Assembly (NCBI RefSeq): GCF_034480035.2
Contig: NZ_CP118753.2
Coordinates: 1,831,426 to 1,895,425 of the forward strand
DNA: 64,000 bases
Reading direction: 5' to 3'
From: Methanosphaera sp. ISO3-F5
GTDB lineage: Archaea; Methanobacteriota; Methanobacteria; Methanobacteriales; Methanobacteriaceae
Shown: positions 1 to 64,000 of the stretch, piece after piece
Layout: each line of letters opens with the position of its first letter
How positions within the stretch are numbered: position 1 is the stretch's first letter
Program-made: the position numbers and the translations under genes
Notes under the pieces: model-generated
Seen by the model: the letters and a program-made list of their open reading frames with translations, nothing else
Told to the model about the DNA's origin: nothing
The model's database searches: none

Positions 1-245
1 TTAAAGAAATTATTCTTTTTGGGTCTGTTGCTCGTGGTGATGATACTGAATATTCAGATATTGATATTTTAATCGTATCTGATTTTAAGGATATCATTGA
101 ACCTATAGTTTCGGATGAAGTTTTTAAAATTGTTTTAGATAAAGAAGAATTTGTTTCAGCTCATATTATGTCTGAAAAAAAGTTAGAACAAATTAAAGAT
201 TTCACGTTTTTTAAAAATATTAAAAAGGAAGGGATTATTCTTTGA
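1..245 (+). CDS. Partial MNT-type nucleotidyltransferase (3' end of gene)
   Basis: The reading frame is open from base 3 to the TGA at 243-245; the 5' end lies outside the window. The peptide carries the minimal nucleotidyltransferase signature GSVARGDD followed by SDIDIL, that is the GS...RG helix and the paired metal-binding aspartates of the pol-beta-like fold. In prokaryotes such short proteins are usually the MNT half of MNT/HEPN toxin-antitoxin pairs, where MNT adenylylates and silences the HEPN ribonuclease. An ATG overlaps the stop codon (245-247), the arrangement expected for a coupled HEPN partner, but that frame closes after six codons. The partner is therefore missing or decayed. 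Family call is confident; role as antitoxin is inference. Confidence 0.8.
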   Translation, partial: KEIILFGSVARGDDTEYSDIDILIVSDFKDIIEPIVSDEVFKIVLDKEEFVSAHIMSEKKLEQIKDFTFFKNIKKEGIIL

Positions 246-666
246 TGAATTTGATTCATTGTTAAATTGCTATAATGTTATGGAATTAGTAAGTTGGGTT
301 TTGAATCGGGTAAGTATAGAATTTCAATATCATATTATGCATTTTAGTGTTGGAACAGTATTATTACTTATTGGTATGTGTGGAAATTAATAAATATACT
401 GGTTTGGTGAATAGGCTTGTAGGTTATTGTGTGAATGTTGGGGGATTTTAGTTTTGTTATTTAATAATATTTTTTAAGGGCTAAAATATTAAGAGAATAT
501 GTTAGTTATGTATTATTTTGATGATTTTTTTTTTCTTTTGATATTATTTTTTATGTTATGTTTTTCTTCGTTATACAACTGCATAACGAACAACAAAAAT
601 AAAAAAAGTTATTAAAAATTTAGATTATTTAAAAAAAGAAATTGAGTAAAATAAATATTTACTCAC
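246..666. other. Intergenic stretch without a recognisable gene
   Basis: No frame longer than about 30 codons with family resemblance is visible. A short open stretch near 310-390 could be a relic of a HEPN partner for the preceding nucleotidyltransferase, but I cannot align it. The only structured element is the dyad at 567-590, described separately. Confidence 0.5.
567..590. repeat. Dyad TTCGTTAT-N8-ATAACGAA, copy 1
   Basis: Perfect 8-bp inverted repeat with an 8-nt loop, followed by CAACAAAAA. The same arms, the same spacing and the same right flank occur again at 6581-6604. This copy lies 77 bp beyond the stop of the minus-strand adhesin gene. It could be an operator, an RNA hairpin in the 3' UTR, or the end of a small mobile element; on the minus strand it is not followed by a T-run, so it is not a classic terminator. 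Confidence 0.55.
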
Positions 667-2868
667 CTATTTCACACTAAAACTAGACTTAACACTAGTC
701 TTTTTATAATTAGTACTGCCTGCAAAAGTTACTGTGACAGTGTTGGTGCCTTTGGTTGTTTTGTAGTTGTATGTGTATACTCCCTGTTTATTGGTTTTTA
801 CACTCACTGTTTTCTTGTTGATCTTGATTTTTACCAGGCTGTTCATGACTGGTGATTTGAGGTTGTCTGTTAGTTTACCTGTTATTTTTATTGTTTTGCC
901 CTTGTTTGTAGTTGAGATTTTATTGACTGTTAGTTTGGTTGCACGTGTTACTGTTTTAAATGTGGTCTTCTTTGTCCCTGCTTTGTAGTACTTGTTTCCT
1001 GCATAGGTTACTGTTACGTTATTGGTTCCTACCTTATTGGCTGTAACCTTGAGGCTGTATATTCCTTTGCTGTTAGTTTTTACGGTGTATGTTTTCGTGT
1101 TTACTTTAACTTTTACATTACTATTTTTAATTATTGTACCTGTACTATCTGTTAGTTTACCGGTTATTGTCATGTTTTGTTTATAGGTTTTCTGTGCTAT
1201 CTTGGTTATTGTGGCTTTTGTTGTTCGTTTGGTGACTGTGAATGTTGTTTTTGCAGTGCTTGTATTATATTGTTTGTTGCCTGCAAAGGTTACTGTTATG
1301 TTATTTTTTCCCAGTGTATTTGCTGTTAAACTAACTGTGTAAATACCATTGGCATTTGTCTTATTAGAGTATTTTTTTCCGTTGATTATGATTGTTATTT
1401 TAGAGTTTATTATTTTATTTCCATCAATGTCAGTTAAATTTCCTTTTATTGTTATTTTATCTTTATATTCCTTGTTTTTTGGAGCATTAATGTTTATTTT
1501 TGTGTATGTTATTCCGTCATCAAATATATTATTTGTTATTGTAGCTGTTTCTGAACTTGTGTGTATGGTTGAACTATAACTTGAATATTCCATATTTTTA
1601 TTATTTTTTATTATTGTTTCTGTATCATTTATTATTGATTTTCCTGTTGTTTTTGCTTTGTTTTGTTTGAACGTGTTGTTTTGTATTTTCATGGTTTTGG
1701 CTTGATTATATATGGCTGATCCATTAATGGCTGTATTGTTTGTGAATATGTTTTTATTGATGTTTAAGTTATTTGATCCACAATATTTCCAATAGTCTCC
1801 GGGCCATGTTATATGTTCATATCCTCCTTCGTTGAATATTGCTCCACCATTTTCATTTGCATTGTTATTTTGGAATGTATTTTGAATTATGTTGTTGCTG
1901 CTTCCATAATTATAGATAGCTCCTCCTTCATATCCAGTATTTTTATTAAAAGTACAGTTTTTAATGGTGATGGAAGAACCATAAGCAGAAATTGCCCCAC
2001 CACTCGACTTTGCATTATTATTGGTAAAAATGGTGTTTTTTATCGTGGCTTTATCACCACTAAATCCATAATATATTGATCCACCATCAAATTCAGCATA
2101 ATTGTTATTAAAATATGAGTTAGTAATGCTTAGATTTCCTTTGTCGAAATATATTGCCCCACCACTGCTTGCAGTGTTGTTTTCGAATCTACAGTTATCA
2201 ATAATTATGGTTGCTCCATATTCATTAAATATTACTCCACCGGAACTGCCACATTTGTTATCTGTGAATACACAATTTTTAATATTTATATTACTATTTT
2301 CAGTAGCAGATATCACTTTGTCATTATTATTGGTAAATGATGAATTTATCAGAGTTAATTTTCCATCATAAACATTAATGACTCCTTTGTAACTTGAACA
2401 TTCAGTAACCTTAATGTCACGTAATGTTACAGTTTTTGTATAAAAATCGAGGAACATATACTTATTATCACCATCAATGGTCTTTCCATTACCATTTATA
2501 ACAACATTTTTATATTTATAGGATATTCTCATGTCATTTTCTAATTTAATGTTTGACTTTAGATTAATTGTTAAATCTTTATAGTCTGTTTCATCATCTG
2601 ATAAAGCCGAATATAATTCTTTAAAGTTGTTTGCATCCACACTATTTGCTTGTTTATTATTTTTCTCTTGTTGAGTTATCTTCATTATTTCTTTATTATG
2701 ATTGGCTTCTTCTTTTATTACACTTTGTTCTACTCTTTGTGTGCTTGTTTGTACTGTTGTTGGTGTATCCTTATTACTTGTTGTAGTGTTGCTTGTTTCT
2801 GCTGCGTAGGATACACTTAACAGTAGTAGAATTAGTGTAATCAGTAGGATGATTTTATTTTTCTTCAT
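667..2868 (-). CDS. Secreted adhesin-like protein: beta-helix plus three Ig-like repeats
   Basis: 733 aa. Residues 1-22 form a signal peptide (KK then a Leu/Ile-rich core ending SYAA). A Thr/Asn/Gln linker follows to about residue 80. From about 85 to 440 there are repeated units of the type NCTFNKN...GGAIYN, the signature of a right-handed parallel beta-helix as in archaeal adhesin-like proteins. From about 455 to the end there are three Ig-like units of about 90 residues, each with the pattern TITGKLTD...TNSKGIY...VTYAGN.YY. No membrane anchor is seen, so attachment to the pseudomurein wall is presumably through the Ig-like tail. It ends without the longer conserved tail of the giant paralogs at 27-44 kb. 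GGAG lies about 12 nt upstream of the ATG. Its promoter contains a C13 tract (see 2906-2940). Likely role: adhesion to host, mucus or partner cells (inference). Confidence 0.85.
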   Translation of the reverse strand: MKKNKIILLITLILLLLSVSYAAETSNTTTSNKDTPTTVQTSTQRVEQSVIKEEANHNKEIMKITQQEKNNKQANSVDANNFKELYSALSDDETDYKDLTINLKSNIKLENDMRISYKYKNVVINGNGKTIDGDNKYMFLDFYTKTVTLRDIKVTECSSYKGVINVYDGKLTLINSSFTNNNDKVISATENSNINIKNCVFTDNKCGSSGGVIFNEYGATIIIDNCRFENNTASSGGAIYFDKGNLSITNSYFNNNYAEFDGGSIYYGFSGDKATIKNTIFTNNNAKSSGGAISAYGSSITIKNCTFNKNTGYEGGAIYNYGSSNNIIQNTFQNNNANENGGAIFNEGGYEHITWPGDYWKYCGSNNLNINKNIFTNNTAINGSAIYNQAKTMKIQNNTFKQNKAKTTGKSIINDTETIIKNNKNMEYSSYSSTIHTSSETATITNNIFDDGITYTKININAPKNKEYKDKITIKGNLTDIDGNKIINSKITIIINGKKYSNKTNANGIYTVSLTANTLGKNNITVTFAGNKQYNTSTAKTTFTVTKRTTKATITKIAQKTYKQNMTITGKLTDSTGTIIKNSNVKVKVNTKTYTVKTNSKGIYSLKVTANKVGTNNVTVTYAGNKYYKAGTKKTTFKTVTRATKLTVNKISTTNKGKTIKITGKLTDNLKSPVMNSLVKIKINKKTVSVKTNKQGVYTYNYKTTKGTNTVTVTFAGSTNYKKTSVKSSFSVK

Positions 2869-2905
2869 TTCTGGTCACTTTTTCTCCTATTCCTTTTTTT
2901 TGATA

Positions 2906-2940
2906 GTTTATATTGGGGGGGGGGGGGAATTATTTATATT
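2906..2940 (-). promoter_or_regulatory. Promoter of the adhesin gene interrupted by a C13 homopolymer
   Basis: Read on the minus strand, the order is AATATAAATAATT (2940-2928), thirteen C (2927-2915), AATATAAAC (2914-2906), then an A-rich leader with GGAG and the ATG at 2868. Either AT-rich box can serve as TATA. If the proximal one does, transcription starts near 2884 and the C-tract occupies the BRE position; if the distal one does, the tract lies between TATA and the start site. In either case a change in tract length would alter promoter geometry. Confidence 0.55.
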
Positions 2941-3171
2941 AGTTAAAGTTTTTGCTTTCATTGAAGCTTTTATAGAAATAGAATTAAAAATAGGGGAGAA
3001 TGGGGGTGAAGTAAATTATTTCATATTTTTTTTACGTGTTTATTGTTTTAGTATCATTTGTGTGTTTGTCTTTGTTATTGTTGGTTCTTTGTTTAGCATT
3101 TTTAGGAAGTTGTTTAGTTGTTCTGGTGTTTTGAATTTTGCCTTTATTATTGTGTTGTGTTTATTTTTTTT

Positions 3172-3212
3172 GGGGGGGGTGGTTCATGGGGTGTGTCATC
3201 GTTTGACACCCC
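3172..3212. other. G8 tract and GC hairpin
   Basis: Eight G at 3172-3179, then an inverted repeat GGGGTGT (3188-3194) / ACACCCC (3206-3212); with a 2-nt bulge the pairing extends to TGTCA/TGACA. It lies just beyond the 3' end of the minus-strand pseudogene ending at 3232. No T-run follows on the minus strand. Function unknown; notable because such GC-rich sequence is rare in this DNA. Confidence 0.45.
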
Positions 3213-3231
3213 TAATCAAACAGGCATTAAA

Positions 3232-3920
3232 TTATATAAAATAGAACCAGGTTGTCATTTTTTCTTTATATACAAAGTTATATTCAATTAATAATTTCAT
3301 ATCTCTTCTAGCTGTTGATTTTGAAATTTTAAATAAATTTATATTCTTTATAAGTAATTTGGTTGATTTTTTTCATGTTTTTCTAAAAATTCCTTTTGTC
3401 TATTGTTTAAATGATTATAATTATTATTGGTTCTTTTTTTGTTTGTTAGTAGTGTTTGGTGTAATTAATCTATTGTTTGGACCATATAATACAACTTTAT
3501 AGAAATTATTTTCATCACTAAATTCGGGTTCTGGAAAACCGTGTTCTTTCATAGTTTTTCTCATCATGCTTATTCCAGTTCCAACATGCTCCATATATTT
3601 AGTCTTACTTGGTATATCAGTAATTCTTGGATTTCTGTGAATAGGGTTTTTTTGTCTTACCTAACTGATCTATTGTTAAAGGATATGGTAATCGTCCCGG
3701 ACTAATTATTTCAATTCTATCAGTATAAATGTAAAATGTTATGAAACTATTATCAAAATCATAGTCTCTATGTGCTATGGCATTAACAATTGCTTCTCTT
3801 ATGACTTCATATGGATATTCAGGAACTTCAATACTTTAAAACCATTAATAACTAAACCGTGTTTTGTATTTTCATTAATAAAAAAATAATTTAATTTTAG
3901 AATTGATGAAGATGTTAAGT
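3232..3920 (-). pseudogene. Decayed RecG-like / AlbA_2-type ATPase (C-terminal half)
   Basis: Three consecutive frames on the minus strand together give a family-like sequence. The first piece (about 3890-3838) reads FFINENTKHGLVINGFK. The second (3834-3655) reads VPEYPYEVIREAIVNAIAHR then DYDFDNS and IEIISPGRLP, the typical core of the RecG C-terminus-like (HATPase_c_4) family. The third (3650-3480) reads NPRITDI...VGTGISMMRK...GFPEPEF. A remnant of the C-terminal winged helix follows (LNNRQKEFLEK, SKSTARRDMKLL) to a stop at 3232. At least three frameshifts and the absence of the N-terminal DNA-binding domain show that it is dead. These proteins are usually putative transcriptional regulators or defence-associated. 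Confidence 0.75.
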
Positions 3921-3957
3921 AATTACTAAAAATTAAAAGTGCTTAATTGGGCGTTAA

Positions 3958-4167
3958 ACAACAAGAATTATTAATCGTTATGTTATTGAAGGCATTAAAA
4001 GAGATTCAACTCCTAATAAAACGTTTAAAACTTTAGATGAAGTTGAAAAAATATTAAAACATGATAACCCAAAAGGAAATAATTTAAGAAAATTTTCAGG
4101 TATTGTACCTGATGGAGAAATGATAGATTCTGTTGAAAAAAAAGAAAATAACACACTTTCCATATAA
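3958..4167 (+). pseudogene. Fragment resembling a small antitoxin, no start codon
   Basis: Frame open from a stop at 3955 to TAA 4165-4167, about 69 codons with no in-frame ATG/GTG/TTG at a credible position. The peptide includes INRYVIEGIKRDSTPNKTFK, then DEVEKILKH and NNLRKFSGIVPDGEMIDSVE. The last part resembles the toxin-binding tail of small archaeal antitoxins (pattern: residual hydrophobic GI.PD.EM.D.VE). I infer a truncated antitoxin whose toxin gene has been lost. Family call is weak. Confidence 0.4.
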
Positions 4168-4538
4168 AACATGAAAAAATATTTTATTAAAGAATATCAA
4201 CTCTTTAAACTTCATTCCAATTAATTTTATTTTAAGTTTGTGAAATTTATGTTGTTCCTATTTTTCTTGATGTAGAACTCTTTAACATAGCTAATAAATA
4301 GGTTTTAAGTGCTTCTATAGGCGATTGTGATGTAATTTTATGTATTTTCAGATTTTGCACGTTTAGGTCCCGTTATGTTCTCTGTTTCGAGATGAATGGT
4401 GAATTTGTTTAATGTTGATTTATATGTCTTCCAGTATTAAGCTTAATTATTACATCCCATGGCATTGATTTCTATATTTTGCTTCATTTTTAGTGAGTGG
4501 AAAAAAATTCTTTGTGAAAAAATAAGTACTTCATGAAT
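4168..4538. other. Intergenic stretch without a recognisable gene
   Basis: AT-rich sequence with stops in all frames. I see no domain signature, tRNA-like fold or repeat until the tandem array at 4539. Confidence 0.5.
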
Positions 4539-4624
4539 AACATGAAAATAGTTTGTTAAATAACATGAAAATAGTTTGTTAAATAACATGAAAATAGTTT
4601 GTTAAATAACATGAAAATAGTTTG
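4539..4624 (+). repeat. 23-bp tandem repeat, 3.7 copies, upstream of an ATPase gene
   Basis: Units AACATGAAAATAGTTTGTTAAAT begin at 4539, 4562, 4585 and 4608 (unit written here in two parts: AACATGAAAATAG, TTTGTTAAAT). The last copy is incomplete and is followed by two degenerate relatives near 4645-4675 (GGTTGGTTAAAAA.CAT..TAATAG). There are no spacers, so it is not CRISPR. The array ends about 130 bp before the start of the AAA/DUF4143 ATPase, a position suited to an iterated operator. Confidence 0.8.
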
Positions 4625-4751
4625 AAAAAAACTATAAATATGGTTGGTTAAAAAACATTATAATAGTTGGTTAAAAATGATGAGAAATATCCATTATATA
4701 TTTTATAAATATTAAAACATGATTAGCAATCAAAAAAAGGAGATTAATTAA

Positions 4752-6038
4752 ATGTCAAAATATTTACCAAGGGTAATAGATGATACTATTGAAGATTATC
4801 TTGAAATTATGGGTGCTGTTCTAATAACAGGTCCTAAATGGTGTGGTAAAACAACAACTGCCAAACAACACTCAAAGAGCATGATAAAACTATTGTCAAA
4901 CAGAAGTGATTATTATGCTCAGCTTATAGAAATTAACCCTGAATATTTATTAAATGGAGAAAAACCAAAATTAATAGACGAATGGCAAATAACACCAACC
5001 ATATGGGACACAATACGTGATGAAATAGATGAAGCAGACCAGAAAGGATTATTCATATTAACCGGATCAACAGTAGTTGATGAAAGCAATATAAAACATA
5101 GCGGTACGGGCAGAATTCACAGATTATTGATGATGCCTATGAGTTTATTTGAAAGCAACGACTCTACAGGAGATATTTCATTACAAAGTCTATTTGAGAA
5201 TCCTGACTTAAATATTGACTCATACAAATCAAATCTGACATTTAAAGATATTGCATTTCTATGCTGCAGGGGAGGATGGCCAGAAGCGGTAACAATAAAA
5301 GATAAAGAAAAACAGATAAAAATATCAGAAGCTTATTATGAAGCCATTTGTGAAACAGATATTTCGGCGATAGATAACATAAAACGTGATTCTGATAGAG
5401 CAAGATATATCCTACGAGCATATGCCAGAAATATATCCACACTAGCAAAAAATACTACAATACTCAAAGATGTGATAAAAGAATATGAAGATATTCAAAA
5501 AAGTTCATATTATGAATATGTGGATGCCTTCAAAAGATTATTCGTAATCAAAGATATTAAAGGATGGGCACCAAATATCCGATCATCAAATACAATGAGA
5601 AAAGGAAGCAAAAGACAATTCATTGACCCTTCTATAGCAACTTCCGCACTTGAAATATCACCAGAAATACTAATGTCTGATTTAAAAACATTCGGATTTA
5701 TCTTTGAAAACCTGTGCATACGTGATTTAAGCATTTACATTAATAATGTTGGAGGAAAAGTGTATTATTATAATGATTCATATGGTTTAGAAGTAGATTG
5801 CATATTAAGATTAAAAAATGGTAAATACGCATTAATCGAATTCAAATTAGGCAGTTTTGAAATAGATAAAGGAGCAGAAAATCTACTTAAAATGAAAAAA
5901 CTAATTCAAGATAAACGAGAAGAACAAAAAGTAAACTTACCAGATCCAAGCTTTCTGGCAATCATCACAGGTACTGAATTTGCATATACACGCAAGGACG
6001 GAGTTAAAGTAATTCCAATAGGATGCCTAAAAAACTAA
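4752..6038 (+). CDS. AAA ATPase of the AAA_14/DUF4143 family
   Basis: 428 aa. Walker A GPKWCGKT at residues 27-34; Walker B-like region LIDEWQ near 75; sensor-like FILTGST near 102. The C-terminal third has the DUF4143 architecture ending in a restriction-endonuclease-like core: LEVDCILRLKNGKYALIEFK, with D and E-x-K spaced as in PD-(D/E)XK folds. Members are common in archaea and gut bacteria, often in many paralogous copies, with no settled biochemical role; proposals include mobile-element or toxin-related ATPases. Ribosome site AAGGAG lies 10 nt before the ATG and a TATA-like box is near 4697-4710. A distant relative is at 53292-54740. The tandem repeats upstream may regulate it (inference). 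Confidence 0.85.
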   Translation: MSKYLPRVIDDTIEDYLEIMGAVLITGPKWCGKTTTAKQHSKSMIKLLSNRSDYYAQLIEINPEYLLNGEKPKLIDEWQITPTIWDTIRDEIDEADQKGLFILTGSTVVDESNIKHSGTGRIHRLLMMPMSLFESNDSTGDISLQSLFENPDLNIDSYKSNLTFKDIAFLCCRGGWPEAVTIKDKEKQIKISEAYYEAICETDISAIDNIKRDSDRARYILRAYARNISTLAKNTTILKDVIKEYEDIQKSSYYEYVDAFKRLFVIKDIKGWAPNIRSSNTMRKGSKRQFIDPSIATSALEISPEILMSDLKTFGFIFENLCIRDLSIYINNVGGKVYYYNDSYGLEVDCILRLKNGKYALIEFKLGSFEIDKGAENLLKMKKLIQDKREEQKVNLPDPSFLAIITGTEFAYTRKDGVKVIPIGCLKN

Positions 6039-6156
6039 AAAAACTATACATGTGACTCAAATCAACCCCCTCATCATCCCCCTAATTTTCCAGATAACAT
6101 TAACATCTTTAAACCCTCCCATAAATTCTTCTTTCTGATTTATGTATATAAAAGAA

Positions 6157-6291
6157 CTAAACAGCATGAACCTTACCATCACAACAACCATTATTAATTG
6201 TTAAAAATCCATTATTTGTTTTACCTTTTGTAATGGTCAGATTTTCTAGAGAATAATTTCCAGAATATGTATTAAATAATGAACTATTTTA
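6157..6291 (-). pseudogene. C-terminal scrap of an adhesin-like protein
   Basis: Minus-strand frame of about 44 codons ending at TAG 6159-6157. It contains NSSLFNTYSGNYSLENLTIT and KGKTNNGFLTINNG, typical of the beta-helix strands in adhesin-like proteins (ENLTI..G...). No start, no signal peptide and no Ig-like repeats, so it is a remnant left by deletion or recombination. Confidence 0.5.
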
Positions 6292-6462
6292 TTTATAGCA
6301 TTTATTATCACTCCTAGAAACTTAAGCTTTTTTTAATACTTATTTTATTATTTTTTATTTTTATTAGAGATTGCTAATTAAATTTATTTGTATTAATAGT
6401 ATTGCATTTGGATAATTATATTATAACTCTAAGGTTATTTTTTTCTATTTTTAACTTAAATT

Positions 6463-6473
6463 GGGGGGGGGGG
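6463..6473. repeat. G11 homopolymer tract
   Basis: Eleven consecutive G in AT-rich DNA, about 170 bp upstream (minus sense) of the adhesin scrap ending at 6157. Its position relative to an adhesin relic recalls the C13 tract in the promoter of the adhesin gene at 667-2868, suggesting it once served the lost gene (inference). Confidence 0.6.
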
Positions 6474-6580
6474 TGTTTTTGATTTTTTAGTAAAAAATAG
6501 GGATATCTGGCTGAAAATGAGGGTGTGTTATTTTAATAGGTTAATTGTTTCTATTGGTTTGGATTTTATTTTTTTTCTTA

Positions 6581-6604
6581 TTCGTTATTGTCCTGCATAA
6601 CGAA
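6581..6604. repeat. Dyad TTCGTTAT-N8-ATAACGAA, copy 2
   Basis: Same arms, loop length and right flank (CAACAAAAA) as the copy at 567-590; the loops end in CTGC in both. Conservation of arms and flank with divergence of the loop suggests a functional site or a copied small element. Confidence 0.55.
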
Positions 6605-6777
6605 CAACAAAAAGTAACTATTTCTCTTATCTAAAAAGGTTGAAGAAATAATTTTAATAAAAAAAAAGAAAAGCATGTGGAAATAGAAATTATGTAATCT
6701 CATGTTCCATATTTCCATATAATTTATTATATCGAATTAAATGGGGATTTGTGAATGAAATTTAATAAATTAAGTTT

Positions 6778-7040
6778 ATTTTTATGATACTTATAAATTC
6801 ATTAACATTAGTCAATTGGTCTTTTTTCTTGCCCTCCACTTTATGGATGCTAGAAGTAAGATTATGCTTTACATATCATGTAACTTACACCGTTACCAGT
6901 AATGCAGTTTCAAGGTAGAACCTATAGAAAATGTTTAAAGTACTCGTTTAACTAAGTACAATACTAACACACACTTAAAACAGAGTTTAAATGAGAACGA
7001 AATTAAAGACAATTACTTGTTGAATAAGAAAGAGAAATGG
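6778..7040 (-). mobile_element. Decayed 5' fragment of a group II intron, copy 2
   Basis: Read on the minus strand this segment aligns along most of its length with 12475-12700. Shared blocks include GTCTTTAATTT, GTGTGTTAGTAT, CCTTGAAACTGC, TTACTGGTAACGGTG, CATGATA.GTAAAGC, CTAGCATCCAT and GGAGGGC. The extreme 5' end corresponding to GTGCG in the better copy is degenerate (ends near 7040), and similarity fades near 6778. It is thus a second, older copy of the same element. It abuts the 3' end of the PIN toxin gene (stop at 7045). Identification as intron depends on the copy at 12459. Confidence 0.6.
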
Positions 7041-7044
7041 TATG

Positions 7045-7434
7045 TTAATGAATTCGTACAATTCCTTCTACTTTATCAAAATCATCATCAAATGAAACTA
7101 TTTCAGTTATTCCTCTTTTTTTCATAATTAGTATAGCTAAACAGTCAGCTAAAGCTAATGTACCATCATATTTAAGTACACATTGCATTGCAGTATCTAT
7201 TTCATTTAATGTTGGAAAATATATTTCAAAATTATCAATCAAAGTATCATATAATAATTTAGCTTCTTTACCTTTTTTTCGACTTCCTATACTTGTTACA
7301 GCTTCAGACAACATTAATATTGGCATTATTTTTTCATCGTTATCTACTCTGGATGCTAATTTTACTGCCCTTTTATGATTTTTTTCTTTATTATTCATTA
7401 AAGCTATCATATAATTGCTATCAACCAGTATCAT
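7045..7434 (-). CDS. PIN-domain ribonuclease toxin (VapC type)
   Basis: 130 aa from the ATG at 7434. The longer open frame would begin inside the antitoxin; MILVDSNYMIAL is the normal PIN start and GGAGA precedes it. The four acidic active-site positions are visible: D in LVDSNYM, E in LSEAVTS, D in LALADCLA, and D in SFDDDFDKV. The protein is predicted to be a Mg-dependent endoribonuclease, probably cutting tRNA or rRNA. It lies 4 bp behind the antitoxin gene in the usual antitoxin-toxin order. The pair appears intact, unlike the other PIN genes in this window. Confidence 0.85.
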   Translation of the reverse strand: MILVDSNYMIALMNNKEKNHKRAVKLASRVDNDEKIMPILMLSEAVTSIGSRKKGKEAKLLYDTLIDNFEIYFPTLNEIDTAMQCVLKYDGTLALADCLAILIMKKRGITEIVSFDDDFDKVEGIVRIH

Positions 7435-7438
7435 TTTT

Positions 7439-7669
7439 TCATAATTCTCCTTTTGATGCTTTTTCACATGATTCTAGAGCATCTAAATCTTCATCACTTA
7501 TTATTCCAATTAAATCCATCATTGACTTCTTTTTATGTGGAATTAATTCAATATTCATATTTTCATTAATTTTCCATTCAATTTTATCAACTTCACTAAT
7601 GTTTAATTCACGACGAATAATACGTGGAATAGTTATTTTATAACCTTTACTTATTTTTGTCATTACCAT
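7439..7669 (-). CDS. AbrB/SpoVT-type antitoxin (VapB)
   Basis: About 77 aa. The N-terminal half MTKISKGYKITIPRIIRREL is the swapped-hairpin AbrB DNA-binding motif. The C-terminal half (MMDLIGIISDEDLDALES) is the toxin-wrapping tail. The frame opens at a GTG (7678), but the ATG at 7669, or the one at 7663, fits the family better and has an AGGT site upstream. Likely binds its own promoter and neutralises the adjacent PIN toxin. Promoter: AT-rich box near 7690-7710. Confidence 0.82.
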   Translation of the reverse strand: MVMTKISKGYKITIPRIIRRELNISEVDKIEWKINENMNIELIPHKKKSMMDLIGIISDEDLDALESCEKASKGEL

Positions 7670-7873
7670 AAAACACACTTACCTATACTTTAATTACTTA
7701 TATTATATAATTCCAACTATTTAAAAATTATTATTAAAAAAAAATTATATTAAAATAATAATAACAAAAAATATAAAAGTACTGTTATGATGATAATAAC
7801 AAGTATATACAAAGAAACAGGTATATGCAAAGATAGTTACAAATACTAAGAAATTATATGACAATTATACACA

Positions 7874-8330
7874 TTAATATTTAGTGAAAAATAGCATTTG
7901 AATTAATAAAACAAGTAAAATTTTTTTATATATATATATTGGAAATAAGTTACTGTTGAAAATGTGGTTGAATGTCATTTTTTTTTCTGAGAATTTGTTT
8001 TTTAATTCGTATTTGCCTCGGGATGGTTTATTTATCATATTTTTATTAATTAAATTTTTTAGTAATGCTGATGGTTCTGAGTTTAAATGGGCATTTTCTT
8101 TGATATAGGAATATGATAAAATGTTTTCTTTGCTTTCAGCCATTAAGCATAATATTTTCCGTTCTTCTGTTGTTGATCTGCTAAATAATGCTTTGAATTC
8201 ACGTTGAGCTAAAATATTTATGAATGGATTGATGCTTTTTTAAATTCAATCATAGTTACTTCATTATCTTTATTCACTTCCTCAAAAGAATTATAAGCTA
8301 AAATTTGCATATAATATGGAATTTAATTGC
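7874..8330 (-). pseudogene. C-terminal part of an archaeal P-loop ATPase, frameshifted
   Basis: Minus-strand pieces give YYMQILAYNSFEEVNKDNE near 8310-8240, then after a frameshift INPFINILAQREFKALFSRS and TTEERKILCLMAES, continuing as the 89-codon frame that ends at 7874 (SYIKENAHLNSEPSALLKNL, KPSRGKYELKN). The YYMQ motif and the following winged helix are typical of the C-terminus of archaeal ATPases of the ATPase-domain-2 kind, as in the broken gene at 51332-52523. The P-loop half is missing. The terminal 35 residues after ELKNKF look like read-through. Confidence 0.65.
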
Positions 8331-8516
8331 AGGGGTAACGTTTAAAAGTGGTAATGGTACTGAAAACAGTAATTTTAAAATCAATCATACACTAAACATC
8401 AAACAAAATAAACAAATCCTGAATCAACAGCATTGACATTTCTTTTTCTTGATTTTGTACTTTGGTATAGTGTTTATGGATTTTGTATTCGCGTATTTGA
8501 GTTTTTTTAAAAAATA
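8331..8516. other. Spacer between ATPase relic and IS element
   Basis: A short plus-strand open stretch (about 8338-8434) reads FKSGNGTENSNFKINHTLN, Asn-rich like adhesin linkers, but too short to assign. Nothing else is seen. Confidence 0.35.
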
Positions 8517-8533
8517 TAGTAATCGACATTGAA
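8515..8533 (+). repeat. Left terminal inverted repeat of the IS630 element
   Basis: TATAGTAATCGACATT here is the exact reverse complement of the right end at 9893-9908. The outermost TA on each side fits the TA target duplication of the IS630/Tc1-mariner superfamily. Confidence 0.85.
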
Positions 8534-8568
8534 AATTATAAATATTAATTAAAAGCAAATATTATAAT

Positions 8569-9048
8569 ATGTCAGAACAAACACTTATTAAAGAATATCC
8601 AGGAATTATTTCAGAGATTCAAAAAGAAATTAAGAGATTAGAAAATGATGTAAGAGTTTTAAACAAATTATATGTAATTTTAGATATTTTACATGATGTA
8701 ACAGTTGCTGAAGTAATGAAAAAGCATGACATTAGTCAAGGAACAGTATATAATTGGATTAGAGAATGGAATGAAGGTGGAATGGAAAATTTAAAAAGAA
8801 AATCAGGTTCTAAAGGAAAATCTAAATTATCTGAAGAACAATTTAAAATATTGGATGAAATTATATTAAATGAAGAATTAAAAACTGCAAAAGAAGTTCA
8901 TAAAGCCATTAAGGATAATTTTGAAGTAGATTATAGTATTAGACAAATAGAACGAATAATGAAGAAATTAGATTATTCTTACACTAAACCTTATAAAATT
9001 TATAATAAAATGCCAAAAGATGCAAAAGAACTGTTAAAAAAAACGTAG
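8569..9048 (+). CDS. IS630 transposase, N-terminal part (orfA, helix-turn-helix)
   Basis: 159 codons. The N-terminal half contains an HTH of the IS630 type (HDVTVAEVMKKHDISQGTVY then NWIREWN), followed by a second winged-helix segment (RQIERIMKKLDYSYTKP). The frame ends at TAG 9046-9048 directly after an A8 run at 9036-9043. Within that run A-AAA-AAA is a canonical -1 slippery heptamer, and the -1 frame continues into the catalytic half without a stop. I therefore read orfA as the zero-frame part of a fused transposase made by programmed -1 frameshifting. An inactivating deletion in the A-run is the alternative. Confidence 0.85.
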   Translation: MSEQTLIKEYPGIISEIQKEIKRLENDVRVLNKLYVILDILHDVTVAEVMKKHDISQGTVYNWIREWNEGGMENLKRKSGSKGKSKLSEEQFKILDEIILNEELKTAKEVHKAIKDNFEVDYSIRQIERIMKKLDYSYTKPYKIYNKMPKDAKELLKKT

Positions 9049-9866
9049 AACATTTAGAACCTACCGAATATATAATAGCTTTTTTAGATCAAACATACTG
9101 TCAAAATCAAGACAACAGCCAAAAAACATACCACAAAAAAGGAACACCTAATATCATAAACAAACCTACAGAAAAAATAGGCATATCTGGAGTAGGAATA
9201 CAAGCAATCAATGGAAATTCATTCATTGATTTTCTAGAAAACACAAAAACATATGAAATGATGAAATTCATGATAAAAATCGTCATCAAAAATTTAACAA
9301 ATAAAAAATTAATTAACAAACTAACAAATATTCTTAATAAGAAAGAATTAGAACTAGAAAACATATTATCAACAGTAAATAAACCATCAAATTACAAAAT
9401 TCTTCTTAAAACACTTAAAAACCTTTCACCACTTAATAATACAATAAACAAATTATATGAATATGTAAAAAAGAATAAATGTTCTATCAAAACAAAAAGT
9501 AAAATAAAACTTGAAAATATCCAAAAAACTATGTTATTATCATATTTTTACAATAAAAACTTACAACATAAATTAATAATGGAAAAACCAATGGCTATAA
9601 TCCTAGATAACTATAAAGTACACCATGCAATAGTTTTTACAAAACTATGTGATATATTGAATATAGATTTAATATATTTACCGCCATATTCTCCAAAATA
9701 TAATCCCATAGAACAAGTTTGGAGAAAAATCAAAGCTGTAATATCTAGAAAATACATTGATAACAAAGAAAATCTAATTAACGAATTTGAAACTGAATAT
9801 TATGAGTCTGTTGATAAACCAAGTTTTTGGAAAAAATGGGTCAAAGAAATATTACTAGATATATAA
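9036..9866 (+). CDS. IS630 transposase, C-terminal catalytic part (orfB, DDE domain)
   Basis: This frame is entered from the slippery run and reads on without a stop to TAA 9864-9866. Catalytic residues: first D in IIAFLDQTYCQ, second D in MAIILDNYKVHHA, and the third acidic residue, E, in the family motif LPPYSPKYNPIEQVWRKIK. An internal ATG at 9258 would skip the first aspartate, so independent translation from there would give an inactive protein. The fused product is about 430 aa. It is expected to cut at the terminal repeats and insert at TA. Confidence 0.85.
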   Translation, partial: KKNVEHLEPTEYIIAFLDQTYCQNQDNSQKTYHKKGTPNIINKPTEKIGISGVGIQAINGNSFIDFLENTKTYEMMKFMIKIVIKNLTNKKLINKLTNILNKKELELENILSTVNKPSNYKILLKTLKNLSPLNNTINKLYEYVKKNKCSIKTKSKIKLENIQKTMLLSYFYNKNLQHKLIMEKPMAIILDNYKVHHAIVFTKLCDILNIDLIYLPPYSPKYNPIEQVWRKIKAVISRKYIDNKENLINEFETEYYESVDKPSFWKKWVKEILLDI

Positions 9867-9892
9867 TTTAGTAATAATTTTTTATAAAATTT

Positions 9893-9908
9893 AATGTCGA
9901 TTACTATA
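9893..9908 (-). repeat. Right terminal inverted repeat of the IS630 element
   Basis: AATGTCGATTACTATA, perfect complement of the left end at 8515-8530, followed by unrelated sequence. Confidence 0.85.
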
Positions 9909-9975
9909 ATGAAAGATAATAAATATTTCGAAGCAATAATATAATTATAGATAAATTATATAATAAGGTGATGAT

Positions 9976-10506
9976 ATGAGTTCCGTATTAAAAACATTCA
10001 ACACGCCTATAAGTGGATTATACTCTAATATGGGTTCTTATTCTTTAATAGATGAAATCAACTCAGATAATTATCATAATATTAAAAATGATATTGATAA
10101 TTTATCAATAAGGATTAAACGAGGTACATTTGTAGCAGATAATCCGAAAGAGTTATATGATGAACTATTAGAGATTAAAATTATGAACGAATATGTGGAG
10201 TATATCATTAATGAAAATTATACTCATGAAAATATATTATTTGGATTGGATTTAATAAAGACATTGATACAATTATTTGATGTTTTAATATTAAAATATC
10301 TAGAAGATAACATACAACCAAAGAAATATGATGCTATTATTCATAGTATTCACAAAGACTTATCTGAAAAAGAAAAATATTTTAATCATCATATACTATT
10401 GGATGATTCTGAACATGAAAATCATGTCCAATCAATAGAAACTTCTTCAGAAAGAGTAGTTTACGAAAATGAAGATGATTTTTTAGAAGAGTTGAAACAA
10501 TGGTAA
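9976..10506 (+). CDS. Putative antitoxin-like protein upstream of a broken RelE toxin
   Basis: 176 aa, soluble, acidic at the C-terminus (VYENEDDFLEELKQW), which resembles the toxin-binding tail of RelB-type antitoxins. The body is predicted helical and I recognise no catalytic motif; NPKELYDELLEIK is the clearest conserved-looking stretch. AAGGTGATG precedes the ATG, a good ribosome site. The stop codon overlaps the start of a RelE-like reading frame (10500), the usual layout of a two-gene toxin-antitoxin operon. Since the toxin is frameshifted, this gene is an orphan, kept perhaps only by recency. Function is inferred from position and the tail. Confidence 0.55.
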   Translation: MSSVLKTFNTPISGLYSNMGSYSLIDEINSDNYHNIKNDIDNLSIRIKRGTFVADNPKELYDELLEIKIMNEYVEYIINENYTHENILFGLDLIKTLIQLFDVLILKYLEDNIQPKKYDAIIHSIHKDLSEKEKYFNHHILLDDSEHENHVQSIETSSERVVYENEDDFLEELKQW

Positions 10507-10745
10507 CAGTAGAAAGAACTAAAGAGTTTAAAAAGTCATTTAAAAAACTTGATAATTCTTATAAGAAAAAAGTCATCAAACTAATAGAAAAATTTTAAAA
10601 ACGCCTGAAACTGGAAAACCAATGAAAAATGTTAGAAAAGGAACAAGAGAATTATACATATCACCTTTTAGATTGTCATATGAATATATTGAAAAAAACA
10701 AATACAATTAAATTTATCGACATATACCACAAAGATAATCAATAA
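10500..10745 (+). pseudogene. RelE/ParE-type toxin with two frameshifts
   Basis: Starts at the ATG 10500 overlapping the upstream stop: MVTVERTKEFKKSFKKLDN, then stops at TAA near 10597. Reading continues in another frame as ILKTPETGKPMKNVRKGTRE then LYISPFRLSYEYIEKN, and in a third as FIDIYHKDNQ to the stop at 10743-10745. The pattern GKP...RKG.REL...FRLSYEY and a final IYHKD is diagnostic of RelE ribonucleases. The two indels lie in A/T runs. Either the toxin has been inactivated, as is frequent once it loses a balanced antitoxin, or the assembly has homopolymer errors. Confidence 0.78.
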
Positions 10746-10827
10746 ATAAAGATTAACAGATAATCCTAGGTCATCATCCCCCCCCCTTTTTTAGAAATTT
10801 TAGATAATATTACTATCCATACTCACA

Positions 10828-10855
10828 TTTTTAGTATGATTGTTACGTATGTATA
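10828..10855 (+). repeat. 28-bp direct repeat, left copy
   Basis: TTTTTAGTATGATTGTTA then C, GTATGTATA; matches 11278-11305 with one mismatch. The pair encloses a PIN-domain gene fragment and the inverted-repeat element at 10867-10973. Confidence 0.6.
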
Positions 10856-10866
10856 ATATTCTAATG

Positions 10867-10973
10867 TATAGTCTTTTACCCTAAAGTTTATGTCAAAAAC
10901 TTGATTAACCAATTTTCATAATAACTAATATTATCCATCTTTTCATGCTATGAATTTTTAGTAAAAGACTATA
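10867..10973. repeat. MITE-like element with 13-bp perfect terminal inverted repeats
   Basis: TATAGTCTTTTAC at 10867-10879 is perfectly complementary to GTAAAAGACTATA at 10961-10973. The similarity extends inward imperfectly (CTAAAGTTTATG against CATAGAATTTTTAG-type sequence). It holds no coding sequence and is flanked by AATG on both sides. The size (107 bp) and structure fit a small non-autonomous element, or a long RNA hairpin. The ends differ from those of the IS630 copy nearby. Confidence 0.5.
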
Positions 10974-10982
10974 AATGCTTAT

Positions 10983-11219
10983 TTAATAAATTCTTTGAAG
11001 TCCGTTTATTTTATCAAAATCATCATCATAACTTAATATCTTATTTATATTGTTGTCTTGCATTGTTTTTAGTATTAAACAATCAGAATAATTGATGGAA
11101 CCATTATAATAACTATATGTATCAACTGCATCTTCATAATCTGATTTTTTGAGATATTTAACATCCATTACTTCATTTATTATAGTATATATTTTATTTA
11201 AATCAACTCTTTTTTTCAT
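10983..11219 (-). pseudogene. C-terminal fragment of a PIN-domain toxin
   Basis: 78 codons. The end SINYSDCLILKTMQDNNINK then ILSYDDDFDKINGLQRIY is the C-terminal half of a PIN domain, with the third and fourth acidic positions present. It closely resembles the tail of the broken gene at 49208-49604 (SINYSDCTLLYTMQ; SFDSDFDKVNTINRIY). The N-terminal strand with the first Asp, and the antitoxin gene, are missing. Flanked by 28-bp direct repeats. Confidence 0.72.
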
Positions 11220-11277
11220 ATCTTGAGTGTTGGCATAAATTCGTTTTTGTAATACTTTTTTATGTGGATGAAACTTT

Positions 11278-11305
11278 TTTTTAGTATGATTGTTAAGTAT
11301 GTATA
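11278..11305 (+). repeat. 28-bp direct repeat, right copy
   Basis: Second copy of the repeat at 10828-10855, with A in place of C at one position. The 450-bp spacing would fit an inserted small toxin-antitoxin cassette. Confidence 0.6.
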
Positions 11306-11490
11306 TGAATATGAAATATATTACTTATCAAGACCCCCCTGATTACTTACCAGCTGCTCTTGGATTAAACTTATATAGCTTTTATTCTATAATTTATATT
11401 ATCGAAGTCATAGAATTGTTATTTTATGAAATTCTTTTCTTGATTTTCGGTTTTAAAGTTAATGGAGTGAAATAAGCAGTATTAATTATT

Positions 11491-11700
11491 ATGATAGATG
11501 AAAATTGTATATATTTAACTCAAAGTACTCTTATTAGAGGTCTTTCTAAGAAACAATTCAATGTTTTAGTGGATATTTCATTGAAATTGAATAAATTAAG
11601 AAATAGTGCTATAAAAACTACTAAATTAGATAAATGTGCTGATGATAAACATTTTAAACAGTTGAATTTCAAATCAATAATCACTAAAATCTTTAAATAA
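11491..11700 (+). pseudogene. N-terminal fragment of a TnpB (IS605 OrfB)-like protein
   Basis: 69 codons. YLTQSTLIRGLSKKQFNVLV then LKLNKLRNSAI matches the beginning of TnpB-like proteins of this group of methanogens (ITQT..IKGLSK..F..L..L....N.YN.AL). The rest of the protein, including the RuvC-like and zinc parts, is absent; the frame ends after ITKIFK. No IS ends seen. Confidence 0.55.
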
Positions 11701-11893
11701 TTTGGGGAGTAAATTTTGTCTTCTTTGGCAAAAAGCGGAACATGAAACTTTAGAAAATCAATTTTTTTTCAATTCTTTTGATGAAAGGTCTAGCTTGTGA
11801 ATTAATGTTGATATAGTTGATAATGTTTTCCTTGTATACTCTGTTGATAACTATTTATATTATTAATAGTAAATTATGGAACAGGTGGAATTA

Positions 11894-12115
11894 ATGGAAA
11901 CTAAAGCAGTTAGAGTAAGTTTAATAAATCATAAAAGATTAGCAGATATTGGCCATAAGAATGATTCATTTAATGATATAATATCCAAACTTTTAGACGA
12001 TTATGAAGAATATCAAGAAATTAAAGACCTGGTTGAAGCTGATAAAGAATTTGATAAGGGTGAAGGAGTTCATTTTTCTTCTTTAGAAGAACTTGATGCA
12101 TATTTGGATGATTAA
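11894..12115 (+). CDS. Antitoxin of a RelE-type module
   Basis: 73 aa when started at METKAVRVSL; the upstream in-frame ATG (11876) lacks a ribosome site, whereas GGTGG lies 5 nt before 11894. The N-terminus (KAVRVSLINHKRLADIGHKN) has the shape of a short ribbon-helix-helix-like DNA-binding segment. DSFNDIISKLLDDYEEYQE and the acidic tail (SLEELDAYLDD) are typical of archaeal antitoxins of the DUF7557/VapB-like group. The next gene starts 1 bp after its stop. Likely autoregulates the pair. Confidence 0.78.
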   Translation: METKAVRVSLINHKRLADIGHKNDSFNDIISKLLDDYEEYQEIKDLVEADKEFDKGEGVHFSSLEELDAYLDD

Positions 12116-12116
12116 T

Positions 12117-12371
12117 ATGGAACTTGAGTTTAAACGTTCTGTTTTAAAACAATTAAAATATTTTAAGAAAAAAAATCCCAAAGCATATGAAATGCTTTAT
12201 AAAGAATTAGAAGAAATTCTCAATAATCCTTATAATATCTCTTATAAAAAAGTTAAAAAATATCCTAAATATAAGCTAGCAAGAAAAGGAAATTATGGAA
12301 TATGTTTTAAAGTTCTAGATAATTGTATATATGTAGGTCGTATAGAAGATAGATCAAAAGTATATAATTAA
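12117..12371 (+). CDS. RelE/ParE-family toxin, apparently intact
   Basis: 84 aa from the ATG at 12117, directly behind the antitoxin stop; the longer frame starting at 12093 is an artefact of overlap. FKRSVLKQLKYFKKKNPK, then YKKVKKYPKYKLARKGNYGI and YVGRIEDRSKVY fit the RelE fold: two helices and a sheet ending in the I..I.DRS.VY strand. Predicted to be a ribosome-dependent mRNA interferase or a gyrase poison of the ParE kind. Confidence 0.82.
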   Translation: MELEFKRSVLKQLKYFKKKNPKAYEMLYKELEEILNNPYNISYKKVKKYPKYKLARKGNYGICFKVLDNCIYVGRIEDRSKVYN

Positions 12372-12458
12372 CATTTTCATGGTTTTTTTCCTAAATTTGG
12401 GGTCCTGTTTTCTGTTTAGTTTATTGTAAATTGTATCTTTTTATATCTCTTTTTTTAC

Positions 12459-13264
12459 GTGCGACGAGCCATTGTCTTTAATTTTGTTCGCACCTTAAAT
12501 TCTTTCTTTTTTGGTGTGTGTTAGTATAGTATTTATTTGAACGGATACTTTTAACCTTGTTGTATGGGTTATTCTCCCTTGAAACTGCGTTACTGGTAAC
12601 GGTGGGGTAGGTTGCATGATAGGTAAAGCCTAATCTTATTCCTAGCATCCATGGAATGGAGGGCGAGAGAAAGACCAATAATTTGGCTAATGCTAAATGA
12701 ACTCTTATAAGCACCGTGAAAGGAACCAACACGGTAGGATGATTAAAGGATGTGTTGAAGGTTGCAGGCAGGTCAGACGAAGTGTAAAAGGACGTCTATT
12801 GATTACAACCCGTATGTCTGTCGGTGTATTGAGAGAGCCTAAGTTGTGTCGAGTGTCTAACAGAAGATAAACTCGGTAAGCCCAGTAAAGTCCAATAACT
12901 ATTATTGGTAGGGGTTTCTGTGAGGAAATTTTAAGACTTTTTTTTGGGTAAGGTATGTTGAGAAAAGCTAATGCCATTGTGTGTCGTTAAGACGGCAGGA
13001 ATTTAACAAAATTGTAACTGCTTGATGGATATGCTGACTTCAACAGGTGTATAACATGATTATTAAAACGAATTTGTAGTCAGAGGATGTGTGATGATAT
13101 TATGAGTCAAATTTCAGTTGAAGAAAACTGTACAAACTCTAATGGTTTGTGTCAGTCCACGATAATTAGACAAACTCGACGAAGAATGGTCCAATATTAA
13201 TTGGAACTATGTTACTCGAAGCATACATGGGACACTTCAACCTTTACTTGTTACTTATTATTAA
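12459..13264 (+). mobile_element. 5' part of a group II intron (domain I onward) with a maturase stub
   Basis: The segment starts with GTGCGACGAGCC, matching the group II 5' consensus GTGYG. It is much richer in G/C and structure than its surroundings and has no long ORF for 640 bp, as expected for intron domains I-III. Recognisable pieces include TAAACTCGGTAAGCCC and ACCGTGAAAGG...ACACGGT, similar to domain I sequences of bacterial-type introns. At 13102 a short frame MSQISVEENC begins and, after a frameshift, reads EEWSNINWNYVTRSIHGTLQ, the N-terminal W..INW..V...I..LQ motif of group II reverse transcriptases. The rest of the RT, domain V and the 3' end are missing. A second copy of the first 230 bp lies at 6778-7040. 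Confidence 0.68.
13102..13264 (+). pseudogene. N-terminal stub of a group II intron reverse transcriptase
   Basis: Two overlapping frames: MSQISVEENCTNSNGLCQST then IIRQTR, and after a -1/+2 shift near 13180, DEEWSNINWNYVTRSIHGTL then QPLLVTYY and a stop at 13262-13264. The W-NINW-V-I-LQ pattern is what precedes RT domain 0 in intron-encoded proteins. No YADD box or maturase X domain follows, so it is dead. Confidence 0.55.
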
Positions 13265-13352
13265 GTAAGAAATTATATACTTTATTGAATATAATTATTA
13301 CTATTAAATCTTCAATAATAAAATATGATGAAAGATTTTTACGAGGTGTAGA

Positions 13353-16232
13353 ATGAGGTATATTAATAAAATAAGTCATCTATTCCTATTTATAACAGTA
13401 TTATTATTGTGTTTAAGCATAGTATCAGCACAAGAAAACAATGATACACACACAATAATAAAAGAAGAACAAACAACAACTTCACAAGTTATAAAAGAAG
13501 AGACTAAACCAATAACAAAAACAAAGATACAAGAAAAGAACATAACAAAAACAGACAAAAATAATATAAAAACAGCAAGCAAAAAAGCAACATACTTCGA
13601 CATAAAAATCACAAACAACATAGCCAACGATGCAAAAATAGAAATAGGAGTAAGAGACGTTGATAATAAACTAATACCAAACAGTAAACTAGAACTAACA
13701 TTACCAGATAAAACAAAAATAAACACAAAAACACAAAAAAACGGGTGGGGAACCGTAACAATGAAACTAGCATCTGGTAACAAAACAATACACATAGACT
13801 ACTCCGGAACAGACAAATACTACGCATACGACTATGACCTGAAAATGGAAGTATTCAAAAGAAACTCCAACATGAACATAAACATAGAAAAAACAAACGA
13901 TACCGGTGACGTTAACATAACAGTAAAACTAACAGACTCCATAACAGGCAACAACATAAAAAATGCAAAACTAACACTAAAAACATCAGATGGAAGAACA
14001 TTCACAGAAACAACAAACAACAATGCAGTAGCAAAATTTGATTTTAAACTAAACAGTGGAAAAAACTATATGAACCTAACCTATCCTGGAAACACAATAT
14101 ACAGCAACGTCAAAACAAACCTAACAGTAGACATGGGAAAAATCAAAAACAATGTAGACTATGATGTAGAACTAAACAACCTATACGTAGGACAAACATC
14201 ACTATCAGTAACACTGAAAGATTACGTGACAAGAAAAACACTGCCAAACACGCAGATACAACTCAAAATACATGGAGGAGAAACATACACTGGAAAAACA
14301 AACAACAAAGGAGTATTCACAACAAAAGTAGAAGCACCAGTAGGAAAAAACTATATGGACCTAACCTACAATGGAAACAGCAAATACAATAACAGAACAG
14401 CAACAATCAACTTCACAGTCACAAAAAGAGTAAGTGACATGAACTTCACACTAACAAGCCCAACCAACCCAAAACTAAGCATAACACTCAAAGACATAGT
14501 GCTTAACAAAACAATAAACAATGCACCAGTAACAATCACACTACCCGACGGACAAAAAATAACAAGAAACACAAACACGAAAGGACAAATAACCTACCCA
14601 ATAACAGTAACGGAAGGCAACAAGAAATACAGGGCAACATACAATGGAAACACCAACCAAACAAGCATAACAAAAACACTAACAGTAAGCAAAGAAGCAG
14701 AAAAAATCCCAGTAACATATAATGTAACAGTAACAAACAAGATCTACAGGGACGACATAGTAATATTCAAACTAATTGACACAAAAACAAAAAAAGCAAT
14801 ACCAAACGCACAACTAACAATAAAACTACCATTAAAAACAGTAACAGCTACAACTAACAAACAGGGGGAAATAACAGTAACAAAAAGCCTTAAAGTAGGA
14901 ACAAACAAGGCAACAATTTCCTATAAGGGAAACAGCAAGTACGCAAACAGGACAACCACAGTAGACATAAAAATAGATAAAAGACCATCCACGATAGACT
15001 CATCCATCCATATGGGAACATCACTGGGAATAAGTCTAACACTAAAGGATGCAATAAACAATAAAACAATACCAAACGCAAAACTAGTACTGAAACACCC
15101 AAAAACAAATGTAACACTAACAACAGACAAAAACGGAAAAGTAGTGCAGGACATAAAACTACCGGCAGGAAAAGCAGAAATCTCCCTAAGATATGCAGGT
15201 AACAGTGTTTACTCAGCATCCAGTGTAAAACCAACAAACATAACAATAACAGACCCTAAAACAGCAACAAAAGTAACAATAAACAGTGTGAAAGGAACAC
15301 TCGGCGATAAAATAAGAATAACAGTTAACGTTAAAGACATTAACGGAAACAATGTAAACAATGGAAACGTAATACTAAAACTAAACGGTAAAACATTAAA
15401 AACAGACAACATATTTGGAAGCAAAAAAGCAGCCAAAAAATTACTAGTAAAAAACGGTAAAGCAACAGTAACACTCACAGCAACAAAAACAATAAGAAAC
15501 GCTAAAAACCTGACAGCAACATATGGTGGAACAAGCAAATACCATTATAATGTGTCAAAGGCAATAAAACCACAGATACAATTAAGAAAAGCACAGATAA
15601 CAGTGACAGCAACACCAAAAATACAGCAACAACACAAAGTAATCACATTCAAAGTAAACATCAAAGACGAAGCAAATAAAAAAATAGCAGACAAAAACAG
15701 TTACGTTATATTCAAGATTAACGGAAAAACATTAAAAGACTCAAAATCAAAAACAATCAAAGTACAGGTAAAGAACCAGACAGCAACATACAAGTACAGG
15801 GTACCGAAAGGAACCAGTGGACTAACCACAGACTTCAAAGTAAAAAATCATGTATTAACAGCAGTATTTTCTAATCCTGTTTATTCAAGTGCAAAAAATA
15901 CAACAAAATTCCAAGTAAAAAGATCATCAACAAAATTCAACATAACAACACTACAATACACAAATAAAACAAGAACACTCACAATCAAGGGAAACATCAA
16001 GGATTACATGAACACTAACGTTGCAGGAAACACCAAGATAAACATAAAAATTGATGGAAAATCAATAACACAGGCAGGCAAAACAGTAAACTACACAATA
16101 AAATCAGGAAAAATAAACTTAAACATCAAAGTTCCAAACACATTCAAAACAGTCAATAAAGTAACATTAACCAGTGGAAACCGTCTAGCATACACCAAAG
16201 CAACACTAGTTTCTAAAGTAAAACACATCTAA
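13353..16232 (+). CDS. Secreted Ig-like repeat protein (adhesin-like, no beta-helix)
   Basis: 959 aa. Signal peptide at residues 1-26 (RYINK, then LFLFITVLLLCLSIVSAQ). A charged Thr/Lys linker follows to about 75. Then come about nine Ig-like units of 80-100 residues, with recurring L(P/K)NA.(L/V)TLK, TT(N/D)..G, and Y.GN..Y patterns. The last 300 residues resemble the conserved tail of the giant paralogs (VILKLNGKTLK; ATYKYRVPKG; final LTSGNRLAYTKATLVSKV, compare MIVTGDRQAYLGARNETSKI). That makes the tail a good candidate for wall binding. GAGGTG lies 6 nt before the ATG. Unlike paralogs it lacks beta-helix repeats, so it may be a stalk or structural fibre. Third codon positions are strongly A/C-biased. 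Confidence 0.85.
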   Translation: MRYINKISHLFLFITVLLLCLSIVSAQENNDTHTIIKEEQTTTSQVIKEETKPITKTKIQEKNITKTDKNNIKTASKKATYFDIKITNNIANDAKIEIGVRDVDNKLIPNSKLELTLPDKTKINTKTQKNGWGTVTMKLASGNKTIHIDYSGTDKYYAYDYDLKMEVFKRNSNMNINIEKTNDTGDVNITVKLTDSITGNNIKNAKLTLKTSDGRTFTETTNNNAVAKFDFKLNSGKNYMNLTYPGNTIYSNVKTNLTVDMGKIKNNVDYDVELNNLYVGQTSLSVTLKDYVTRKTLPNTQIQLKIHGGETYTGKTNNKGVFTTKVEAPVGKNYMDLTYNGNSKYNNRTATINFTVTKRVSDMNFTLTSPTNPKLSITLKDIVLNKTINNAPVTITLPDGQKITRNTNTKGQITYPITVTEGNKKYRATYNGNTNQTSITKTLTVSKEAEKIPVTYNVTVTNKIYRDDIVIFKLIDTKTKKAIPNAQLTIKLPLKTVTATTNKQGEITVTKSLKVGTNKATISYKGNSKYANRTTTVDIKIDKRPSTIDSSIHMGTSLGISLTLKDAINNKTIPNAKLVLKHPKTNVTLTTDKNGKVVQDIKLPAGKAEISLRYAGNSVYSASSVKPTNITITDPKTATKVTINSVKGTLGDKIRITVNVKDINGNNVNNGNVILKLNGKTLKTDNIFGSKKAAKKLLVKNGKATVTLTATKTIRNAKNLTATYGGTSKYHYNVSKAIKPQIQLRKAQITVTATPKIQQQHKVITFKVNIKDEANKKIADKNSYVIFKINGKTLKDSKSKTIKVQVKNQTATYKYRVPKGTSGLTTDFKVKNHVLTAVFSNPVYSSAKNTTKFQVKRSSTKFNITTLQYTNKTRTLTIKGNIKDYMNTNVAGNTKINIKIDGKSITQAGKTVNYTIKSGKINLNIKVPNTFKTVNKVTLTSGNRLAYTKATLVSKVKHI

Positions 16233-16314
16233 ACCCCCCTTTTAAATCATATTTTTTTTTAAATTATGAATTATACTAATTGTTCTTATACTATTCCATA
16301 TATAATATATAATT

Positions 16315-17097
16315 ATGATACAGGAAGATTTATTCAAAAACAAGGTAGGGATAATTGGTGCCGGAAAGATTGGATTAGCATTAATACTGAAACTTCTCGA
16401 AAAAAACTATCCACCGGATAATATAAAATTAACATATAACGGTTCAATATACACATTCAACAATATATATGACAATAACCTGGTAGATATGATATCATCT
16501 AATGCTGAAATAGTGAAAACATCAGATATACTCATATTATCAGTACCACCACAATCCTTCAAGGCTATTGGTGACTTTAACCTCTCCGAAGACACACTGG
16601 TAATATCATTCATGGCAGGAATAAGTAGTGAAGATATTAGGAAACAAACCGGGTCCAACAATGTGGTGCGAATAATACCAACAGGTCCTGACACGATACA
16701 TGATTCAAATGCAGTGGCAGGAGTTTATGGAGAAAACAGCACCTCTGATGCATTATTTGACCTGCTTGACATTGACTATGTGAGAGTGGATAATGAGGAT
16801 GACATGGATTACGTGGCAATAGCAGGATGTCTCCCCGTAGTATACTGCAGGGCAAGCCCAGAATCACCCGAAACAAGGGATGCTATAAACAAAATATCAG
16901 AGGAATTTCCATTATTCAGGGAGCTTGCACGTAAATGTGAAAAACTTGTCCCCGAAGATAAGAGTGAAGAATTTATCAGTAAATTCGTAACACCTGGTGG
17001 AGTTACACAAGCAATACTTAATGGCTTTAACAGTGGAAAAAGTGTTTATGAATCATTACTTATGGGCCTGGAAAGAAACAGGGATTTATCATATTAA
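16315..17097 (+). CDS. ProC-like NAD(P)-dependent reductase (pyrroline-5-carboxylate reductase family)
   Basis: 260 aa, usual length for ProC. N-terminal Rossmann motif VGIIGAGKIGLAL (residues 10-22). DILILSVPPQ and LVISFMAGIS match the family's second and third nucleotide-site strands, and NNVVRIIPTGP replaces the usual RxMPNTP. The C-terminal dimer domain ends FVTPGGVTQAILNGFNSGKS, then a Glu/Arg helix, corresponding to the SPGGTT...L..G motif. In proline biosynthesis ProC reduces 1-pyrroline-5-carboxylate. The departure from the MPN motif leaves room for a related reductase, for instance an F420-dependent one. A TATA-like box (ATATATAATATATAA) is 5-20 bp upstream of the ATG, so the message may be almost leaderless or start farther in. 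Confidence 0.68.
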   Translation: MIQEDLFKNKVGIIGAGKIGLALILKLLEKNYPPDNIKLTYNGSIYTFNNIYDNNLVDMISSNAEIVKTSDILILSVPPQSFKAIGDFNLSEDTLVISFMAGISSEDIRKQTGSNNVVRIIPTGPDTIHDSNAVAGVYGENSTSDALFDLLDIDYVRVDNEDDMDYVAIAGCLPVVYCRASPESPETRDAINKISEEFPLFRELARKCEKLVPEDKSEEFISKFVTPGGVTQAILNGFNSGKSVYESLLMGLERNRDLSY

Positions 17098-17204
17098 CTC
17101 TAATTATTCACACCCCTCCCCACAATCATCTTTTTTTATTAATTTCCACAATTATTTGGAAAAATATTATTAGTTTGTTTTGATATAAGTTATTAATGTT
17201 ATTC

Positions 17205-19625
17205 ATGATTAATAAAAAAATTTATTTAATTATATGTGTCACCATATTATTTGTCCTAGCCGCAGGCACAGTATCTGCAACGGACAATATTACCCAAGAC
17301 ACATATAAAAACGTAAATGTTGATAATAATCAACAAATTGTAGTAAATAATGATAATAAATTAAACAATGAAAGCATAACATCAAAAACAGATTCTGTTG
17401 ATGTTAATAAAAAGTATGAAAACAGTGTAAAAACAGGAACATCCTCCACGAATCAGAAAGAATTAACATTAAATGTTTCAGTAGTTAACAAGACTGTTGA
17501 CCTGGTTTCTGATGCAGGGAGTGAATCAGCTATTACAAAAAACATAACAACAGTCGATGGTGTTCCTAATGTTATAAAGTTAGGCATTGATTATGCTTAT
17601 GCTGATGAAGATGGTACTTATACCATTGAGGGCAGTGAGATTCGTCGTGTGATGCGATTGGACAGCCTTTGTCAGCAGATTTATGGTTATGTGCCAAAGT
17701 ATACTTTTTTCAGGTCTGTTGGAAGCAATGTTAAGTATGTTATAAGTCGTGAAAAATGGAACGTGATTGCAAGATCACTTAATGGTTACCATGTAAATCA
17801 GGGATATGCTGCTGTTAACACGCCTTATTCCGTGACGGTTAACCTTTCCGGTAAGTCACGTTATTATAATGTTTATTATGATGCTCAGGAATGGATTAAT
17901 GGTCATCAGTATACTTGTGGGCCTACCGCTATGAGTATGATAAGTCAGGCATTGAACTGTTATGCTAGTGAAAGACGTCTGGCAGGTCTTTATGGAACAA
18001 CTGCTAGTGATGGGACCGATGAATCTAGTATTATACGAAATTCGCCGACGGCACACATGAAATTAACTGACATAACTGACAGTAAAAGTGCAGTGAAAAC
18101 TGCATTAACTGGTGGAAAAATGGTTTTCTGGCATATTCGTGGCCATTATATGTGTGTGGTTGGTTATAATAAGGTAACTGATAAGTTTTTATGTTTAAAT
18201 CCTAGTGGTCCTAGTCATAATATTAAAGCTGTTCAATGGGCTACATGGACTCAGATGATGAATACTGATCGTGGATTAAAAGATAAGGGATTCATGTCTG
18301 TGATGCCATGCTGGGATTTAACCTCATCTAACAAGACTAATGCCAAATACTATTATTATAATATGGGTGGTAAGTACACAGTACCCGCCAATAATGAGTA
18401 TTGTAATAATGGTTATGATAATAAGGTTAAAGTTGTTGCCAACACACCATCTAGTGTTCCAAAAACCACTAACAAGACAGTGCTCAGAATCAGTTCTGAT
18501 GTTACAGGATTAAATACTGGAAAAATAGGATTATACCTTGGTTCTAGTGTTCTTAAAAGTGGTCTTGTGAAGGATGGTGTTGTCTGCGTTAATTATACTT
18601 TACCGGCATATGTTACTGGCACTGTTACTTTAACCTCCAAGTATTTTGATTCATCAAATACTTCTTTGGCTAAGGCTAAATTAACTTTTAACAGTGATAT
18701 AGTTGGAAAAAAATATTCCAATACTACAAAAGTTAAGGGTTTTGAATCAGTACTGGTAGATAATGTTGTTGCTAAAAAGGATGATGTTGTAACATTCACT
18801 GCACATGTAACAGATGATAATGGAAAAGCTGTTGACAATGGTAAAGTTGTCTTTAAACTTAATGGCAATACATTAAAACGTAATGGCACACCACTCAAGG
18901 TAAATGTTGTGGATGGTGTAGCTAAACTCAAATTCACAATTCCAAATTACAGTGCAAAAACATACAAGTTAACAGCAGTATTCGGTAATGACACAACCCG
19001 TATAGAAGATCATGCAACTTTAACAATTCAGAAACTAGCTACAAAAATCAGTGAACTAAAATTTAGTCAAAACGGTGAAACAGGAAGACTAGTAGCAAGA
19101 ATAGTTGATGAAAATGGGGACATTGTGGAAAGAGACACAAAAATTTCCGTTAAAGTCGATGGAAAAACAATAATCAGACAGGTTAAAGTTAGTAATGGAC
19201 TATTAAACAAGACTTTTGACTTATCCAGCTATAAAAATGGAAATCACACTATTCAAATTATCGCAGGAGAAAACGGATTATATAAATCCTCACGAATAAC
19301 TCGAACATTCAATTTTGTTCGCCCAGAAATAGTTCAATCACCTATTCATTTAACTAACATTAGTATAGATAATATTGGAGATAAAGTGTTCGTCATGGCA
19401 GAAATTGTTGATGAGAACGACTCTAGTATTGTTGATGATTTTAAGGTGTCTGTAAAAATAGGTGGAAACACACTGGTTAATAAGGCTGTTGCTAGTGATG
19501 GTTTTATTATTGAGAAGGTGGATGTTTCAGATTATGATGAAGGTTCTTATAGTTTTGTTCTGATTGTTGGAGAAACTAAGTTTTATAAGTCCGTTCGTTA
19601 TACTACTACAATTCAAATTTCCTAA
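17205..19625 (+). CDS. Secreted protein with C39-like cysteine peptidase domain and Ig-like repeats
   Basis: 806 aa. I prefer the ATG at 17205 (MINKKIYLIICV) because the adhesin paralogs also begin MINKK; an in-frame ATG lies at 17196. Signal peptide to about residue 27 (AGTVSAT). A domain at about 110-200 (EIRRVMRLDSLCQQIYGYVP, TFFRSVGSNVKYVISREKWN) resembles a pseudomurein-binding repeat, weakly. Residues 210-390 form a papain/C39-like peptidase: Cys in HQYTCGPTAMSM, His in WHIRGHYMCVVGY, Asn in LCLNPSG. Three or four Ig-like units follow. Candidate functions are pseudomurein remodelling at the cell surface or processing of neighbouring adhesins; the catalytic triad is seen, the substrate is inferred. 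The gene switches third-codon preference from A/C to T/G and back along its length. Confidence 0.75.
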   Translation: MINKKIYLIICVTILFVLAAGTVSATDNITQDTYKNVNVDNNQQIVVNNDNKLNNESITSKTDSVDVNKKYENSVKTGTSSTNQKELTLNVSVVNKTVDLVSDAGSESAITKNITTVDGVPNVIKLGIDYAYADEDGTYTIEGSEIRRVMRLDSLCQQIYGYVPKYTFFRSVGSNVKYVISREKWNVIARSLNGYHVNQGYAAVNTPYSVTVNLSGKSRYYNVYYDAQEWINGHQYTCGPTAMSMISQALNCYASERRLAGLYGTTASDGTDESSIIRNSPTAHMKLTDITDSKSAVKTALTGGKMVFWHIRGHYMCVVGYNKVTDKFLCLNPSGPSHNIKAVQWATWTQMMNTDRGLKDKGFMSVMPCWDLTSSNKTNAKYYYYNMGGKYTVPANNEYCNNGYDNKVKVVANTPSSVPKTTNKTVLRISSDVTGLNTGKIGLYLGSSVLKSGLVKDGVVCVNYTLPAYVTGTVTLTSKYFDSSNTSLAKAKLTFNSDIVGKKYSNTTKVKGFESVLVDNVVAKKDDVVTFTAHVTDDNGKAVDNGKVVFKLNGNTLKRNGTPLKVNVVDGVAKLKFTIPNYSAKTYKLTAVFGNDTTRIEDHATLTIQKLATKISELKFSQNGETGRLVARIVDENGDIVERDTKISVKVDGKTIIRQVKVSNGLLNKTFDLSSYKNGNHTIQIIAGENGLYKSSRITRTFNFVRPEIVQSPIHLTNISIDNIGDKVFVMAEIVDENDSSIVDDFKVSVKIGGNTLVNKAVASDGFIIEKVDVSDYDEGSYSFVLIVGETKFYKSVRYTTTIQIS

Positions 19626-19797
19626 TTTTACTTTTTTTTTAGTAGTAACTATTTTTGTAAAAAATTTATTTTGTTTTAAAGAATATTTTTTCTTAGCTGT
19701 ATTGTTACTTTACATGGTATGAATATTAGTCTTCTTTTTCTATTCTTTCTTATAAGGGGCGTATTAAACATCACTTACAAATTACATTGTTAACATT

Positions 19798-19938
19798 GTG
19801 GAGGAAGAATTTAAATTCTTGACAATACACATAGAGAATAAGGGGGTAGATTCAACAGAAGAGCTATTAAGGAACATAATAATTAAAATACTTGAAGAAG
19901 CAAAAAATGAATCAATATCCCCTAGATTCAACAATTAA
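19798..19938 (+). pseudogene. Fragment of an archaeal P-loop ATPase gene
   Basis: 47-codon frame from GTG to TAA: VEEEFKFLTIHIENKGVDST then EELLRNIIIKILEEAKNESI. It aligns with the middle of the broken ATPase at 51332-52523 (LTPDELLKNIITELLKKAKK then ESVSLRF). No P-loop, no stop-free extension. A leftover of an otherwise deleted paralog. Confidence 0.5.
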
Positions 19939-20176
19939 TAAAGGATAATATTTCTATTTTTAAGCTATTTGTTTAAATTTAGTTCTTTTATGAAGGTTAG
20001 GCGTATTTTTGTGGTGTGTTTTCTAAAAATGATGGAATATTTATGCTAAGTTTCAGTTGTAAATATTTTTTTTGGTAATAAAGTTATTGTTTTAAAAAAA
20101 GTTATATGTTATCAAAAAGAAAATATTTTTTTCTCAGTTTATTAGTCTTTAGGTTTTCTATTTTCTTTTTGCATGT
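19939..20176. other. Intergenic, AT-rich, no gene seen
   Basis: Stops in all frames; no domain-like peptide, tRNA fold or repeat recognised before the repeat starting near 20177. The stretch 19626-19797 on the other side of the ATPase fragment is equally empty. Confidence 0.45.
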
Positions 20177-20459
20177 TTATATTATGTTTTTTAATAAGGA
20201 GTGGTTTTGAGTTATTGACTACTATAGAATATTTTTTTTATAATAGGTGATTTAATTATTCTTTTTTTTTAACTATTTTTATTATTCACGTGTTTAATAG
20301 TTTGAGTGATTTGTAGTCATTTATATTTTAACTCGGCTTTTGTTTGACTAATTGTTTTAGGTGTATAGGATATAATTTTTTTTTAGGATAACCTAAATTT
20401 CTTAGTCAATTAAATGTTGTACTCCAAAGTATATAAATGTTTTGGTAAACCTAAAAATT
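20177..20459 (+). repeat. Long dispersed repeat with promoter-like core, copy 1
   Basis: Resembles 55089-55394 over about 280-300 bp, with patches of near identity: ATTATGTTTTTTAATAAGG, ATAATAGGTGATTTAATT, AACTCGG, TTTGACTAA, and at the right end an almost unchanged 75 bp. That core holds two nested dyads, TTGACTAA/TTAGTCAA outside and TTTAGG-ATAA-CCTAAA inside, then a strong archaeal promoter motif AAAGTATATAAA and GGTAAACCTAAAAATT. Downstream on plus there is no intact gene, only the antisense of a HEPN relic. May be a transposed promoter/operator, the remains of a duplicated gene, or a source of a small RNA. Confidence 0.65.
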
Positions 20460-20705
20460 CATGTGTTATATCATACACATCATGAATCATCTCATAGTTT
20501 TCCTAGCAATATCCTTAACAATTTGAATATCAGTTATACTTCTCCTTTTCTATAATCAGGATTCAATCTCCTTCTTTCTATAAGATATTCTCTGGTTGAT
20601 CCGAAAAACAGAATAGTATCTGCTAGCAGATGAACGTAAATATTCTTCATGTTCTTTTTGACTTAAGTAGCAACATTAAAATTTCTCATAGTCAAATTTA
20701 ATCAT
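20460..20705 (-). pseudogene. HEPN-type small protein, frameshifted
   Basis: Starts at the ATG 20705-20703, which overlaps the TGA of the upstream minus-strand gene (ATGA). Fragments in shifting frames: MIKFDYEKF, then CYLSQKEHEEYLRSSASRYY and SVF, then REYLIERRRLNPDYRKGE, then ENYEMIHDVYDITHEFLGLP. The pattern of FDYEKF...L...E..LRSS.SR.YYS.F...REYLI is that of archaeal HEPN proteins, many of which are toxins. At least three frameshifts. Confidence 0.6.
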
Positions 20706-21129
20706 TGATAATTCGCCCATATTATGAAGTTATCAAAAACATTATATTGTTTTATCAAGGGACGTAATTTATTATGTAGTTTTTCCAAATTATTCAGATC
20801 ATTTTTTGTATCCTTATTCTTTGGTATAACTGGTGCTAATGTTATTTGTTCATAATTGTCTATTTCGGGATCTGGTGATAATTCTAAAGTCAGTTCATTA
20901 TCTGGATACACTTCTTTGATTGAGGGCACTATTTCTATTAGGAAATCTATGAATTTTGTATTTCTGTAAATGAAATCTAATAGTTCTTCTGGATTTACTA
21001 GTGTGTAATTTTTGTTTAATTGTTTTTCGAAGTTTTCAGTATATTCATTAATTGTTTTGTTTTTATTTCGTTTTCATTGTTTAATATATGTTGGATTATG
21101 TTAGCTTTTGTTGTTGTTTGACTTACCAT
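20702..21129 (-). pseudogene. Frameshifted partner gene of the HEPN relic (hypothetical)
   Basis: Begins at ATG 21129 (MVSQTTTKANIIQHILNNEN), shifts frame near 21060, and continues INEYTENFEKQLNKNYTLVN then PEELLDFIYRNTKFIDFLIE to ANYQ and the stop at 20702. Conserved-looking core: ELTLELSPDPEIDNYEQITL. I do not recognise the family by name. The ATGA overlap with a HEPN-like frame suggests an antitoxin or regulatory partner. One single-base indel, so it may have died recently or be a sequencing error. Confidence 0.55.
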
Positions 21130-21224
21130 TTTTTATCATTCATTCAATATCCCCTATTATATTTTATATATTATTATAGATTGTTTAGAATTTTATGAAT
21201 TTATGGTAATTATGTACAACATTA

Positions 21225-22526
21225 TTAATAGTTTCCTAGCAGGTAATATACCAGTTGTTCGGCTGTACGTCCGGATGGGGAACCATGGTTCATAAGCCAC
21301 TTATTAGCTTCCCTTTCTAACTCTTCATCACTAAGGGTAATCTCAGGGTACCTTCGTGCAATAGTTTTAACAATATTAAAATACTCCTTAATGGTAGGCT
21401 TATAATAGCCAATACTCATACCAAAACGGTCAACCAATGACAACTTCTCACGAATGGTATCTGAATGATATAATTCCTCACTGGATGAAGAATTAACTCT
21501 CTCGTTCCATGTTTCCTTAATAAGGTGTCTGCGATTACTGGTAGCATATATTAAAACATTATCTGGATTAGTTTCAAGACCACCCTCTATTAAGGCCTTA
21601 AGATACTTGTATTCACTCTCGGACTCCTCAAATGACAAATCATCCATGTATATTATGAACTTATAGTTACGATTCTTAATTTCCTTAATAATCTTTGGCA
21701 AATACTTGGTTTCATGCTTATAAACTTCTATCATCCTCAAACCCTGCGGATAATACTGGTTTAAAATAGCCTTAATGCTGGTTGACTTACCGGTACCTGC
21801 ATCACCATACAATAACACATTATTAGCCTTTTTTCCCTTAACAAAACTTTCAGTATTATGAATCAGCTTCTTTTTCTGATGTTCATATCCTACCAGGTCA
21901 TCAAGCACCACATCATCAAGTGATGTTATAGGTATGAGAAAGTCCTGTTTTTCATCATGAGATAATTGGAATGCCCTGTTTAATCCATATTTGCCGACAC
22001 CATACTTCTTATAGAAAGTGGTGATAATGTCAAACATTTCATCCACATTTGTCACGCCTTCAATCGCCCTGCTTAATTCCTGGACTTTTAGGCTAACATC
22101 CTTGTTATATAACTGTTCCTTTTTAACTACGGCAGTATAGTTGGTTATGATACTGAAACAGTCTATGTCTAACAGGTTTTCTATTTCACTAAAATCGTAG
22201 TTGAAGAGTTCCAGGAATATTTCAAGGTCATGCTTAACAAGCTGGTTTACGCTTCCATTGTTCTGTCCAACTTTTTCACTTATTAGTGTGAATGGATTTT
22301 CTGTTGTTGCAATCAGGTATGCAAGGTAGTTGTGCCATAGGTTGTTGTTAAAACCGTATTTTGTGGCTAAGTTAAGTAGATGATTAATCTGGGTGTATAT
22401 GTCATCTATCAGTTCGTCCTTGTTGGGGTTGTCGTTTTCAAATTTATTGAATAATCTTGATATTTCAGTAAATATTGGTTCGTTTATGTTTTTATAAACT
22501 ATCAGTCTCGATATTAAATTATGCAT
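21225..22526 (-). CDS. DUF815-family AAA ATPase
   Basis: 433 aa. The C-terminal 230 residues show the DUF815 pattern: [18 protein letters not shown], Walker [13 protein letters not shown] (about residue 245), Walker [15 protein letters not shown], sensor [13 protein letters not shown], and a final [21 protein letters not shown]. The N-terminal 190 residues are a family-typical helical region. DUF815 proteins are widespread in bacteria and some archaea as predicted AAA+ ATPases; their substrate is not established. GTGA lies 10 nt before the ATG. It stands downstream of guaAB with a 70-bp gap and may be cotranscribed, without evident functional link. Confidence 0.85.
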
Positions 22527-22599
22527 TTTTTATCACTTTATAATTATTTTTTTTTATTAATTTTTCACAAAAAAAAGAGTAAGTAGTATGATTGGGTGT

Positions 22600-23529
22600 T
22601 TATTCGAATTCTATAGTACTTGGAGGCTTATTGCTCAGTGATAATGATACGTGTGTTATCTCGGGAACGTTTGCAGTAATTTCCTGTGATACTTTATGTA
22701 AAAATGGCCATGGAATATCCGGCACATTTGCTGTCATTGCATCGAATGACTGAACCATACGTATAACTACAAGGTATCCGAAGTCACGCTGATCTCCTTT
22801 TACTCCGGTTACTTTACTATCTGTTAACACTACAAAGTATTGCCATAAATCCTTATGTAATCCTTCCTCTTCCACGTGCTTGTTAAGGATAGCATTTGCT
22901 TCTCTGCATATTTCCAGTTTTTCCTTGGTAATGTCACCCAGTACTCTTACTGCAAGTCCTGGTCCTGGGAATGGTTGTCTGTGGACGATAGAGTCTGGTA
23001 ATCCTAGTTCTGTTCCTACTTCTCTTACTTCATCCTTATATAATTCGCGTAGTGGCTCGATTATTTCAAGCACTAATCCGTCAGGCAGGGTTAGGTTGTG
23101 GTGGGATTTAATGTTTCCTTCACTTTCTATCCAGTCCGGTGCAATAGTTCCCTGTAATAAGTATTTAGCTCCTGACTTTTTAGCTTCTCTTTCAAACACT
23201 TCAATAAACTTATGTCCAATAATTTCCCTTTTCTTCTCAGGATCTGTTACTCCGGCGAGTGCTGCTATGAATTCATCCTCAGCGTTCACTAGTTTGAAGT
23301 TGATTTTGTCTTTGAACGTGTTTTCCACTTCTTCTGCTTCACCTTTTCTTAGCAGGCCATGGTCTACGAAGATTGCTTCCAGTTGGTGGCCTATTGCCTC
23401 GGATGCTAGAGCGGTTGCTACGGAACTGTCTACTCCTCCGGATAATGCAATTATCACTTTTTCGTCTTGTACTTCATTCTTTATGTTTTCTATTGATTCT
23501 TCTATAAATTGTTTAGTGTCCATCATCAT
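22600..23529 (-). CDS. guaAB: GMP synthase subunit B (ATP pyrophosphatase, PurS-type split enzyme)
   Basis: 309 aa, standard for the separate archaeal subunit. PP-loop [16 protein letters not shown] at residues 30-45; [10 protein letters not shown] and [11 protein letters not shown] match the XMP/ATP site; [18 protein letters not shown] and DIPWPFL...[11 protein letters not shown] are the C-terminal dimerisation and XMP-binding part. It adenylates XMP and transfers ammonia from the partner amidotransferase to give GMP. Three tandem ATG codons make the start ambiguous by up to 6 bases. The gene for the partner, guaAA, lies 18 bp upstream in the same operon. Confidence 0.95.
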
Positions 23530-23547
23530 ATTCTTACACTGCCCCTT

Positions 23548-24105
23548 TTATTTTTTGCATATTTTGTAGAAGTTTTCGAATATTTCTCCACCTCTTGGTG
23601 TGTGCTGAACTTCTGGGTGGAATTGTATTCCATATATTTCCTTTTCTTTATGTTTCATTGCTTCGATAGCACATTTATCGGAACTTGCAATTACTTCAAA
23701 TTCTTCTGGTAGTGTTATTACTTCATCTTTGTGGGATGCCCATACTTTCAGTGAGTCACCTATTCCCTCGAATATACCTACTTCTTTTTCTATGTTTAAA
23801 TCTATTTGTGCATAGCTTTCTATTTCTGCAGATTTTGTTTCTCCACCAAATACGTTTGCTATTACCTGGTGACCTAAACATATTCCTAGAATTGGCACAT
23901 TTATATGTTTTATGATATCTTCACAGTTACCTATCCTTTCTATTGAAGGTCCTCCTCCTAGGATGATTCCTTCAGGATTCATTGCCTTTATGTCTTCAAG
24001 GCTTGTTTCGTTGGAAACTAGCTTGTTTTCTATTTTAAGGTAGGTTAATGTTCTGGATATCCTATGATTGTATTGTCCAAAATTATTAATAATAACTATG
24101 CTCAT
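23548..24105 (-). CDS. guaAA: GMP synthase subunit A (glutamine amidotransferase)
   Basis: 185 aa from [16 protein letters not shown], the usual archaeal start; the longer frame to 24132 adds nine residues without support. Class I amidotransferase triad: Cys in ILGICLGHQ, His and Glu in [10 protein letters not shown]. It releases ammonia from glutamine for the GuaAB subunit. GGGA lies 8 nt before the ATG. Divergently oriented to the small membrane gene at 24200, with an AT-rich promoter region between them (24140-24195). Confidence 0.95.
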
Positions 24106-24199
24106 ATTTAATTCCCGTTCATGTAATTTCATAAAATAAGTCTAATGAATAACATATTTATTAACTTGTTATATATTACTATCATCTATATATAATATT

Positions 24200-24367
24200 A
24201 TGGAATTGGATAATATTATAATTATTGTATTCTCTTGTGTTATTTCACTTATTTTAACATCAATATTTTTCAGATTCCTGTTGCCACTTATTGTTTTTGT
24301 GGTGATAGCATATTTCATATACGAATTATTGATGAACTGGAATAATCATAGAAAATATCAATACTAA
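24200..24367 (+). CDS. Small membrane protein, two predicted helices
   Basis: 55 aa. MELDNIIIIVFSCVISLILT and then FRFLLPLIVFVVIAYFIYEL form two hydrophobic stretches separated by a short polar bend, with a basic tail NNHRKYQY. A TATA-like run (ATATATAATATT) stands immediately before the ATG, so initiation is probably leaderless or from an upstream start. It lies 21 bp ahead of the DUF447 gene and likely shares its operon. No family recognised; reality of the gene rests on composition and position. Confidence 0.5.
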   Translation: MELDNIIIIVFSCVISLILTSIFFRFLLPLIVFVVIAYFIYELLMNWNNHRKYQY

Positions 24368-24388
24368 AAAATAGGGGTAAATTATATA

Positions 24389-24958
24389 ATGTTTACGGTT
24401 AATCTTGAAGAGGACACGCTTTATGAGGTGCTGGTGTCCACAGGTACTGGTGATGACTTTAATATCCGAGCATTTGGTATGCGATTAGTGGATGGTAATA
24501 TTGTTCTTAAACTCTATCCTAACCATACTCTTTCCAATATCAAAAAGACGGGCACTTTCACTGTGCATTTTACTACTGATGTCTCATTATTTACTGGTGC
24601 CGTTTTCGGGTTACTGGATGAGTCTTCCTTGAAACTCGTGGATGTTTCTCTTGTATGTGAAGTTATAAGTATTGACTCATCACATGTCGAAGACAGTTAT
24701 GGAAAAAATATTACTACAACAATCCATGCAAAACCAGTAGAAATAATAAGAAACAGGGAGTCAATACCAACAATTAACAGGGCTACAAACAAGATAATAG
24801 AATTACTTGTAGATTATACAAGATATGACTACATGAATATAGACGCGAAGAAACAATACCTTGAAAAATTGGAACAGACAGAAAAATACATACAAAAAAA
24901 CGGAAACCAAAAACACAAACAAGCAATAAAAAAGATAAAAAAAGAAACAAAAAGTTAA
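24389..24958 (+). CDS. DUF447-family protein (flavin-binding split-barrel-like)
   Basis: 189 aa, within the family range. Beginning LYEVLVSTGTGDDFNIRAFG and RLVDGNIVLKLYPNHTLSNI match archaeal DUF447 proteins, whose fold resembles FMN-binding split barrels; TVHFTTDVSLFTGAV follows. The C-terminal 60 residues are a helical, lysine-rich extension. Role unknown; in methanogens the gene is often near methanopterin or cofactor genes, which is not the case here. The 3' end overlaps the convergent adenine deaminase gene by 4 bp. Codon usage changes abruptly near 24700 from T/G-ending to A/C-ending codons. Confidence 0.72.
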   Translation: MFTVNLEEDTLYEVLVSTGTGDDFNIRAFGMRLVDGNIVLKLYPNHTLSNIKKTGTFTVHFTTDVSLFTGAVFGLLDESSLKLVDVSLVCEVISIDSSHVEDSYGKNITTTIHAKPVEIIRNRESIPTINRATNKIIELLVDYTRYDYMNIDAKKQYLEKLEQTEKYIQKNGNQKHKQAIKKIKKETKS

Positions 24959-26583
24959 TCCTCATGATTAACAACATCAATAAACCTGTTCTTAGACACA
25001 TCAAACAAACCAAGATTAGTAATCTTAAGCTCAGGAACAACAGGCAAAGCCATAAAACTCAAAATAGAAAACGGACTCTCCAAAGAACAACCCATACGAG
25101 CCACCATCTCATTAAGAGCCTCAGACTTCCTTGCAACCTCAAGAACAGGACGATCACTCATAAGCCCCGCAATAGGCAACGGCAAATCAAGCTCCTCCTG
25201 ATTACTAATAGCAACAATACCTCCCTCATTATCAATAATCCTATTAGTAGCCTCAGCCATATACTCACTATTAGTACCGACAACAATAATATTATGACTA
25301 TCATGACTAACACTAGAAGCAATAGCACCATTCTTCAAACCAAAACCACTAATAAAAGCATTACAAACAGTATTGCCACCATAACGTTCAACAACACTAA
25401 TCTTAAGAACATCCTCAAAGACAGAAGGAATAATCTTACCCCTATCAATAGTTAACTTAGCAGTAGACCTGCCAGTAACAATAGAGTTAGGAATAACATT
25501 CATCACATTAACAACAGCACTCTTCTTATCAGGATTACCTGCAACTACATCAAAATCCTCCGGAACCTTATGTTCCAAGTTAATATGAGTATCCAAAGAC
25601 AAAGGCTTAGCCCGATACAAAATCTTCTGCTTCTTAAATATGGTGTTACCATTAACCACAACACGTTTAACCCTGAAATCATCCAAATTATCAATAAATA
25701 CAAAATCAGCACTCTTACCCGGAGCAATACAACCACAATTCAAGCCATAATGCATTGCAGGATTAAGAGTAACCTTACGAATAGCATCAAATGGGTCCAT
25801 ACCATAATCCACAGCCTTCCTCAAACGAATATTAAGATGACCCTTAACCAGATCCTCAGGCTTAATATCATCAGTCACAATAAAGTCAGTAGGATTATTA
25901 ACCAAAGTTTCAAGCATATGAGACTCACTGCCCTCACGAATCATAATCTTCATACCAAGACGCTTCTTCTCAAGAGCCTCAGCACTACTTACACACTCAT
26001 GCTCAGTACTGATACCATACTTAACATACTTCTGCAAATCAACACCAGACAATAAAGGAGCATGACCATCAATAGGCTTATGATACTTCTTAGCAAGATT
26101 AATCTTCTCAATCAAATCATCTTCACCATTAACAACACCATCATAATCCATAACCTCACTCAGAGCAACAAACTCGTCCCGTTTAATCAAAGACTCAACA
26201 ATACTAGTGTCAATAACAGCACCATTAGTCTCATTACTCGTTGAAGGAACACATGAAGGAACAGTGAAGAAAAACTTCAAAGGAGCATACTTAGCATCAT
26301 TAACCATGTACTCAATACCCTCCAAACCCATAACATTAGCAATCTCATGAGGATCATTAACAACAGCAGTAGTACCATGACGAAGAGCAACCTCCGCGAA
26401 ACGTGAAGGAGTCACCATAGAACTTTCAATATGGGTATGACAATCAATAAAACCAGGAACAATAATATCCGGAAAATACTGGTCCACTTCCCTAATAGAC
26501 TCAATAATACCATTAGTAACCTTAATTTCCCCAGGATAAATCTCATCAGTAAACACATTTAAAATATTACCTTTAATAATCAT
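24955..26583 (-). CDS. ade: Adenine deaminase
   Basis: 542 aa, typical of the AdeC branch of the amidohydrolase superfamily. Metal site VPGFIDCHTHIESSM; VNDPHEIANVMG; PIDGHAPLLSG and STEHECVS supply the later histidines; the C-terminal domain contains AFISGFGLKNGAIASSVSHD then SHNIIVVG. Converts adenine to hypoxanthine plus ammonia, feeding purine salvage. With guaA nearby it makes a small purine neighbourhood, though not one operon. Two direct repeats TGCACGTCC lie 70-135 bp upstream. Coding strand is T/G-rich, opposite to the adhesins that follow. Confidence 0.93.
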   Translation of the reverse strand: MIIKGNILNVFTDEIYPGEIKVTNGIIESIREVDQYFPDIIVPGFIDCHTHIESSMVTPSRFAEVALRHGTTAVVNDPHEIANVMGLEGIEYMVNDAKYAPLKFFFTVPSCVPSTSNETNGAVIDTSIVESLIKRDEFVALSEVMDYDGVVNGEDDLIEKINLAKKYHKPIDGHAPLLSGVDLQKYVKYGISTEHECVSSAEALEKKRLGMKIMIREGSESHMLETLVNNPTDFIVTDDIKPEDLVKGHLNIRLRKAVDYGMDPFDAIRKVTLNPAMHYGLNCGCIAPGKSADFVFIDNLDDFRVKRVVVNGNTIFKKQKILYRAKPLSLDTHINLEHKVPEDFDVVAGNPDKKSAVVNVMNVIPNSIVTGRSTAKLTIDRGKIIPSVFEDVLKISVVERYGGNTVCNAFISGFGLKNGAIASSVSHDSHNIIVVGTNSEYMAEATNRIIDNEGGIVAISNQEELDLPLPIAGLMSDRPVLEVARKSEALNEMVARMGCSLESPFSILSFMALPVVPELKITNLGLFDVSKNRFIDVVNHED

Positions 26584-26655
26584 ATCAATATCACCCGAAT
26601 AATTAAATATTCAAAGATAAAGCAGAAACCGTAAATATCAACACTAATCAAATAA

Positions 26656-26717
26656 TGCACGTCCACATAACAACAAAAAAAATAATCATAAAAAAATAAT
26701 AATAATATTGCACGTCC
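26656..26717 (-). promoter_or_regulatory. Two GGACGTGCA direct repeats upstream of adenine deaminase
   Basis: TGCACGTCC on plus at 26656-26664 and 26709-26717, 53 bp apart (five helical turns), in DNA otherwise almost free of G and C. Position 70-135 bp upstream of the ade start suggests binding of a dimeric regulator to spaced sites. Inference only. Confidence 0.35.
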
Positions 26718-27018
26718 CTAATAATACTTGCATCAAAGTCGTCGAGTTTCCACCTACACTAACAGGCATCAAATAATTATAAAAACGAAAAAAAAATTTT
26801 TCCATCCAAATAATAAAATATTCCTTATAAATATTTATGTAAAATATCGTATAAATAATAGGCACATTATGAAAACATTATCAACGATAACAAAAAATTC
26901 ACAAAGGAAACATAACAAAACAAAAATCAATTAATATACTAAAATAATACTTTACGAAAAAACATGAAGAAAATTATAAAATAAAATGGGGGTTAAAAGG
27001 TTAAAGTAGAAAAAAAAG
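26718..27018. other. Intergenic, no supported gene
   Basis: A 68-codon plus-strand frame (26728-26934) is rich in Lys, Asn and His with no ribosome site or family resemblance and is probably chance. The last 35 bp carry the 3' flank AAAATGGGGGTTAA shared with the paralogous adhesin gene at 38920. Confidence 0.45.
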
Positions 27019-30000
27019 TTATACTTTAACTATTTTACTTGTCTCATTACGAGCTCCAAGATATGCCTGACGATCACCAGTCACAATCATAACACTCTTA
27101 ACCTTAATAGTCTTATCTAACTGAATATTCTTAAGATTTATTTTACCATCAGTGACCTGGAAGTTCTGTGTCTTACCAGTACTAGGGTTAACATAGCTTC
27201 TACCATTAATCTTAATGTTCACCTGGTTAGTTCCTATCACATTCTTACCCTTATAATCCTTGATTGTTGCCTGTACACTTAGAACATTCTTACTGTTAAC
27301 ACTTGTCTTTGCTATGTTGATTGTCACAGGACTTCTCTCCACATGGAATACGCCAGTGTCTCTAGTATCTGGGTAGTAAGTGTCACTTACCAGCACTGCT
27401 TCAACATCATAATCTCTGATTGTACCATCATTATTAACACCACCCATACCTGCTGGTACAGTGTACTTGTATGTTGCTGTGTTGTTAACAACTTTTACCT
27501 GTACGTTTTTGCCTTTGTTGTCTTTTATTGTTTTGCCGTTTACCTTGAATATTACCTTTGTAGCTGTGCTCATTGCGGTCTTGTTCTTGGTGTTTGGTGT
27601 TGTATCGGTTAGTTTTGCTGTGAATTTGATTGTATTGTATTGTTTCTGTGTTCTAGGACTGGTTGTTACTGTTATTTTAGCGTTTCGTTTCTTGATTTGT
27701 GCGGTTACTGTGCTGCTTTTTGCTTCTTCGTACTTGTATGTTCCACTGTAGGATGCGGTTATGTTTTTAGTGTTACGTAGGTATAGGTCTGCATTAATTG
27801 TTGCAGTTACAATACCATTTTCTACTTTGAACTTCATTACAGGGGCATTGCTGTCGAATCTGCCATCATTTCTTAGTGTTTTACCGTTTAGTTTGAACAC
27901 TAGGTTTCCACCATTCACAGGATTACCTTTAGTATCAAGTACGTGTGCTGTTAGTATAATGTTTTCGCCTATTATTCCATTTACTGGGTCTACTGTTACT
28001 GTTACATTGTTTTTGGTGGTTGTTATGCTTACTGTTGTGCTTGCTGGCTTGTAGTTATTGTTTCCAGGGTATGTTACTGTTATTTTCTCTGTTCCTGCTT
28101 TGGTTTTTACTGGTATGATTGCTACTCCGTTTTCATCTGTTGTAGCATTGCCTATTTTTTCGCCTTTACTGTTTGTTATTGTGATTGGTGCGTTACTTAT
28201 TGGTGTGCCTAGTTTGTTGTCTATTGTCACTGTTACTTTGTTGTCATCTACACTTCCATTTTCAGGTATTGCTGTTATTACACTTGTTTTATTCATTTCA
28301 TCTATGATCTTTGGATAGTCAGGTTCTATTGTAAACGCTTTTGTCTGTGAATCTCCTATTATTTTTTTATCACTAGGGATTGTTGCCGTGATTTTTGCAT
28401 TTCCTGGTGGTGTTGTTGTATCAGTAATAATTATTTTACCCTCTGAGTTGGTTGTTTTATTGGATTTTGTTCCATCAGGTAATGTTATTTCCACTGTCTG
28501 GCCAGGTAATGCTTCACCATTGTCATCTGTTACTGTTACTTCTACTTGAACATTTCCTTCGGTGTCATTAAGTACATCTATGCTTATTTGTGCTTCTGGC
28601 TTAATAGTTATCCGGGTGGTTGTACTTGATGGGTTGTACGTATCATTACCAATGTATGTTACATTTAAGGTGTATGTTCCGCTTGGAAGAGTTGATATGC
28701 TAACGGTTGTAGTGTCCTTTATCTTCTGTGCTGTTACTATTTCACCTTCTTCATCGTATATGATTAATGTTCCGCTTGTAATCTTTTTACCATCTTTTCC
28801 GTTTACTTCCACGTTAAATGTTACTTTTCCATCTATTGTTTCTGGTGTTGTTGCTGTGGTTGTTGTGTTTATCTTGGTTGCATGGAATATTGTGTCGTTT
28901 TCGCTGGTGAGGTGTGTTGTGTTTCCAGCAAATAATGCTATCACATAGTTATTTCCGAGATTTGTTGGAACGTAGCTGAAGCTGAATTCTCCGTTTTCAT
29001 CAGTTTTCACATCATATTCTTCATTGTCTACGAAGATAACCAGGTCTGTGTGAGGCATTATGTTGTCCTGTATGTCTTTTAATGTTCCGTGGATAATTGT
29101 TGCCTGTCCTATGAGTGTGTCATTACAGTCTAGTATTATATGTGTTTTTATGTTAACATCAAAGGTTGTCTTATTGCTTAGTAATGGTGATGTTTTTGTT
29201 TTGTTTATTTGTACTGTTACATTGTGTGTTCCCAGTGCCTTGGTTGTGTATGTGAATTCATATTCTCCGTTATTGTTTGTTTGTGTGCTGTTAATGTATT
29301 CTCCGTCTATGTATAATTCAATGTCTTGATTGTTTAATGTTACTATTTCTCCATTGCTTGTATTAAAGTATGCTCTGCCTTTGATTGTTGTGGTGTTTGA
29401 CAGTTCAACTGGGCTGGTTGCATTGACAGTTAATATGTAATCATGTGGCATGACGAAGTAGTACGTGTTATTATAGAATGTTTGGGTGTCGTAATATTTG
29501 GAACTTTCATTTTGGTCAATTACTACTCGGCATGTAAATGTTTTTTCATCGATAGGGTTTTCAATACGTGTATTGCGTATATTGATGATATCAGATTCAC
29601 TCCAATCATAGTGAATTACTTCAATGTCTGAGGTAAGATTGTCCTGTTTTCCTTGAGTTTCGTCATTAAGGTATATTGTTGCGTTACCAAAGGTTGGAAT
29701 GTATCCGTCATCGAATCTTATGTCATCACTCCAAGGATTTGTTGAATTTCTTATTACTATTTGACTGTTTTTAACTATGAAATTGGATGGGTCATTATCA
29801 TAGAATTCATTGTTTGTCACATCACATCTATATGGGGTATGTCCTTGATAATCGTTTCCGCTTTCTCCGTGTTCAAAGGAGATTACACCATAGTCTATTT
29901 TAATATCATATTCTTCACCTACTAGGTTTTCTACTTTATTTGAAATAAACTGGGAATGATTTACTATTAAATGACCAAAGCTGTTCAGTATACCTGGAGC

Positions 30001-32844
30001 AAGGTTAATTAATATTTTTTCGCCACTCCATTCTTCAACTGATACCTCTTTTACTATAGCTTTATTATTTTCTATTATTGTATTGTCTATTGTTGTTGAT
30101 TTTACTTGATGGTTAAGTATTATTGTTCTAATATAATCCTCAAGGGATACTTCTGTTGGGCCTATTGGACCATTGTCTGCTATTATGACTGCACCGTAAA
30201 GTCCTCCAAGGTTTGAAGTGAAATTACTGTTGTTTATTATCATATTATTCTTCATTTGCCATATTACGGAAGCATAAGTTTCACTAATATTGGCGGTAGA
30301 ATAATCCAGGTCTGCGGGCAGTCCGTTTCCTTCAAAGTTACTGTTGTTTATTGATAAGGTTGAATTACTGCATATTACAAGGCCCTGTCCGGTGTATTTG
30401 TTGTTTACGCTTTTTAAGGTATTGTTATAAAAGTTCACATTATCCAGGGTAACATTTCCATCATAAAGCACTAATGTTGTCGTGTTTGTTCCCTTGTTTG
30501 AAGTGAAATTTGTATCTTTTATGGTTAAGTTAGTGTAATCCTTATACTCATAATAAAGATAATAAATGTACCTCTTATCATACACTGTATCGTTAAGTGT
30601 TCTGTTAATAAAGGTATATCCCTTATAACTTAACACTCCCTCATTATCTCCAAAGTTATCATGGAAGTTTGAACCTAGTATTTCAGCTTCTCCCAGAGTT
30701 TCTATTCTCATAGCACCAGTTGCACTTGTAACACCTAATGTTTCATCGTATCCTCCGTTAGAGTCAAATTCTGTGCCGATCACTTTTAATGTAGTGTTAA
30801 CAAAACCATAATAGTCTACAGCTGCCGCATCATCACCCCAGTTTTCACGGTAAGTGTTATTGGCTAGGGTCATGTTTCCGTTATTGAAAGTGTTTAATGC
30901 ACCAGCATAGTACACTGCTTTATTGGATTCAAACAATGTGTTTTCAACTATTAATGATCCCATGTTGCTTGCCATTATTGCCCCGTATGCTCCAGTGTTT
31001 GAAGTGAATTCTGAATTATTAATAACTGTATTGTATGATTTTACTATGCTTAATACTGCAGCATCCAATGCATTTGTGTTTCCATTGGAATCAAATTTTG
31101 TACCATTGATTAATAGGTTACTGTTTTCATTTTCAGTATCATAGTAGATGATACCTGTGTAGTCTGCATGGTTTTCTTTGAATGTTGAACCAGTTATTGT
31201 GGTGTTACCATTTGTTTCTATGTATAATGCTCCTCCGAATGCAATTGTTTCACCTTTATCGTTAACGGCATTCTTTTCAAATGTTGTGTTGTCAATGATT
31301 AACTTTGAACCTTCATCGTCATTATAACATATTGCTCCACCATTTATAGCATAGTTTGATGAGAAATACGAGTTATTCACAGTTAAATTAGTGTTATTAA
31401 CATATATTGCCCCACCATATGATAAACTGCTGTTTAAAGTGTTGCCCGTAAATCGTGTATTGTTAATGTTAACATTTGCGTACTCAGCATATATTGCTCC
31501 ACCTGTTTCATCGGAGTTAACACTCTCAGCACGGTTTTTCTCGAATGTGGAGTTGTCTATGTTTAATGCTGCTTCATCAACAAGGATAATGTTAATCTCT
31601 TCTGGCAAGTGTTCTACTTCGTCTCGGGTAAGTGAGTAATATCCAATTGTTCCACTAGTTTTTGCTGCATTGTTTAAGAATTTGGAATTTGTTATATTGT
31701 TAACACCGTATCCTTGCAGTACTAATGCACTATAAGATTTTGCAGAGTTAGATTCAAATACTGTGTTATTTATGTCAACATATCCGAATGATTGGATAGA
31801 AACTGCGCCATCTGCTCTTGCTCGGCCACTTTCTTCTTCATCACTCTTGTTTATTTTATTTGACTTGAATGAACAATTATTTATACTGGTATTATTATTA
31901 AAATTTATTATGACAAGTGCACTGCTAACCTCAGCAGCATAGTTTGAATTAAACTCTGAATTTTCAATCTTAATATTACCATTTGTTTCAATAGCTACAG
32001 CTCCACTTATGGAGATGTTATTATCTTTTTTACCATTAGAAGTAATCATGGTGTTATTCATGTAAAATGAACTTCCCTTAGTTCCAACATACAGGATTGC
32101 ACTACTTTCATAACCCTTGTTATTATTAAATTCTGAATTAAGTATGGTTACATTTGAGGTATACTCAGGATTTTCATTAAAGAATGCATTATTTGCATCT
32201 AATCCGAGTGGGAAAACAGTTAATCCTGTAGCCTGATTGTTTAATAAATGAGTATTATTTAATAATACTGTTCCCTGGTTTAACTGTATCACACCATCAT
32301 ACATAATTATCTGAAGCATATCATTGTCGGTCACTGTTTGTTTTTCAAGACAATTTTGTATTGTAACATTGTTTACAACTAAATTACATGACTGGTTAAT
32401 GTAAAGGAATGTGTGTAATCCATCACCATCAATTATTCTGCCATTACCATTTATGGTAAGATTTTTTATGTTCTTGTTCACTATTATTCTATTTGTGATA
32501 GTGTATTTTTCATCACCGTCTAATGATACTGTGACTGTTTCATCACTTTCTTCATTTGTCAGTGTATTGTATAAATCATCATAGTTGTTAACACTATGTG
32601 AAGATTCCTTTGTATTAGTTTGTTTAGTTTTATTAATTCTTTTCACGGGTGTTTCCTGTGCCAATTTTGTTTCCTGTGCCATGTTTTCAGTGAATGTGTC
32701 AGTGTTTTCTGTGCTGGTAAAATCTGTGTTAATATTGCTTGTCGTGTTATCTGTTTGTGTGTCTGTAGCATTCACGGCACTTAAACCAATAACAAATAAT
32801 AAAACTAATACACTGAATATTAATTTCTTATGTGTCAAAAACAT
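27019..32844 (-). CDS. Giant adhesin-like protein 1 (beta-helix, Ig-like repeats, conserved tail)
   Basis: About 1941 aa. Of two adjacent ATGs the second (32844) is better placed behind AGGAGGAG. Signal peptide residues 1-26 (KKLIFSVLVLLFVIGLSAVNAT). Thr/Asn linker to 85. Residues about 90-1110 are beta-helix strands with the repeated N..NSNFT.N....GGAI.Y pattern, in several subarrays separated by non-repeat insertions (DKRYIYYLYYEYKDY). Residues about 1130-1530 hold Ig-like units (TTIKGRAYFN; GEYEFTYTTKALGTHNVTV). Residues about 1590-1941 form the conserved tail (GNPVNGGNLVFKLNGKTLRN; KYTVPAGMGGV; YPDTRD; MIVTGDRQAYLGARNETSKI). No membrane anchor or sortase signal. Probably wall-bound surface adhesin. 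Confidence 0.88.
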   Translation of the reverse strand: MFLTHKKLIFSVLVLLFVIGLSAVNATDTQTDNTTSNINTDFTSTENTDTFTENMAQETKLAQETPVKRINKTKQTNTKESSHSVNNYDDLYNTLTNEESDETVTVSLDGDEKYTITNRIIVNKNIKNLTINGNGRIIDGDGLHTFLYINQSCNLVVNNVTIQNCLEKQTVTDNDMLQIIMYDGVIQLNQGTVLLNNTHLLNNQATGLTVFPLGLDANNAFFNENPEYTSNVTILNSEFNNNKGYESSAILYVGTKGSSFYMNNTMITSNGKKDNNISISGAVAIETNGNIKIENSEFNSNYAAEVSSALVIINFNNNTSINNCSFKSNKINKSDEEESGRARADGAVSIQSFGYVDINNTVFESNSAKSYSALVLQGYGVNNITNSKFLNNAAKTSGTIGYYSLTRDEVEHLPEEINIILVDEAALNIDNSTFEKNRAESVNSDETGGAIYAEYANVNINNTRFTGNTLNSSLSYGGAIYVNNTNLTVNNSYFSSNYAINGGAICYNDDEGSKLIIDNTTFEKNAVNDKGETIAFGGALYIETNGNTTITGSTFKENHADYTGIIYYDTENENSNLLINGTKFDSNGNTNALDAAVLSIVKSYNTVINNSEFTSNTGAYGAIMASNMGSLIVENTLFESNKAVYYAGALNTFNNGNMTLANNTYRENWGDDAAAVDYYGFVNTTLKVIGTEFDSNGGYDETLGVTSATGAMRIETLGEAEILGSNFHDNFGDNEGVLSYKGYTFINRTLNDTVYDKRYIYYLYYEYKDYTNLTIKDTNFTSNKGTNTTTLVLYDGNVTLDNVNFYNNTLKSVNNKYTGQGLVICSNSTLSINNSNFEGNGLPADLDYSTANISETYASVIWQMKNNMIINNSNFTSNLGGLYGAVIIADNGPIGPTEVSLEDYIRTIILNHQVKSTTIDNTIIENNKAIVKEVSVEEWSGEKILINLAPGILNSFGHLIVNHSQFISNKVENLVGEEYDIKIDYGVISFEHGESGNDYQGHTPYRCDVTNNEFYDNDPSNFIVKNSQIVIRNSTNPWSDDIRFDDGYIPTFGNATIYLNDETQGKQDNLTSDIEVIHYDWSESDIINIRNTRIENPIDEKTFTCRVVIDQNESSKYYDTQTFYNNTYYFVMPHDYILTVNATSPVELSNTTTIKGRAYFNTSNGEIVTLNNQDIELYIDGEYINSTQTNNNGEYEFTYTTKALGTHNVTVQINKTKTSPLLSNKTTFDVNIKTHIILDCNDTLIGQATIIHGTLKDIQDNIMPHTDLVIFVDNEEYDVKTDENGEFSFSYVPTNLGNNYVIALFAGNTTHLTSENDTIFHATKINTTTTATTPETIDGKVTFNVEVNGKDGKKITSGTLIIYDEEGEIVTAQKIKDTTTVSISTLPSGTYTLNVTYIGNDTYNPSSTTTRITIKPEAQISIDVLNDTEGNVQVEVTVTDDNGEALPGQTVEITLPDGTKSNKTTNSEGKIIITDTTTPPGNAKITATIPSDKKIIGDSQTKAFTIEPDYPKIIDEMNKTSVITAIPENGSVDDNKVTVTIDNKLGTPISNAPITITNSKGEKIGNATTDENGVAIIPVKTKAGTEKITVTYPGNNNYKPASTTVSITTTKNNVTVTVDPVNGIIGENIILTAHVLDTKGNPVNGGNLVFKLNGKTLRNDGRFDSNAPVMKFKVENGIVTATINADLYLRNTKNITASYSGTYKYEEAKSSTVTAQIKKRNAKITVTTSPRTQKQYNTIKFTAKLTDTTPNTKNKTAMSTATKVIFKVNGKTIKDNKGKNVQVKVVNNTATYKYTVPAGMGGVNNDGTIRDYDVEAVLVSDTYYPDTRDTGVFHVERSPVTINIAKTSVNSKNVLSVQATIKDYKGKNVIGTNQVNIKINGRSYVNPSTGKTQNFQVTDGKINLKNIQLDKTIKVKSVMIVTGDRQAYLGARNETSKIVKV

Positions 32845-32847
32845 CAT

Positions 32848-33224
32848 ACTCCTCCTATCATTTTTTTTTCAGAGTAAATTTTTCTATTATCTTTTATTTC
32901 TTCAGTAACACATATTTTTTTAGGTTAATGATGAATATATTATCTTACTTAAATTATAAGATAATTCTAATAAAACAATTTACTATGATTAATATTTTAG
33001 TATTTCATCTTAATAAATGTAAATATAATATTAATATCACATTATATTATAAATTATTCATATTTTTCTATAAAATAAATAAACGGAACAACAATTGCCT
33101 TAAAATTAAAAAAAATTTCATTTCAGTATAAAATAATAAGCATATACCTTATTTCAAATCACAGTTCATCAAAAAAAGGGTTAAAAAGGAGGAGGTTAAG
33201 ATGTAGTTAAAACACAGGATAAAC
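32848..33224. other. Spacer between adhesin genes 1 and 2
   Basis: 377 bp of very AT-rich sequence. It contains the promoter of adhesin gene 1 (AT-rich boxes near 32890-32960 on minus) and the 3' flank of gene 2 (AAAAAAGGGTTAAAAAGGAG). No gene seen. Confidence 0.5.
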
Positions 33225-36200
33225 CTATGCTTTAACAATATTACTTGTTTCGTTACGAGCTCCAAGATATGCCTGACGAGCACCAGTCACGATCATAACA
33301 CTCTTAACAGTAATATCCTTACCTATCTGGATATTCTTAAGACTTATTTTACCATCAGTGACCTGGAAGTTCTGTGTCTTACCAGTACTAGGGTTAACAT
33401 AACTTTTACCATTAATCTTAATGTTCACCTGATTGGTTCCTATCACATTCTTACCCTTATAGTCTTTGATAGTTGCCTGTACATTTAGAACATTTTTGTT
33501 GTTGATGCTTGTCTTTGCTATGTTGATTGTCACAGGACTTCTCTCTACATTGAATGTAGCAGTGTCTCTAGTGTCAGGATAGTAAGTGTCACTAACCAGT
33601 ACAGCTTCTACACTGTAGTCACGTACTTTACCATCATTAGTCACACCACCCATACCAGCAGGTACAGTGTACTTGTAAGTTGCAACATTTTTACTGTTAA
33701 CTTTAACCTGTACATTATTACCTTTAGCATCTTTTAATGTTTTACCATTAATTTTAAACAATACCTTTGTACCGGTATGCATCATGGTAGTGTTCTTAAA
33801 TCCTGGCGTTTTATCAGTTAATTTTGCTGTTAAAGCAATTACTTGATACTGTTTCTGTGTACCAGGACTTGTAGTAACAGTTATTTGAGCGTTACGTTTC
33901 TTGATCTGTGCAGTGACAGTACTGCTTTTTGCCTCATTATACTTGTAACTTCCACTGTAAGATGCTGTTAAGTTTTTAGCATTACGCAGGTAAAGATCAG
34001 CATTAATTGTCACAGTTACTAATCCATTTTTAACCGTGAATTTCCATGCACTTGCTGTGCTGTTGAAACTTCCATCACTTCTTAGTGTCTTACCGTTTAG
34101 TTTGAACACAAGGTTTCCACCATTCACAGGATTGCCCTTAGTGTCAAGTACGTGTGCGGTTAATGTGATTTTTTCGCCAATAACACCATTTACTGGGTCT
34201 ACTGTTACTGTCACATTGTTTTTTGCTGTTTTCATTGTTACTGTTGTTTCTGCTGGCGTGTATTTACTATTTCCGAGGTAACTTACTGTGATGTTTTCTG
34301 TTCCTGCTTTGGTGGTTACTGGTATTACTGCAATACCTTTGTTATCTGTGGTTGCGTTACCAATTATTTCGCCTTTACTGTTTTTCACTGTTATTGGTGC
34401 GTTACTTATTGGTGTTCCCATCTTATTATCTAGGGTTACTGTTACTTTTGAATCATCAACTGTTCCTTCTTCAGGTATTGCTGTTATTACGCTTGTTTTT
34501 TCTAGTTCATCTAGTATTTTCTGGTAGTCTGGTTCTATTGTGAATTGTTGTGTTTTGTTGTTTCCGGTTATATCGGCTGTGTCTGGTACTTTTACTGTTA
34601 TGTTGGTTTTTCCTTCTGGTGTAGTAGTATCAGTTATTTTTATTTTGCCGTCTTTGTCTGTGGTCATGTTGGTTTTTGTACCATTAGGTAATGTTACTTC
34701 CACTGTCTGATCTTTTAATGGTTCACCTTTCTCATCAGTTACTGTTACTTCTATTTCAACGTTTCCTACAGTATCATTCAGGACATCAATGTCGATTTGT
34801 GCTTCTGCTTTTTTGGTTACGTTGAATGTGGCGTGGTTGAAGCTGTCCTTGTGTGTGTCGTTTCCTTCAAAGAATACTTCCACATAGTTTGCTCCATCAT
34901 ACTTGGTGGTGTAGTTGTATGTGAATTCACCATTAGCATTTGTTGTTAGGTCTACTTCTTCATCGTCAATGAAAACAATTACCTGTGCATTTGGTACGTT
35001 GTTACCTTTTTCATCAACTAGTTTACCTTTGATGGTTGTTTGTTTTCCTATGGTGGTGTTTGCTGCTGATACTGTGACTGTTGTGTTGATTTTTTCAACG
35101 CTGAATATTGTTGAATTTATTACGTTTGTATGTGCATAGTCTCCATCATAGAATGCTAGGACATAGTTGTCTCCTGTTTTATTTAGTTCGCATTCGTATA
35201 CATAAACTCCATCAGGGCCAGTGGTTATGTTAACTTCCTTGTTGTCAATGTAGAATGTTATGTTTGCTTCTGGTATTGGGTCTCCATCTTTATCTGTGAG
35301 ATTGAATGTTATGTTGGTTTTTTCACCAATCTTAGTAGGGCTTGCAGTTATATTAAGTACACTTTCCCTGATTACTACTGTGAAGTTTGTATTATTAGTT
35401 AATCTTGGTAGGTATATTGTCTTGTTAAATGTTACCTGTACATCATGTGTGCCGATTACATCACCAGTGTAGTTGAATTCGTATTCACCGTTACTGTCTG
35501 TGTTTGTGGTTGCTATGTATGTGCCGTTAATGTAGAGGTCAACTGGTTTGTCAATGAACACTACTTCTTTGCCTTCGTTATCTGTGAAGTTTACTTTACC
35601 TTTGATTGTGGTGTTGTCTCCTACTTTTATAGGAGTGGTTGCATTTACGCTTATTGCATAATCATGAGGTATTATGAAGTAGTATGTGTTATTGATGAAG
35701 TCCTGTTGGTCGTAGTATTGTGAGCCCGGTGTTTGTGTGATAACTAGTTTGTACACGTAATGATCATCTGTTATGTTTAAGCCATCAACGTATACTTTAC
35801 GTATTTTAGGGTTTCCTTGTTCATCTGTTATGTTTTCGGATTTTAACTGGTATTGTGTTCCTTCACTGCTTTCATCAACATATACCATTACAGTAGCATT
35901 GGTAGGTATATAACCATCAAACATTAACTCAAACCTTTCTTCTCCCTGAGACATTTCATAATATGAGTAATTTAATATTACTTGGCTGTTGTTTACTATG
36001 AAGTTAGCAGGAGTATTTTCTATGAAAACACAATTAGTGATATTACACTTATTATCATCATCATTATTAAAGTAGATAACTCCTGTATTCTTCTCTTCTT
36101 CCATGAATTCAGGATTAATTAGTGATGTGTCTATTTTATTGTAAAGGAATATTGTGTTGTCAATATTTGCACTACCACTAATAAGTAAAATATATCCTTC

Positions 36201-38210
36201 AGATTCTATTTTCTCTTCCTCACAAGTTACTAGTATGTTGTCTTTAAATGCAGTGTGGTTTAGGATGAAAGTACCTTTATCGTATGATTGATAAGTACTA
36301 GAATACGTTATGATTCCACCTTCAAGTCCATATCCACGGTTGGATGTGAAATTAGTGTAATCAATACTTAACCTATTATTACCATTACCACTGAAATAGA
36401 TTAATCCACCTTCAACTGCTATTTGTTCACCAATATCCTCCCGGGTTAAGTTGGATGGTAAACCATTACCTCTGAAATTGGTATGATTAAGAGTTAATTG
36501 AGCAGCATTGCTATATATTACAATACCTTCACCCCATATTTCATCTTCCATATTAATGTTCAGGAGGTTGTTTGTGAAGTTAGTGTTAGTTATGGATGTA
36601 TTACTACTACTTATTTGGAGTGTACCTCCTATATTTCCTATGTTATTGTCAAATAATGAATCAGCAATACTTAGATTGGAATATTCTGACCCCTCATAAT
36701 AGATTGCTCCTCCATCCATTGCACGGTTATTGGTGAATTTGGAGTTTGTAATTATGGTATTACCTTTTGCTGATAGATATGCGGCACCACCACATTCCTC
36801 ATCTTCTATTTCCCTTATACCATTATTGTCAAAGTTTGAATTTATGATTTCAAGGTTATTATATTCTAGGGAGAGAGCTCCTCCTTCGCTTGCAATATTA
36901 TTTGCAAATGAAGAATTTACTATTGATATGTTACCAGGAGTCTGTGCTGTTATTGCTCCACCGTCACCAGTACTTTCATAATGTTGTTCGAATCCGTTTG
37001 AATCAAATAATGTGTTTTCAATAAGTATTGAACTATCATTATATTCCTGTATGATATGTACTGCTCCTGCCGTCTGTGCGGAGTTGTTGATGAATTTTGA
37101 ATCTGTTATGCTGATATTACCTATAGTATTTATGTAGGCTGCACCACCATCGTCTGCGGTATAATCAAATTGTTTCTTTCTTCCATTTGAATCAAAAGTT
37201 ACATTACTAATTGTTAAGGTGGTGTTACTGTTCGGGTTATTATAGTATAATGCTCCACCATACCCATTATAATTTGCATGATTGTTTAGGAATTCTGTGT
37301 TGGTTATTGTGGTGTTTCCATTTTCTGCATATAATGCTCCACCTTCTTGTCCTATGTTTGAGTTAAATTCTGAATTATTTATTAATACATTACCTTCGGA
37401 ACTAATGTATACTGCTCCTCCAGTTATAAATGCGTCTTCATCATTATTTCCATTGTTGGTGAAGGTACAGTTTTCTATTGTGAAATTACTTCCCGTTATT
37501 CCAACATAAGCTATTGCTCCACCTGAAAGTAATGCTTCGTTGTCATTAAATTCTGAATTTTGTATGGTAACATTATATACGTGCTCTGTATTATCGTCTA
37601 TATCTGCAGGGTTGGTGTATGGTTGTATGTTTATTGCGCTACCTATAGTTCCATTGTTGTTGTTCATTTTGGTATTGTTTATTAATACATTTCCATAACG
37701 TAAAAATATTGCGCCTGTAATGGAATCATCATCGTGGTCTGTTGTTTTACAGTTTTCTAGGGTTAGGTTGTTTATTGTTAAATTACAAGTATGATTAATG
37801 AAAAGAAATCCTGTTGTATTGTTTCCATCTATTGTTTTACCGTTACCATTTATTATGAGGTTTTTTATTGCTTTGCTTACATTTATGGTGTTGGTTATTG
37901 TATATTTTTCTTCTCCATCTAGGTTTACTGTTGTGTCTTCATCAGCAGTTGGATTTGTAAGTGTTTCGTATAGTTGTGTGTAACTTGTCACGGTCGTGTT
38001 GCTTGCTTCTTTGGTGTTGGTTTGTGTGTTTTTGTTTATTGTTTTATGTGTTTGTGGTGTTTCTATTGTGTTGGCATTGTTGTTTGGTGATGTCTGGTCT
38101 GCTGTGGTTATTGTTGTATCATTGTTTGATATGTCTGTTGCACTTATTGCTGTTAGGCTAATGATTAGTGCGAAGATTAGTGTAATGAAGATAAATTTCT
38201 TATTTATCAC
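33225..38210 (-). CDS. Giant adhesin-like protein 2
   Basis: 1661 aa, GTG start at 38210 preceded by GGAGG at a 9-nt distance; the next gene copy uses the same GTG-ATA beginning. Signal peptide MINKKFIFITLIFALIISLT-AISAT. Beta-helix from about 85 to 790 in repeated units (N.EFNSN.G.EGGALY; SNLSIADSLFDNN). Ig-like units from about 840 to 1290, several with TTIKGK...GNNVPNAQVIV. Tail from about 1300 almost superposable on gene 1: VITAIPEEGTVDDSKVTVTL, GNPVNGGNLVFKLNGKTLRS, KYTVPAGMGGVTNDG, MIVTGARQAYLGARNETSNI. The similarity continues at DNA level over long stretches, indicating recent duplication or gene conversion. Confidence 0.88.
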   Translation of the reverse strand: MINKKFIFITLIFALIISLTAISATDISNNDTTITTADQTSPNNNANTIETPQTHKTINKNTQTNTKEASNTTVTSYTQLYETLTNPTADEDTTVNLDGEEKYTITNTINVSKAIKNLIINGNGKTIDGNNTTGFLFINHTCNLTINNLTLENCKTTDHDDDSITGAIFLRYGNVLINNTKMNNNNGTIGSAINIQPYTNPADIDDNTEHVYNVTIQNSEFNDNEALLSGGAIAYVGITGSNFTIENCTFTNNGNNDEDAFITGGAVYISSEGNVLINNSEFNSNIGQEGGALYAENGNTTITNTEFLNNHANYNGYGGALYYNNPNSNTTLTISNVTFDSNGRKKQFDYTADDGGAAYINTIGNISITDSKFINNSAQTAGAVHIIQEYNDSSILIENTLFDSNGFEQHYESTGDGGAITAQTPGNISIVNSSFANNIASEGGALSLEYNNLEIINSNFDNNGIREIEDEECGGAAYLSAKGNTIITNSKFTNNRAMDGGAIYYEGSEYSNLSIADSLFDNNIGNIGGTLQISSSNTSITNTNFTNNLLNINMEDEIWGEGIVIYSNAAQLTLNHTNFRGNGLPSNLTREDIGEQIAVEGGLIYFSGNGNNRLSIDYTNFTSNRGYGLEGGIITYSSTYQSYDKGTFILNHTAFKDNILVTCEEEKIESEGYILLISGSANIDNTIFLYNKIDTSLINPEFMEEEKNTGVIYFNNDDDNKCNITNCVFIENTPANFIVNNSQVILNYSYYEMSQGEERFELMFDGYIPTNATVMVYVDESSEGTQYQLKSENITDEQGNPKIRKVYVDGLNITDDHYVYKLVITQTPGSQYYDQQDFINNTYYFIIPHDYAISVNATTPIKVGDNTTIKGKVNFTDNEGKEVVFIDKPVDLYINGTYIATTNTDSNGEYEFNYTGDVIGTHDVQVTFNKTIYLPRLTNNTNFTVVIRESVLNITASPTKIGEKTNITFNLTDKDGDPIPEANITFYIDNKEVNITTGPDGVYVYECELNKTGDNYVLAFYDGDYAHTNVINSTIFSVEKINTTVTVSAANTTIGKQTTIKGKLVDEKGNNVPNAQVIVFIDDEEVDLTTNANGEFTYNYTTKYDGANYVEVFFEGNDTHKDSFNHATFNVTKKAEAQIDIDVLNDTVGNVEIEVTVTDEKGEPLKDQTVEVTLPNGTKTNMTTDKDGKIKITDTTTPEGKTNITVKVPDTADITGNNKTQQFTIEPDYQKILDELEKTSVITAIPEEGTVDDSKVTVTLDNKMGTPISNAPITVKNSKGEIIGNATTDNKGIAVIPVTTKAGTENITVSYLGNSKYTPAETTVTMKTAKNNVTVTVDPVNGVIGEKITLTAHVLDTKGNPVNGGNLVFKLNGKTLRSDGSFNSTASAWKFTVKNGLVTVTINADLYLRNAKNLTASYSGSYKYNEAKSSTVTAQIKKRNAQITVTTSPGTQKQYQVIALTAKLTDKTPGFKNTTMMHTGTKVLFKINGKTLKDAKGNNVQVKVNSKNVATYKYTVPAGMGGVTNDGKVRDYSVEAVLVSDTYYPDTRDTATFNVERSPVTINIAKTSINNKNVLNVQATIKDYKGKNVIGTNQVNIKINGKSYVNPSTGKTQNFQVTDGKISLKNIQIGKDITVKSVMIVTGARQAYLGARNETSNIVKA

Positions 38211-38919
38211 CTATTTTTTCCTCCATATATTTTGTAGTTAGTTCTTATGATTAAATTGTGAAGTATTAATCAATGAGGTATATCTAATATTTTTTTTGTA
38301 TTTGTTGTAGTTTTTCTCTATTTTTTTCATTGAATAAAAAACATAAGATATTGTCTGATTATTTTAGAAAGTTTATAATTTTTGTATATCTTTTTTAAAT
38401 AATTTATAAAATAATTTATTTCTCTTTCACTTCAAATCATAACCATAAAATTAACTATTTAATTATAATGGGTTAATGTTTATAAATTTTAACATGATTT
38501 TTTCTAGTAAAAATTTATTTTAAATACTTTTCTTTTCGTTAATGCATAAATAATTAAATCATATCTGTGTTAAAAAAATATCCTTGGATTATATTGGATA
38601 ATTTTAATTTATAATCTGTTATATTATAAAATATTGGAATATATTCATTTTTTATTTATATAAAAGAGTATTTTTGTTATTTTATCAAATAATTAATTAT
38701 CATGTTTTCATTAATAAAAAAAAGTCTTGTTATCTTATCAAAAGATTGATTGTTTTTTTATAGTTCTTTTATTTCTTTAAACACACTTTTTGAACTATAT
38801 TTTTTTTTAAATGTTAAACATTTTTTATATTTTCTTATTAATTAATGTGTTCATTTTTAATTCAAGAAATAATGTGTTGTTAAAAATGGGGGTTAAGTGG
38901 GTTGTTAAAACATGTAAGT
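38211..38919. other. Long AT-rich spacer between adhesin genes 2 and 3
   Basis: 709 bp. On minus it holds the ribosome site and promoter of gene 2 in the first 100 bp, and at its right end the 3' flank of gene 3 (AAAATGGGGGTTAAG), like the flank after gene 1. The middle is nearly pure A/T with no open frame of note, tRNA or repeat. Long adhesin upstream regions may carry regulation that cannot be read by eye. Confidence 0.5.
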
Positions 38920-41900
38920 TTATGCTTTAACAATATTGTTTGTTTCGTTACGGGCTCCAAGGTATGCTTGACGAGCACCTGTTACGATCATAACTTTTTT
39001 GACTTTAATGTCCTGTTTTACTTGTATGTTTTTGAGGTTTATTTTTCCATTGCTTACTTTGAATGTTTGTGTTTTATTGGTTTTAGGGTTAACATAGGTT
39101 TTACCGTTAATTTTAATAGCAACATTATTTGTTCCTATCACATTCTTACCCTTATAGTCTTTGATTGTTGCCTGTACATTTAAAACATTTTTGTTGTTGA
39201 TGCTTGTTTTAGCTATGTCTATTGTTACTGAGCTTCTTTTGACATTGAATGTTGTGGTATTTCTTGTGTCCGGATAGTAATTGTCACTTACCAGTACTGC
39301 TTCAACTGTGTAGTCACGTACTTGGCCATCCTTGGTTACTCCGCCCATACCAGCTGGTACAGTGTACTTATAAGTTGCAGTGTTATCACTACCTACTTTT
39401 ACCAGTAAGTTTTTGCCATTCTTGTTTTTGATTGTTTTACCGTTTATCTTGAATAATACTTTGGTTCCGGTATGCATCATTGTGGTGTTTTTATAGTTTT
39501 TGGTTGTATCGGTTAGTTTTGCTGTGAATTTGATTGTATTGTATTGTTTCTGTGTCTTAGGACTTGTTGTCACTGTTATTTTTGCTTCTCGTTTCTTGAT
39601 TTGAGCGGTTACAACAGTACTTTTTGCCTCATTGTACTTGTAGCTTCCACTATAGGATGCGGTTAGGTTTTTAGCATTACGTAAGTACATGTCTGCATTA
39701 ATTGTTATGCTTGCAATACCGTCTTTTACTTGGAACTTCCAGGCACTTGCATTACTGTCAAACCTGCCATCAGTTCTTAGTGTTTTACCGTTTAATTTGA
39801 ACACTAAGTTTCCACCACTTACAGGATTACCATTCACATCAGTTACGTGTGCAGTTAGTGTAATCTGTTCTCCTATTATTCCATTGACAGGGTCTACTGT
39901 TACTTTTGTGTTTACTTTTGTTACTGTTACATTGGTGGTTGTGGTTGATGGATTGTATGTGTCATTGCCTTCATATTTTACTGTGAATGAATGTTTTCCA
40001 CTTGTCATGTCTGCTATTGTTATACTCTCTGTGTCTTCAATGTTATGTGCAGAAATTACTTTTCCTTTTTCATCGTATACTATGAGTGTTCCGTTAACTA
40101 TTGTTTTACCGTCTTTTCCGTTTACTTTTACTTCGAATGTAACATTGTCTACTTGTGTATTTGTTACTTTAACAGTGGTTGTTGTGTTTATTTTTGCTAC
40201 ATTGAATGTGGTTGTGTTAAAGCTGTCCTTGTTTATGTTGTTTCCTTCATAGAATACTTCAACATAGTTGTCTCCAACGTGCACGGTCTTATACGTGTAT
40301 GTGAAGGATCCTGTGCTTGAAGTTTTAAGGTCTGCTTTTTCCTCGTCAATGTATAATATTACCGGTGCATCTTTCACGTTTTTACCTGTCTGGTCAGTTA
40401 ATGTTCCAGTAATTGTTATTGTTTCGCCAACTGTTGCGTTTTTAGCAGTTACTGTTATTTTTGTGTTAAGTTTTTCAACATTGAATGCTGTTTTATTGAA
40501 ACTGTCCATGTACACATCGTTTCCTTCATAGATTACTGCTGCATGATTTTCACCAGTAATATTAGTGGTGGTAACTAGTTTGAATTCACCATCAGCACCT
40601 GTTTTTATGTTAAATGTGTAATCATCAACATATACTGTGATTGGTGCATTACCTATAACTTTACCAGTTATATCAGTAAGTTTACCAGTTATCGTGGTTT
40701 TATCATAAACTGTTGTGTTGGTAGCGGTGATAGTGACTGTTGTATTCATTTTCTTAATATGGAATATTGTTGAATTAATTACATCAGTATAACTGTAATT
40801 TCCATCATAGAATGCTAACACATAATTTTCGCCGGTAGCGTTAATTTCACATTCATAGTATCCTATACCATTCTTGTCAGTGGTTATGTTAGCTGGTTTG
40901 TCATCTACATAGAATCTGATACTAGCGTTTGCTATTTTTTTACCATCAGTATCAGTAAGATTAAACATTATCCTTGTTTTTTCACCAATTGTATTATTGG
41001 TTGCAACAATATTCAATACACTTTCTCTTATAATAACATCAAATGTTGTTGTGTTCGTGAGTTGTGGTAAGTAGTATGTTTTATTGAATGCTACTGTTAC
41101 ATTTTGGGTGCCTAGTGTTGTGGTTGTGTAATTAAATTCGTATTCACCGTTACTGTCTGTGTTTGTGGTTGCTATGTATGTGCCGTTAATGTATAAGTCA
41201 ACTGGTTTATCTGCAAACACTACGTCTTCACCATTACTTTTAGTGTAATATGCTCTTCCCTTGATTGTTGTATCATCACCAACTTTAACGGGACTGGTAG
41301 CATTTACTGTTAGCATGTAATCATGTGGTAATAGGAAGTAGTACGTGTTGCTTATGTAATCTTGTTTGCCATAGTATTGTGATGCATTGTTCTGGGTAAT
41401 AACTATCTTGTAAAGATAATTATCAGGGTCCACAACTATGCCTTCTATTCTATCATAGTATCTTGTTTCTTCTGTTCTGTTATCTGTTTTGTTTGTTATG
41501 TTTAAGAAGGTTTTAATACCATTGCTGCTTTCATCAATGTATACTGTTACATTTGCATAGTCAGGAACATATTCATCATACATTTTTTCTCCATCAAATT
41601 CGCTTATATAGATCATTTTATCAGTATCATTAATGAAGAAGTTTTCCGGACTGTTATTATAGAATTCTGTATTGGTTACATTACAAGTGTATTCACTTCC
41701 ACCAGATATATAAATAACTCCTCTAGACTCCTCTAAATCATAAGGATTTTCGAGTATGGCCTGGTTTGATGAGAATCTTGCATGGTCAATAACTGCATTA
41801 CCATATATACATATTCCGGGAGCTATAATGCTTTCACCACTATTATAATTAATATTCTTATCAAATATTGTGTTATTAACTTTTAGGACACAATCACTAG

Positions 41901-44424
41901 GCGCATCATATACTATGACATGACCTTCGCCTCCACCAATGTTTGATGTGAAATTAGAATTGGTGATGGTTAAATTTTCTCCATAATGGTATATTGCTGA
42001 ACCTTCACAGTATAAGTCTTCCATCCATAACTCTACAGTTTCTGGTAAACCATTTCCAATAAAGTTACTGTTATCTATGCTTAATATTGTTGATGAACTG
42101 TATAGTGCTCCACTCATACCCATATAATATATTCCTTCACTAGGTGCTATTTTGTTGTTGATGAAGTTGGAGTTATTTATAGTAACATTTCCCTCGGATA
42201 ATAAGATACTTCCATCGTCTGATGCATTATTTGAGGTGAAATTAACATTATCTATTATGAATGTACTGTTTTCTTCTAAACTTCCTTCATAATATAATGC
42301 TGCTCCTTCGTCACCTGTATGATTAGAAATTTCAGAGTTCATGATACTGGTATTTCCACTGTTTCTTATGCGGATGGCTGCTTCAGTTTCCATCATACTA
42401 TTATTCGGTAATGAATTAGCATTGAATTTAGTGTTATCAATTATCACATTACCTTCTTCACTTTCTAAGTATAATGCTCCACCGTTACTAGCATAGTTAT
42501 GGTCAAAGACGGAATTATTTATAGTAACATCATTCATGCTAGGCAAGTATAATGCTCCACCGAACTCTGTATAGTAAGGATAGATACCTAGTCCATTTGC
42601 AATAAATGTGGAATTATCAACAACCAGATCATTATTTCCGTCACACTCTAAGTAAAGAGCACCACCACGGGTTGCCTTATTTTTGATGAAATCAGAATTT
42701 TTAATCGTGGTACTTGAGTCACCTTCGATAACTATTTTCATAGCTCCTCCTGCTTCACTAGGCTGTGATCTGGGATTACCGTTAGAGTCAAATATTGAAT
42801 CTGTAATGTTTATCTGTGTATTATTTTCTCCATAATAATTTATTGCTGCTCCTTCTTTTGCTAGGTTTTCTGTGAAGTTTGTGTTAGTTATACTTAATGT
42901 TGTGTTTTCATTAGCACTGATAGTTACAGCACCACTTTCACTTGGAGAATAATGAGGTTTATATCCATTTGAAGCAATTAAACAATCATCTATGATGATT
43001 TTATTGTTATTTTCTCCTTCATAACTGATTACTGAACCTTCCTGTACTTTATTTAATGTAAAATTACTGTTTAATAATGTAACTGCCGTGTTGTTTCCTG
43101 ATGTTATTCTTATAGCTCCACCATAAGAGGTTAAACCATAATTTTCTGGATAACCATTACCTGTGAAATTAGAGTCACTTATTTCAAGATTACTATCATT
43201 TGCTATTGCAATTAATATTGCAGCACCAATATCTCCAGCATTGTCTATGAAAGTGGATTTACTTATTTTGGTTGTACCATTTTCATTAACAGTATTTATC
43301 GCTCCACCACCGGTAGCTCTGTTAGAAATAAATGTAATGTTGGTTAATGTCAAGTCTTTTGTACTGTCTACATTGATGGCTCCACCAATCTCTGCTTCAT
43401 TGGACATAAACTCAATGTTTTCAAAGTTTATGTCTCCATCATTGGCAAGATATAATGCTCCACCACTCATTGTTCCATTGTTTTTGTAGAATGTTGTGTT
43501 AGCTATTGTGGTTTTTCCATTATTCCATAATGCTATTGCTCCACCCATTGAACCTTGATTTGAGTTAAATTCAGAATTGGTTATGCGTATTGTTCCATTA
43601 GAGTTTAAACTTAATGCTCCACCAACTAAAAATCCGTACTGGTCTGCTCCATTACCATTGAAGATACAGTTGTCTATCAGCAGATTACTTCCGTTTGTTC
43701 CAACATAATGAACTGCACTTCCACCAAATAATGCTGCGTTGTTTCTGAATTCTGAGTTTGTTATGGAAACATTATATACATGTTCTCCCGTGTATATTTC
43801 ATTTCCTTCATCATCCAGGTCAGGGTATGCTTCAATGTATAGTGCACCTGCTGTAATTCCACCATTATTATACATTCGGGTGTTGTTTATGTTTACGTTT
43901 CCGTACCTGGAGACTATTGCTCCTGATGCTTTTTCTTCGAATGTTTCAGTGTTAGGCATACAGCTTTGTATTGTTAGATTGTTGATTGTTAGGTTGCATA
44001 CGTGTATTATGTTTAGGAATTCGTTTTTGTCTTGTCCGTCTATTGTTTTGCCGTTACCTTCTATTTTTAGGTTTTTGATTGTTTGGCTTACGTTTATTGT
44101 TTGTGTTATTGTGTATGTTTCTTCTTCTCCACCCAGGTTTATGGTGGTGTCTTCAGCAGCATTTTTGTCTGTTAGTTTCTGGTATAGTTCTTCATAATTT
44201 GTTACTGTTTCTGTTGCTTCTTTGGTGTTTGTTTGTATGTTCTTGTTTATTGTTTTAGGTGTTTGTGGTGTGTCTTGTATGTTGTCATTGTTGTTTGGTG
44301 ATGTTTGGTCTGCTGTTATTGTCGTTGTTGTATCATTGTTTGATACGTCTGTTGCACTTATCATGCTTAGGCTTGCGATAAGTGCTATGATTAGTGTCAT
44401 AAGGAATATTTTCTTATGTATCAC
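38920..44424 (-). CDS. Giant adhesin-like protein 3
   Basis: 1834 aa, GTG start at 44424 with GGAGG upstream. Signal peptide KKIFLMTLIIALIASLSMIS then AT. Its first 75 residues match protein 2 closely (DVSNNDTTTTITADQTSPNN). Beta-helix from about 85 to 950 with many GGA(I/L)YL / N.NFT.N units. Ig-like units from about 1010 to 1500 (at least five: TTITGKLTD; TITGTLTDQTGKNVKDAPVI). Conserved tail from about 1510 (GNPVSGGNLVFKLNGKTLRT; KYTVPAGMGGVTKDGQVRDY; MIVTGARQAYLGARNETNNI). The three giants stand in tandem in the same orientation, likely separate transcription units given spacers of 380-710 bp. Confidence 0.88.
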   Translation of the reverse strand: MIHKKIFLMTLIIALIASLSMISATDVSNNDTTTTITADQTSPNNNDNIQDTPQTPKTINKNIQTNTKEATETVTNYEELYQKLTDKNAAEDTTINLGGEEETYTITQTINVSQTIKNLKIEGNGKTIDGQDKNEFLNIIHVCNLTINNLTIQSCMPNTETFEEKASGAIVSRYGNVNINNTRMYNNGGITAGALYIEAYPDLDDEGNEIYTGEHVYNVSITNSEFRNNAALFGGSAVHYVGTNGSNLLIDNCIFNGNGADQYGFLVGGALSLNSNGTIRITNSEFNSNQGSMGGAIALWNNGKTTIANTTFYKNNGTMSGGALYLANDGDINFENIEFMSNEAEIGGAINVDSTKDLTLTNITFISNRATGGGAINTVNENGTTKISKSTFIDNAGDIGAAILIAIANDSNLEISDSNFTGNGYPENYGLTSYGGAIRITSGNNTAVTLLNSNFTLNKVQEGSVISYEGENNNKIIIDDCLIASNGYKPHYSPSESGAVTISANENTTLSITNTNFTENLAKEGAAINYYGENNTQINITDSIFDSNGNPRSQPSEAGGAMKIVIEGDSSTTIKNSDFIKNKATRGGALYLECDGNNDLVVDNSTFIANGLGIYPYYTEFGGALYLPSMNDVTINNSVFDHNYASNGGALYLESEEGNVIIDNTKFNANSLPNNSMMETEAAIRIRNSGNTSIMNSEISNHTGDEGAALYYEGSLEENSTFIIDNVNFTSNNASDDGSILLSEGNVTINNSNFINNKIAPSEGIYYMGMSGALYSSSTILSIDNSNFIGNGLPETVELWMEDLYCEGSAIYHYGENLTITNSNFTSNIGGGEGHVIVYDAPSDCVLKVNNTIFDKNINYNSGESIIAPGICIYGNAVIDHARFSSNQAILENPYDLEESRGVIYISGGSEYTCNVTNTEFYNNSPENFFINDTDKMIYISEFDGEKMYDEYVPDYANVTVYIDESSNGIKTFLNITNKTDNRTEETRYYDRIEGIVVDPDNYLYKIVITQNNASQYYGKQDYISNTYYFLLPHDYMLTVNATSPVKVGDDTTIKGRAYYTKSNGEDVVFADKPVDLYINGTYIATTNTDSNGEYEFNYTTTTLGTQNVTVAFNKTYYLPQLTNTTTFDVIIRESVLNIVATNNTIGEKTRIMFNLTDTDGKKIANASIRFYVDDKPANITTDKNGIGYYECEINATGENYVLAFYDGNYSYTDVINSTIFHIKKMNTTVTITATNTTVYDKTTITGKLTDITGKVIGNAPITVYVDDYTFNIKTGADGEFKLVTTTNITGENHAAVIYEGNDVYMDSFNKTAFNVEKLNTKITVTAKNATVGETITITGTLTDQTGKNVKDAPVILYIDEEKADLKTSSTGSFTYTYKTVHVGDNYVEVFYEGNNINKDSFNTTTFNVAKINTTTTVKVTNTQVDNVTFEVKVNGKDGKTIVNGTLIVYDEKGKVISAHNIEDTESITIADMTSGKHSFTVKYEGNDTYNPSTTTTNVTVTKVNTKVTVDPVNGIIGEQITLTAHVTDVNGNPVSGGNLVFKLNGKTLRTDGRFDSNASAWKFQVKDGIASITINADMYLRNAKNLTASYSGSYKYNEAKSTVVTAQIKKREAKITVTTSPKTQKQYNTIKFTAKLTDTTKNYKNTTMMHTGTKVLFKINGKTIKNKNGKNLLVKVGSDNTATYKYTVPAGMGGVTKDGQVRDYTVEAVLVSDNYYPDTRNTTTFNVKRSSVTIDIAKTSINNKNVLNVQATIKDYKGKNVIGTNNVAIKINGKTYVNPKTNKTQTFKVSNGKINLKNIQVKQDIKVKKVMIVTGARQAYLGARNETNNIVKA

Positions 44425-45089
44425 CAGTTTTTTCCTCCTTTTATTTGTGTTTAGTTAATTTTTCGGTTTATTTTATGTGTATGTTGTTGCTTTTCGTTGT
44501 CTTTTAATTTTGTTTTCATTTTTTTGTAATATTTTCAGCTTTTATGGTTATTTTCTAAAAATTCTTTATTTCATTGTTTTTGTCTTTTTTTGTTATTATT
44601 TTTGATAAAATTAACCATTATTAGTTGTATTCTTTTAATTATTAAATTTAATGACTATTTTTTGGTATTAGACTGTTGTTTTGGTGGTTTTATTTGTTGT
44701 GTTTTGGCTTTTTTTGTCTTTGTTTTTTGTCTTTGTATTATTACACAATCCTATTATATATTCAGATATATCAAAATTAGATTTATTATAAAATAAGGGA
44801 TATCTTTATAATAGCATATTATTATTATGATGTGTTACTTTTAAAAGTAATAAAAAACACTCATACCACTCAAACAATCCACAATAAAACTAAATAAATT
44901 AAAAATCTGATAAAAAAACAAGAATAGCCCTTCATTCCAGAAAAAAATACTTCAATATACAAGTATCCACATATTTTAAACATTTTTCAATTTAAAATTT
45001 TCTTAAGAAAAATACATATAACATTAATTATTTAAGCTTTGAAGAAGTAAATATATTATTAAAAAGTTTAAAGGGAAGGAGGATTATAT
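44425..45089. other. Divergent spacer between adhesin gene 3 and the small secreted-protein gene
   Basis: 665 bp, AT-rich. Contains upstream signals of two divergent genes. A 68-codon plus-strand frame (44590-44796) is Ile/Phe/Cys-rich with no ribosome site; I consider it chance. A TATA-like run near 45035-45055 probably serves the gene at 45090. Confidence 0.45.
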
Positions 45090-45491
45090 TTGAAAAATAA
45101 ATTAATGCCCTTAATACTGTTGGGTGTTGTTGTGATATTGTTTTATGTTGGATCAACAATGTTTTATAATACTGGTCTTGGAATAACAGATTTAAACGTT
45201 AATAAAAGTGACTCTAATGATACAACATATGACATATCCTATATGTTACGTTCAGTAAGGAGTTTTAACAAAGTATCAATGGAATATAAATTATTTGATG
45301 CTAAAAATCAGGTATTTGCTACTGGGTCTAATGAATTAAATGGGATAAAGGATGGTACTTTCCAAATTAACGATACCATTGTTTCAAAGGATTCATCACA
45401 AGTTGCTAAACGAATTGAAATAATGTTATATGAAATTGATGAATCTAATACTCGAAAACAGATTTTTGATCAAACATTTGATATAAATTAA
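45090..45491 (+). CDS. Small secreted or membrane-anchored protein, TTG start
   Basis: 133 aa. The start is TTG at 45090, supported by AAGGAGGA 6 nt upstream; no ATG is near. Residues 5-26 (LMPLILLGVVVILFYVGSTM) form one membrane segment or uncleaved signal anchor. The remaining 105 residues are a predicted extracytoplasmic beta-rich domain (YDISYMLRSVRSFNKVSMEY; RIEIMLYEIDESNTRKQIF). Single-gene unit between the adhesins and the cluster at 45.8 kb. No family recognised; similar small anchored proteins with an FxxTGxx-type beta domain are common in Methanobacteriales. Confidence 0.7.
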   Translation: MKNKLMPLILLGVVVILFYVGSTMFYNTGLGITDLNVNKSDSNDTTYDISYMLRSVRSFNKVSMEYKLFDAKNQVFATGSNELNGIKDGTFQINDTIVSKDSSQVAKRIEIMLYEIDESNTRKQIFDQTFDIN

Positions 45492-45570
45492 TACTTCTCC
45501 GTGTATTAATTTATAATAATATTTTTTACTATTTTTTACTATTTTTTTCAAGATTTTTCTTCATATTATT

Positions 45571-45640
45571 TGTTGTTTGTTGTTTGTTGTTTGTTGTTGT
45601 TGTTGTTGTTGTAGTAGTAGTAGTAGTAGTAGTAGTAGTA
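45571..45640 (+). repeat. Compound microsatellite: TTGTTTG, TTG and GTA runs
   Basis: TGTTTGT-type units from 45571, then (TTG)n to 45610, then ten perfect GTA triplets (45611-45640). Lies between the end of the small secreted-protein gene (80 bp away) and the convergent gene at 45817, so it is not in coding sequence. Expected to vary in length between isolates. Confidence 0.85.
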
Positions 45641-45816
45641 AGTTCCTTATCACAAAATATGTATTAATTATGTATAAAAATAGTATTACGATTTCTGCGG
45701 ATATATGCCTAACATGAATGGTATTACAGTATCACAAAACAAAAAAATAAAAGGTAACATGGGAATACCATTACTCCCACACTACCTTCGCATAGAGTTA
45801 CACATGAAATGTACCT

Positions 45817-46407
45817 TTAAATGTCATATTTAAAATCATGTTTCTTGCGAGTTTTTCTTTGATGTATATGTTCCCGGGTTAAGTAATCTCGTTTATTAAG
45901 TAATTCATGATGACTATCCATCCACTCCTTAAGATAAGTGCTATCAATTTTAAGCTTAACTGCAACCCTATGTATAGTATCATAATCAGTACCAATATCT
46001 GAATTATGTATTCCCTGCAATGTGGGAAGTACGCTAAGAATCTTTTCTTCAATAACTTCCGGATCAGTTATTTCTGGTGTGGATTCTTCAGAGCTACTGC
46101 TTTCTTCAGCTAATCTGGAAAGTTCTTCATCACATTTATCTGACATTTTAGTTAGTTTGTTCATTATCCGCTTACGCTTCAGTTTTTCTGTTTTATTTAT
46201 CTTTGCAGCTGATCTTTTTTCTTCTTCTTCCACGTTTTTCATAATCTTTTTTAGCATTTCCTTCTTGCTTAGTTCATTTTCTCGTTGGTGTTTTCCATCA
46301 TAATAGTTTATTGCATCTCTAACAAATTTGCTCTTGTTTTTTGCTTTTTTTACTTTATCATATTCCTTGTTTGAAAGTTTAACTCTTAGGGGTATGTTGT
46401 ACTTCAT
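45817..46407 (-). CDS. Hypothetical protein with N-terminal DNA-binding-like segment and coiled coil
   Basis: 196 aa. The first 40 residues (IPLRVKLSNKEYDKVKKAKN then KSKFVRDAINYY) look like a ribbon-helix-helix domain: a short strand with alternating residues and two helices ending in the FVRDAI motif. A long charged helix follows (KEMLKKIMKNVEEEEKRSAA, about residues 45-105), then an acidic Ser-rich hinge (SSSSEESTPE) and a C-terminal helical domain with the pattern DYDTIHRVAVKLKIDSTYLK. Ribosome site GAGGTG fits the ATG at 46407. Possibly a regulator or partition-like protein; it closes a three-gene minus-strand cluster (45817-47988). Confidence 0.65.
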   Translation of the reverse strand: MKYNIPLRVKLSNKEYDKVKKAKNKSKFVRDAINYYDGKHQRENELSKKEMLKKIMKNVEEEEKRSAAKINKTEKLKRKRIMNKLTKMSDKCDEELSRLAEESSSSEESTPEITDPEVIEEKILSVLPTLQGIHNSDIGTDYDTIHRVAVKLKIDSTYLKEWMDSHHELLNKRDYLTREHIHQRKTRKKHDFKYDI

Positions 46408-46589
46408 TTATCTTTCACCTCTTAAATTATTATACACGTGTTTTACTCTAGTTATTGTATGGGGAATGTCTGTCATGTACCCTGTCCTATTCAATGGAGT
46501 GTGTGTTTTTTTTACATGACTCGATTCCCTTTATTATTTTTTTGTGGGGGGACTGTTTTTTAAGATTAAATCCACTACTTATTTTGTTT

Positions 46590-47591
46590 TTATCCCTCCG
46601 TTTTGAAGAAATCTGTTGTATCATAGTAGTATCTTGTTATGTTCTTGTGTTTATAATAGTTGCGCTCAAATTTGGGCACTTGTTTTTTCTTCCAACTTGT
46701 TTCTTCTAATCTTATTTTAACGTATCTTGCCTGTTCTATGTTATCATAGTAACCATAGATTGTTCTTTTTTTATTGACTGTTCGTTCTACGCAGTATCTT
46801 CCGTTTCGTCTGTGGATGTATTTGTCTCTTTTATGTATTTTCTTGGTAATTTTCATTATGTGCTTAACGTCTTTTTTGTTCCATTTTTTACTGTCAAGGT
46901 ATCTTTTTATGAGGCATGCCAGGTTGTATGTGGGATAGTTTCCGATGATTAGCTTATTGTTACGTATCTGTTTTTCTAGTTGGTATTTGTTCTTGTTTTC
47001 GTCCTTGTAGTATATGTTTTCGCATTCGTGTGTGAATGAGGGCAGTTCTTCATTGCTGTAGTCGTGGATTGTTGTTGGATCTTCACACATTAGTTCTTCG
47101 TTTCCGTTATATTTTACTATAAGGTCTCTTTCGTATAATGCATCAACAAGATTCTTATGAGTACTTCTTACAACGCCCTCGTAAACCACATGGTATCGTC
47201 CAAGCATCTTATGATATGTGATGTATTTGTAAAATTCTTTATGAGCTATCTTTTCAACTTGTGAAATGTTAAGATCATCCTCATAGAATGGTAATATTTT
47301 CTTAATTATACGTGCATATTTACAATTTTTATAAGTTCCGAATGTTCTTCCATTCTTCTTATTAATAACCAAATAACCACATTCAATCTCTTTAACATAA
47401 TACTGTGGAAAACGTTGATTCAATGGATATCCAGTAGTAGCATTTTTATACCAATTGTTCCTAGCAAGTTTGTCCCTATGCTCGATGGCATCACTTAGTC
47501 TGTCAAAGCTTCCATAGACGATAGTTTTATTATAGATACTTTTCTTAATAATGTAACGGTTATTTGTCTTGTAAATATTCCTGTATATCAT
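46590..47591 (-). CDS. Protein built of five AP2-like repeats
   Basis: 333 aa, highly basic. Units of about 40-60 residues recur: YIIKKSIYNKTIVYGSFDRL...DKLARNNW; GYLVINKKNGRTFGTYKN...IKKIL; YHVVYEGVVRSTHKNLVDAL...; YQLEKQIRNNKLIIGNYPTY...YLDSKKW; YCVERTVNKKRTIYGYYDNI...RLEETSW. Each has three strands (Y.V.......YG.Y) then a helix with A...RD.L and a final W, the layout of AP2/integrase-N DNA-binding domains known from phage integrases and HNH endonucleases. No catalytic domain is attached. The upstream gene's stop is 1 nt before this ATG, so they are coupled. Predicted nucleic-acid binding; function unknown. Confidence 0.62.
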   Translation of the reverse strand: MIYRNIYKTNNRYIIKKSIYNKTIVYGSFDRLSDAIEHRDKLARNNWYKNATTGYPLNQRFPQYYVKEIECGYLVINKKNGRTFGTYKNCKYARIIKKILPFYEDDLNISQVEKIAHKEFYKYITYHKMLGRYHVVYEGVVRSTHKNLVDALYERDLIVKYNGNEELMCEDPTTIHDYSNEELPSFTHECENIYYKDENKNKYQLEKQIRNNKLIIGNYPTYNLACLIKRYLDSKKWNKKDVKHIMKITKKIHKRDKYIHRRNGRYCVERTVNKKRTIYGYYDNIEQARYVKIRLEETSWKKKQVPKFERNYYKHKNITRYYYDTTDFFKTEG

Positions 47592-47592
47592 T

Positions 47593-47988
47593 TCACACCC
47601 TTCTTATAATATCATCTAATGCTTTGAAAGTGTCCTTTTCCTTAATTTTATATGTTTTAACATTTTTTATTTTATCTAGTTGTCTTATCTTCCGGTTAAC
47701 TTCCTCATTTTCATGGTCTAGGTTGTCAATGATTATGATTCTTATCTTGCCACGGTTTTCTAACTGTTTTATCATATTAGTCATATTTTTTTCAAGTATT
47801 GTCTTTGTGTATGTTTGTGTAATCTTCGTATCTTTTGTCTGGTATTGTATGTTGGGATCTAATGTTGTTGTTATGATATGATACTTTTTGCCAAATTTTT
47901 GGAATAATTCTATTATTGATTCAATATCATTTTTCTCATTGACTTTCAATGTTTTTCTATTGAAATATTTTTTCTTAATTTTATTCAA
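47593..47988 (-). CDS. Hypothetical protein coupled to the AP2-repeat gene
   Basis: 131 aa, TTG start at 47988 with AAGGAGG 8 nt upstream. Predicted alpha/beta: YHIITTTLDPNIQYQT, a Lys-rich helix, then the strand KIRIIIIDNLDHENEEVNRK and KTYKIKEKDTFKALDDIIRR. The IIIIDNLDHEN strand-acidic pattern may be a Rossmann-like or NYN/nuclease-like site, but I cannot assign a family. It is the first gene of the minus-strand cluster that continues with the AP2-repeat protein and, 180 bp on, the RHH-like protein. Confidence 0.55.
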   Translation of the reverse strand: MNKIKKKYFNRKTLKVNEKNDIESIIELFQKFGKKYHIITTTLDPNIQYQTKDTKITQTYTKTILEKNMTNMIKQLENRGKIRIIIIDNLDHENEEVNRKIRQLDKIKNVKTYKIKEKDTFKALDDIIRRV

Positions 47989-48104
47989 CGTTAATACCTC
48001 CTTTAATCTTTTCTTAACTTATAATTCACTATTTTCAAGAAATATTTTTAATTATTTTCTTGATTGTATAATTATTTATTAAGAGTTACTTATAAAGGAT
48101 TTTA

Positions 48105-48291
48105 AGCCCCATACTCCCTCCCCCACTCTCCCACACTCCCCCACACACTCACTCCCTCTCTGTGCCCAAAAACACGAGGTATAACGAAATAAAATCTAAC
48201 CACCAAAAAAAAATAATACTTACCAACACCCCCCACAGTACTTACCAACACCCCCCTCCCCCCAATATTACTTACCAACCCCCGGTTTCCT
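48105..48291. repeat. C-rich block with three direct repeats before the Cdc6-like gene
   Basis: The plus strand changes abruptly from T/G-rich to C-rich. The first part (48105-48155) is CCCTC/CACTC-type low complexity. Then the unit TACTTACCAACACCCCCC occurs at 48217-48234 and 48239-48256, and shortened (TACTTACCAACCCCC) at 48269-48283, with spacings of 22 and 30 bp. On minus it reads a G-run followed by TTGGTAAGTA. Archaeal origin recognition boxes also combine a core with a G-string, and the block sits 70-250 bp upstream of an Orc1/Cdc6 homologue. Origin function is inference. Confidence 0.6.
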
Positions 48292-48355
48292 TTAAATAAC
48301 ATAAAAAACTAATAAATAAAACAGAAAAAAACACAAAAAAAGAGGTGAAAAAAAG

Positions 48356-49174
48356 ATGAGCATACTCGAAGAAATAATGCAAACAGACAGCTCAGTATTC
48401 AAAAACCAAGACATATTCAACATAAACTACCTACCCGAAATAATACACGGCAGAGACCAAGAACTAAAAAGCATACTAATAAACATCAAACCCATACTAA
48501 CAAACAACAAAGTACTAAACACAATAATCATGGGAAACCCCAGCACAGGAAAAACAACAGTAATAAAACACGCACTACTAGAAATAGAAAACTACACAGA
48601 CATAAAAACATGCTACATCAACTGCAACATCCAAAACACACTAAGAAAAATATACACCCAAATATTCAAACTACTATTCGAAATACAACCAAGAAGCAAC
48701 GTAGCAACAGAAATAATACAAGAAAAAATAATGGAAAAACTAGAACAAGAACCACTAATACTAGTATTCGACGACCTAAACACACTATCAGAGCCAGACA
48801 CAAACAAACTAATCAACGAACTATTCCGAGCAAACGAATACTACCACACAAACATAGCAATAATAATCATAGTAAACAACATACTATTCAAATACTCACT
48901 AGAAAAAAGCGCACAAAGCATACTACACTGCAACGAAATAATATTCACAGACTACACAGAAGAACAAATGTACTCCATACTAAAAACAAGATGCGACAAA
49001 GGATTCAAACCAGGAGTCATAAACGACCAACAAATAAAAAAAATAACAAAAACAGCAAAAGAACACTCAAGCCTAAGATGGGGACTAAAAGTACTAAACG
49101 CACTAGGACTAAAAATAGAAACAGAAAACAGAGACAAAATAACAGACAACGACATAATGAACTTCACACTATGA
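48356..49174 (+). CDS. Short Orc1/Cdc6-like AAA+ ATPase lacking the winged-helix domain
   Basis: 272 aa against about 380-410 for normal archaeal Orc1/Cdc6. N-terminal signature VFKNQDIFNINYLPEIIHGR then DQE; Walker A GNPSTGKT (60-67); Walker B LILVFDDLN, with D for the usual E; sensor 1 IAIIIIVNN; sensor 2 region SLRWGLKVLNALGLKIE. The protein stops directly after the lid domain, so the DNA-binding winged helix is missing. It may load DNA through partners or be a regulator, or belong to an integrated element. GAGGTG precedes the ATG. Its codons are extreme in A/C-ending forms, unlike the genes on either side. The last 80 bp of the gene region are duplicated at 49951-50034. Confidence 0.82.
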   Translation: MSILEEIMQTDSSVFKNQDIFNINYLPEIIHGRDQELKSILINIKPILTNNKVLNTIIMGNPSTGKTTVIKHALLEIENYTDIKTCYINCNIQNTLRKIYTQIFKLLFEIQPRSNVATEIIQEKIMEKLEQEPLILVFDDLNTLSEPDTNKLINELFRANEYYHTNIAIIIIVNNILFKYSLEKSAQSILHCNEIIFTDYTEEQMYSILKTRCDKGFKPGVINDQQIKKITKTAKEHSSLRWGLKVLNALGLKIETENRDKITDNDIMNFTL

Positions 49175-49189
49175 AAAAAGTAATAAAAA
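49108..49189 (+). repeat. Direct repeat, left copy (3' end of the Cdc6-like gene)
   Basis: From ACTAAAAATAGAAAC through the stop codon to GTAATAAAAA. The copy at 49951-50034 differs at two bases plus two extra A in a homopolymer. The two copies frame the toxin-antitoxin cassette 49190-49950. Confidence 0.85.
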
Positions 49190-49207
49190 ACAAATAAATA
49201 AAGAAAA

Positions 49208-49604
49208 TTAATCAAGATATATCCTATTAATTGTATTAACTTTGTCAAAATCTGAATCAAATGAAACAATAGTATTAACAGAATTTTTCTGCATAGTATA
49301 TAATAATGTACAATCAGAATAATTAATACTTTGATTGTAATAATTAAATAATTCTAAAAATTTAAAATAATCATCTTCTGATAAAAAAATCAATTTTATC
49401 CAATTTTAAAATTGAATTAATTATCATATCAGTAGCAATAGTATGATTAGTTCTTTTAATACTGTTAATTGTTTCAACTAAAACAGTATTATTGATGATT
49501 TTCTTTTCATTTTTTAAAAAAGTTTTTAATTCAGTAGCTTTAATATGATACTGGTCATTATCAATAATTAAACCTATCAGATAACTACTATCTAAAAATA
49601 TCAT
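49208..49604 (-). pseudogene. PIN-domain toxin with a frameshift in an A7/T7 run
   Basis: Starts MIFLDSSYLIGLIIDND at 49604 (first Asp), E in LVETINSIKR, then the frame ends after LKLDKIDFFIRR. The adjacent frame picks up LSEDDYFKFLELFNYYNQSI then NYSDCTLLYTMQ (third Asp) and VSFDSDFDKVNTINRIY (fourth), to the stop at 49208. The break coincides with seven A on plus near 49381-49387, so a single-base slip separates it from an intact VapC. It could be a true inactivation, a reversible slip, or a sequencing error. Confidence 0.75.
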
Positions 49605-49615
49605 TGCCAGCATCC

Positions 49616-49897
49616 TCATTTATAACTACTTTTTTTCAAATCAACGGCATTAGTTGGAATATCCGAATGAACGATTCCATCTAATTCATCTAAAACATCA
49701 TCACCTTCAGGCTTATCATTTTCTAAAAATTTCTCTATTTGATCTAAACTCATAACTTTTTTATTAGGGAAATTATCTTCTTTTAAACCCTTTAAAATAT
49801 ATTTATTAGCAAGATCTAATTGACTAATACCTGTTTGAGCACTTTTTAATTTTAATTGTTGTTTAATATCTTCATTAATCCTTATTGTTGCGGCCAT
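49616..49897 (-). CDS. Antitoxin partner of the PIN gene
   Basis: 93 aa from MAATIRINEDIKQQLKLKSA, preferred over the upstream ATG (49906) because it is the family-like beginning of RHH-type antitoxins. SAQTGISQLDLANKYILKGL forms the helix pair. The C-terminal half is acidic (FLENDKPEGDDVLDELDGIV), the toxin-binding part. The PIN gene begins 11 bp after its stop. With the flanking duplication, it forms a mobile-looking cassette. Confidence 0.72.
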   Translation of the reverse strand: MAATIRINEDIKQQLKLKSAQTGISQLDLANKYILKGLKEDNFPNKKVMSLDQIEKFLENDKPEGDDVLDELDGIVHSDIPTNAVDLKKSSYK

Positions 49898-49950
49898 GAA
49901 AATCACTAAAATTGCATATATGTATCCTGGTATATAAAAATACCTTTTGT

Positions 49951-50034
49951 ACTAAAAATAGAAAAAGAAAACAGAGACAAAATAACAGACAACGACATAA
50001 TGAACTTCACATTATGAAAAAAAAGTAATAAAAA
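49951..50034 (+). repeat. Direct repeat, right copy
   Basis: Duplicate of 49108-49189 including the end of the Cdc6-like coding sequence (NDNDIMNFTL-type codons) and its stop codon. It immediately precedes the 3' end of the geranylgeranyl reductase gene at 50035, so the original arrangement was Cdc6-like gene followed directly by the reductase. Confidence 0.85.
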
Positions 50035-51228
50035 TTAAAGTAGTTTACGTAACTTCAACAACTTTCTAGGAGATACCTTAATCATAGCCTTAAGCAATGA
50101 TCTGGTAGAGAGCTTAGTGATGTTAGCACGAGCAATAGCACCCAAATACTCATTCATATCATCATCATCCAAATTATAAATAAAATCACGAACAGTAATA
50201 AGTTTCCTGAACTTTTTACCAATATGCTCATCAACATAATCAGCATATTCACGTAAATTATCCACGGAAACATCATTCTCTCTGATAGCACGGGCAGCAA
50301 CACGTCCTGCTATCATACCACTTTCAAGTCCAGTGTCAATACCTCCACCAGTAATAGGACTCACACAACCTGCAGCATCACCCACAAGCATAAAATTATC
50401 CGCAATTAGAGTGTCAAAAACACCACACAATGGATTACCACCAACATTAACCTCAACAATCTGACCATCACAAGTTTCAGGATTATTTTTCACAAAATCA
50501 TCAAGATACTCCAGTGCAGTTTTATCTCCTTTAACACCAGAAACATCAATACCTACATTAGCAGTATCATAACCCTTAGGGAATATCCAAGCATAACCAC
50601 CAGGTGCAACACTACCAAAATAAAACTCGATAGTATCGCTCTTTTCCATCTTAAGATTAGTCATCTCATACTGAGCTCCAGACTCCATCTCTGCAAGAGG
50701 AACTTTAGTGTTAATTCCCATCCAACTAGACACACGACCTTCCGGACCATCAGCTCCAATAACAATCCGAGCCTTTATCTGGGAATACTCATTATTAAAA
50801 CTTCTAATATCCACAAGTAAATAATCCCCTTCACGGGTTATCCCAGTAGCTTCCGTTTTAATCATAACCTCAGCACCACTACGAATAGCATCCATTGTAA
50901 CATGCTTGTCAAACACTTTACGTTCCAATATTATTCCAGTGGCCGGAGTTTCCAAAGTCTCTGAGGTAAACCATGCACTAGTTCCATCAGGTGCAACAAG
51001 ACGTGCACCATCAATATGTCTTGCAATCCATCGTTCATCAGCAGTAATGCCAACACTTTCAAGAACACCATCCATTATGCCCTCACCGCAACGTTTAGGC
51101 GTTCCAATCTCTGACTTCTTATCAATAATTAATGTTCTGGCACCATTACGGCTAGCCTCACGAGCAGCCATACTACCAGCAGGACCAGCACCAATAATTA
51201 ATACATCAACTTCTTTAACATCACTCAT
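50035..51228 (-). CDS. Geranylgeranyl reductase (digeranylgeranylglycerophospholipid reductase family)
   Basis: 397 aa. FAD-binding DVLIIGAGPAGSMAAREAS at residues 8-26; IDKKSEIGTPKRCGEG, the conserved K..IG.P..CGEG motif of archaeal GGR; RIVIGADGPEGRVSSW; GYAWIFPKGYDTANVGIDVS; and LVGDAAGCVSPITGGGID. This flavoenzyme saturates the isoprenoid chains of archaeal membrane lipids. Single gene, convergent with the Cdc6-like gene and its cassette. The coding strand is T/G-rich. Confidence 0.93.
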   Translation of the reverse strand: MSDVKEVDVLIIGAGPAGSMAAREASRNGARTLIIDKKSEIGTPKRCGEGIMDGVLESVGITADERWIARHIDGARLVAPDGTSAWFTSETLETPATGIILERKVFDKHVTMDAIRSGAEVMIKTEATGITREGDYLLVDIRSFNNEYSQIKARIVIGADGPEGRVSSWMGINTKVPLAEMESGAQYEMTNLKMEKSDTIEFYFGSVAPGGYAWIFPKGYDTANVGIDVSGVKGDKTALEYLDDFVKNNPETCDGQIVEVNVGGNPLCGVFDTLIADNFMLVGDAAGCVSPITGGGIDTGLESGMIAGRVAARAIRENDVSVDNLREYADYVDEHIGKKFRKLITVRDFIYNLDDDDMNEYLGAIARANITKLSTRSLLKAMIKVSPRKLLKLRKLL

Positions 51229-51331
51229 AAAAATTCCCTGTAAAAATCTTTTTTTATATTAATTATAATATATGAACAGATAAGTTTATTATTTTTTACT
51301 ATTAAACTAATGGATTATTGAAGATAACCTG

Positions 51332-52523
51332 TTACCAATCAGATATTCTCTTAAGATTTAATGTTTCAAAATACATTTTAAACAATTCATTTTTAACAAT
51401 GTATTCTTCATCTTTTTTTTTCAAAGAAATTATGTGACGTGTTTAATTCTAGAAAATCATCTAAAACTTTCTCTTCTCTGGTATTTAATATATGTTCAAG
51501 TTCTGTTTTATTAAATTTAAAAGAGTTATAATTACTTATTTTAAAAAGTATTGATTTATATTCTTTGTTTTCATCGTATTCTTCATAATTAGAGATCACA
51601 TAATTTTTTCCAACACTTTCACCAGCATCAATAATTCCTCTGGTTGCTATTTTTTCCGTGATTGTATTGCTGGTATTAATCTTGTTAAATAATGAAAAAC
51701 CAATTTGTTGCATAAGTAAGGGTAATCCATTAGTATATTTTACCATAAGTTTCAACGCTTTTTTTTCAATGTTGATATTAACTCGTTTAAGCATTTCTTC
51801 ATAGAAATCAGAAACTTCTTCATCCTTTAATGGTTCTAACTCTTCTCTTTGGAAAATTCTTGAAAAGGATGGATTTAATCTGTGTAATTTTCCAAATTTT
51901 TTAGAATAACCCGTTAAAATAAATGCAATGGGTATGTTAATATCATCATTTACTGCAATTGTGTCAACCATACTTTATACCAGTTTGGAAATATTTTATT
52001 TTCAGATAAACCATTTATATTATCAATGATTATTAGAAGTCCTGTTTTATTTTCAATATCGTTGAAAAGTTCTTGTATTGTGTGAATAAAATTAGTTTTA
52101 ATATCTATAAGTAATGGAGAATGATTATTAATCTTTATTTCAGTACCCCACACACCAATTTTTGTCACATTATCTTTAATTAACTCTTTAAATCTTAAGG
52201 AAACAGATTCTTTTTTAGCTTTTTTTAATAACTCTGTAATAATATTTTTTAACAGTTCATCCGGTGTCAACACCGTTATTTTATATATGGATTGCTAAAA
52301 TATTATGTTCTGATTCAAGTATGTCTGAGATATATTTTGTCAAAGAAGTTTTTCCAATACCTCTTTCACTCGTAATAAAAAAATGTTTTTGATTATTTCT
52401 GGATAAATGGGATAATTGTGGTATGATATGTTCTAATATATCGTTTCTTCCCTTAAAATATTCTGGATAAACAGGAACACCTACTTGGAATGGGGAATCA
52501 AATTCCTTATTCATAAAATACAC
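51332..52523 (-). pseudogene. Archaeal P-loop ATPase, broken by three frameshifts
   Basis: Frame 1 (52523-52281): PVYPEYFKGRNDILEHIIPQ, Walker A TSERGIGKTSLTKYI. After a shift near 52275: LTPDELLKNIITELLKKAKK and Walker B TGLLIIIDNINGLSENK. After a second near 51960: DTIAVNDDINIPIAFILTGY, then GLPLLMQQIGFSLFN, the archaeal ATPase C-terminal motif. A third slip in an A8 run near 51415 precedes EEYIVKNELFKMYFETLNLK and the stop at 51332. Repaired length is about 395 aa. All three lesions are single-base or small indels, so decay is young. Related fragments lie at 19798 and 7874. Confidence 0.8.
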
Positions 52524-52670
52524 CTTATGGATATACTTGTTGTATTTTTAAATATTAAATATTTATTTGGAATTCATCCCTAGTCATTTCATATATGTTT
52601 GTGATTTCAACATTATCTTACTAAAATGATATATTCTTTGTTTGATAAACTAAGAGTAGTATAGATAGTT

Positions 52671-53246
52671 ATGAAGTTTAATGAAATTAAAATTAATGAT
52701 ATTATAATAGAGTACTATGTGGAGTATCGTAATGTAAAATATATACGTTATGAATTAAGGGATGGAGTTTTAAGGCTCGTACTTCCCAAACGTAGTAAAA
52801 TTAATGTTGAAGAACAAATTCATAAAAAGGATAAATGGTTGTATAAGAAGATTAAGCAATACCGGAAAAACTTGGAGAAAAACAGGTTATTAACCTCGGA
52901 TAAGAAGTTAGAAAACAGGTCATTAATTGAATTAAAGTATTTGGTTAATGGCTTTGTTGAGGAGTATGAAAAGAAATTAAATGTTAATGTTAACAGGATA
53001 CAGTATAGGTCAATGGTACATAAGTGGGGTAGTTGTAGCAGTCTCAGAAACATTACATTATCAAAGGATCTTAGATTTTTGCCGGATGCTCTTGTGAGGT
53101 ATATTGTTTATCATGAAATGTCACATATTATCGTGATGGCCCATAATGATAAGTTCTATGAACTAATAAAAAAGGAATTTGAAAATTATAAGAAATATGA
53201 TGAAGAATTAGAACAATACCTTTATCTTATTAACAAGAATAACTGA
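52671..53246 (+). CDS. YgjP/WLM-like (DUF45) zinc metallopeptidase
   Basis: 191 aa, slightly shorter than the usual 220-240. Zinc site HEMSHIIVMAHNDKFYELI around residues 150-168: HExxH then the third His in the AHND.F motif. Upstream WGSCSSLRNITLSKDLRFLP is the family hallmark. YgjP-type proteins are predicted proteases often linked to restriction or DNA-repair loci; their substrate is unknown. Transcribed alone and convergent with the ATPase gene at 53292. TATA-like region near 52610-52640. Confidence 0.87.
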   Translation: MKFNEIKINDIIIEYYVEYRNVKYIRYELRDGVLRLVLPKRSKINVEEQIHKKDKWLYKKIKQYRKNLEKNRLLTSDKKLENRSLIELKYLVNGFVEEYEKKLNVNVNRIQYRSMVHKWGSCSSLRNITLSKDLRFLPDALVRYIVYHEMSHIIVMAHNDKFYELIKKEFENYKKYDEELEQYLYLINKNN

Positions 53247-53291
53247 ACCTCCCATTAAATTGAAAATATTTGATTGCTCTTTGCTCGTGTG

Positions 53292-54740
53292 TTATAGTAA
53301 GGCAAAGGTTTGGGGTGGTATATGTATTATGTTCTCATCCTTTTCTATTTTATTTGATTTATTTGATATTATGATGCCATGTTTTGAATTATAATGTTCC
53401 ATAGCATTTACTACCTGTCGTTTATCCTTTCGGCCATGTCCAACTTCTATTGGTATACTTCCATAAACGTCATGCCAAAGTATAAAGTCAACATTTGATT
53501 TTTTTCCACCATCATAATATAATGAAAAATTATAATTGTAATCAGATAATTCATGTAATTTTGATGCAACTAAGTTCTCAAGTAAGACTCCTTCAATTTT
53601 ATTCTTATCTTTAGTTATGCTGCCAATATAACTTGATAATGCATATTTTATGCTGCTAGTTGCAAAATAGTATTTCCACGCTTTTCTGTTACGATTAGAT
53701 GATGAACCATATGTTTCTAAATGGAATATTAAATGTGTTTTTTCAAGTAATTCTAGTGTGGTTTTAACATTTCCGCTCGCAGTATTTAATATGTTTGAGA
53801 GCTTATTTTGTGAAATATCTGCTGATTCATTTAAGGCTAGTTGACGTAAAATTCTATTTGCATTTGTTCTATTTTCTTCTGAAATATTCTTAATATGGGG
53901 CATGTCTGTTTCAACTACTTTTTTGGTCATTTTAACTATTTTGTCCCTAATTTTTATAGTATTTTTTTCTGTGAAGTAGATTGGATATCCTCCATACAAT
54001 AGGTAATTATTCCATTCAAGGTGGTTAAACTCGTAATTACTCATTATTGTATCCTGATATTCTTTTTCTTTTTCCAGACATTCTTCAATATCTCCTTTTA
54101 ATAACATGTTCATTAGTGGGGTGGTGTTATGTTTTATATTTAATTTATATTTTAGTTTGAGATGTTGTAGGAAATCTAATGGACGAATATCAGAGGTATG
54201 TGATCTTCTTGCTGCATTTGCATTGTATTCTAAATGGAGTGCTGATGAACCTGAGAAAATCATGAAAATATTTGATGAACGGTCATAGATGATTTTTCCG
54301 GATAATGCCCAATCTTTGTCATATTGTGATTCATCAATCAATAAAAATATTTTTTTCTCCAAAAGTCTTATGTTTGTATCATGATGATTTTTCAGATATA
54401 TTTCTGTAATTTCTCGGATGCTGCAGTTTGTTAAATCATTTACATCATCACAGGATAGGTATAATATTTGGTTATATGGAACATTTTTTTCTCGTAGTAA
54501 GTAATTGTATGTTTGAAAGAGTAGTGTTGTTTTTCCTACTCCTCTTATGCCTGGTAGGACGATGAAGCGTTCATCTTCTATATTGTCTAGGAAATTGTCG
54601 ATGTATGTTTTTAATTCGTTGAATTCTGTTCTATGTTTATATTTTAGGTTGTTGTGTGATGTTTTTTCATTTATTTTTAGGGGCAGTTCTATTAGGTTTT
54701 CGTTGATATAATTTGAAAGTATTTGGTTTCGGTCTTCCAT
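53292..54740 (-). CDS. AAA ATPase of the AAA_14/DUF4143 family, second copy
   Basis: 482 aa from MEDRNQILSNY; the longer frame adds four residues (54752). Walker A PGIRGVGKTT near residue 67; sensor-like IFMIFSGSSALHLEYNA; Walker B region KIFLLIDESQYDK. Middle helical part and a C-terminal endonuclease-like core (SLYYDGGKKSNVDFILWHDV, then PIEVGHG). The D...E-x-G-x-G at the end departs from the usual E-x-K, so nuclease activity is doubtful. Only distantly similar to the protein at 4752. Substrate and role unknown. Confidence 0.85.
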   Translation of the reverse strand: MEDRNQILSNYINENLIELPLKINEKTSHNNLKYKHRTEFNELKTYIDNFLDNIEDERFIVLPGIRGVGKTTLLFQTYNYLLREKNVPYNQILYLSCDDVNDLTNCSIREITEIYLKNHHDTNIRLLEKKIFLLIDESQYDKDWALSGKIIYDRSSNIFMIFSGSSALHLEYNANAARRSHTSDIRPLDFLQHLKLKYKLNIKHNTTPLMNMLLKGDIEECLEKEKEYQDTIMSNYEFNHLEWNNYLLYGGYPIYFTEKNTIKIRDKIVKMTKKVVETDMPHIKNISEENRTNANRILRQLALNESADISQNKLSNILNTASGNVKTTLELLEKTHLIFHLETYGSSSNRNRKAWKYYFATSSIKYALSSYIGSITKDKNKIEGVLLENLVASKLHELSDYNYNFSLYYDGGKKSNVDFILWHDVYGSIPIEVGHGRKDKRQVVNAMEHYNSKHGIIISNKSNKIEKDENIIHIPPQTFALL

Positions 54741-54752
54741 GTGGATACACAC

Positions 54753-55088
54753 CTATTAATATTTTTGTTTTTACTTAAATTTTTGATTAAAATTAGTATT
54801 TTTTTACTTAAAAATTTATGTAAAAATACTGTTTTATTGAATAAATATTTATTTATTTATCCATATAAAATGTGTGGAAGAAATTTTAGTATGTTTTATA
54901 TTGGAGTGTAAAGTTTAATTTTAGGTGGTTTATAGAATAAGTGTTGTATTTTTGGTGTGGAGTGTTTTTTTCTTAGAAATAGAATTGTTAATAAAAGAAA
55001 AATAATTCATTGTTTTGCTCTTAGGATGTTGTTTTGAGCTTGTTTTTAGGGAGTTTTTATTATTTTTCTTTTATATTTTTTTTACAAG
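54753..55088. other. Intergenic, no gene seen
   Basis: AT-rich upstream region of the ATPase gene. The plus-strand frame 54723-54911 lacks a ribosome site and any recognisable pattern. Confidence 0.45.
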
Positions 55089-55394
55089 TTATATTATGTT
55101 TTTTTAATAAGGAGTGGTGAGTTAAGTTTTTTTTTAGACTGTGTCTTTCTTATTAAAAGTTGTTTTTTTTATAATAGGTGATTTAATTTTTTTTAACTAT
55201 TTTTTTGTATTTGTAGGAGTAATAGTTTTTTTCTTTTAATTTTTGAATGTTTGCATAGTCTTTATTTTTTTTTCTTTAACTCGGTTTTTTTTGACTAAGA
55301 TTATATGGCTTATAGGTTTAGGATAACCTAAATTTCTTAGTCAATTAAATGTTGTACTCAAAAGTATATAAAGGTTTTGGTATACCTAAAAATT
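55089..55394 (+). repeat. Long dispersed repeat with promoter-like core, copy 2
   Basis: Counterpart of 20177-20459. The last 75 bp are almost the same: TTTAGGATAACCTAAATTT, CTTAGTCAATTAAATGTTG, TACTC, then AAAGTATATAAAGG and GGTATACCTAAAAATT. The outer dyad is TTGACTAAG/CTTAGTCAA. It ends 77 bp beyond the frhB stop; a transcript from its TATA box would start near 55393 and run antisense into frhB. In both copies the repeat sits just 3' of a minus-strand gene. Confidence 0.65.
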
Positions 55395-55471
55395 TAATCA
55401 TTGCAAAAAAAACAACAAAACCCAAAATAAAACAACAACAAAACTAAAAAAAATAAAACAAGAAAAGAAAA

Positions 55472-56368
55472 CTACCTGTTTTCCAAAATATCTTCCTTAA
55501 GATCAGAACGTGTGAAAGGAACTTCAAGTCCCATAGCCAATGCCTTATCAACATTCTTAACACGCTGTTTCTTCTTATTAGTACTTAATTTTCTTAACAT
55601 TTCAAGACCAAACTTACCTTCATTAGTCTCAGTAACTTCTAAAACACCATCATCAACAGCACTATTAATAAGTTCAACACCAACATCCGTTCTTTTTATA
55701 ACAGTAGACCATCCAGGCTTAGCCCCAACAGAACCACAAGAAAAGTCAGATAACTCTGCAACATAATCCATACAATATTTACAACCACTCTGCTCATAAC
55801 CATGAGTCTGCTTAATAGGAATTGCAGTTTCATCATCAGCAGTTCTGATGAATAATTTACCCTTGGAAATATCCATCTTAGTAACCTTCTCAGGAACAGT
55901 ATTAGCCTTATCCTGAATAAAAGCCTTCAATGAATCATAAGGGAAATTCTCCATACAATAAATACCAGTTACAAGTGCAACTTTATCCATAACATTTCTA
56001 AGACCCATAGGATAAGCCTGCATCTTACGAAGCCCCATAACCTGGCATGGTGTTCCAACAGTTCCAATTTTTTCAAGACCATAACTACGAGTTGCTTCTT
56101 TAATCATTGCAAGATTAGGACACATAGTATACTTTGTACCAGCCGCCTTTAAAATTTCCTTCTTGGTTGTTGCAACGATAGGTTCAGGCTTCCATGCTTC
56201 TTCACCTTCTCCTGCAACTATTGTTCCATCAATTATATTCTTTTCAAGAGCATATACGAGTAGTGCGGTTATGATTCCACCATCTTGTGATTTGCTTAAT
56301 ATTTTTTTATCGGTTGCTCTTGCTGTTATTATCTCCTGGTGTGGTCCGAGGACTGAATCTTGTATCAT
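55472..56368 (-). CDS. frhB: F420-reducing hydrogenase, beta subunit
   Basis: 298 aa, the usual length. Carries the F420-binding and FAD part of the complex: SQDGGIITALLVYALEK at the N-terminus; GTKYTMCPNLAMIKEA; VGTPCQVMGLRKMQ; GIYCMENFPYDSLKAF; and SGCKYCMDYVAELSDFSCGS then VGAKPGW, which supplies the cysteines for its Fe-S cluster. It passes electrons from FrhG to F420, giving F420H2 for methanogenesis or for reductive steps. Last gene of frhADGB, 15 bp behind frhG. Codon endings change from mixed to T-rich in the 3' half. Confidence 0.96.
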   Translation of the reverse strand: MIQDSVLGPHQEIITARATDKKILSKSQDGGIITALLVYALEKNIIDGTIVAGEGEEAWKPEPIVATTKKEILKAAGTKYTMCPNLAMIKEATRSYGLEKIGTVGTPCQVMGLRKMQAYPMGLRNVMDKVALVTGIYCMENFPYDSLKAFIQDKANTVPEKVTKMDISKGKLFIRTADDETAIPIKQTHGYEQSGCKYCMDYVAELSDFSCGSVGAKPGWSTVIKRTDVGVELINSAVDDGVLEVTETNEGKFGLEMLRKLSTNKKKQRVKNVDKALAMGLEVPFTRSDLKEDILENR

Positions 56369-56383
56369 ATGCTTTACTCCCCC

Positions 56384-57160
56384 TTATTCTAATCCCATTT
56401 CTTTCTTAATTTGGTCTATTGGCCACCAGCTACGTGTACATTGATAGTAGCATAAACCACATTTTACACATCTGTCACAGTTGAATGATGGTCTTCCATC
56501 CTTCATTGTCATTGCCCTTGTAGGACATGCTGCTGCACAGGCTCCACATCCAATACAAATGGACTGGTTTATTATTCTTTTCTGCAGGTCACATCCGCAT
56601 GCATCCTTGTTTTCTGTGAATTTCATGAATGGTGCAAGGTAGTCCATGTCATTGTTTACTGCTGCTAGTATGACTTTTTTAATCATTTGTGGTGATGGTG
56701 GACATCCGGGTATTGCCATGTCTACTTTAACCAGTCTTTGTAATGCTAAAAAGGATGAGTGTTGTGGCTGTGCCCGTTGTCCTCCCTTAGCGTATACTGT
56801 GAATCCTCCCGTACATGCACATGATCCTAGTGCTACGAGTAGGTTTGATTTTTCTCTTGCTTCTTTAAGTTCTTTTATTGAATGTTCGTCTTCGAGACAT
56901 ACTGATCCTTCAATTAGGACTATGTCCATTTCTGGCATTTCCCAGCAGTCTACTAGTGTCTGACCGTATACTATGTCTACTGCGTTAAGCAGGTCTGCTA
57001 GTTCGTCATAGTTTTCAGTGAATGACATCAGGTCTCCTGTACACCCGGATAGGTGGATGTATCCTATTTTAAGTTTTTTTCCATTACTTTTAGGAGCTTT
57101 TGTTGTTTTCTTTTCTTTTTTATCCTCTGTTTTCATTATATTTCTAAGTTTTTCAAACAA
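56384..57160 (-). CDS. frhG: F420-reducing hydrogenase, gamma subunit
   Basis: About 258 aa. Small-subunit cysteines: [12 protein letters not shown] (proximal cluster), [26 protein letters not shown], and two ferredoxin motifs [12 protein letters not shown] and [15 protein letters not shown] 25-30 residue Lys-rich N-terminal extension precedes [10 protein letters not shown]. The frame opens at GTG 57169, but GGGGTG stands 6 nt before a TTG at 57160, so TTG is the better start; ATG 57136 is an alternative. Relays electrons from the NiFe centre in FrhA to FrhB. Confidence 0.94.
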
Positions 57161-57196
57161 GGTCTTCACCCCTTCTTTTTATTTTAAAACATAATA

Positions 57197-57673
57197 TTAT
57201 TCTTGTAGCATGGAATCTAAGACTTCATGGATGATGTCTATTGTTTGTGGAATTTTTTCTGTTAGTGTATTGCTTAATCCTATTTCCATCTCGTCGGGAA
57301 CATTTTCTGGTTGTATTGCAATGATTTTTATGTTTATTTTGTCTTTTAGGTCGTGTAGGGGGTATGTTGCTGATAGTCCGTGTACGTCCATGTATCTTTC
57401 TTCTTCGTGTACCTGGTCTAGGTTTAGTGTTTTTATTGTTCCTGGTGTGGTGTTTAGTGATGCAATGTCAACTATTATTATGTTTTTCCATTTTTCTTGT
57501 GGTAGTGTGAATATGTAGTGTGGTGCGCTTGTTGCTCCGTCAATAACACATGTGTCTCCATTGAATGTTATGTTGTTTTCTTTTATGTGTTTTATTACTT
57601 CTGGTCCGAAGCCGTCGTCACCGTATAGTATGTTTCCACATCCGACTATTAGATTCTCATGATTGTAAGACAT
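57197..57673 (-). CDS. frhD: F420-reducing hydrogenase maturation endopeptidase
   Basis: 158 aa of the HycI/HyaD family. GCGNILYGDDGFGPEVIKHI gives the metal-binding Asp near residue 19; IDGATSAPHYIF and VDIASLNTTPGTI follow, with Asp in VDIAS, and MDVHGLSATYP contains the conserved His. It removes the C-terminal peptide of FrhA after nickel insertion. Located between frhA and frhG, 20 bp behind frhA. Confidence 0.94.
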   Translation of the reverse strand: MSYNHENLIVGCGNILYGDDGFGPEVIKHIKENNITFNGDTCVIDGATSAPHYIFTLPQEKWKNIIIVDIASLNTTPGTIKTLNLDQVHEEERYMDVHGLSATYPLHDLKDKINIKIIAIQPENVPDEMEIGLSNTLTEKIPQTIDIIHEVLDSMLQE

Positions 57674-57693
57674 GTGGTTTTCCCTTCGTTGTT

Positions 57694-58968
57694 TTATAGT
57701 TGAACCATATCTTCTTTTATTACTTCTTTGTTTTCGTCATCTACTACTATCATGTGTGTTGCACAGGATAGGCATGGGTCGTATGCTCTTATTACGTCTG
57801 GTGCGTATTTGTAGTGTGTTCCTTCTGTTGCCAGTCCCATGGTTGGTATGTTCCATGTGGTTGGTACTATTGCGTTGTAGTCTGTTATGTATCCTTCTGG
57901 GGATATTTTTACTGTGTGTAGGTTTGTTCCTCTTGGTCCTTCTATTACTCCTACTCCTAGGCGGTTTGTTCCTTCTAGGGTGTATTTTGCCATTGTTTGT
58001 GCTGATGGGTCTACTTTGTCTATGAGGTCTATTATGCAGTCTGCTGCGTTAAGCATTTCCTGTGCTCTTGCCATGTGTTGTGCTTTGACTCCTTTGTCTT
58101 TGAATTTTCTGTATTTGTCTGCTCTTGCTCTTGGTCCTGTTTCTACTGGTGTGTTTTCGTATAGTGGTATTTGTGAGCATGCTGTTTTTCCTATTTTTTT
58201 GGCTGTTTTCTTGGTTTCTTCTTGGTATTCTTCGTCTTCTTGTTGTGTGTATTTGTCTGTGTACCATGAGTTTGGCATGATTTCTTCTATGCTTTGTAGG
58301 TTTATGTTTTGTCTGGATCCGTATGTGTTGCTTGTTGCTAGTACTGGTTGTGCGTGTACTCCTAGGTTTTCTGGGAATTCTTTTTGTTCTATGTATTCTG
58401 CCATTTGTGTTACGTGTTTTTCTAGTAGTCCTTTTAGGCCTGAGATTCTGGTTTTTATCTTGTTTTTTGTGTTTTTGGTTATGTTATGTGCCATTCCGCC
58501 GATTCTTATGTCTGATGGGTGGATTCCTTCTCCGCCTATTACGTCTTCTACGTATTGTGCTTGTTTTCGTATTTCTGAGACGTTTTTTACTATTTGGTTG
58601 TAGTCTTCTTGTGGTACGAAGTCTGGTGCTACTAGGAAGTGGTGTATTGCGTGGCTGTTTATTATGTGTGCGTTTAGGCATATTTCTCTTAGTATTTTTC
58701 CTGTTTTTGGCACATCTATTTTTAATGAGTCGTCTATTGCTTCTACTGATGCTAGTGTGTGTGTTACTGGGCATACTCCGCAGATTCTTTGTACTAGTAC
58801 TGGTGCTGTTTCTGGTCTTTTGCCTATGACCATTTTTTCTATTCCTCGTACTGGTGTTATACTGTAGTAACGTCCTGTTGTTACTATTCCTTGATCATCT
58901 ACTTCTAGTGATAAGGTTGCATGTCCCTCTTGTCTTGATGTTGGGGATATGGTAATGGTTTTACTCAT
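57694..58968 (-). CDS. frhA: F420-reducing hydrogenase, alpha (NiFe) subunit
   Basis: 424 aa from MSKTITISPTSRQEGHATLS; three extra codons of the open frame are not supported, and AGGTGAT lies 8 nt before the chosen ATG. NiFe ligands: RICGVCPVTH near residue 60 and DPCLSCATH at the C-terminus, with cysteine and not selenocysteine in both. FrhD would cut after the His of CATH, removing about 16 residues (MIVVDDENK onward). Splits H2 and feeds the electron chain to F420. First gene of frhADGB; promoter at 59011-59022. Confidence 0.96.
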   Translation of the reverse strand: MSKTITISPTSRQEGHATLSLEVDDQGIVTTGRYYSITPVRGIEKMVIGKRPETAPVLVQRICGVCPVTHTLASVEAIDDSLKIDVPKTGKILREICLNAHIINSHAIHHFLVAPDFVPQEDYNQIVKNVSEIRKQAQYVEDVIGGEGIHPSDIRIGGMAHNITKNTKNKIKTRISGLKGLLEKHVTQMAEYIEQKEFPENLGVHAQPVLATSNTYGSRQNINLQSIEEIMPNSWYTDKYTQQEDEEYQEETKKTAKKIGKTACSQIPLYENTPVETGPRARADKYRKFKDKGVKAQHMARAQEMLNAADCIIDLIDKVDPSAQTMAKYTLEGTNRLGVGVIEGPRGTNLHTVKISPEGYITDYNAIVPTTWNIPTMGLATEGTHYKYAPDVIRAYDPCLSCATHMIVVDDENKEVIKEDMVQL

Positions 58969-59010
58969 ATAAATCACCTATTATGTTCTATTACTTTTTG
59001 TAATGTTTTT

Positions 59011-59022
59011 CTTTTTATATTC
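59011..59022 (-). promoter_or_regulatory. TATA box of the frhADGB operon
   Basis: On minus AGAATATAAAAAG, 43-54 bp upstream of the frhA start, placing the transcription start near 58990 and giving a leader of about 20 nt that includes AGGTGAT. Confidence 0.6.
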
Positions 59023-59187
59023 TATTTTGTTTGTATTTATTAAAGTATGTGTCTTGTTTTTTTCTAAAAATTTGTTTTTCTTGTGATTCCATTTTTCTTT
59101 ATTCTTTTTTAATGAAATTTTTTTTTTGACGGAATTCTATTTCCCACTATCTTTTATTTTATCATTATACATTATTATATTTTAAGA

Positions 59188-59208
59188 ATATATCGTTTAA
59201 CGATATAT
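59188..59208. promoter_or_regulatory. Palindrome ATATATCGTT-T-AACGATATAT between divergent operons
   Basis: Perfect 10-bp arms with a single central base. It lies 104 bp upstream of the four-gene operon starting at 59312 and 220 bp upstream of frhA, and is the only strong dyad in the spacer. Candidate operator for the 59312 operon. The rest of the 330-bp spacer is AT-rich without a gene. Confidence 0.55.
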
Positions 59209-59311
59209 ATGATTTTCAGGAAACATTGATACCTCCAACATAAATAAAAAACAGGAATACAAAAAGAAGTATTCCACAACACCAAAAAAAATAAAGGGGA
59301 GGAAAAAACAT

Positions 59312-59635
59312 TTGAACATACTCAACAAAAAATACAAAGAAAAAAAACCAGACTCCAAATGGGTGCAAATAAAAGTAAACACATGGAACCCAGAAATCGG
59401 AGAAAAAATAGAAGGCAAACTAATACGCATAAGACAAAACAATAACCAAATAATATACACAATAGAAACAGACAAACACAAAAAAATAAAAATATGGGGA
59501 AAAACATACCTCGACGAGCTAATGGAAGAAATAGAAATAAACGACTACATAAGAATAACATACAACGGAATACAAAAAACAAAAAACAACAGACAAATGA
59601 AAAAATACAAAATAGAAAGGAGAATAGAAAAATGA
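59312..59635 (+). CDS. OB-fold-like small protein A (first gene of an unknown operon)
   Basis: 107 aa, TTG start at 59312 behind GGGGAGG. The core WVQIKVNTWNPEIGEKIEGK then LIRIR, YTIETDKHKKIKIWGKTYLD and INDYIRITYNGIQKTKNN follows a pattern seen in small phage or plasmid proteins: W.P..G..IEG.L, vWG...LD, GD.I.ItY.G, and Y.i. The five-strand arrangement suggests an OB fold, so nucleic-acid or ligand binding. Its stop overlaps the next ATG (ATGA). The product is paralogous to gene B. Function unknown. Confidence 0.65.
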   Translation: MNILNKKYKEKKPDSKWVQIKVNTWNPEIGEKIEGKLIRIRQNNNQIIYTIETDKHKKIKIWGKTYLDELMEEIEINDYIRITYNGIQKTKNNRQMKKYKIERRIEK

Positions 59636-59904
59636 ACAACAATAACACATGGATGCCGGAAGAAGGTGAATCACTCGAAGGAACACTAGTAGAAAAACTA
59701 GAAAACATAGGAAAATACAACAGCAACTTATACAAAATAAAAACAAACAACAAAATAGTAGAAGTATGGGGTAAAAAACAATTAGACTCACTAATGAAAC
59801 TAACAGAAATAGGCGACAAAATAATAATAACATACAAGGGAATGGAACAAGCAAATGATTTTAAAATGAAAAAATACGAACTGGAAATAATAAATGGAAA
59901 CTAA
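59632..59904 (+). CDS. OB-fold-like small protein B (paralog of A)
   Basis: 90 aa from the ATG 59632; the upstream open frame belongs to the overlap with gene A. WMPEEGESLEGTLVEKLENI, IVEVWGKKQLDSLMKLTEIG then DKIIITYKGM, with the same motif order as protein A and better preserved family features. Overlaps the next gene by 11 bp. Two adjacent paralogs suggest a heterodimer (inference). Confidence 0.7.
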   Translation: MNNNNTWMPEEGESLEGTLVEKLENIGKYNSNLYKIKTNNKIVEVWGKKQLDSLMKLTEIGDKIIITYKGMEQANDFKMKKYELEIINGN

Positions 59905-60487
59905 CCACAACGAAATCATAAAACAAATAGAAAACAACAACAATATACTACTATACAAACAGGATCTATACAAGACATACACTAACCTAAAAAAACAGTA
60001 CCAGTCCATATACATATCAACACCCAAAAAAGGAAAAGTAGCATTCCAACAAATACTAAACAAAACCAGCAACAAAAAAGACACAAAAAACAAGACAATA
60101 AGCCAAATCATAGAAGACATAAAACAAAACACAAAACACACAAAAACAATAATATACATAAACAACTTCGAACAACTAACACGAAGAGAACTAGAAAACT
60201 ACAAAGAACTAATACAACAAGAAAACATACAATTCATCGCAAACATAAACGAAGACAAAGAATTCATAGACAACCAACTACTAGACAACTTCATAATACT
60301 AAACAAAGAAGAATACCAGAACAACAGATCACAAAGCATAAACATAAACAACACAATACTCCTACTCTTATCCTTTTTAATACTCCTACTATTCCTACGA
60401 ATACAACTAAGCCCACTACGATACATAATAAGCGGACTCTGGTTCACACTACTAATGTACAGAACAATATACTACCTCACAAAATGA
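59894..60487 (+). CDS. Protein with P-loop-like fold remnants and C-terminal membrane helices
   Basis: 197 aa. The soluble part (1-150) contains ILLYKQDLYKTYTNLKKQYQ, KTIIYINNFEQLTRRELENY and IQFIANINED, which follow the strand order of an AAA-type ATPase core (nucleotide strand, Walker B-like YINNFEQL, sensor-like IANIN) but no GK(S/T) Walker A is present. Residues 154-195 contain two hydrophobic stretches (TILLLLSFLILLLFLRI; YIISGLWFTLLMYRTIYYL). So it may be a degenerate, membrane-tethered P-loop relative. Overlaps both neighbours. Confidence 0.55.
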   Translation: METNHNEIIKQIENNNNILLYKQDLYKTYTNLKKQYQSIYISTPKKGKVAFQQILNKTSNKKDTKNKTISQIIEDIKQNTKHTKTIIYINNFEQLTRRELENYKELIQQENIQFIANINEDKEFIDNQLLDNFIILNKEEYQNNRSQSININNTILLLLSFLILLLFLRIQLSPLRYIISGLWFTLLMYRTIYYLTK

Positions 60488-61089
60488 TAAACATGACCAA
60501 AATAAACGAAATACTAACATCAATAATACTATACTCAACCATATCATACATACTAACACTACCCAACCTGGAATACGGACTAATAATAACAATACTCGCA
60601 TCACAACTAAACATACTACTACCAAAAAACTACAAACACACACTAATACACTACATACCACTAAGCATACTGCTAATAATAAACCCACACATAACAATAC
60701 CCCTAATAACAGGATACACATCATCAATATTCATAGCATTACTATCCAAGAACGGATGCAAACTAATATACCCCATACGAGAAACAACATTCACAGGACC
60801 AGAAAACTACCTGGAAAACGATACAAAAAAAGACCATGCAGCAACAATGTTTCTCATAACACTAGTAACAATCACACTACTACTATCATTCAACGGAGAA
60901 GAAATAATAAACACAATAAACGAAAACAACAACCTAGAAACAATCATGACAAACAATAATCAAAACAATAACACACACGAAACAGTACACTACATAAACA
61001 TTAACCCAGCATACACATCAAACAAAAACATAACAACAACAAAAACAGAAAACCAGACAACAACAATAATAACAGATTACGAAAAATAA
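60484..61089 (+). CDS. Multi-pass membrane protein with Thr/Asn-rich tail
   Basis: 201 aa. Hydrophobic segments near residues 12-27, 32-46, 55-73, 76-90 and 118-135, then an external or cytosolic polar tail (NNNLETIMTNNNQNNNTHET). CKLIYPIRETTFTGPENYLE between membrane segments 4 and 5 is the most conserved-looking part. ATGA-type overlap with the previous gene; final gene of the operon. No family recognised. Confidence 0.6.
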   Translation: MINMTKINEILTSIILYSTISYILTLPNLEYGLIITILASQLNILLPKNYKHTLIHYIPLSILLIINPHITIPLITGYTSSIFIALLSKNGCKLIYPIRETTFTGPENYLENDTKKDHAATMFLITLVTITLLLSFNGEEIINTINENNNLETIMTNNNQNNNTHETVHYININPAYTSNKNITTTKTENQTTTIITDYEK

Positions 61090-61113
61090 GTAAAGAAGAA
61101 TAATACTAAAATA

Positions 61114-62406
61114 TTATTCTTCATCATTCTCTAATTTTTTAATAATTAAATTAGTCTCAGTGGTAACTAAAGAGAAAGAATCAATATCCTGATAAATCAC
61201 ACAACCAGCATTAATAAAAGAACCATTACCAATCTTAACACCAGGATTAACACTAGTATTTATACCAGTCTTAACATTATCCCCAAAGATAGCACCTAAC
61301 TTCCTAAGACCAGAATCAACACGTTCACCCTTAACAGTAACCTTCACATGACCATCATCAAAACGAAGATTAGCAAGATTAGTACCTGCACCAAGATTAC
61401 AATCTACACCAATAACAGAATCACCAACATAAGACAAATGACTAACATTAGTACCATCCATAATAATACTATTCTTAATCTCAACAGCATTACCTACACT
61501 AACATTATTACACAGACAGGCATTAGGCCTAAGATAAGTGTTAGGACCTACATCACAGTTATCCCCAATAAACACGGGGCCCTGAATATAACATCCACTA
61601 CGAATAATACTGTTCTTACCAAGGTGAACAGGACCATGGATTGTAACATTCTCCTCAATCTCACCCTGAATATCATCTTCCATTTTTTCAAGGAAATCAG
61701 CATTGGACTTAAGTAACTCCCAAGGCCTACCAACATCCATCCAAGGCTCACGGGAAATAAGGCCAAGAATTTCATAACCCTTACCTAATTCAATCTCCAA
61801 TGAATCAGTAATCTCATACTCTCCACGTTCAGACAACTCAGTTTCATGAATAGCCTCAAAAATCTCGGTACTGAACAAGTAAATACCTGCATTAGCAAGG
61901 TTACTTGGTGCATCCTCAACACTAGGCTTTTCAACAATCTCAACAATTTTATCATTCATGGTACTTACAATACCATAACTGGAAGGATCATCCACCTCAA
62001 TAAGGGTGAGCACGCTCTTAACATCATTACTTGTACGTGTAGCATACTTTTCAATCAAGTTACGGATAAGATCATAACTAACAATAATATCCCCATTAAG
62101 CACGATGAAACTCTCATCAATATACTCTTCTGCACTACCAATAGCATGAGCAGTACCAAGCTGCCCATCCTGGATTGCATAGTTGATGTTAACACCAAAC
62201 TCGCTACCATCACCAAAGTATTCTTCAATCACTTCTCTCTTATATCCTACTACTAATGTAATATCTTTGATACCTGCATCTCTTAAAGATTCAATATTGT
62301 ATTGTATTAATGGTTTTCCACCAGTAATTAGCATAGTTTTTGGTCGTGTCGTGGTTAAAGGACGCATCCTAGTTCCTTCACCAGCTGTTAATATAACTGC
62401 TTTCAT
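61114..62406 (-). CDS. glmU: Bifunctional sugar-1-phosphate nucleotidylyltransferase/acetyltransferase (archaeal GlmU type)
   Basis: 430 aa. N-terminal pyrophosphorylase: AVILTAGEGTRMRPLTTTRP then KTML, GQLGTAHAIGSAEEY, FIVLNGDIIVSY, EKPSVEDAPSNLANAGIYLF, and PWMDVGRPWELLK. C-terminal left-handed beta-helix of hexapeptide repeats (VHLGKNSIIRSGCYIQGPVF, IGDNCDVGPNTYLRPNACLC), ending DSFSLVTTETN. Architecture matches archaeal enzymes that acetylate GlcN-1-P and form UDP-GlcNAc; a dTDP-glucose synthase-like specificity is possible. UDP-GlcNAc feeds pseudomurein and glycan synthesis. Promoter lies between this gene and the divergent toxin-antitoxin pair. Confidence 0.85.
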   Translation of the reverse strand: MKAVILTAGEGTRMRPLTTTRPKTMLITGGKPLIQYNIESLRDAGIKDITLVVGYKREVIEEYFGDGSEFGVNINYAIQDGQLGTAHAIGSAEEYIDESFIVLNGDIIVSYDLIRNLIEKYATRTSNDVKSVLTLIEVDDPSSYGIVSTMNDKIVEIVEKPSVEDAPSNLANAGIYLFSTEIFEAIHETELSERGEYEITDSLEIELGKGYEILGLISREPWMDVGRPWELLKSNADFLEKMEDDIQGEIEENVTIHGPVHLGKNSIIRSGCYIQGPVFIGDNCDVGPNTYLRPNACLCNNVSVGNAVEIKNSIIMDGTNVSHLSYVGDSVIGVDCNLGAGTNLANLRFDDGHVKVTVKGERVDSGLRKLGAIFGDNVKTGINTSVNPGVKIGNGSFINAGCVIYQDIDSFSLVTTETNLIIKKLENDEE

Positions 62407-62533
62407 TAATAGTCACCTAAAATGTTATCTTAGTAATATCTTTATATGTTAACATATTTAGAGTTTTATCATGGGATTATAATAAGTATAAATAGTATAA
62501 TAATTATAAAAAGTATTACTGGAGGAAATATTA

Positions 62534-62764
62534 ATGTCAAAAACAATTAAAGTAAGTGATAGTGTTCATTACCAGTTAGGATTAAAAGGAAATAAAAATG
62601 ATACTTATAATGATATAATTCAACGTTTAATCGATGAATCAAATGAAGAATTCACTGACGAAGAAGCAAAAGAATTTAATCGAAGAGTAAAAAAATTTGA
62701 AAACGGGGATTATTCTGATACAAATAAATTAAATATCGAAGACGAATTAAAAAAATTAGGTTAA
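62534..62764 (+). CDS. Antitoxin of a RelE-type module
   Basis: 76 aa. SKTIKVSDSVHYQLGLKGNK then NDTYNDIIQRLIDESNE is a short RHH-like DNA-binding part of the DUF7557/VapB-like type. The C-terminal part (FTDEEAKEFNRRVKKFENGD then LNIEDELKKLG) is the toxin-binding tail. TGGAGGAAA lies 7 nt before the ATG. A TATA-like box (AAGTATAAATAG) is near 62486. Pair partner follows after 4 bp. Confidence 0.8.
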   Translation: MSKTIKVSDSVHYQLGLKGNKNDTYNDIIQRLIDESNEEFTDEEAKEFNRRVKKFENGDYSDTNKLNIEDELKKLG

Positions 62765-62768
62765 AATT

Positions 62769-63038
62769 ATGAGTTATTCAATATACGAACACAAAGAAGC
62801 TACTAAGTTTCGTAAAAAACATAACAAAGATAAAAAATTATTGGAACGTATATTACATAAATATGATGAAATAAAAGAAAATCCACATGATTATCAATTC
62901 AAACAATTACAAAGTTCTAAATGTCCACAATGCAAACGTGCCAGAGTTGGAAATTATAGAATAATCTTTTTCATTTCAGAAAAGGATATAGAAATAGTAT
63001 CAATAATTTCATGTAGAAACAATTATAAAAAATATTAA
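62769..63038 (+). CDS. RelE-family toxin, apparently intact
   Basis: 89 aa. Features: EATKFRKKHNKDKKLLERIL, NPHDYQFKQLQSSKCPQCKR, then ARVGNYRIIFFISEKDIEIV and SIISCRNNYKKY. GNYRIIF and the final I..I..R...Y motif are the RelE hallmarks. The CPQCKR cysteine pair inserted before the R-x-GNYR strand is distinctive and recurs in a subset of archaeal RelE homologues. Predicted mRNA interferase. Confidence 0.82.
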   Translation: MSYSIYEHKEATKFRKKHNKDKKLLERILHKYDEIKENPHDYQFKQLQSSKCPQCKRARVGNYRIIFFISEKDIEIVSIISCRNNYKKY

Positions 63039-63271
63039 TCAAACTTTTGGATAAGATAGTAATCCCATTGGGGCTCTGTAGAAATCATATGAAAATGCTG
63101 AAGAACAATATTCAACTTATCCATCAATATAATTGCTAATGCACGTTTAACATGGAACCTATTAGAAAGATATAAATTATTGCATGAATCATATGATAAT
63201 CTTCATCAAACACGTTACAGATTCAACACAATTTTTACAGTTTATACAATTAATTTTTCTTTTCTTAAAAA

Positions 63272-63555
63272 GTGTTAATACACCAGCCTAAACAAGTACT
63301 CAGAGATTTGGTTCAAACATTTAATAATTTTTTCAAAGAAAATGATGATTTTCCTAAATTCAAGGCTAAAAAACATACACTATACTCGTTTAGATTACAA
63401 AATAACAATCATAGTATTTGAATACATGGATATAAAATCAAACTACCTCCATACATGGTGGGATAAAATTCAAAACAAGCAAAAAATACAAAAGAAAGAT
63501 TATCTAATTTCAAAATCAACAATGCTGTAGCAGAATTCAAAAATGAAAAATATTA
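63272..63555 (+). pseudogene. Internal fragment of a TnpB (IS605 OrfB)-like transposon protein
   Basis: Frames on plus give LIHQPKQVLRDLVQTFNNFF then KENDDFPKFKAKKHTLYSFR and LQNNNHSI; after a stop and a shift, IHGYKIKLPPY and SNFKINNAVAEFKNEKY. QVLRDLVQTFNNFF, FPKFKAKK and the IKLP strand are typical of the N-terminal third of TnpB-like proteins. Start, catalytic domain and IS ends are missing. It stands 230 bp behind the toxin gene. Confidence 0.65.
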
Positions 63556-63903
63556 AGAACTGGTGAGATGTGGGGGGTAGCTTGGTAAATTTAAGTTTAT
63601 TATAACTTATAACCTACTGATCTTCATCTTCTACAAGATGGAGAGGTTCAAATGAATTATCACTTATGGATTCCCTGATTAATTTTATACATGTTAATCA
63701 AGATAACCCTCATTAAGAAAGCATTATGAAAAATTATTAGTTATGAAGAGTACTTGACAAAATTATTTTTGATAGAAAAAAAAGTATTACTCCCATGGAA
63801 TAATCCTTTTAATCTTATAAAAATAATAATTGTCTTTGCAAAATCAAACTAACAATTATTACAAAAGAATTATGACATAATCATAATTTTTTTAGTAAAA
63901 TGT
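63556..63903. other. Intergenic, no gene seen
   Basis: AT-rich, no frame or fold recognised. May be remains of the adjacent TnpB elements. Confidence 0.4.
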
Positions 63904-64000
63904 TTAAACGGGTTTAATTTTACTTGGAGCGTACTGGACCCACTTATACAGTCGTTCAACATGGAATTTCTGCTTACATTTACGTATAATATTGGCAGCA
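63904..64000 (-). CDS. Partial gene: C-terminus of a TnpB-like or related transposase
   Basis: Minus-strand frame open to the window edge, ending at TAA 63906-63904: AANIIRKCKQKFHVERLYKW then VQYAPSKIKPV. The AANIIRK beginning resembles the last helix of OrfB/TnpB-type transposases of the IS1341 kind (NGAANIIRK). Only 31 codons visible, so family call is tentative. Confidence 0.45.
   Translation of the reverse strand, partial: AANIIRKCKQKFHVERLYKWVQYAPSKIKPV

Follow-up and report, generated by a model that had tools for sequence, protein, structure and literature searches.

The stretch of DNA analysed here (the window, 64,000 nt from Methanosphaera sp. ISO3-F5) carries on its minus strand a gene for a 733-aa adhesin-like protein (ALP). 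The predicted product combines a signal peptide, a right-handed beta helix and Ig-like (Big_3_5) repeats, as seen from the open reading frame and Pfam matches, and by these features it is an ALP of the Methanobacteriales type. The nearest named relative is a goat jejunum Methanosphaera MAG, in which the adhesin is 100% identical. The features of the upstream region, and the other C/G tracts of the window, are as follows.

667..2868, minus strand: 733-aa ALP gene (open reading frame; Pfam PF13229, 8.8e-11; PF16640, 2e-17)
2875..2887, minus strand: putative Shine-Dalgarno-like stretch, GGAGAAAAAGTGA
2907..2914, minus strand: TATA-like box 2, AATATAAA, abutting the C13 tract on its downstream side; putative function
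2915..2927, minus strand: C13 tract (G13 on the plus strand), -47 to -59 from the ATG (2868), leaving a gap of 46 nt
2931..2938, minus strand: TATA-like box 1, TATAAATA, 3 nt upstream of C13 and kept in the goat MAG; putative function
3172..3179, minus strand: C8 tract, 303 nt upstream of the 733-aa ALP gene; C6 in the goat MAG
6463..6473, minus strand: C11 tract, ~180 nt upstream (coding sense) of an adhesin fragment at 6169-6285 (minus strand)
10778..10786, plus strand: C9 tract, intergenic, with no adjoining adhesin gene

A C13 tract upstream of an adhesin-like gene

A preliminary description of this DNA placed a C13 tract between two TATA-like boxes before an adhesin gene, and this arrangement is confirmed at 2915-2927. 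As a simple repeat the tract has no interruption and enough length for slippage, and it stands upstream of an ALP gene. That such a run is improbable by chance in AT-rich DNA is borne out by shuffled and Markov-simulated sequences: C8 is matched 13 times in the window where 0.14 matches would be expected, a number reached by none of 100 shuffles, and C/G runs in 40 simulated windows attained at most 7-10 nt, varying with Markov order. The 7-mers ATAAATA and TATAAAT are over-represented 20-75 nt upstream of genes; a promoter PWM search was uninformative in such AT-rich DNA. No known RNA family was matched in the C13 region or in four leaders searched, and no orthologous promoter was found in other species, the adhesin being species-specific with a next best match of 28% identity.

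The G8 (3172-3179) and G11 (6463-6473) runs reported alongside C13 are both present, as C8 and C11 on the minus strand. The C8 tract sits past a hairpin, GGGGTGTCA..TGACACACCCC, itself downstream of a degenerate gene. The "adhesin relic" described near G11 is real but is only an internal fragment, which matches an ALP encoded in this genome at 57% identity across 35 aa. A degenerate gene between a DUF4143 ATPase gene and the adhesin (window 3200-3850, minus strand) resembles, by eye, an ATP-binding/helix-turn-helix regulator.

The whole genome (2.68 Mb, two contigs) carries 29 C/G tracts of at least 9 nt, nearly all outside open reading frames; beyond the window, the analysis covered these 29 loci, the upstream regions of 58 ALP genes and a spread sample of 400 kb. 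C/G tracts recur in 20/20 genomes of the genus that were searched. In the wider family they are present in 54 of 80 genomes and absent from the remainder, and some genera have many; two genomes from other genera of the family (G025 and G032) have 42 and 21 tracts of at least 9 nt, above most relatives.

G:C tracts differ between strains

The goat record and the G010 genome are probably one and the same assembly, and the strain data therefore amount to a single comparison. In the goat MAG the C13 allele is C5-T-C4 (10 nt), in flanks that are ~98% identical, so that tract length, which the preliminary description proposed to compare between strains, is not the same in the two strains compared. 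This sole other allele is interrupted by a T, for which reason it is probably stable, with low slippage expected; a tract able to switch back was not found in the one strain compared.

When tracts were picked in ISO3-F5, 16 had a clearly aligned orthologue in the goat MAG, and 15 of these differ (for example 10 to 5, 11 to 5, 11 to 8, 13 to 11, or interrupted). As picking long tracts biases the comparison toward loss, the selection was reversed to start from the MAG; 10 of the 11 tracts with an orthologue again differ, one being longer in ISO3-F5 (11 to 13), and change thus runs in both directions between the two genomes. With both selections pooled (two loci are common to them), 24/25 long C/G tracts are unlike in the two genomes, either in length, with a difference of at most 6 nt, or through an interruption. 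When flank-checked runs of at least 8 nt were considered at the compared loci, all 14 G:C runs differed from G010 (the one at L046 only at its edge), and 12 of 21 A:T runs of 8-10 nt were unchanged, with length changes of 1-2 nt in this class. The G:C tracts are the unstable class, with the caveat that they are also longer than the A:T control runs. Near-identical leaders within G016, which we take to be M. stadtmanae DSM 3091, differ mainly at the tract (C9 against C13 at 95% identity; C12 against C9 at 98%).

Two tracts of the conspecific MAG (G11 at L181 995 and G9 at L187 1002) stand where a Shine-Dalgarno sequence would lie, 6-8 nt ahead of the start codon; of the corresponding runs in ISO3-F5, one has 5 nt and the other is interrupted.

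Tracts often precede adhesin-like genes across the genus

ALP-type genes, defined by a signal peptide and an Asn/Thr/Ser-rich composition, were counted when they lay no more than 500 nt downstream of a tract of at least 9 nt. In six genomes, 37/88 tracts precede such a gene: 6/29 in ISO3-F5, 8/15 in the conspecific MAG, 0/6 in G003, 4/12 in G008, 10/11 in G016 and 9/15 in G001 (15 of whose 21 tracts were examined). Nine of the G016 genes downstream of tracts carry Big_3_5 repeats, and of four G001 genes checked against Pfam, three are backed by scores above or close to the cut-off. For G016, the 10 tracts observed before ALP genes compare with 0.66 expected given ~34 ALP genes and a non-coding share taken as 16% (15.1% was measured in ISO3-F5); the nominal P of 6e-12 is too small because of paralogy. 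The ALP-associated tracts fall into at least 13 leader clusters, a lower bound, since BLAST clustering is loosened by AT-rich matches, and the leaders of paralogues do not count as independent cases. From these genome comparisons, hypermutable tracts ahead of adhesin genes look like a real feature of the genus.

The ISO3-F5 genome itself shows a weak tendency of this kind. Six tracts precede ALP genes against 2.2 expected (P 0.02), two of them in one leader, and among ~61 ALP genes only one has a long tract within 150 nt. When 58 further ALP genes of ISO3-F5 were surveyed blind to tracts, three had a long tract within 500 nt and none had one within 150 nt. Specificity for adhesins is consequently not upheld in this genome, where the preference for surface products is weak, as against the genus-wide set.

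Promoter geometry

Nine of the G016 tracts, at 128-228 nt upstream of the ATG, have C on the coding strand, and the tenth, at 409 nt, has G there; the nine of G001, at 157-235 nt upstream of the ATG, have G on that strand. The window tract, at 46 nt, differs from the 128-440 nt of most others. Since the coding strand bears G in G001 and C in G016, the tracts cannot all be explained by one RNA-level or strand-specific mechanism. TATA-like hexamers in G016 cluster 20-50 nt upstream of the tract, a hint, and only a hint in view of the relatedness of these leaders, that the tracts would lie near the start site. Several G016 ALP leaders (L251, L255-L258) have an inverted repeat, AACTAAGA..TCTTAGTT, between tract and ATG, whose arms vary among paralogues.

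The archaeal BRE directly adjoins its TATA box. The proposal that C13 switches expression by changing the BRE/TATA spacing is rejected on this geometry: the tract lies 3 nt downstream of box 1 and within the BRE position of box 2, so that its length alters no BRE/TATA distance. An altered distance between TATA box and start, or altered melting, would more likely account for any effect. An invertible promoter was dropped because tract orientation is nearly uniform within each genome. Two G001 ALP genes are broken in frame around codon 100, but no long C/G tract coincides with these breaks.

A candidate slippage-prone promoter element

We propose that C13 is a slippage-prone G:C homopolymer belonging to a genus-wide set that favours ALP upstream regions, and that it makes adhesin expression heterogeneous; to this reading, which derives from sequence comparison, we assign a probability of roughly 0.4. 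Replication slippage would add or remove C's and thereby alter the core promoter. Were box 1 the active one, the start site would fall ~6-8 nt past the tract, which would fill about -19 to -7; tract length could then shift start-site choice, and the G:C content would oppose melting. If box 2 is used, the tract would occupy the BRE. Adhesin expression would become heterogeneous in either a graded or a switch-like manner, as at bacterial SSR contingency loci.

Phase variation by these tracts is plausible on the genomic evidence. The switch suggested in the preliminary description gains from the strain difference, the C/G hypervariability and the genus-wide concentration before ALP genes; it loses its mechanism and its specificity in the ISO3-F5 genome, and the goat allele is interrupted.

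About level with regulation stands a neutral explanation, which may well be correct, in which slippage lengthens and erodes short C-runs of AT-rich non-coding DNA with no regulatory effect, and the tracts pile up upstream of adhesin genes as these regions are long, duplicated and weakly constrained. Tracts at many non-adhesin sites are equally variable, and interrupted forms such as C5TC4, G3AG7 and G4AG2 resemble stages of repeat birth and decay. A report on M. stadtmanae likewise describes mononucleotide repeats as extreme in intergenic, not coding, DNA (PMC4060949). Relaxed constraint alone, however, hardly explains why the tracts before adhesin-type genes in G016 and G001 (10/11 and 9/15) are nearly all 128-235 nt from the ATG and uniformly oriented within each genome, and the 13 or more leader clusters also speak against it.

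Tracts just after stop codons

A second group of tracts bears on the regulatory reading from another side. In the six genomes, 33/88 tracts follow a stop codon by no more than 65 nt and have C on the coding strand, against 5 that have G; this class overlaps the ALP-upstream class, as one tract can be in both. Shorter runs share this bias, with C-runs of at least 5 nt found 0-60 nt past the stops of 16/372 genes in a 464-kb sample, against 4/372 for G, and T-runs are common directly behind them. Post-stop C-runs (of at least 4-5 nt, growing to 9-13) occur genus-wide, for example at L200 1666, L045 4057 and L037 4030. They are possibly an archaeal 3'-end or terminator element. We know of no such element. 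At these 33 tracts a promoter role is not evident, which counts against the regulatory reading.

C13 might accordingly be a normal post-stop run, perhaps tied to transcript 3' ends and expanded by slippage, that was left behind by a decayed upstream gene. The strand bias of both long and short runs agrees with this, as does the C8 tract at 3172, past a hairpin downstream of a gene relic. C13 itself, however, lies ~105 nt past the nearest relic stop with no T-run behind it, and most G016 and G001 tracts are not close to a stop; we consider this origin unlikely.

The G4 of Neisseria pilE marks sites of recombination, and the G:C tracts might similarly mark gene conversion or recombination among adhesin genes, with no part in promoter control. 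The conserved tract positions in recently duplicated adhesin leaders would fit, and the opposite orientation in two species suits a role at the duplex level, but homology runs through the tract on both sides, and this explanation seems very improbable. Least probable of all is that the homopolymer lengths are an artefact of assembly or sequencing; single N's directly after three ISO3-F5 tracts might be cited for this, but it is hard to square with tracts throughout the genus and their absence from some family genomes, with the conserved tract-bearing paralogous leaders of G016 and with the interrupting bases in the conspecific MAG.

Relation to known phase-variable systems

Promoters of the Bordetella fim genes undergo phase variation by slippage in a poly-C tract. 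The Methanosphaera tracts are like these in being C-tracts of similar length upstream of an adhesin, with lengths differing between isolates. They are unlike the bacterial promoters, where spacing to an activator is altered, in their archaeal TATA/TFB setting, in the putative nature of their effect on expression and in a tract position that varies by gene. Phase variation in the haloarchaeal virus phiCh1, which concerns an adhesion protein in an archaeal system as in the candidate described here, works by DNA inversion, as opposed to the slippage proposed for Methanosphaera. The phase variation of phiCh1 as such is credited to Klein et al. 2012, cited in PMC8651126.

Among bacterial adhesins, Neisseria meningitidis nadA has a repeat tract that causes differential spacing of distal promoter elements (PMC2791445) and, like the tracts considered here, is a simple repeat outside the coding region; unlike tracts known from sequence, nadA comes with a repressor, NadR, and a demonstrated effect. 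The promoter repeat of Helicobacter pylori sabA acts as a rheostat (PMC4081817) and is likewise a simple repeat in an adhesin promoter region; its graded effect is experimentally established, whereas Methanosphaera has a G:C tract seen in genomes. The M. stadtmanae report agrees with our data on a genus-level homopolymer excess in intergenic DNA, and differs in that its text, in the portion available, does not resolve C/G tracts, their position upstream of adhesins or strain variation (PMC4060949).

Slipped-strand phase variation is described in bacteria, and a 2025 review leaves its archaeal distribution to future work (PMC11868660); we found no described archaeal case in the literature searched, subscription papers lying outside that search. 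We therefore advance, rather tentatively, the broader suggestion that Methanosphaera, including the human commensal M. stadtmanae, may have dozens of G:C-tract loci that stochastically tune adhesins through the core promoter or start-site region, which would be the first archaeal slipped-strand phase variation described. If the tracts do switch adhesins, gut methanogens of humans and ruminants would bet-hedge their surface proteins, with a bearing on attachment to host or partner, escape from viruses and immune recognition.

Other tract-bearing loci

Tandem units of ~22 nt with C-runs occur at L041 4020-4053 and L031 7748, adjoining a transposase-like gene, and several related copies are present in the conspecific MAG. 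A provirus at L044, whose genes include terminase, ParB-like and ABC/acetyltransferase genes, carries G11 tracts within reading frames at two places (4995 and 6657, corresponding to G000:C1 1505594 and 1507256), and beyond each tract the frame continues with a shift; these tracts are candidates for coding phase variation or for decay.
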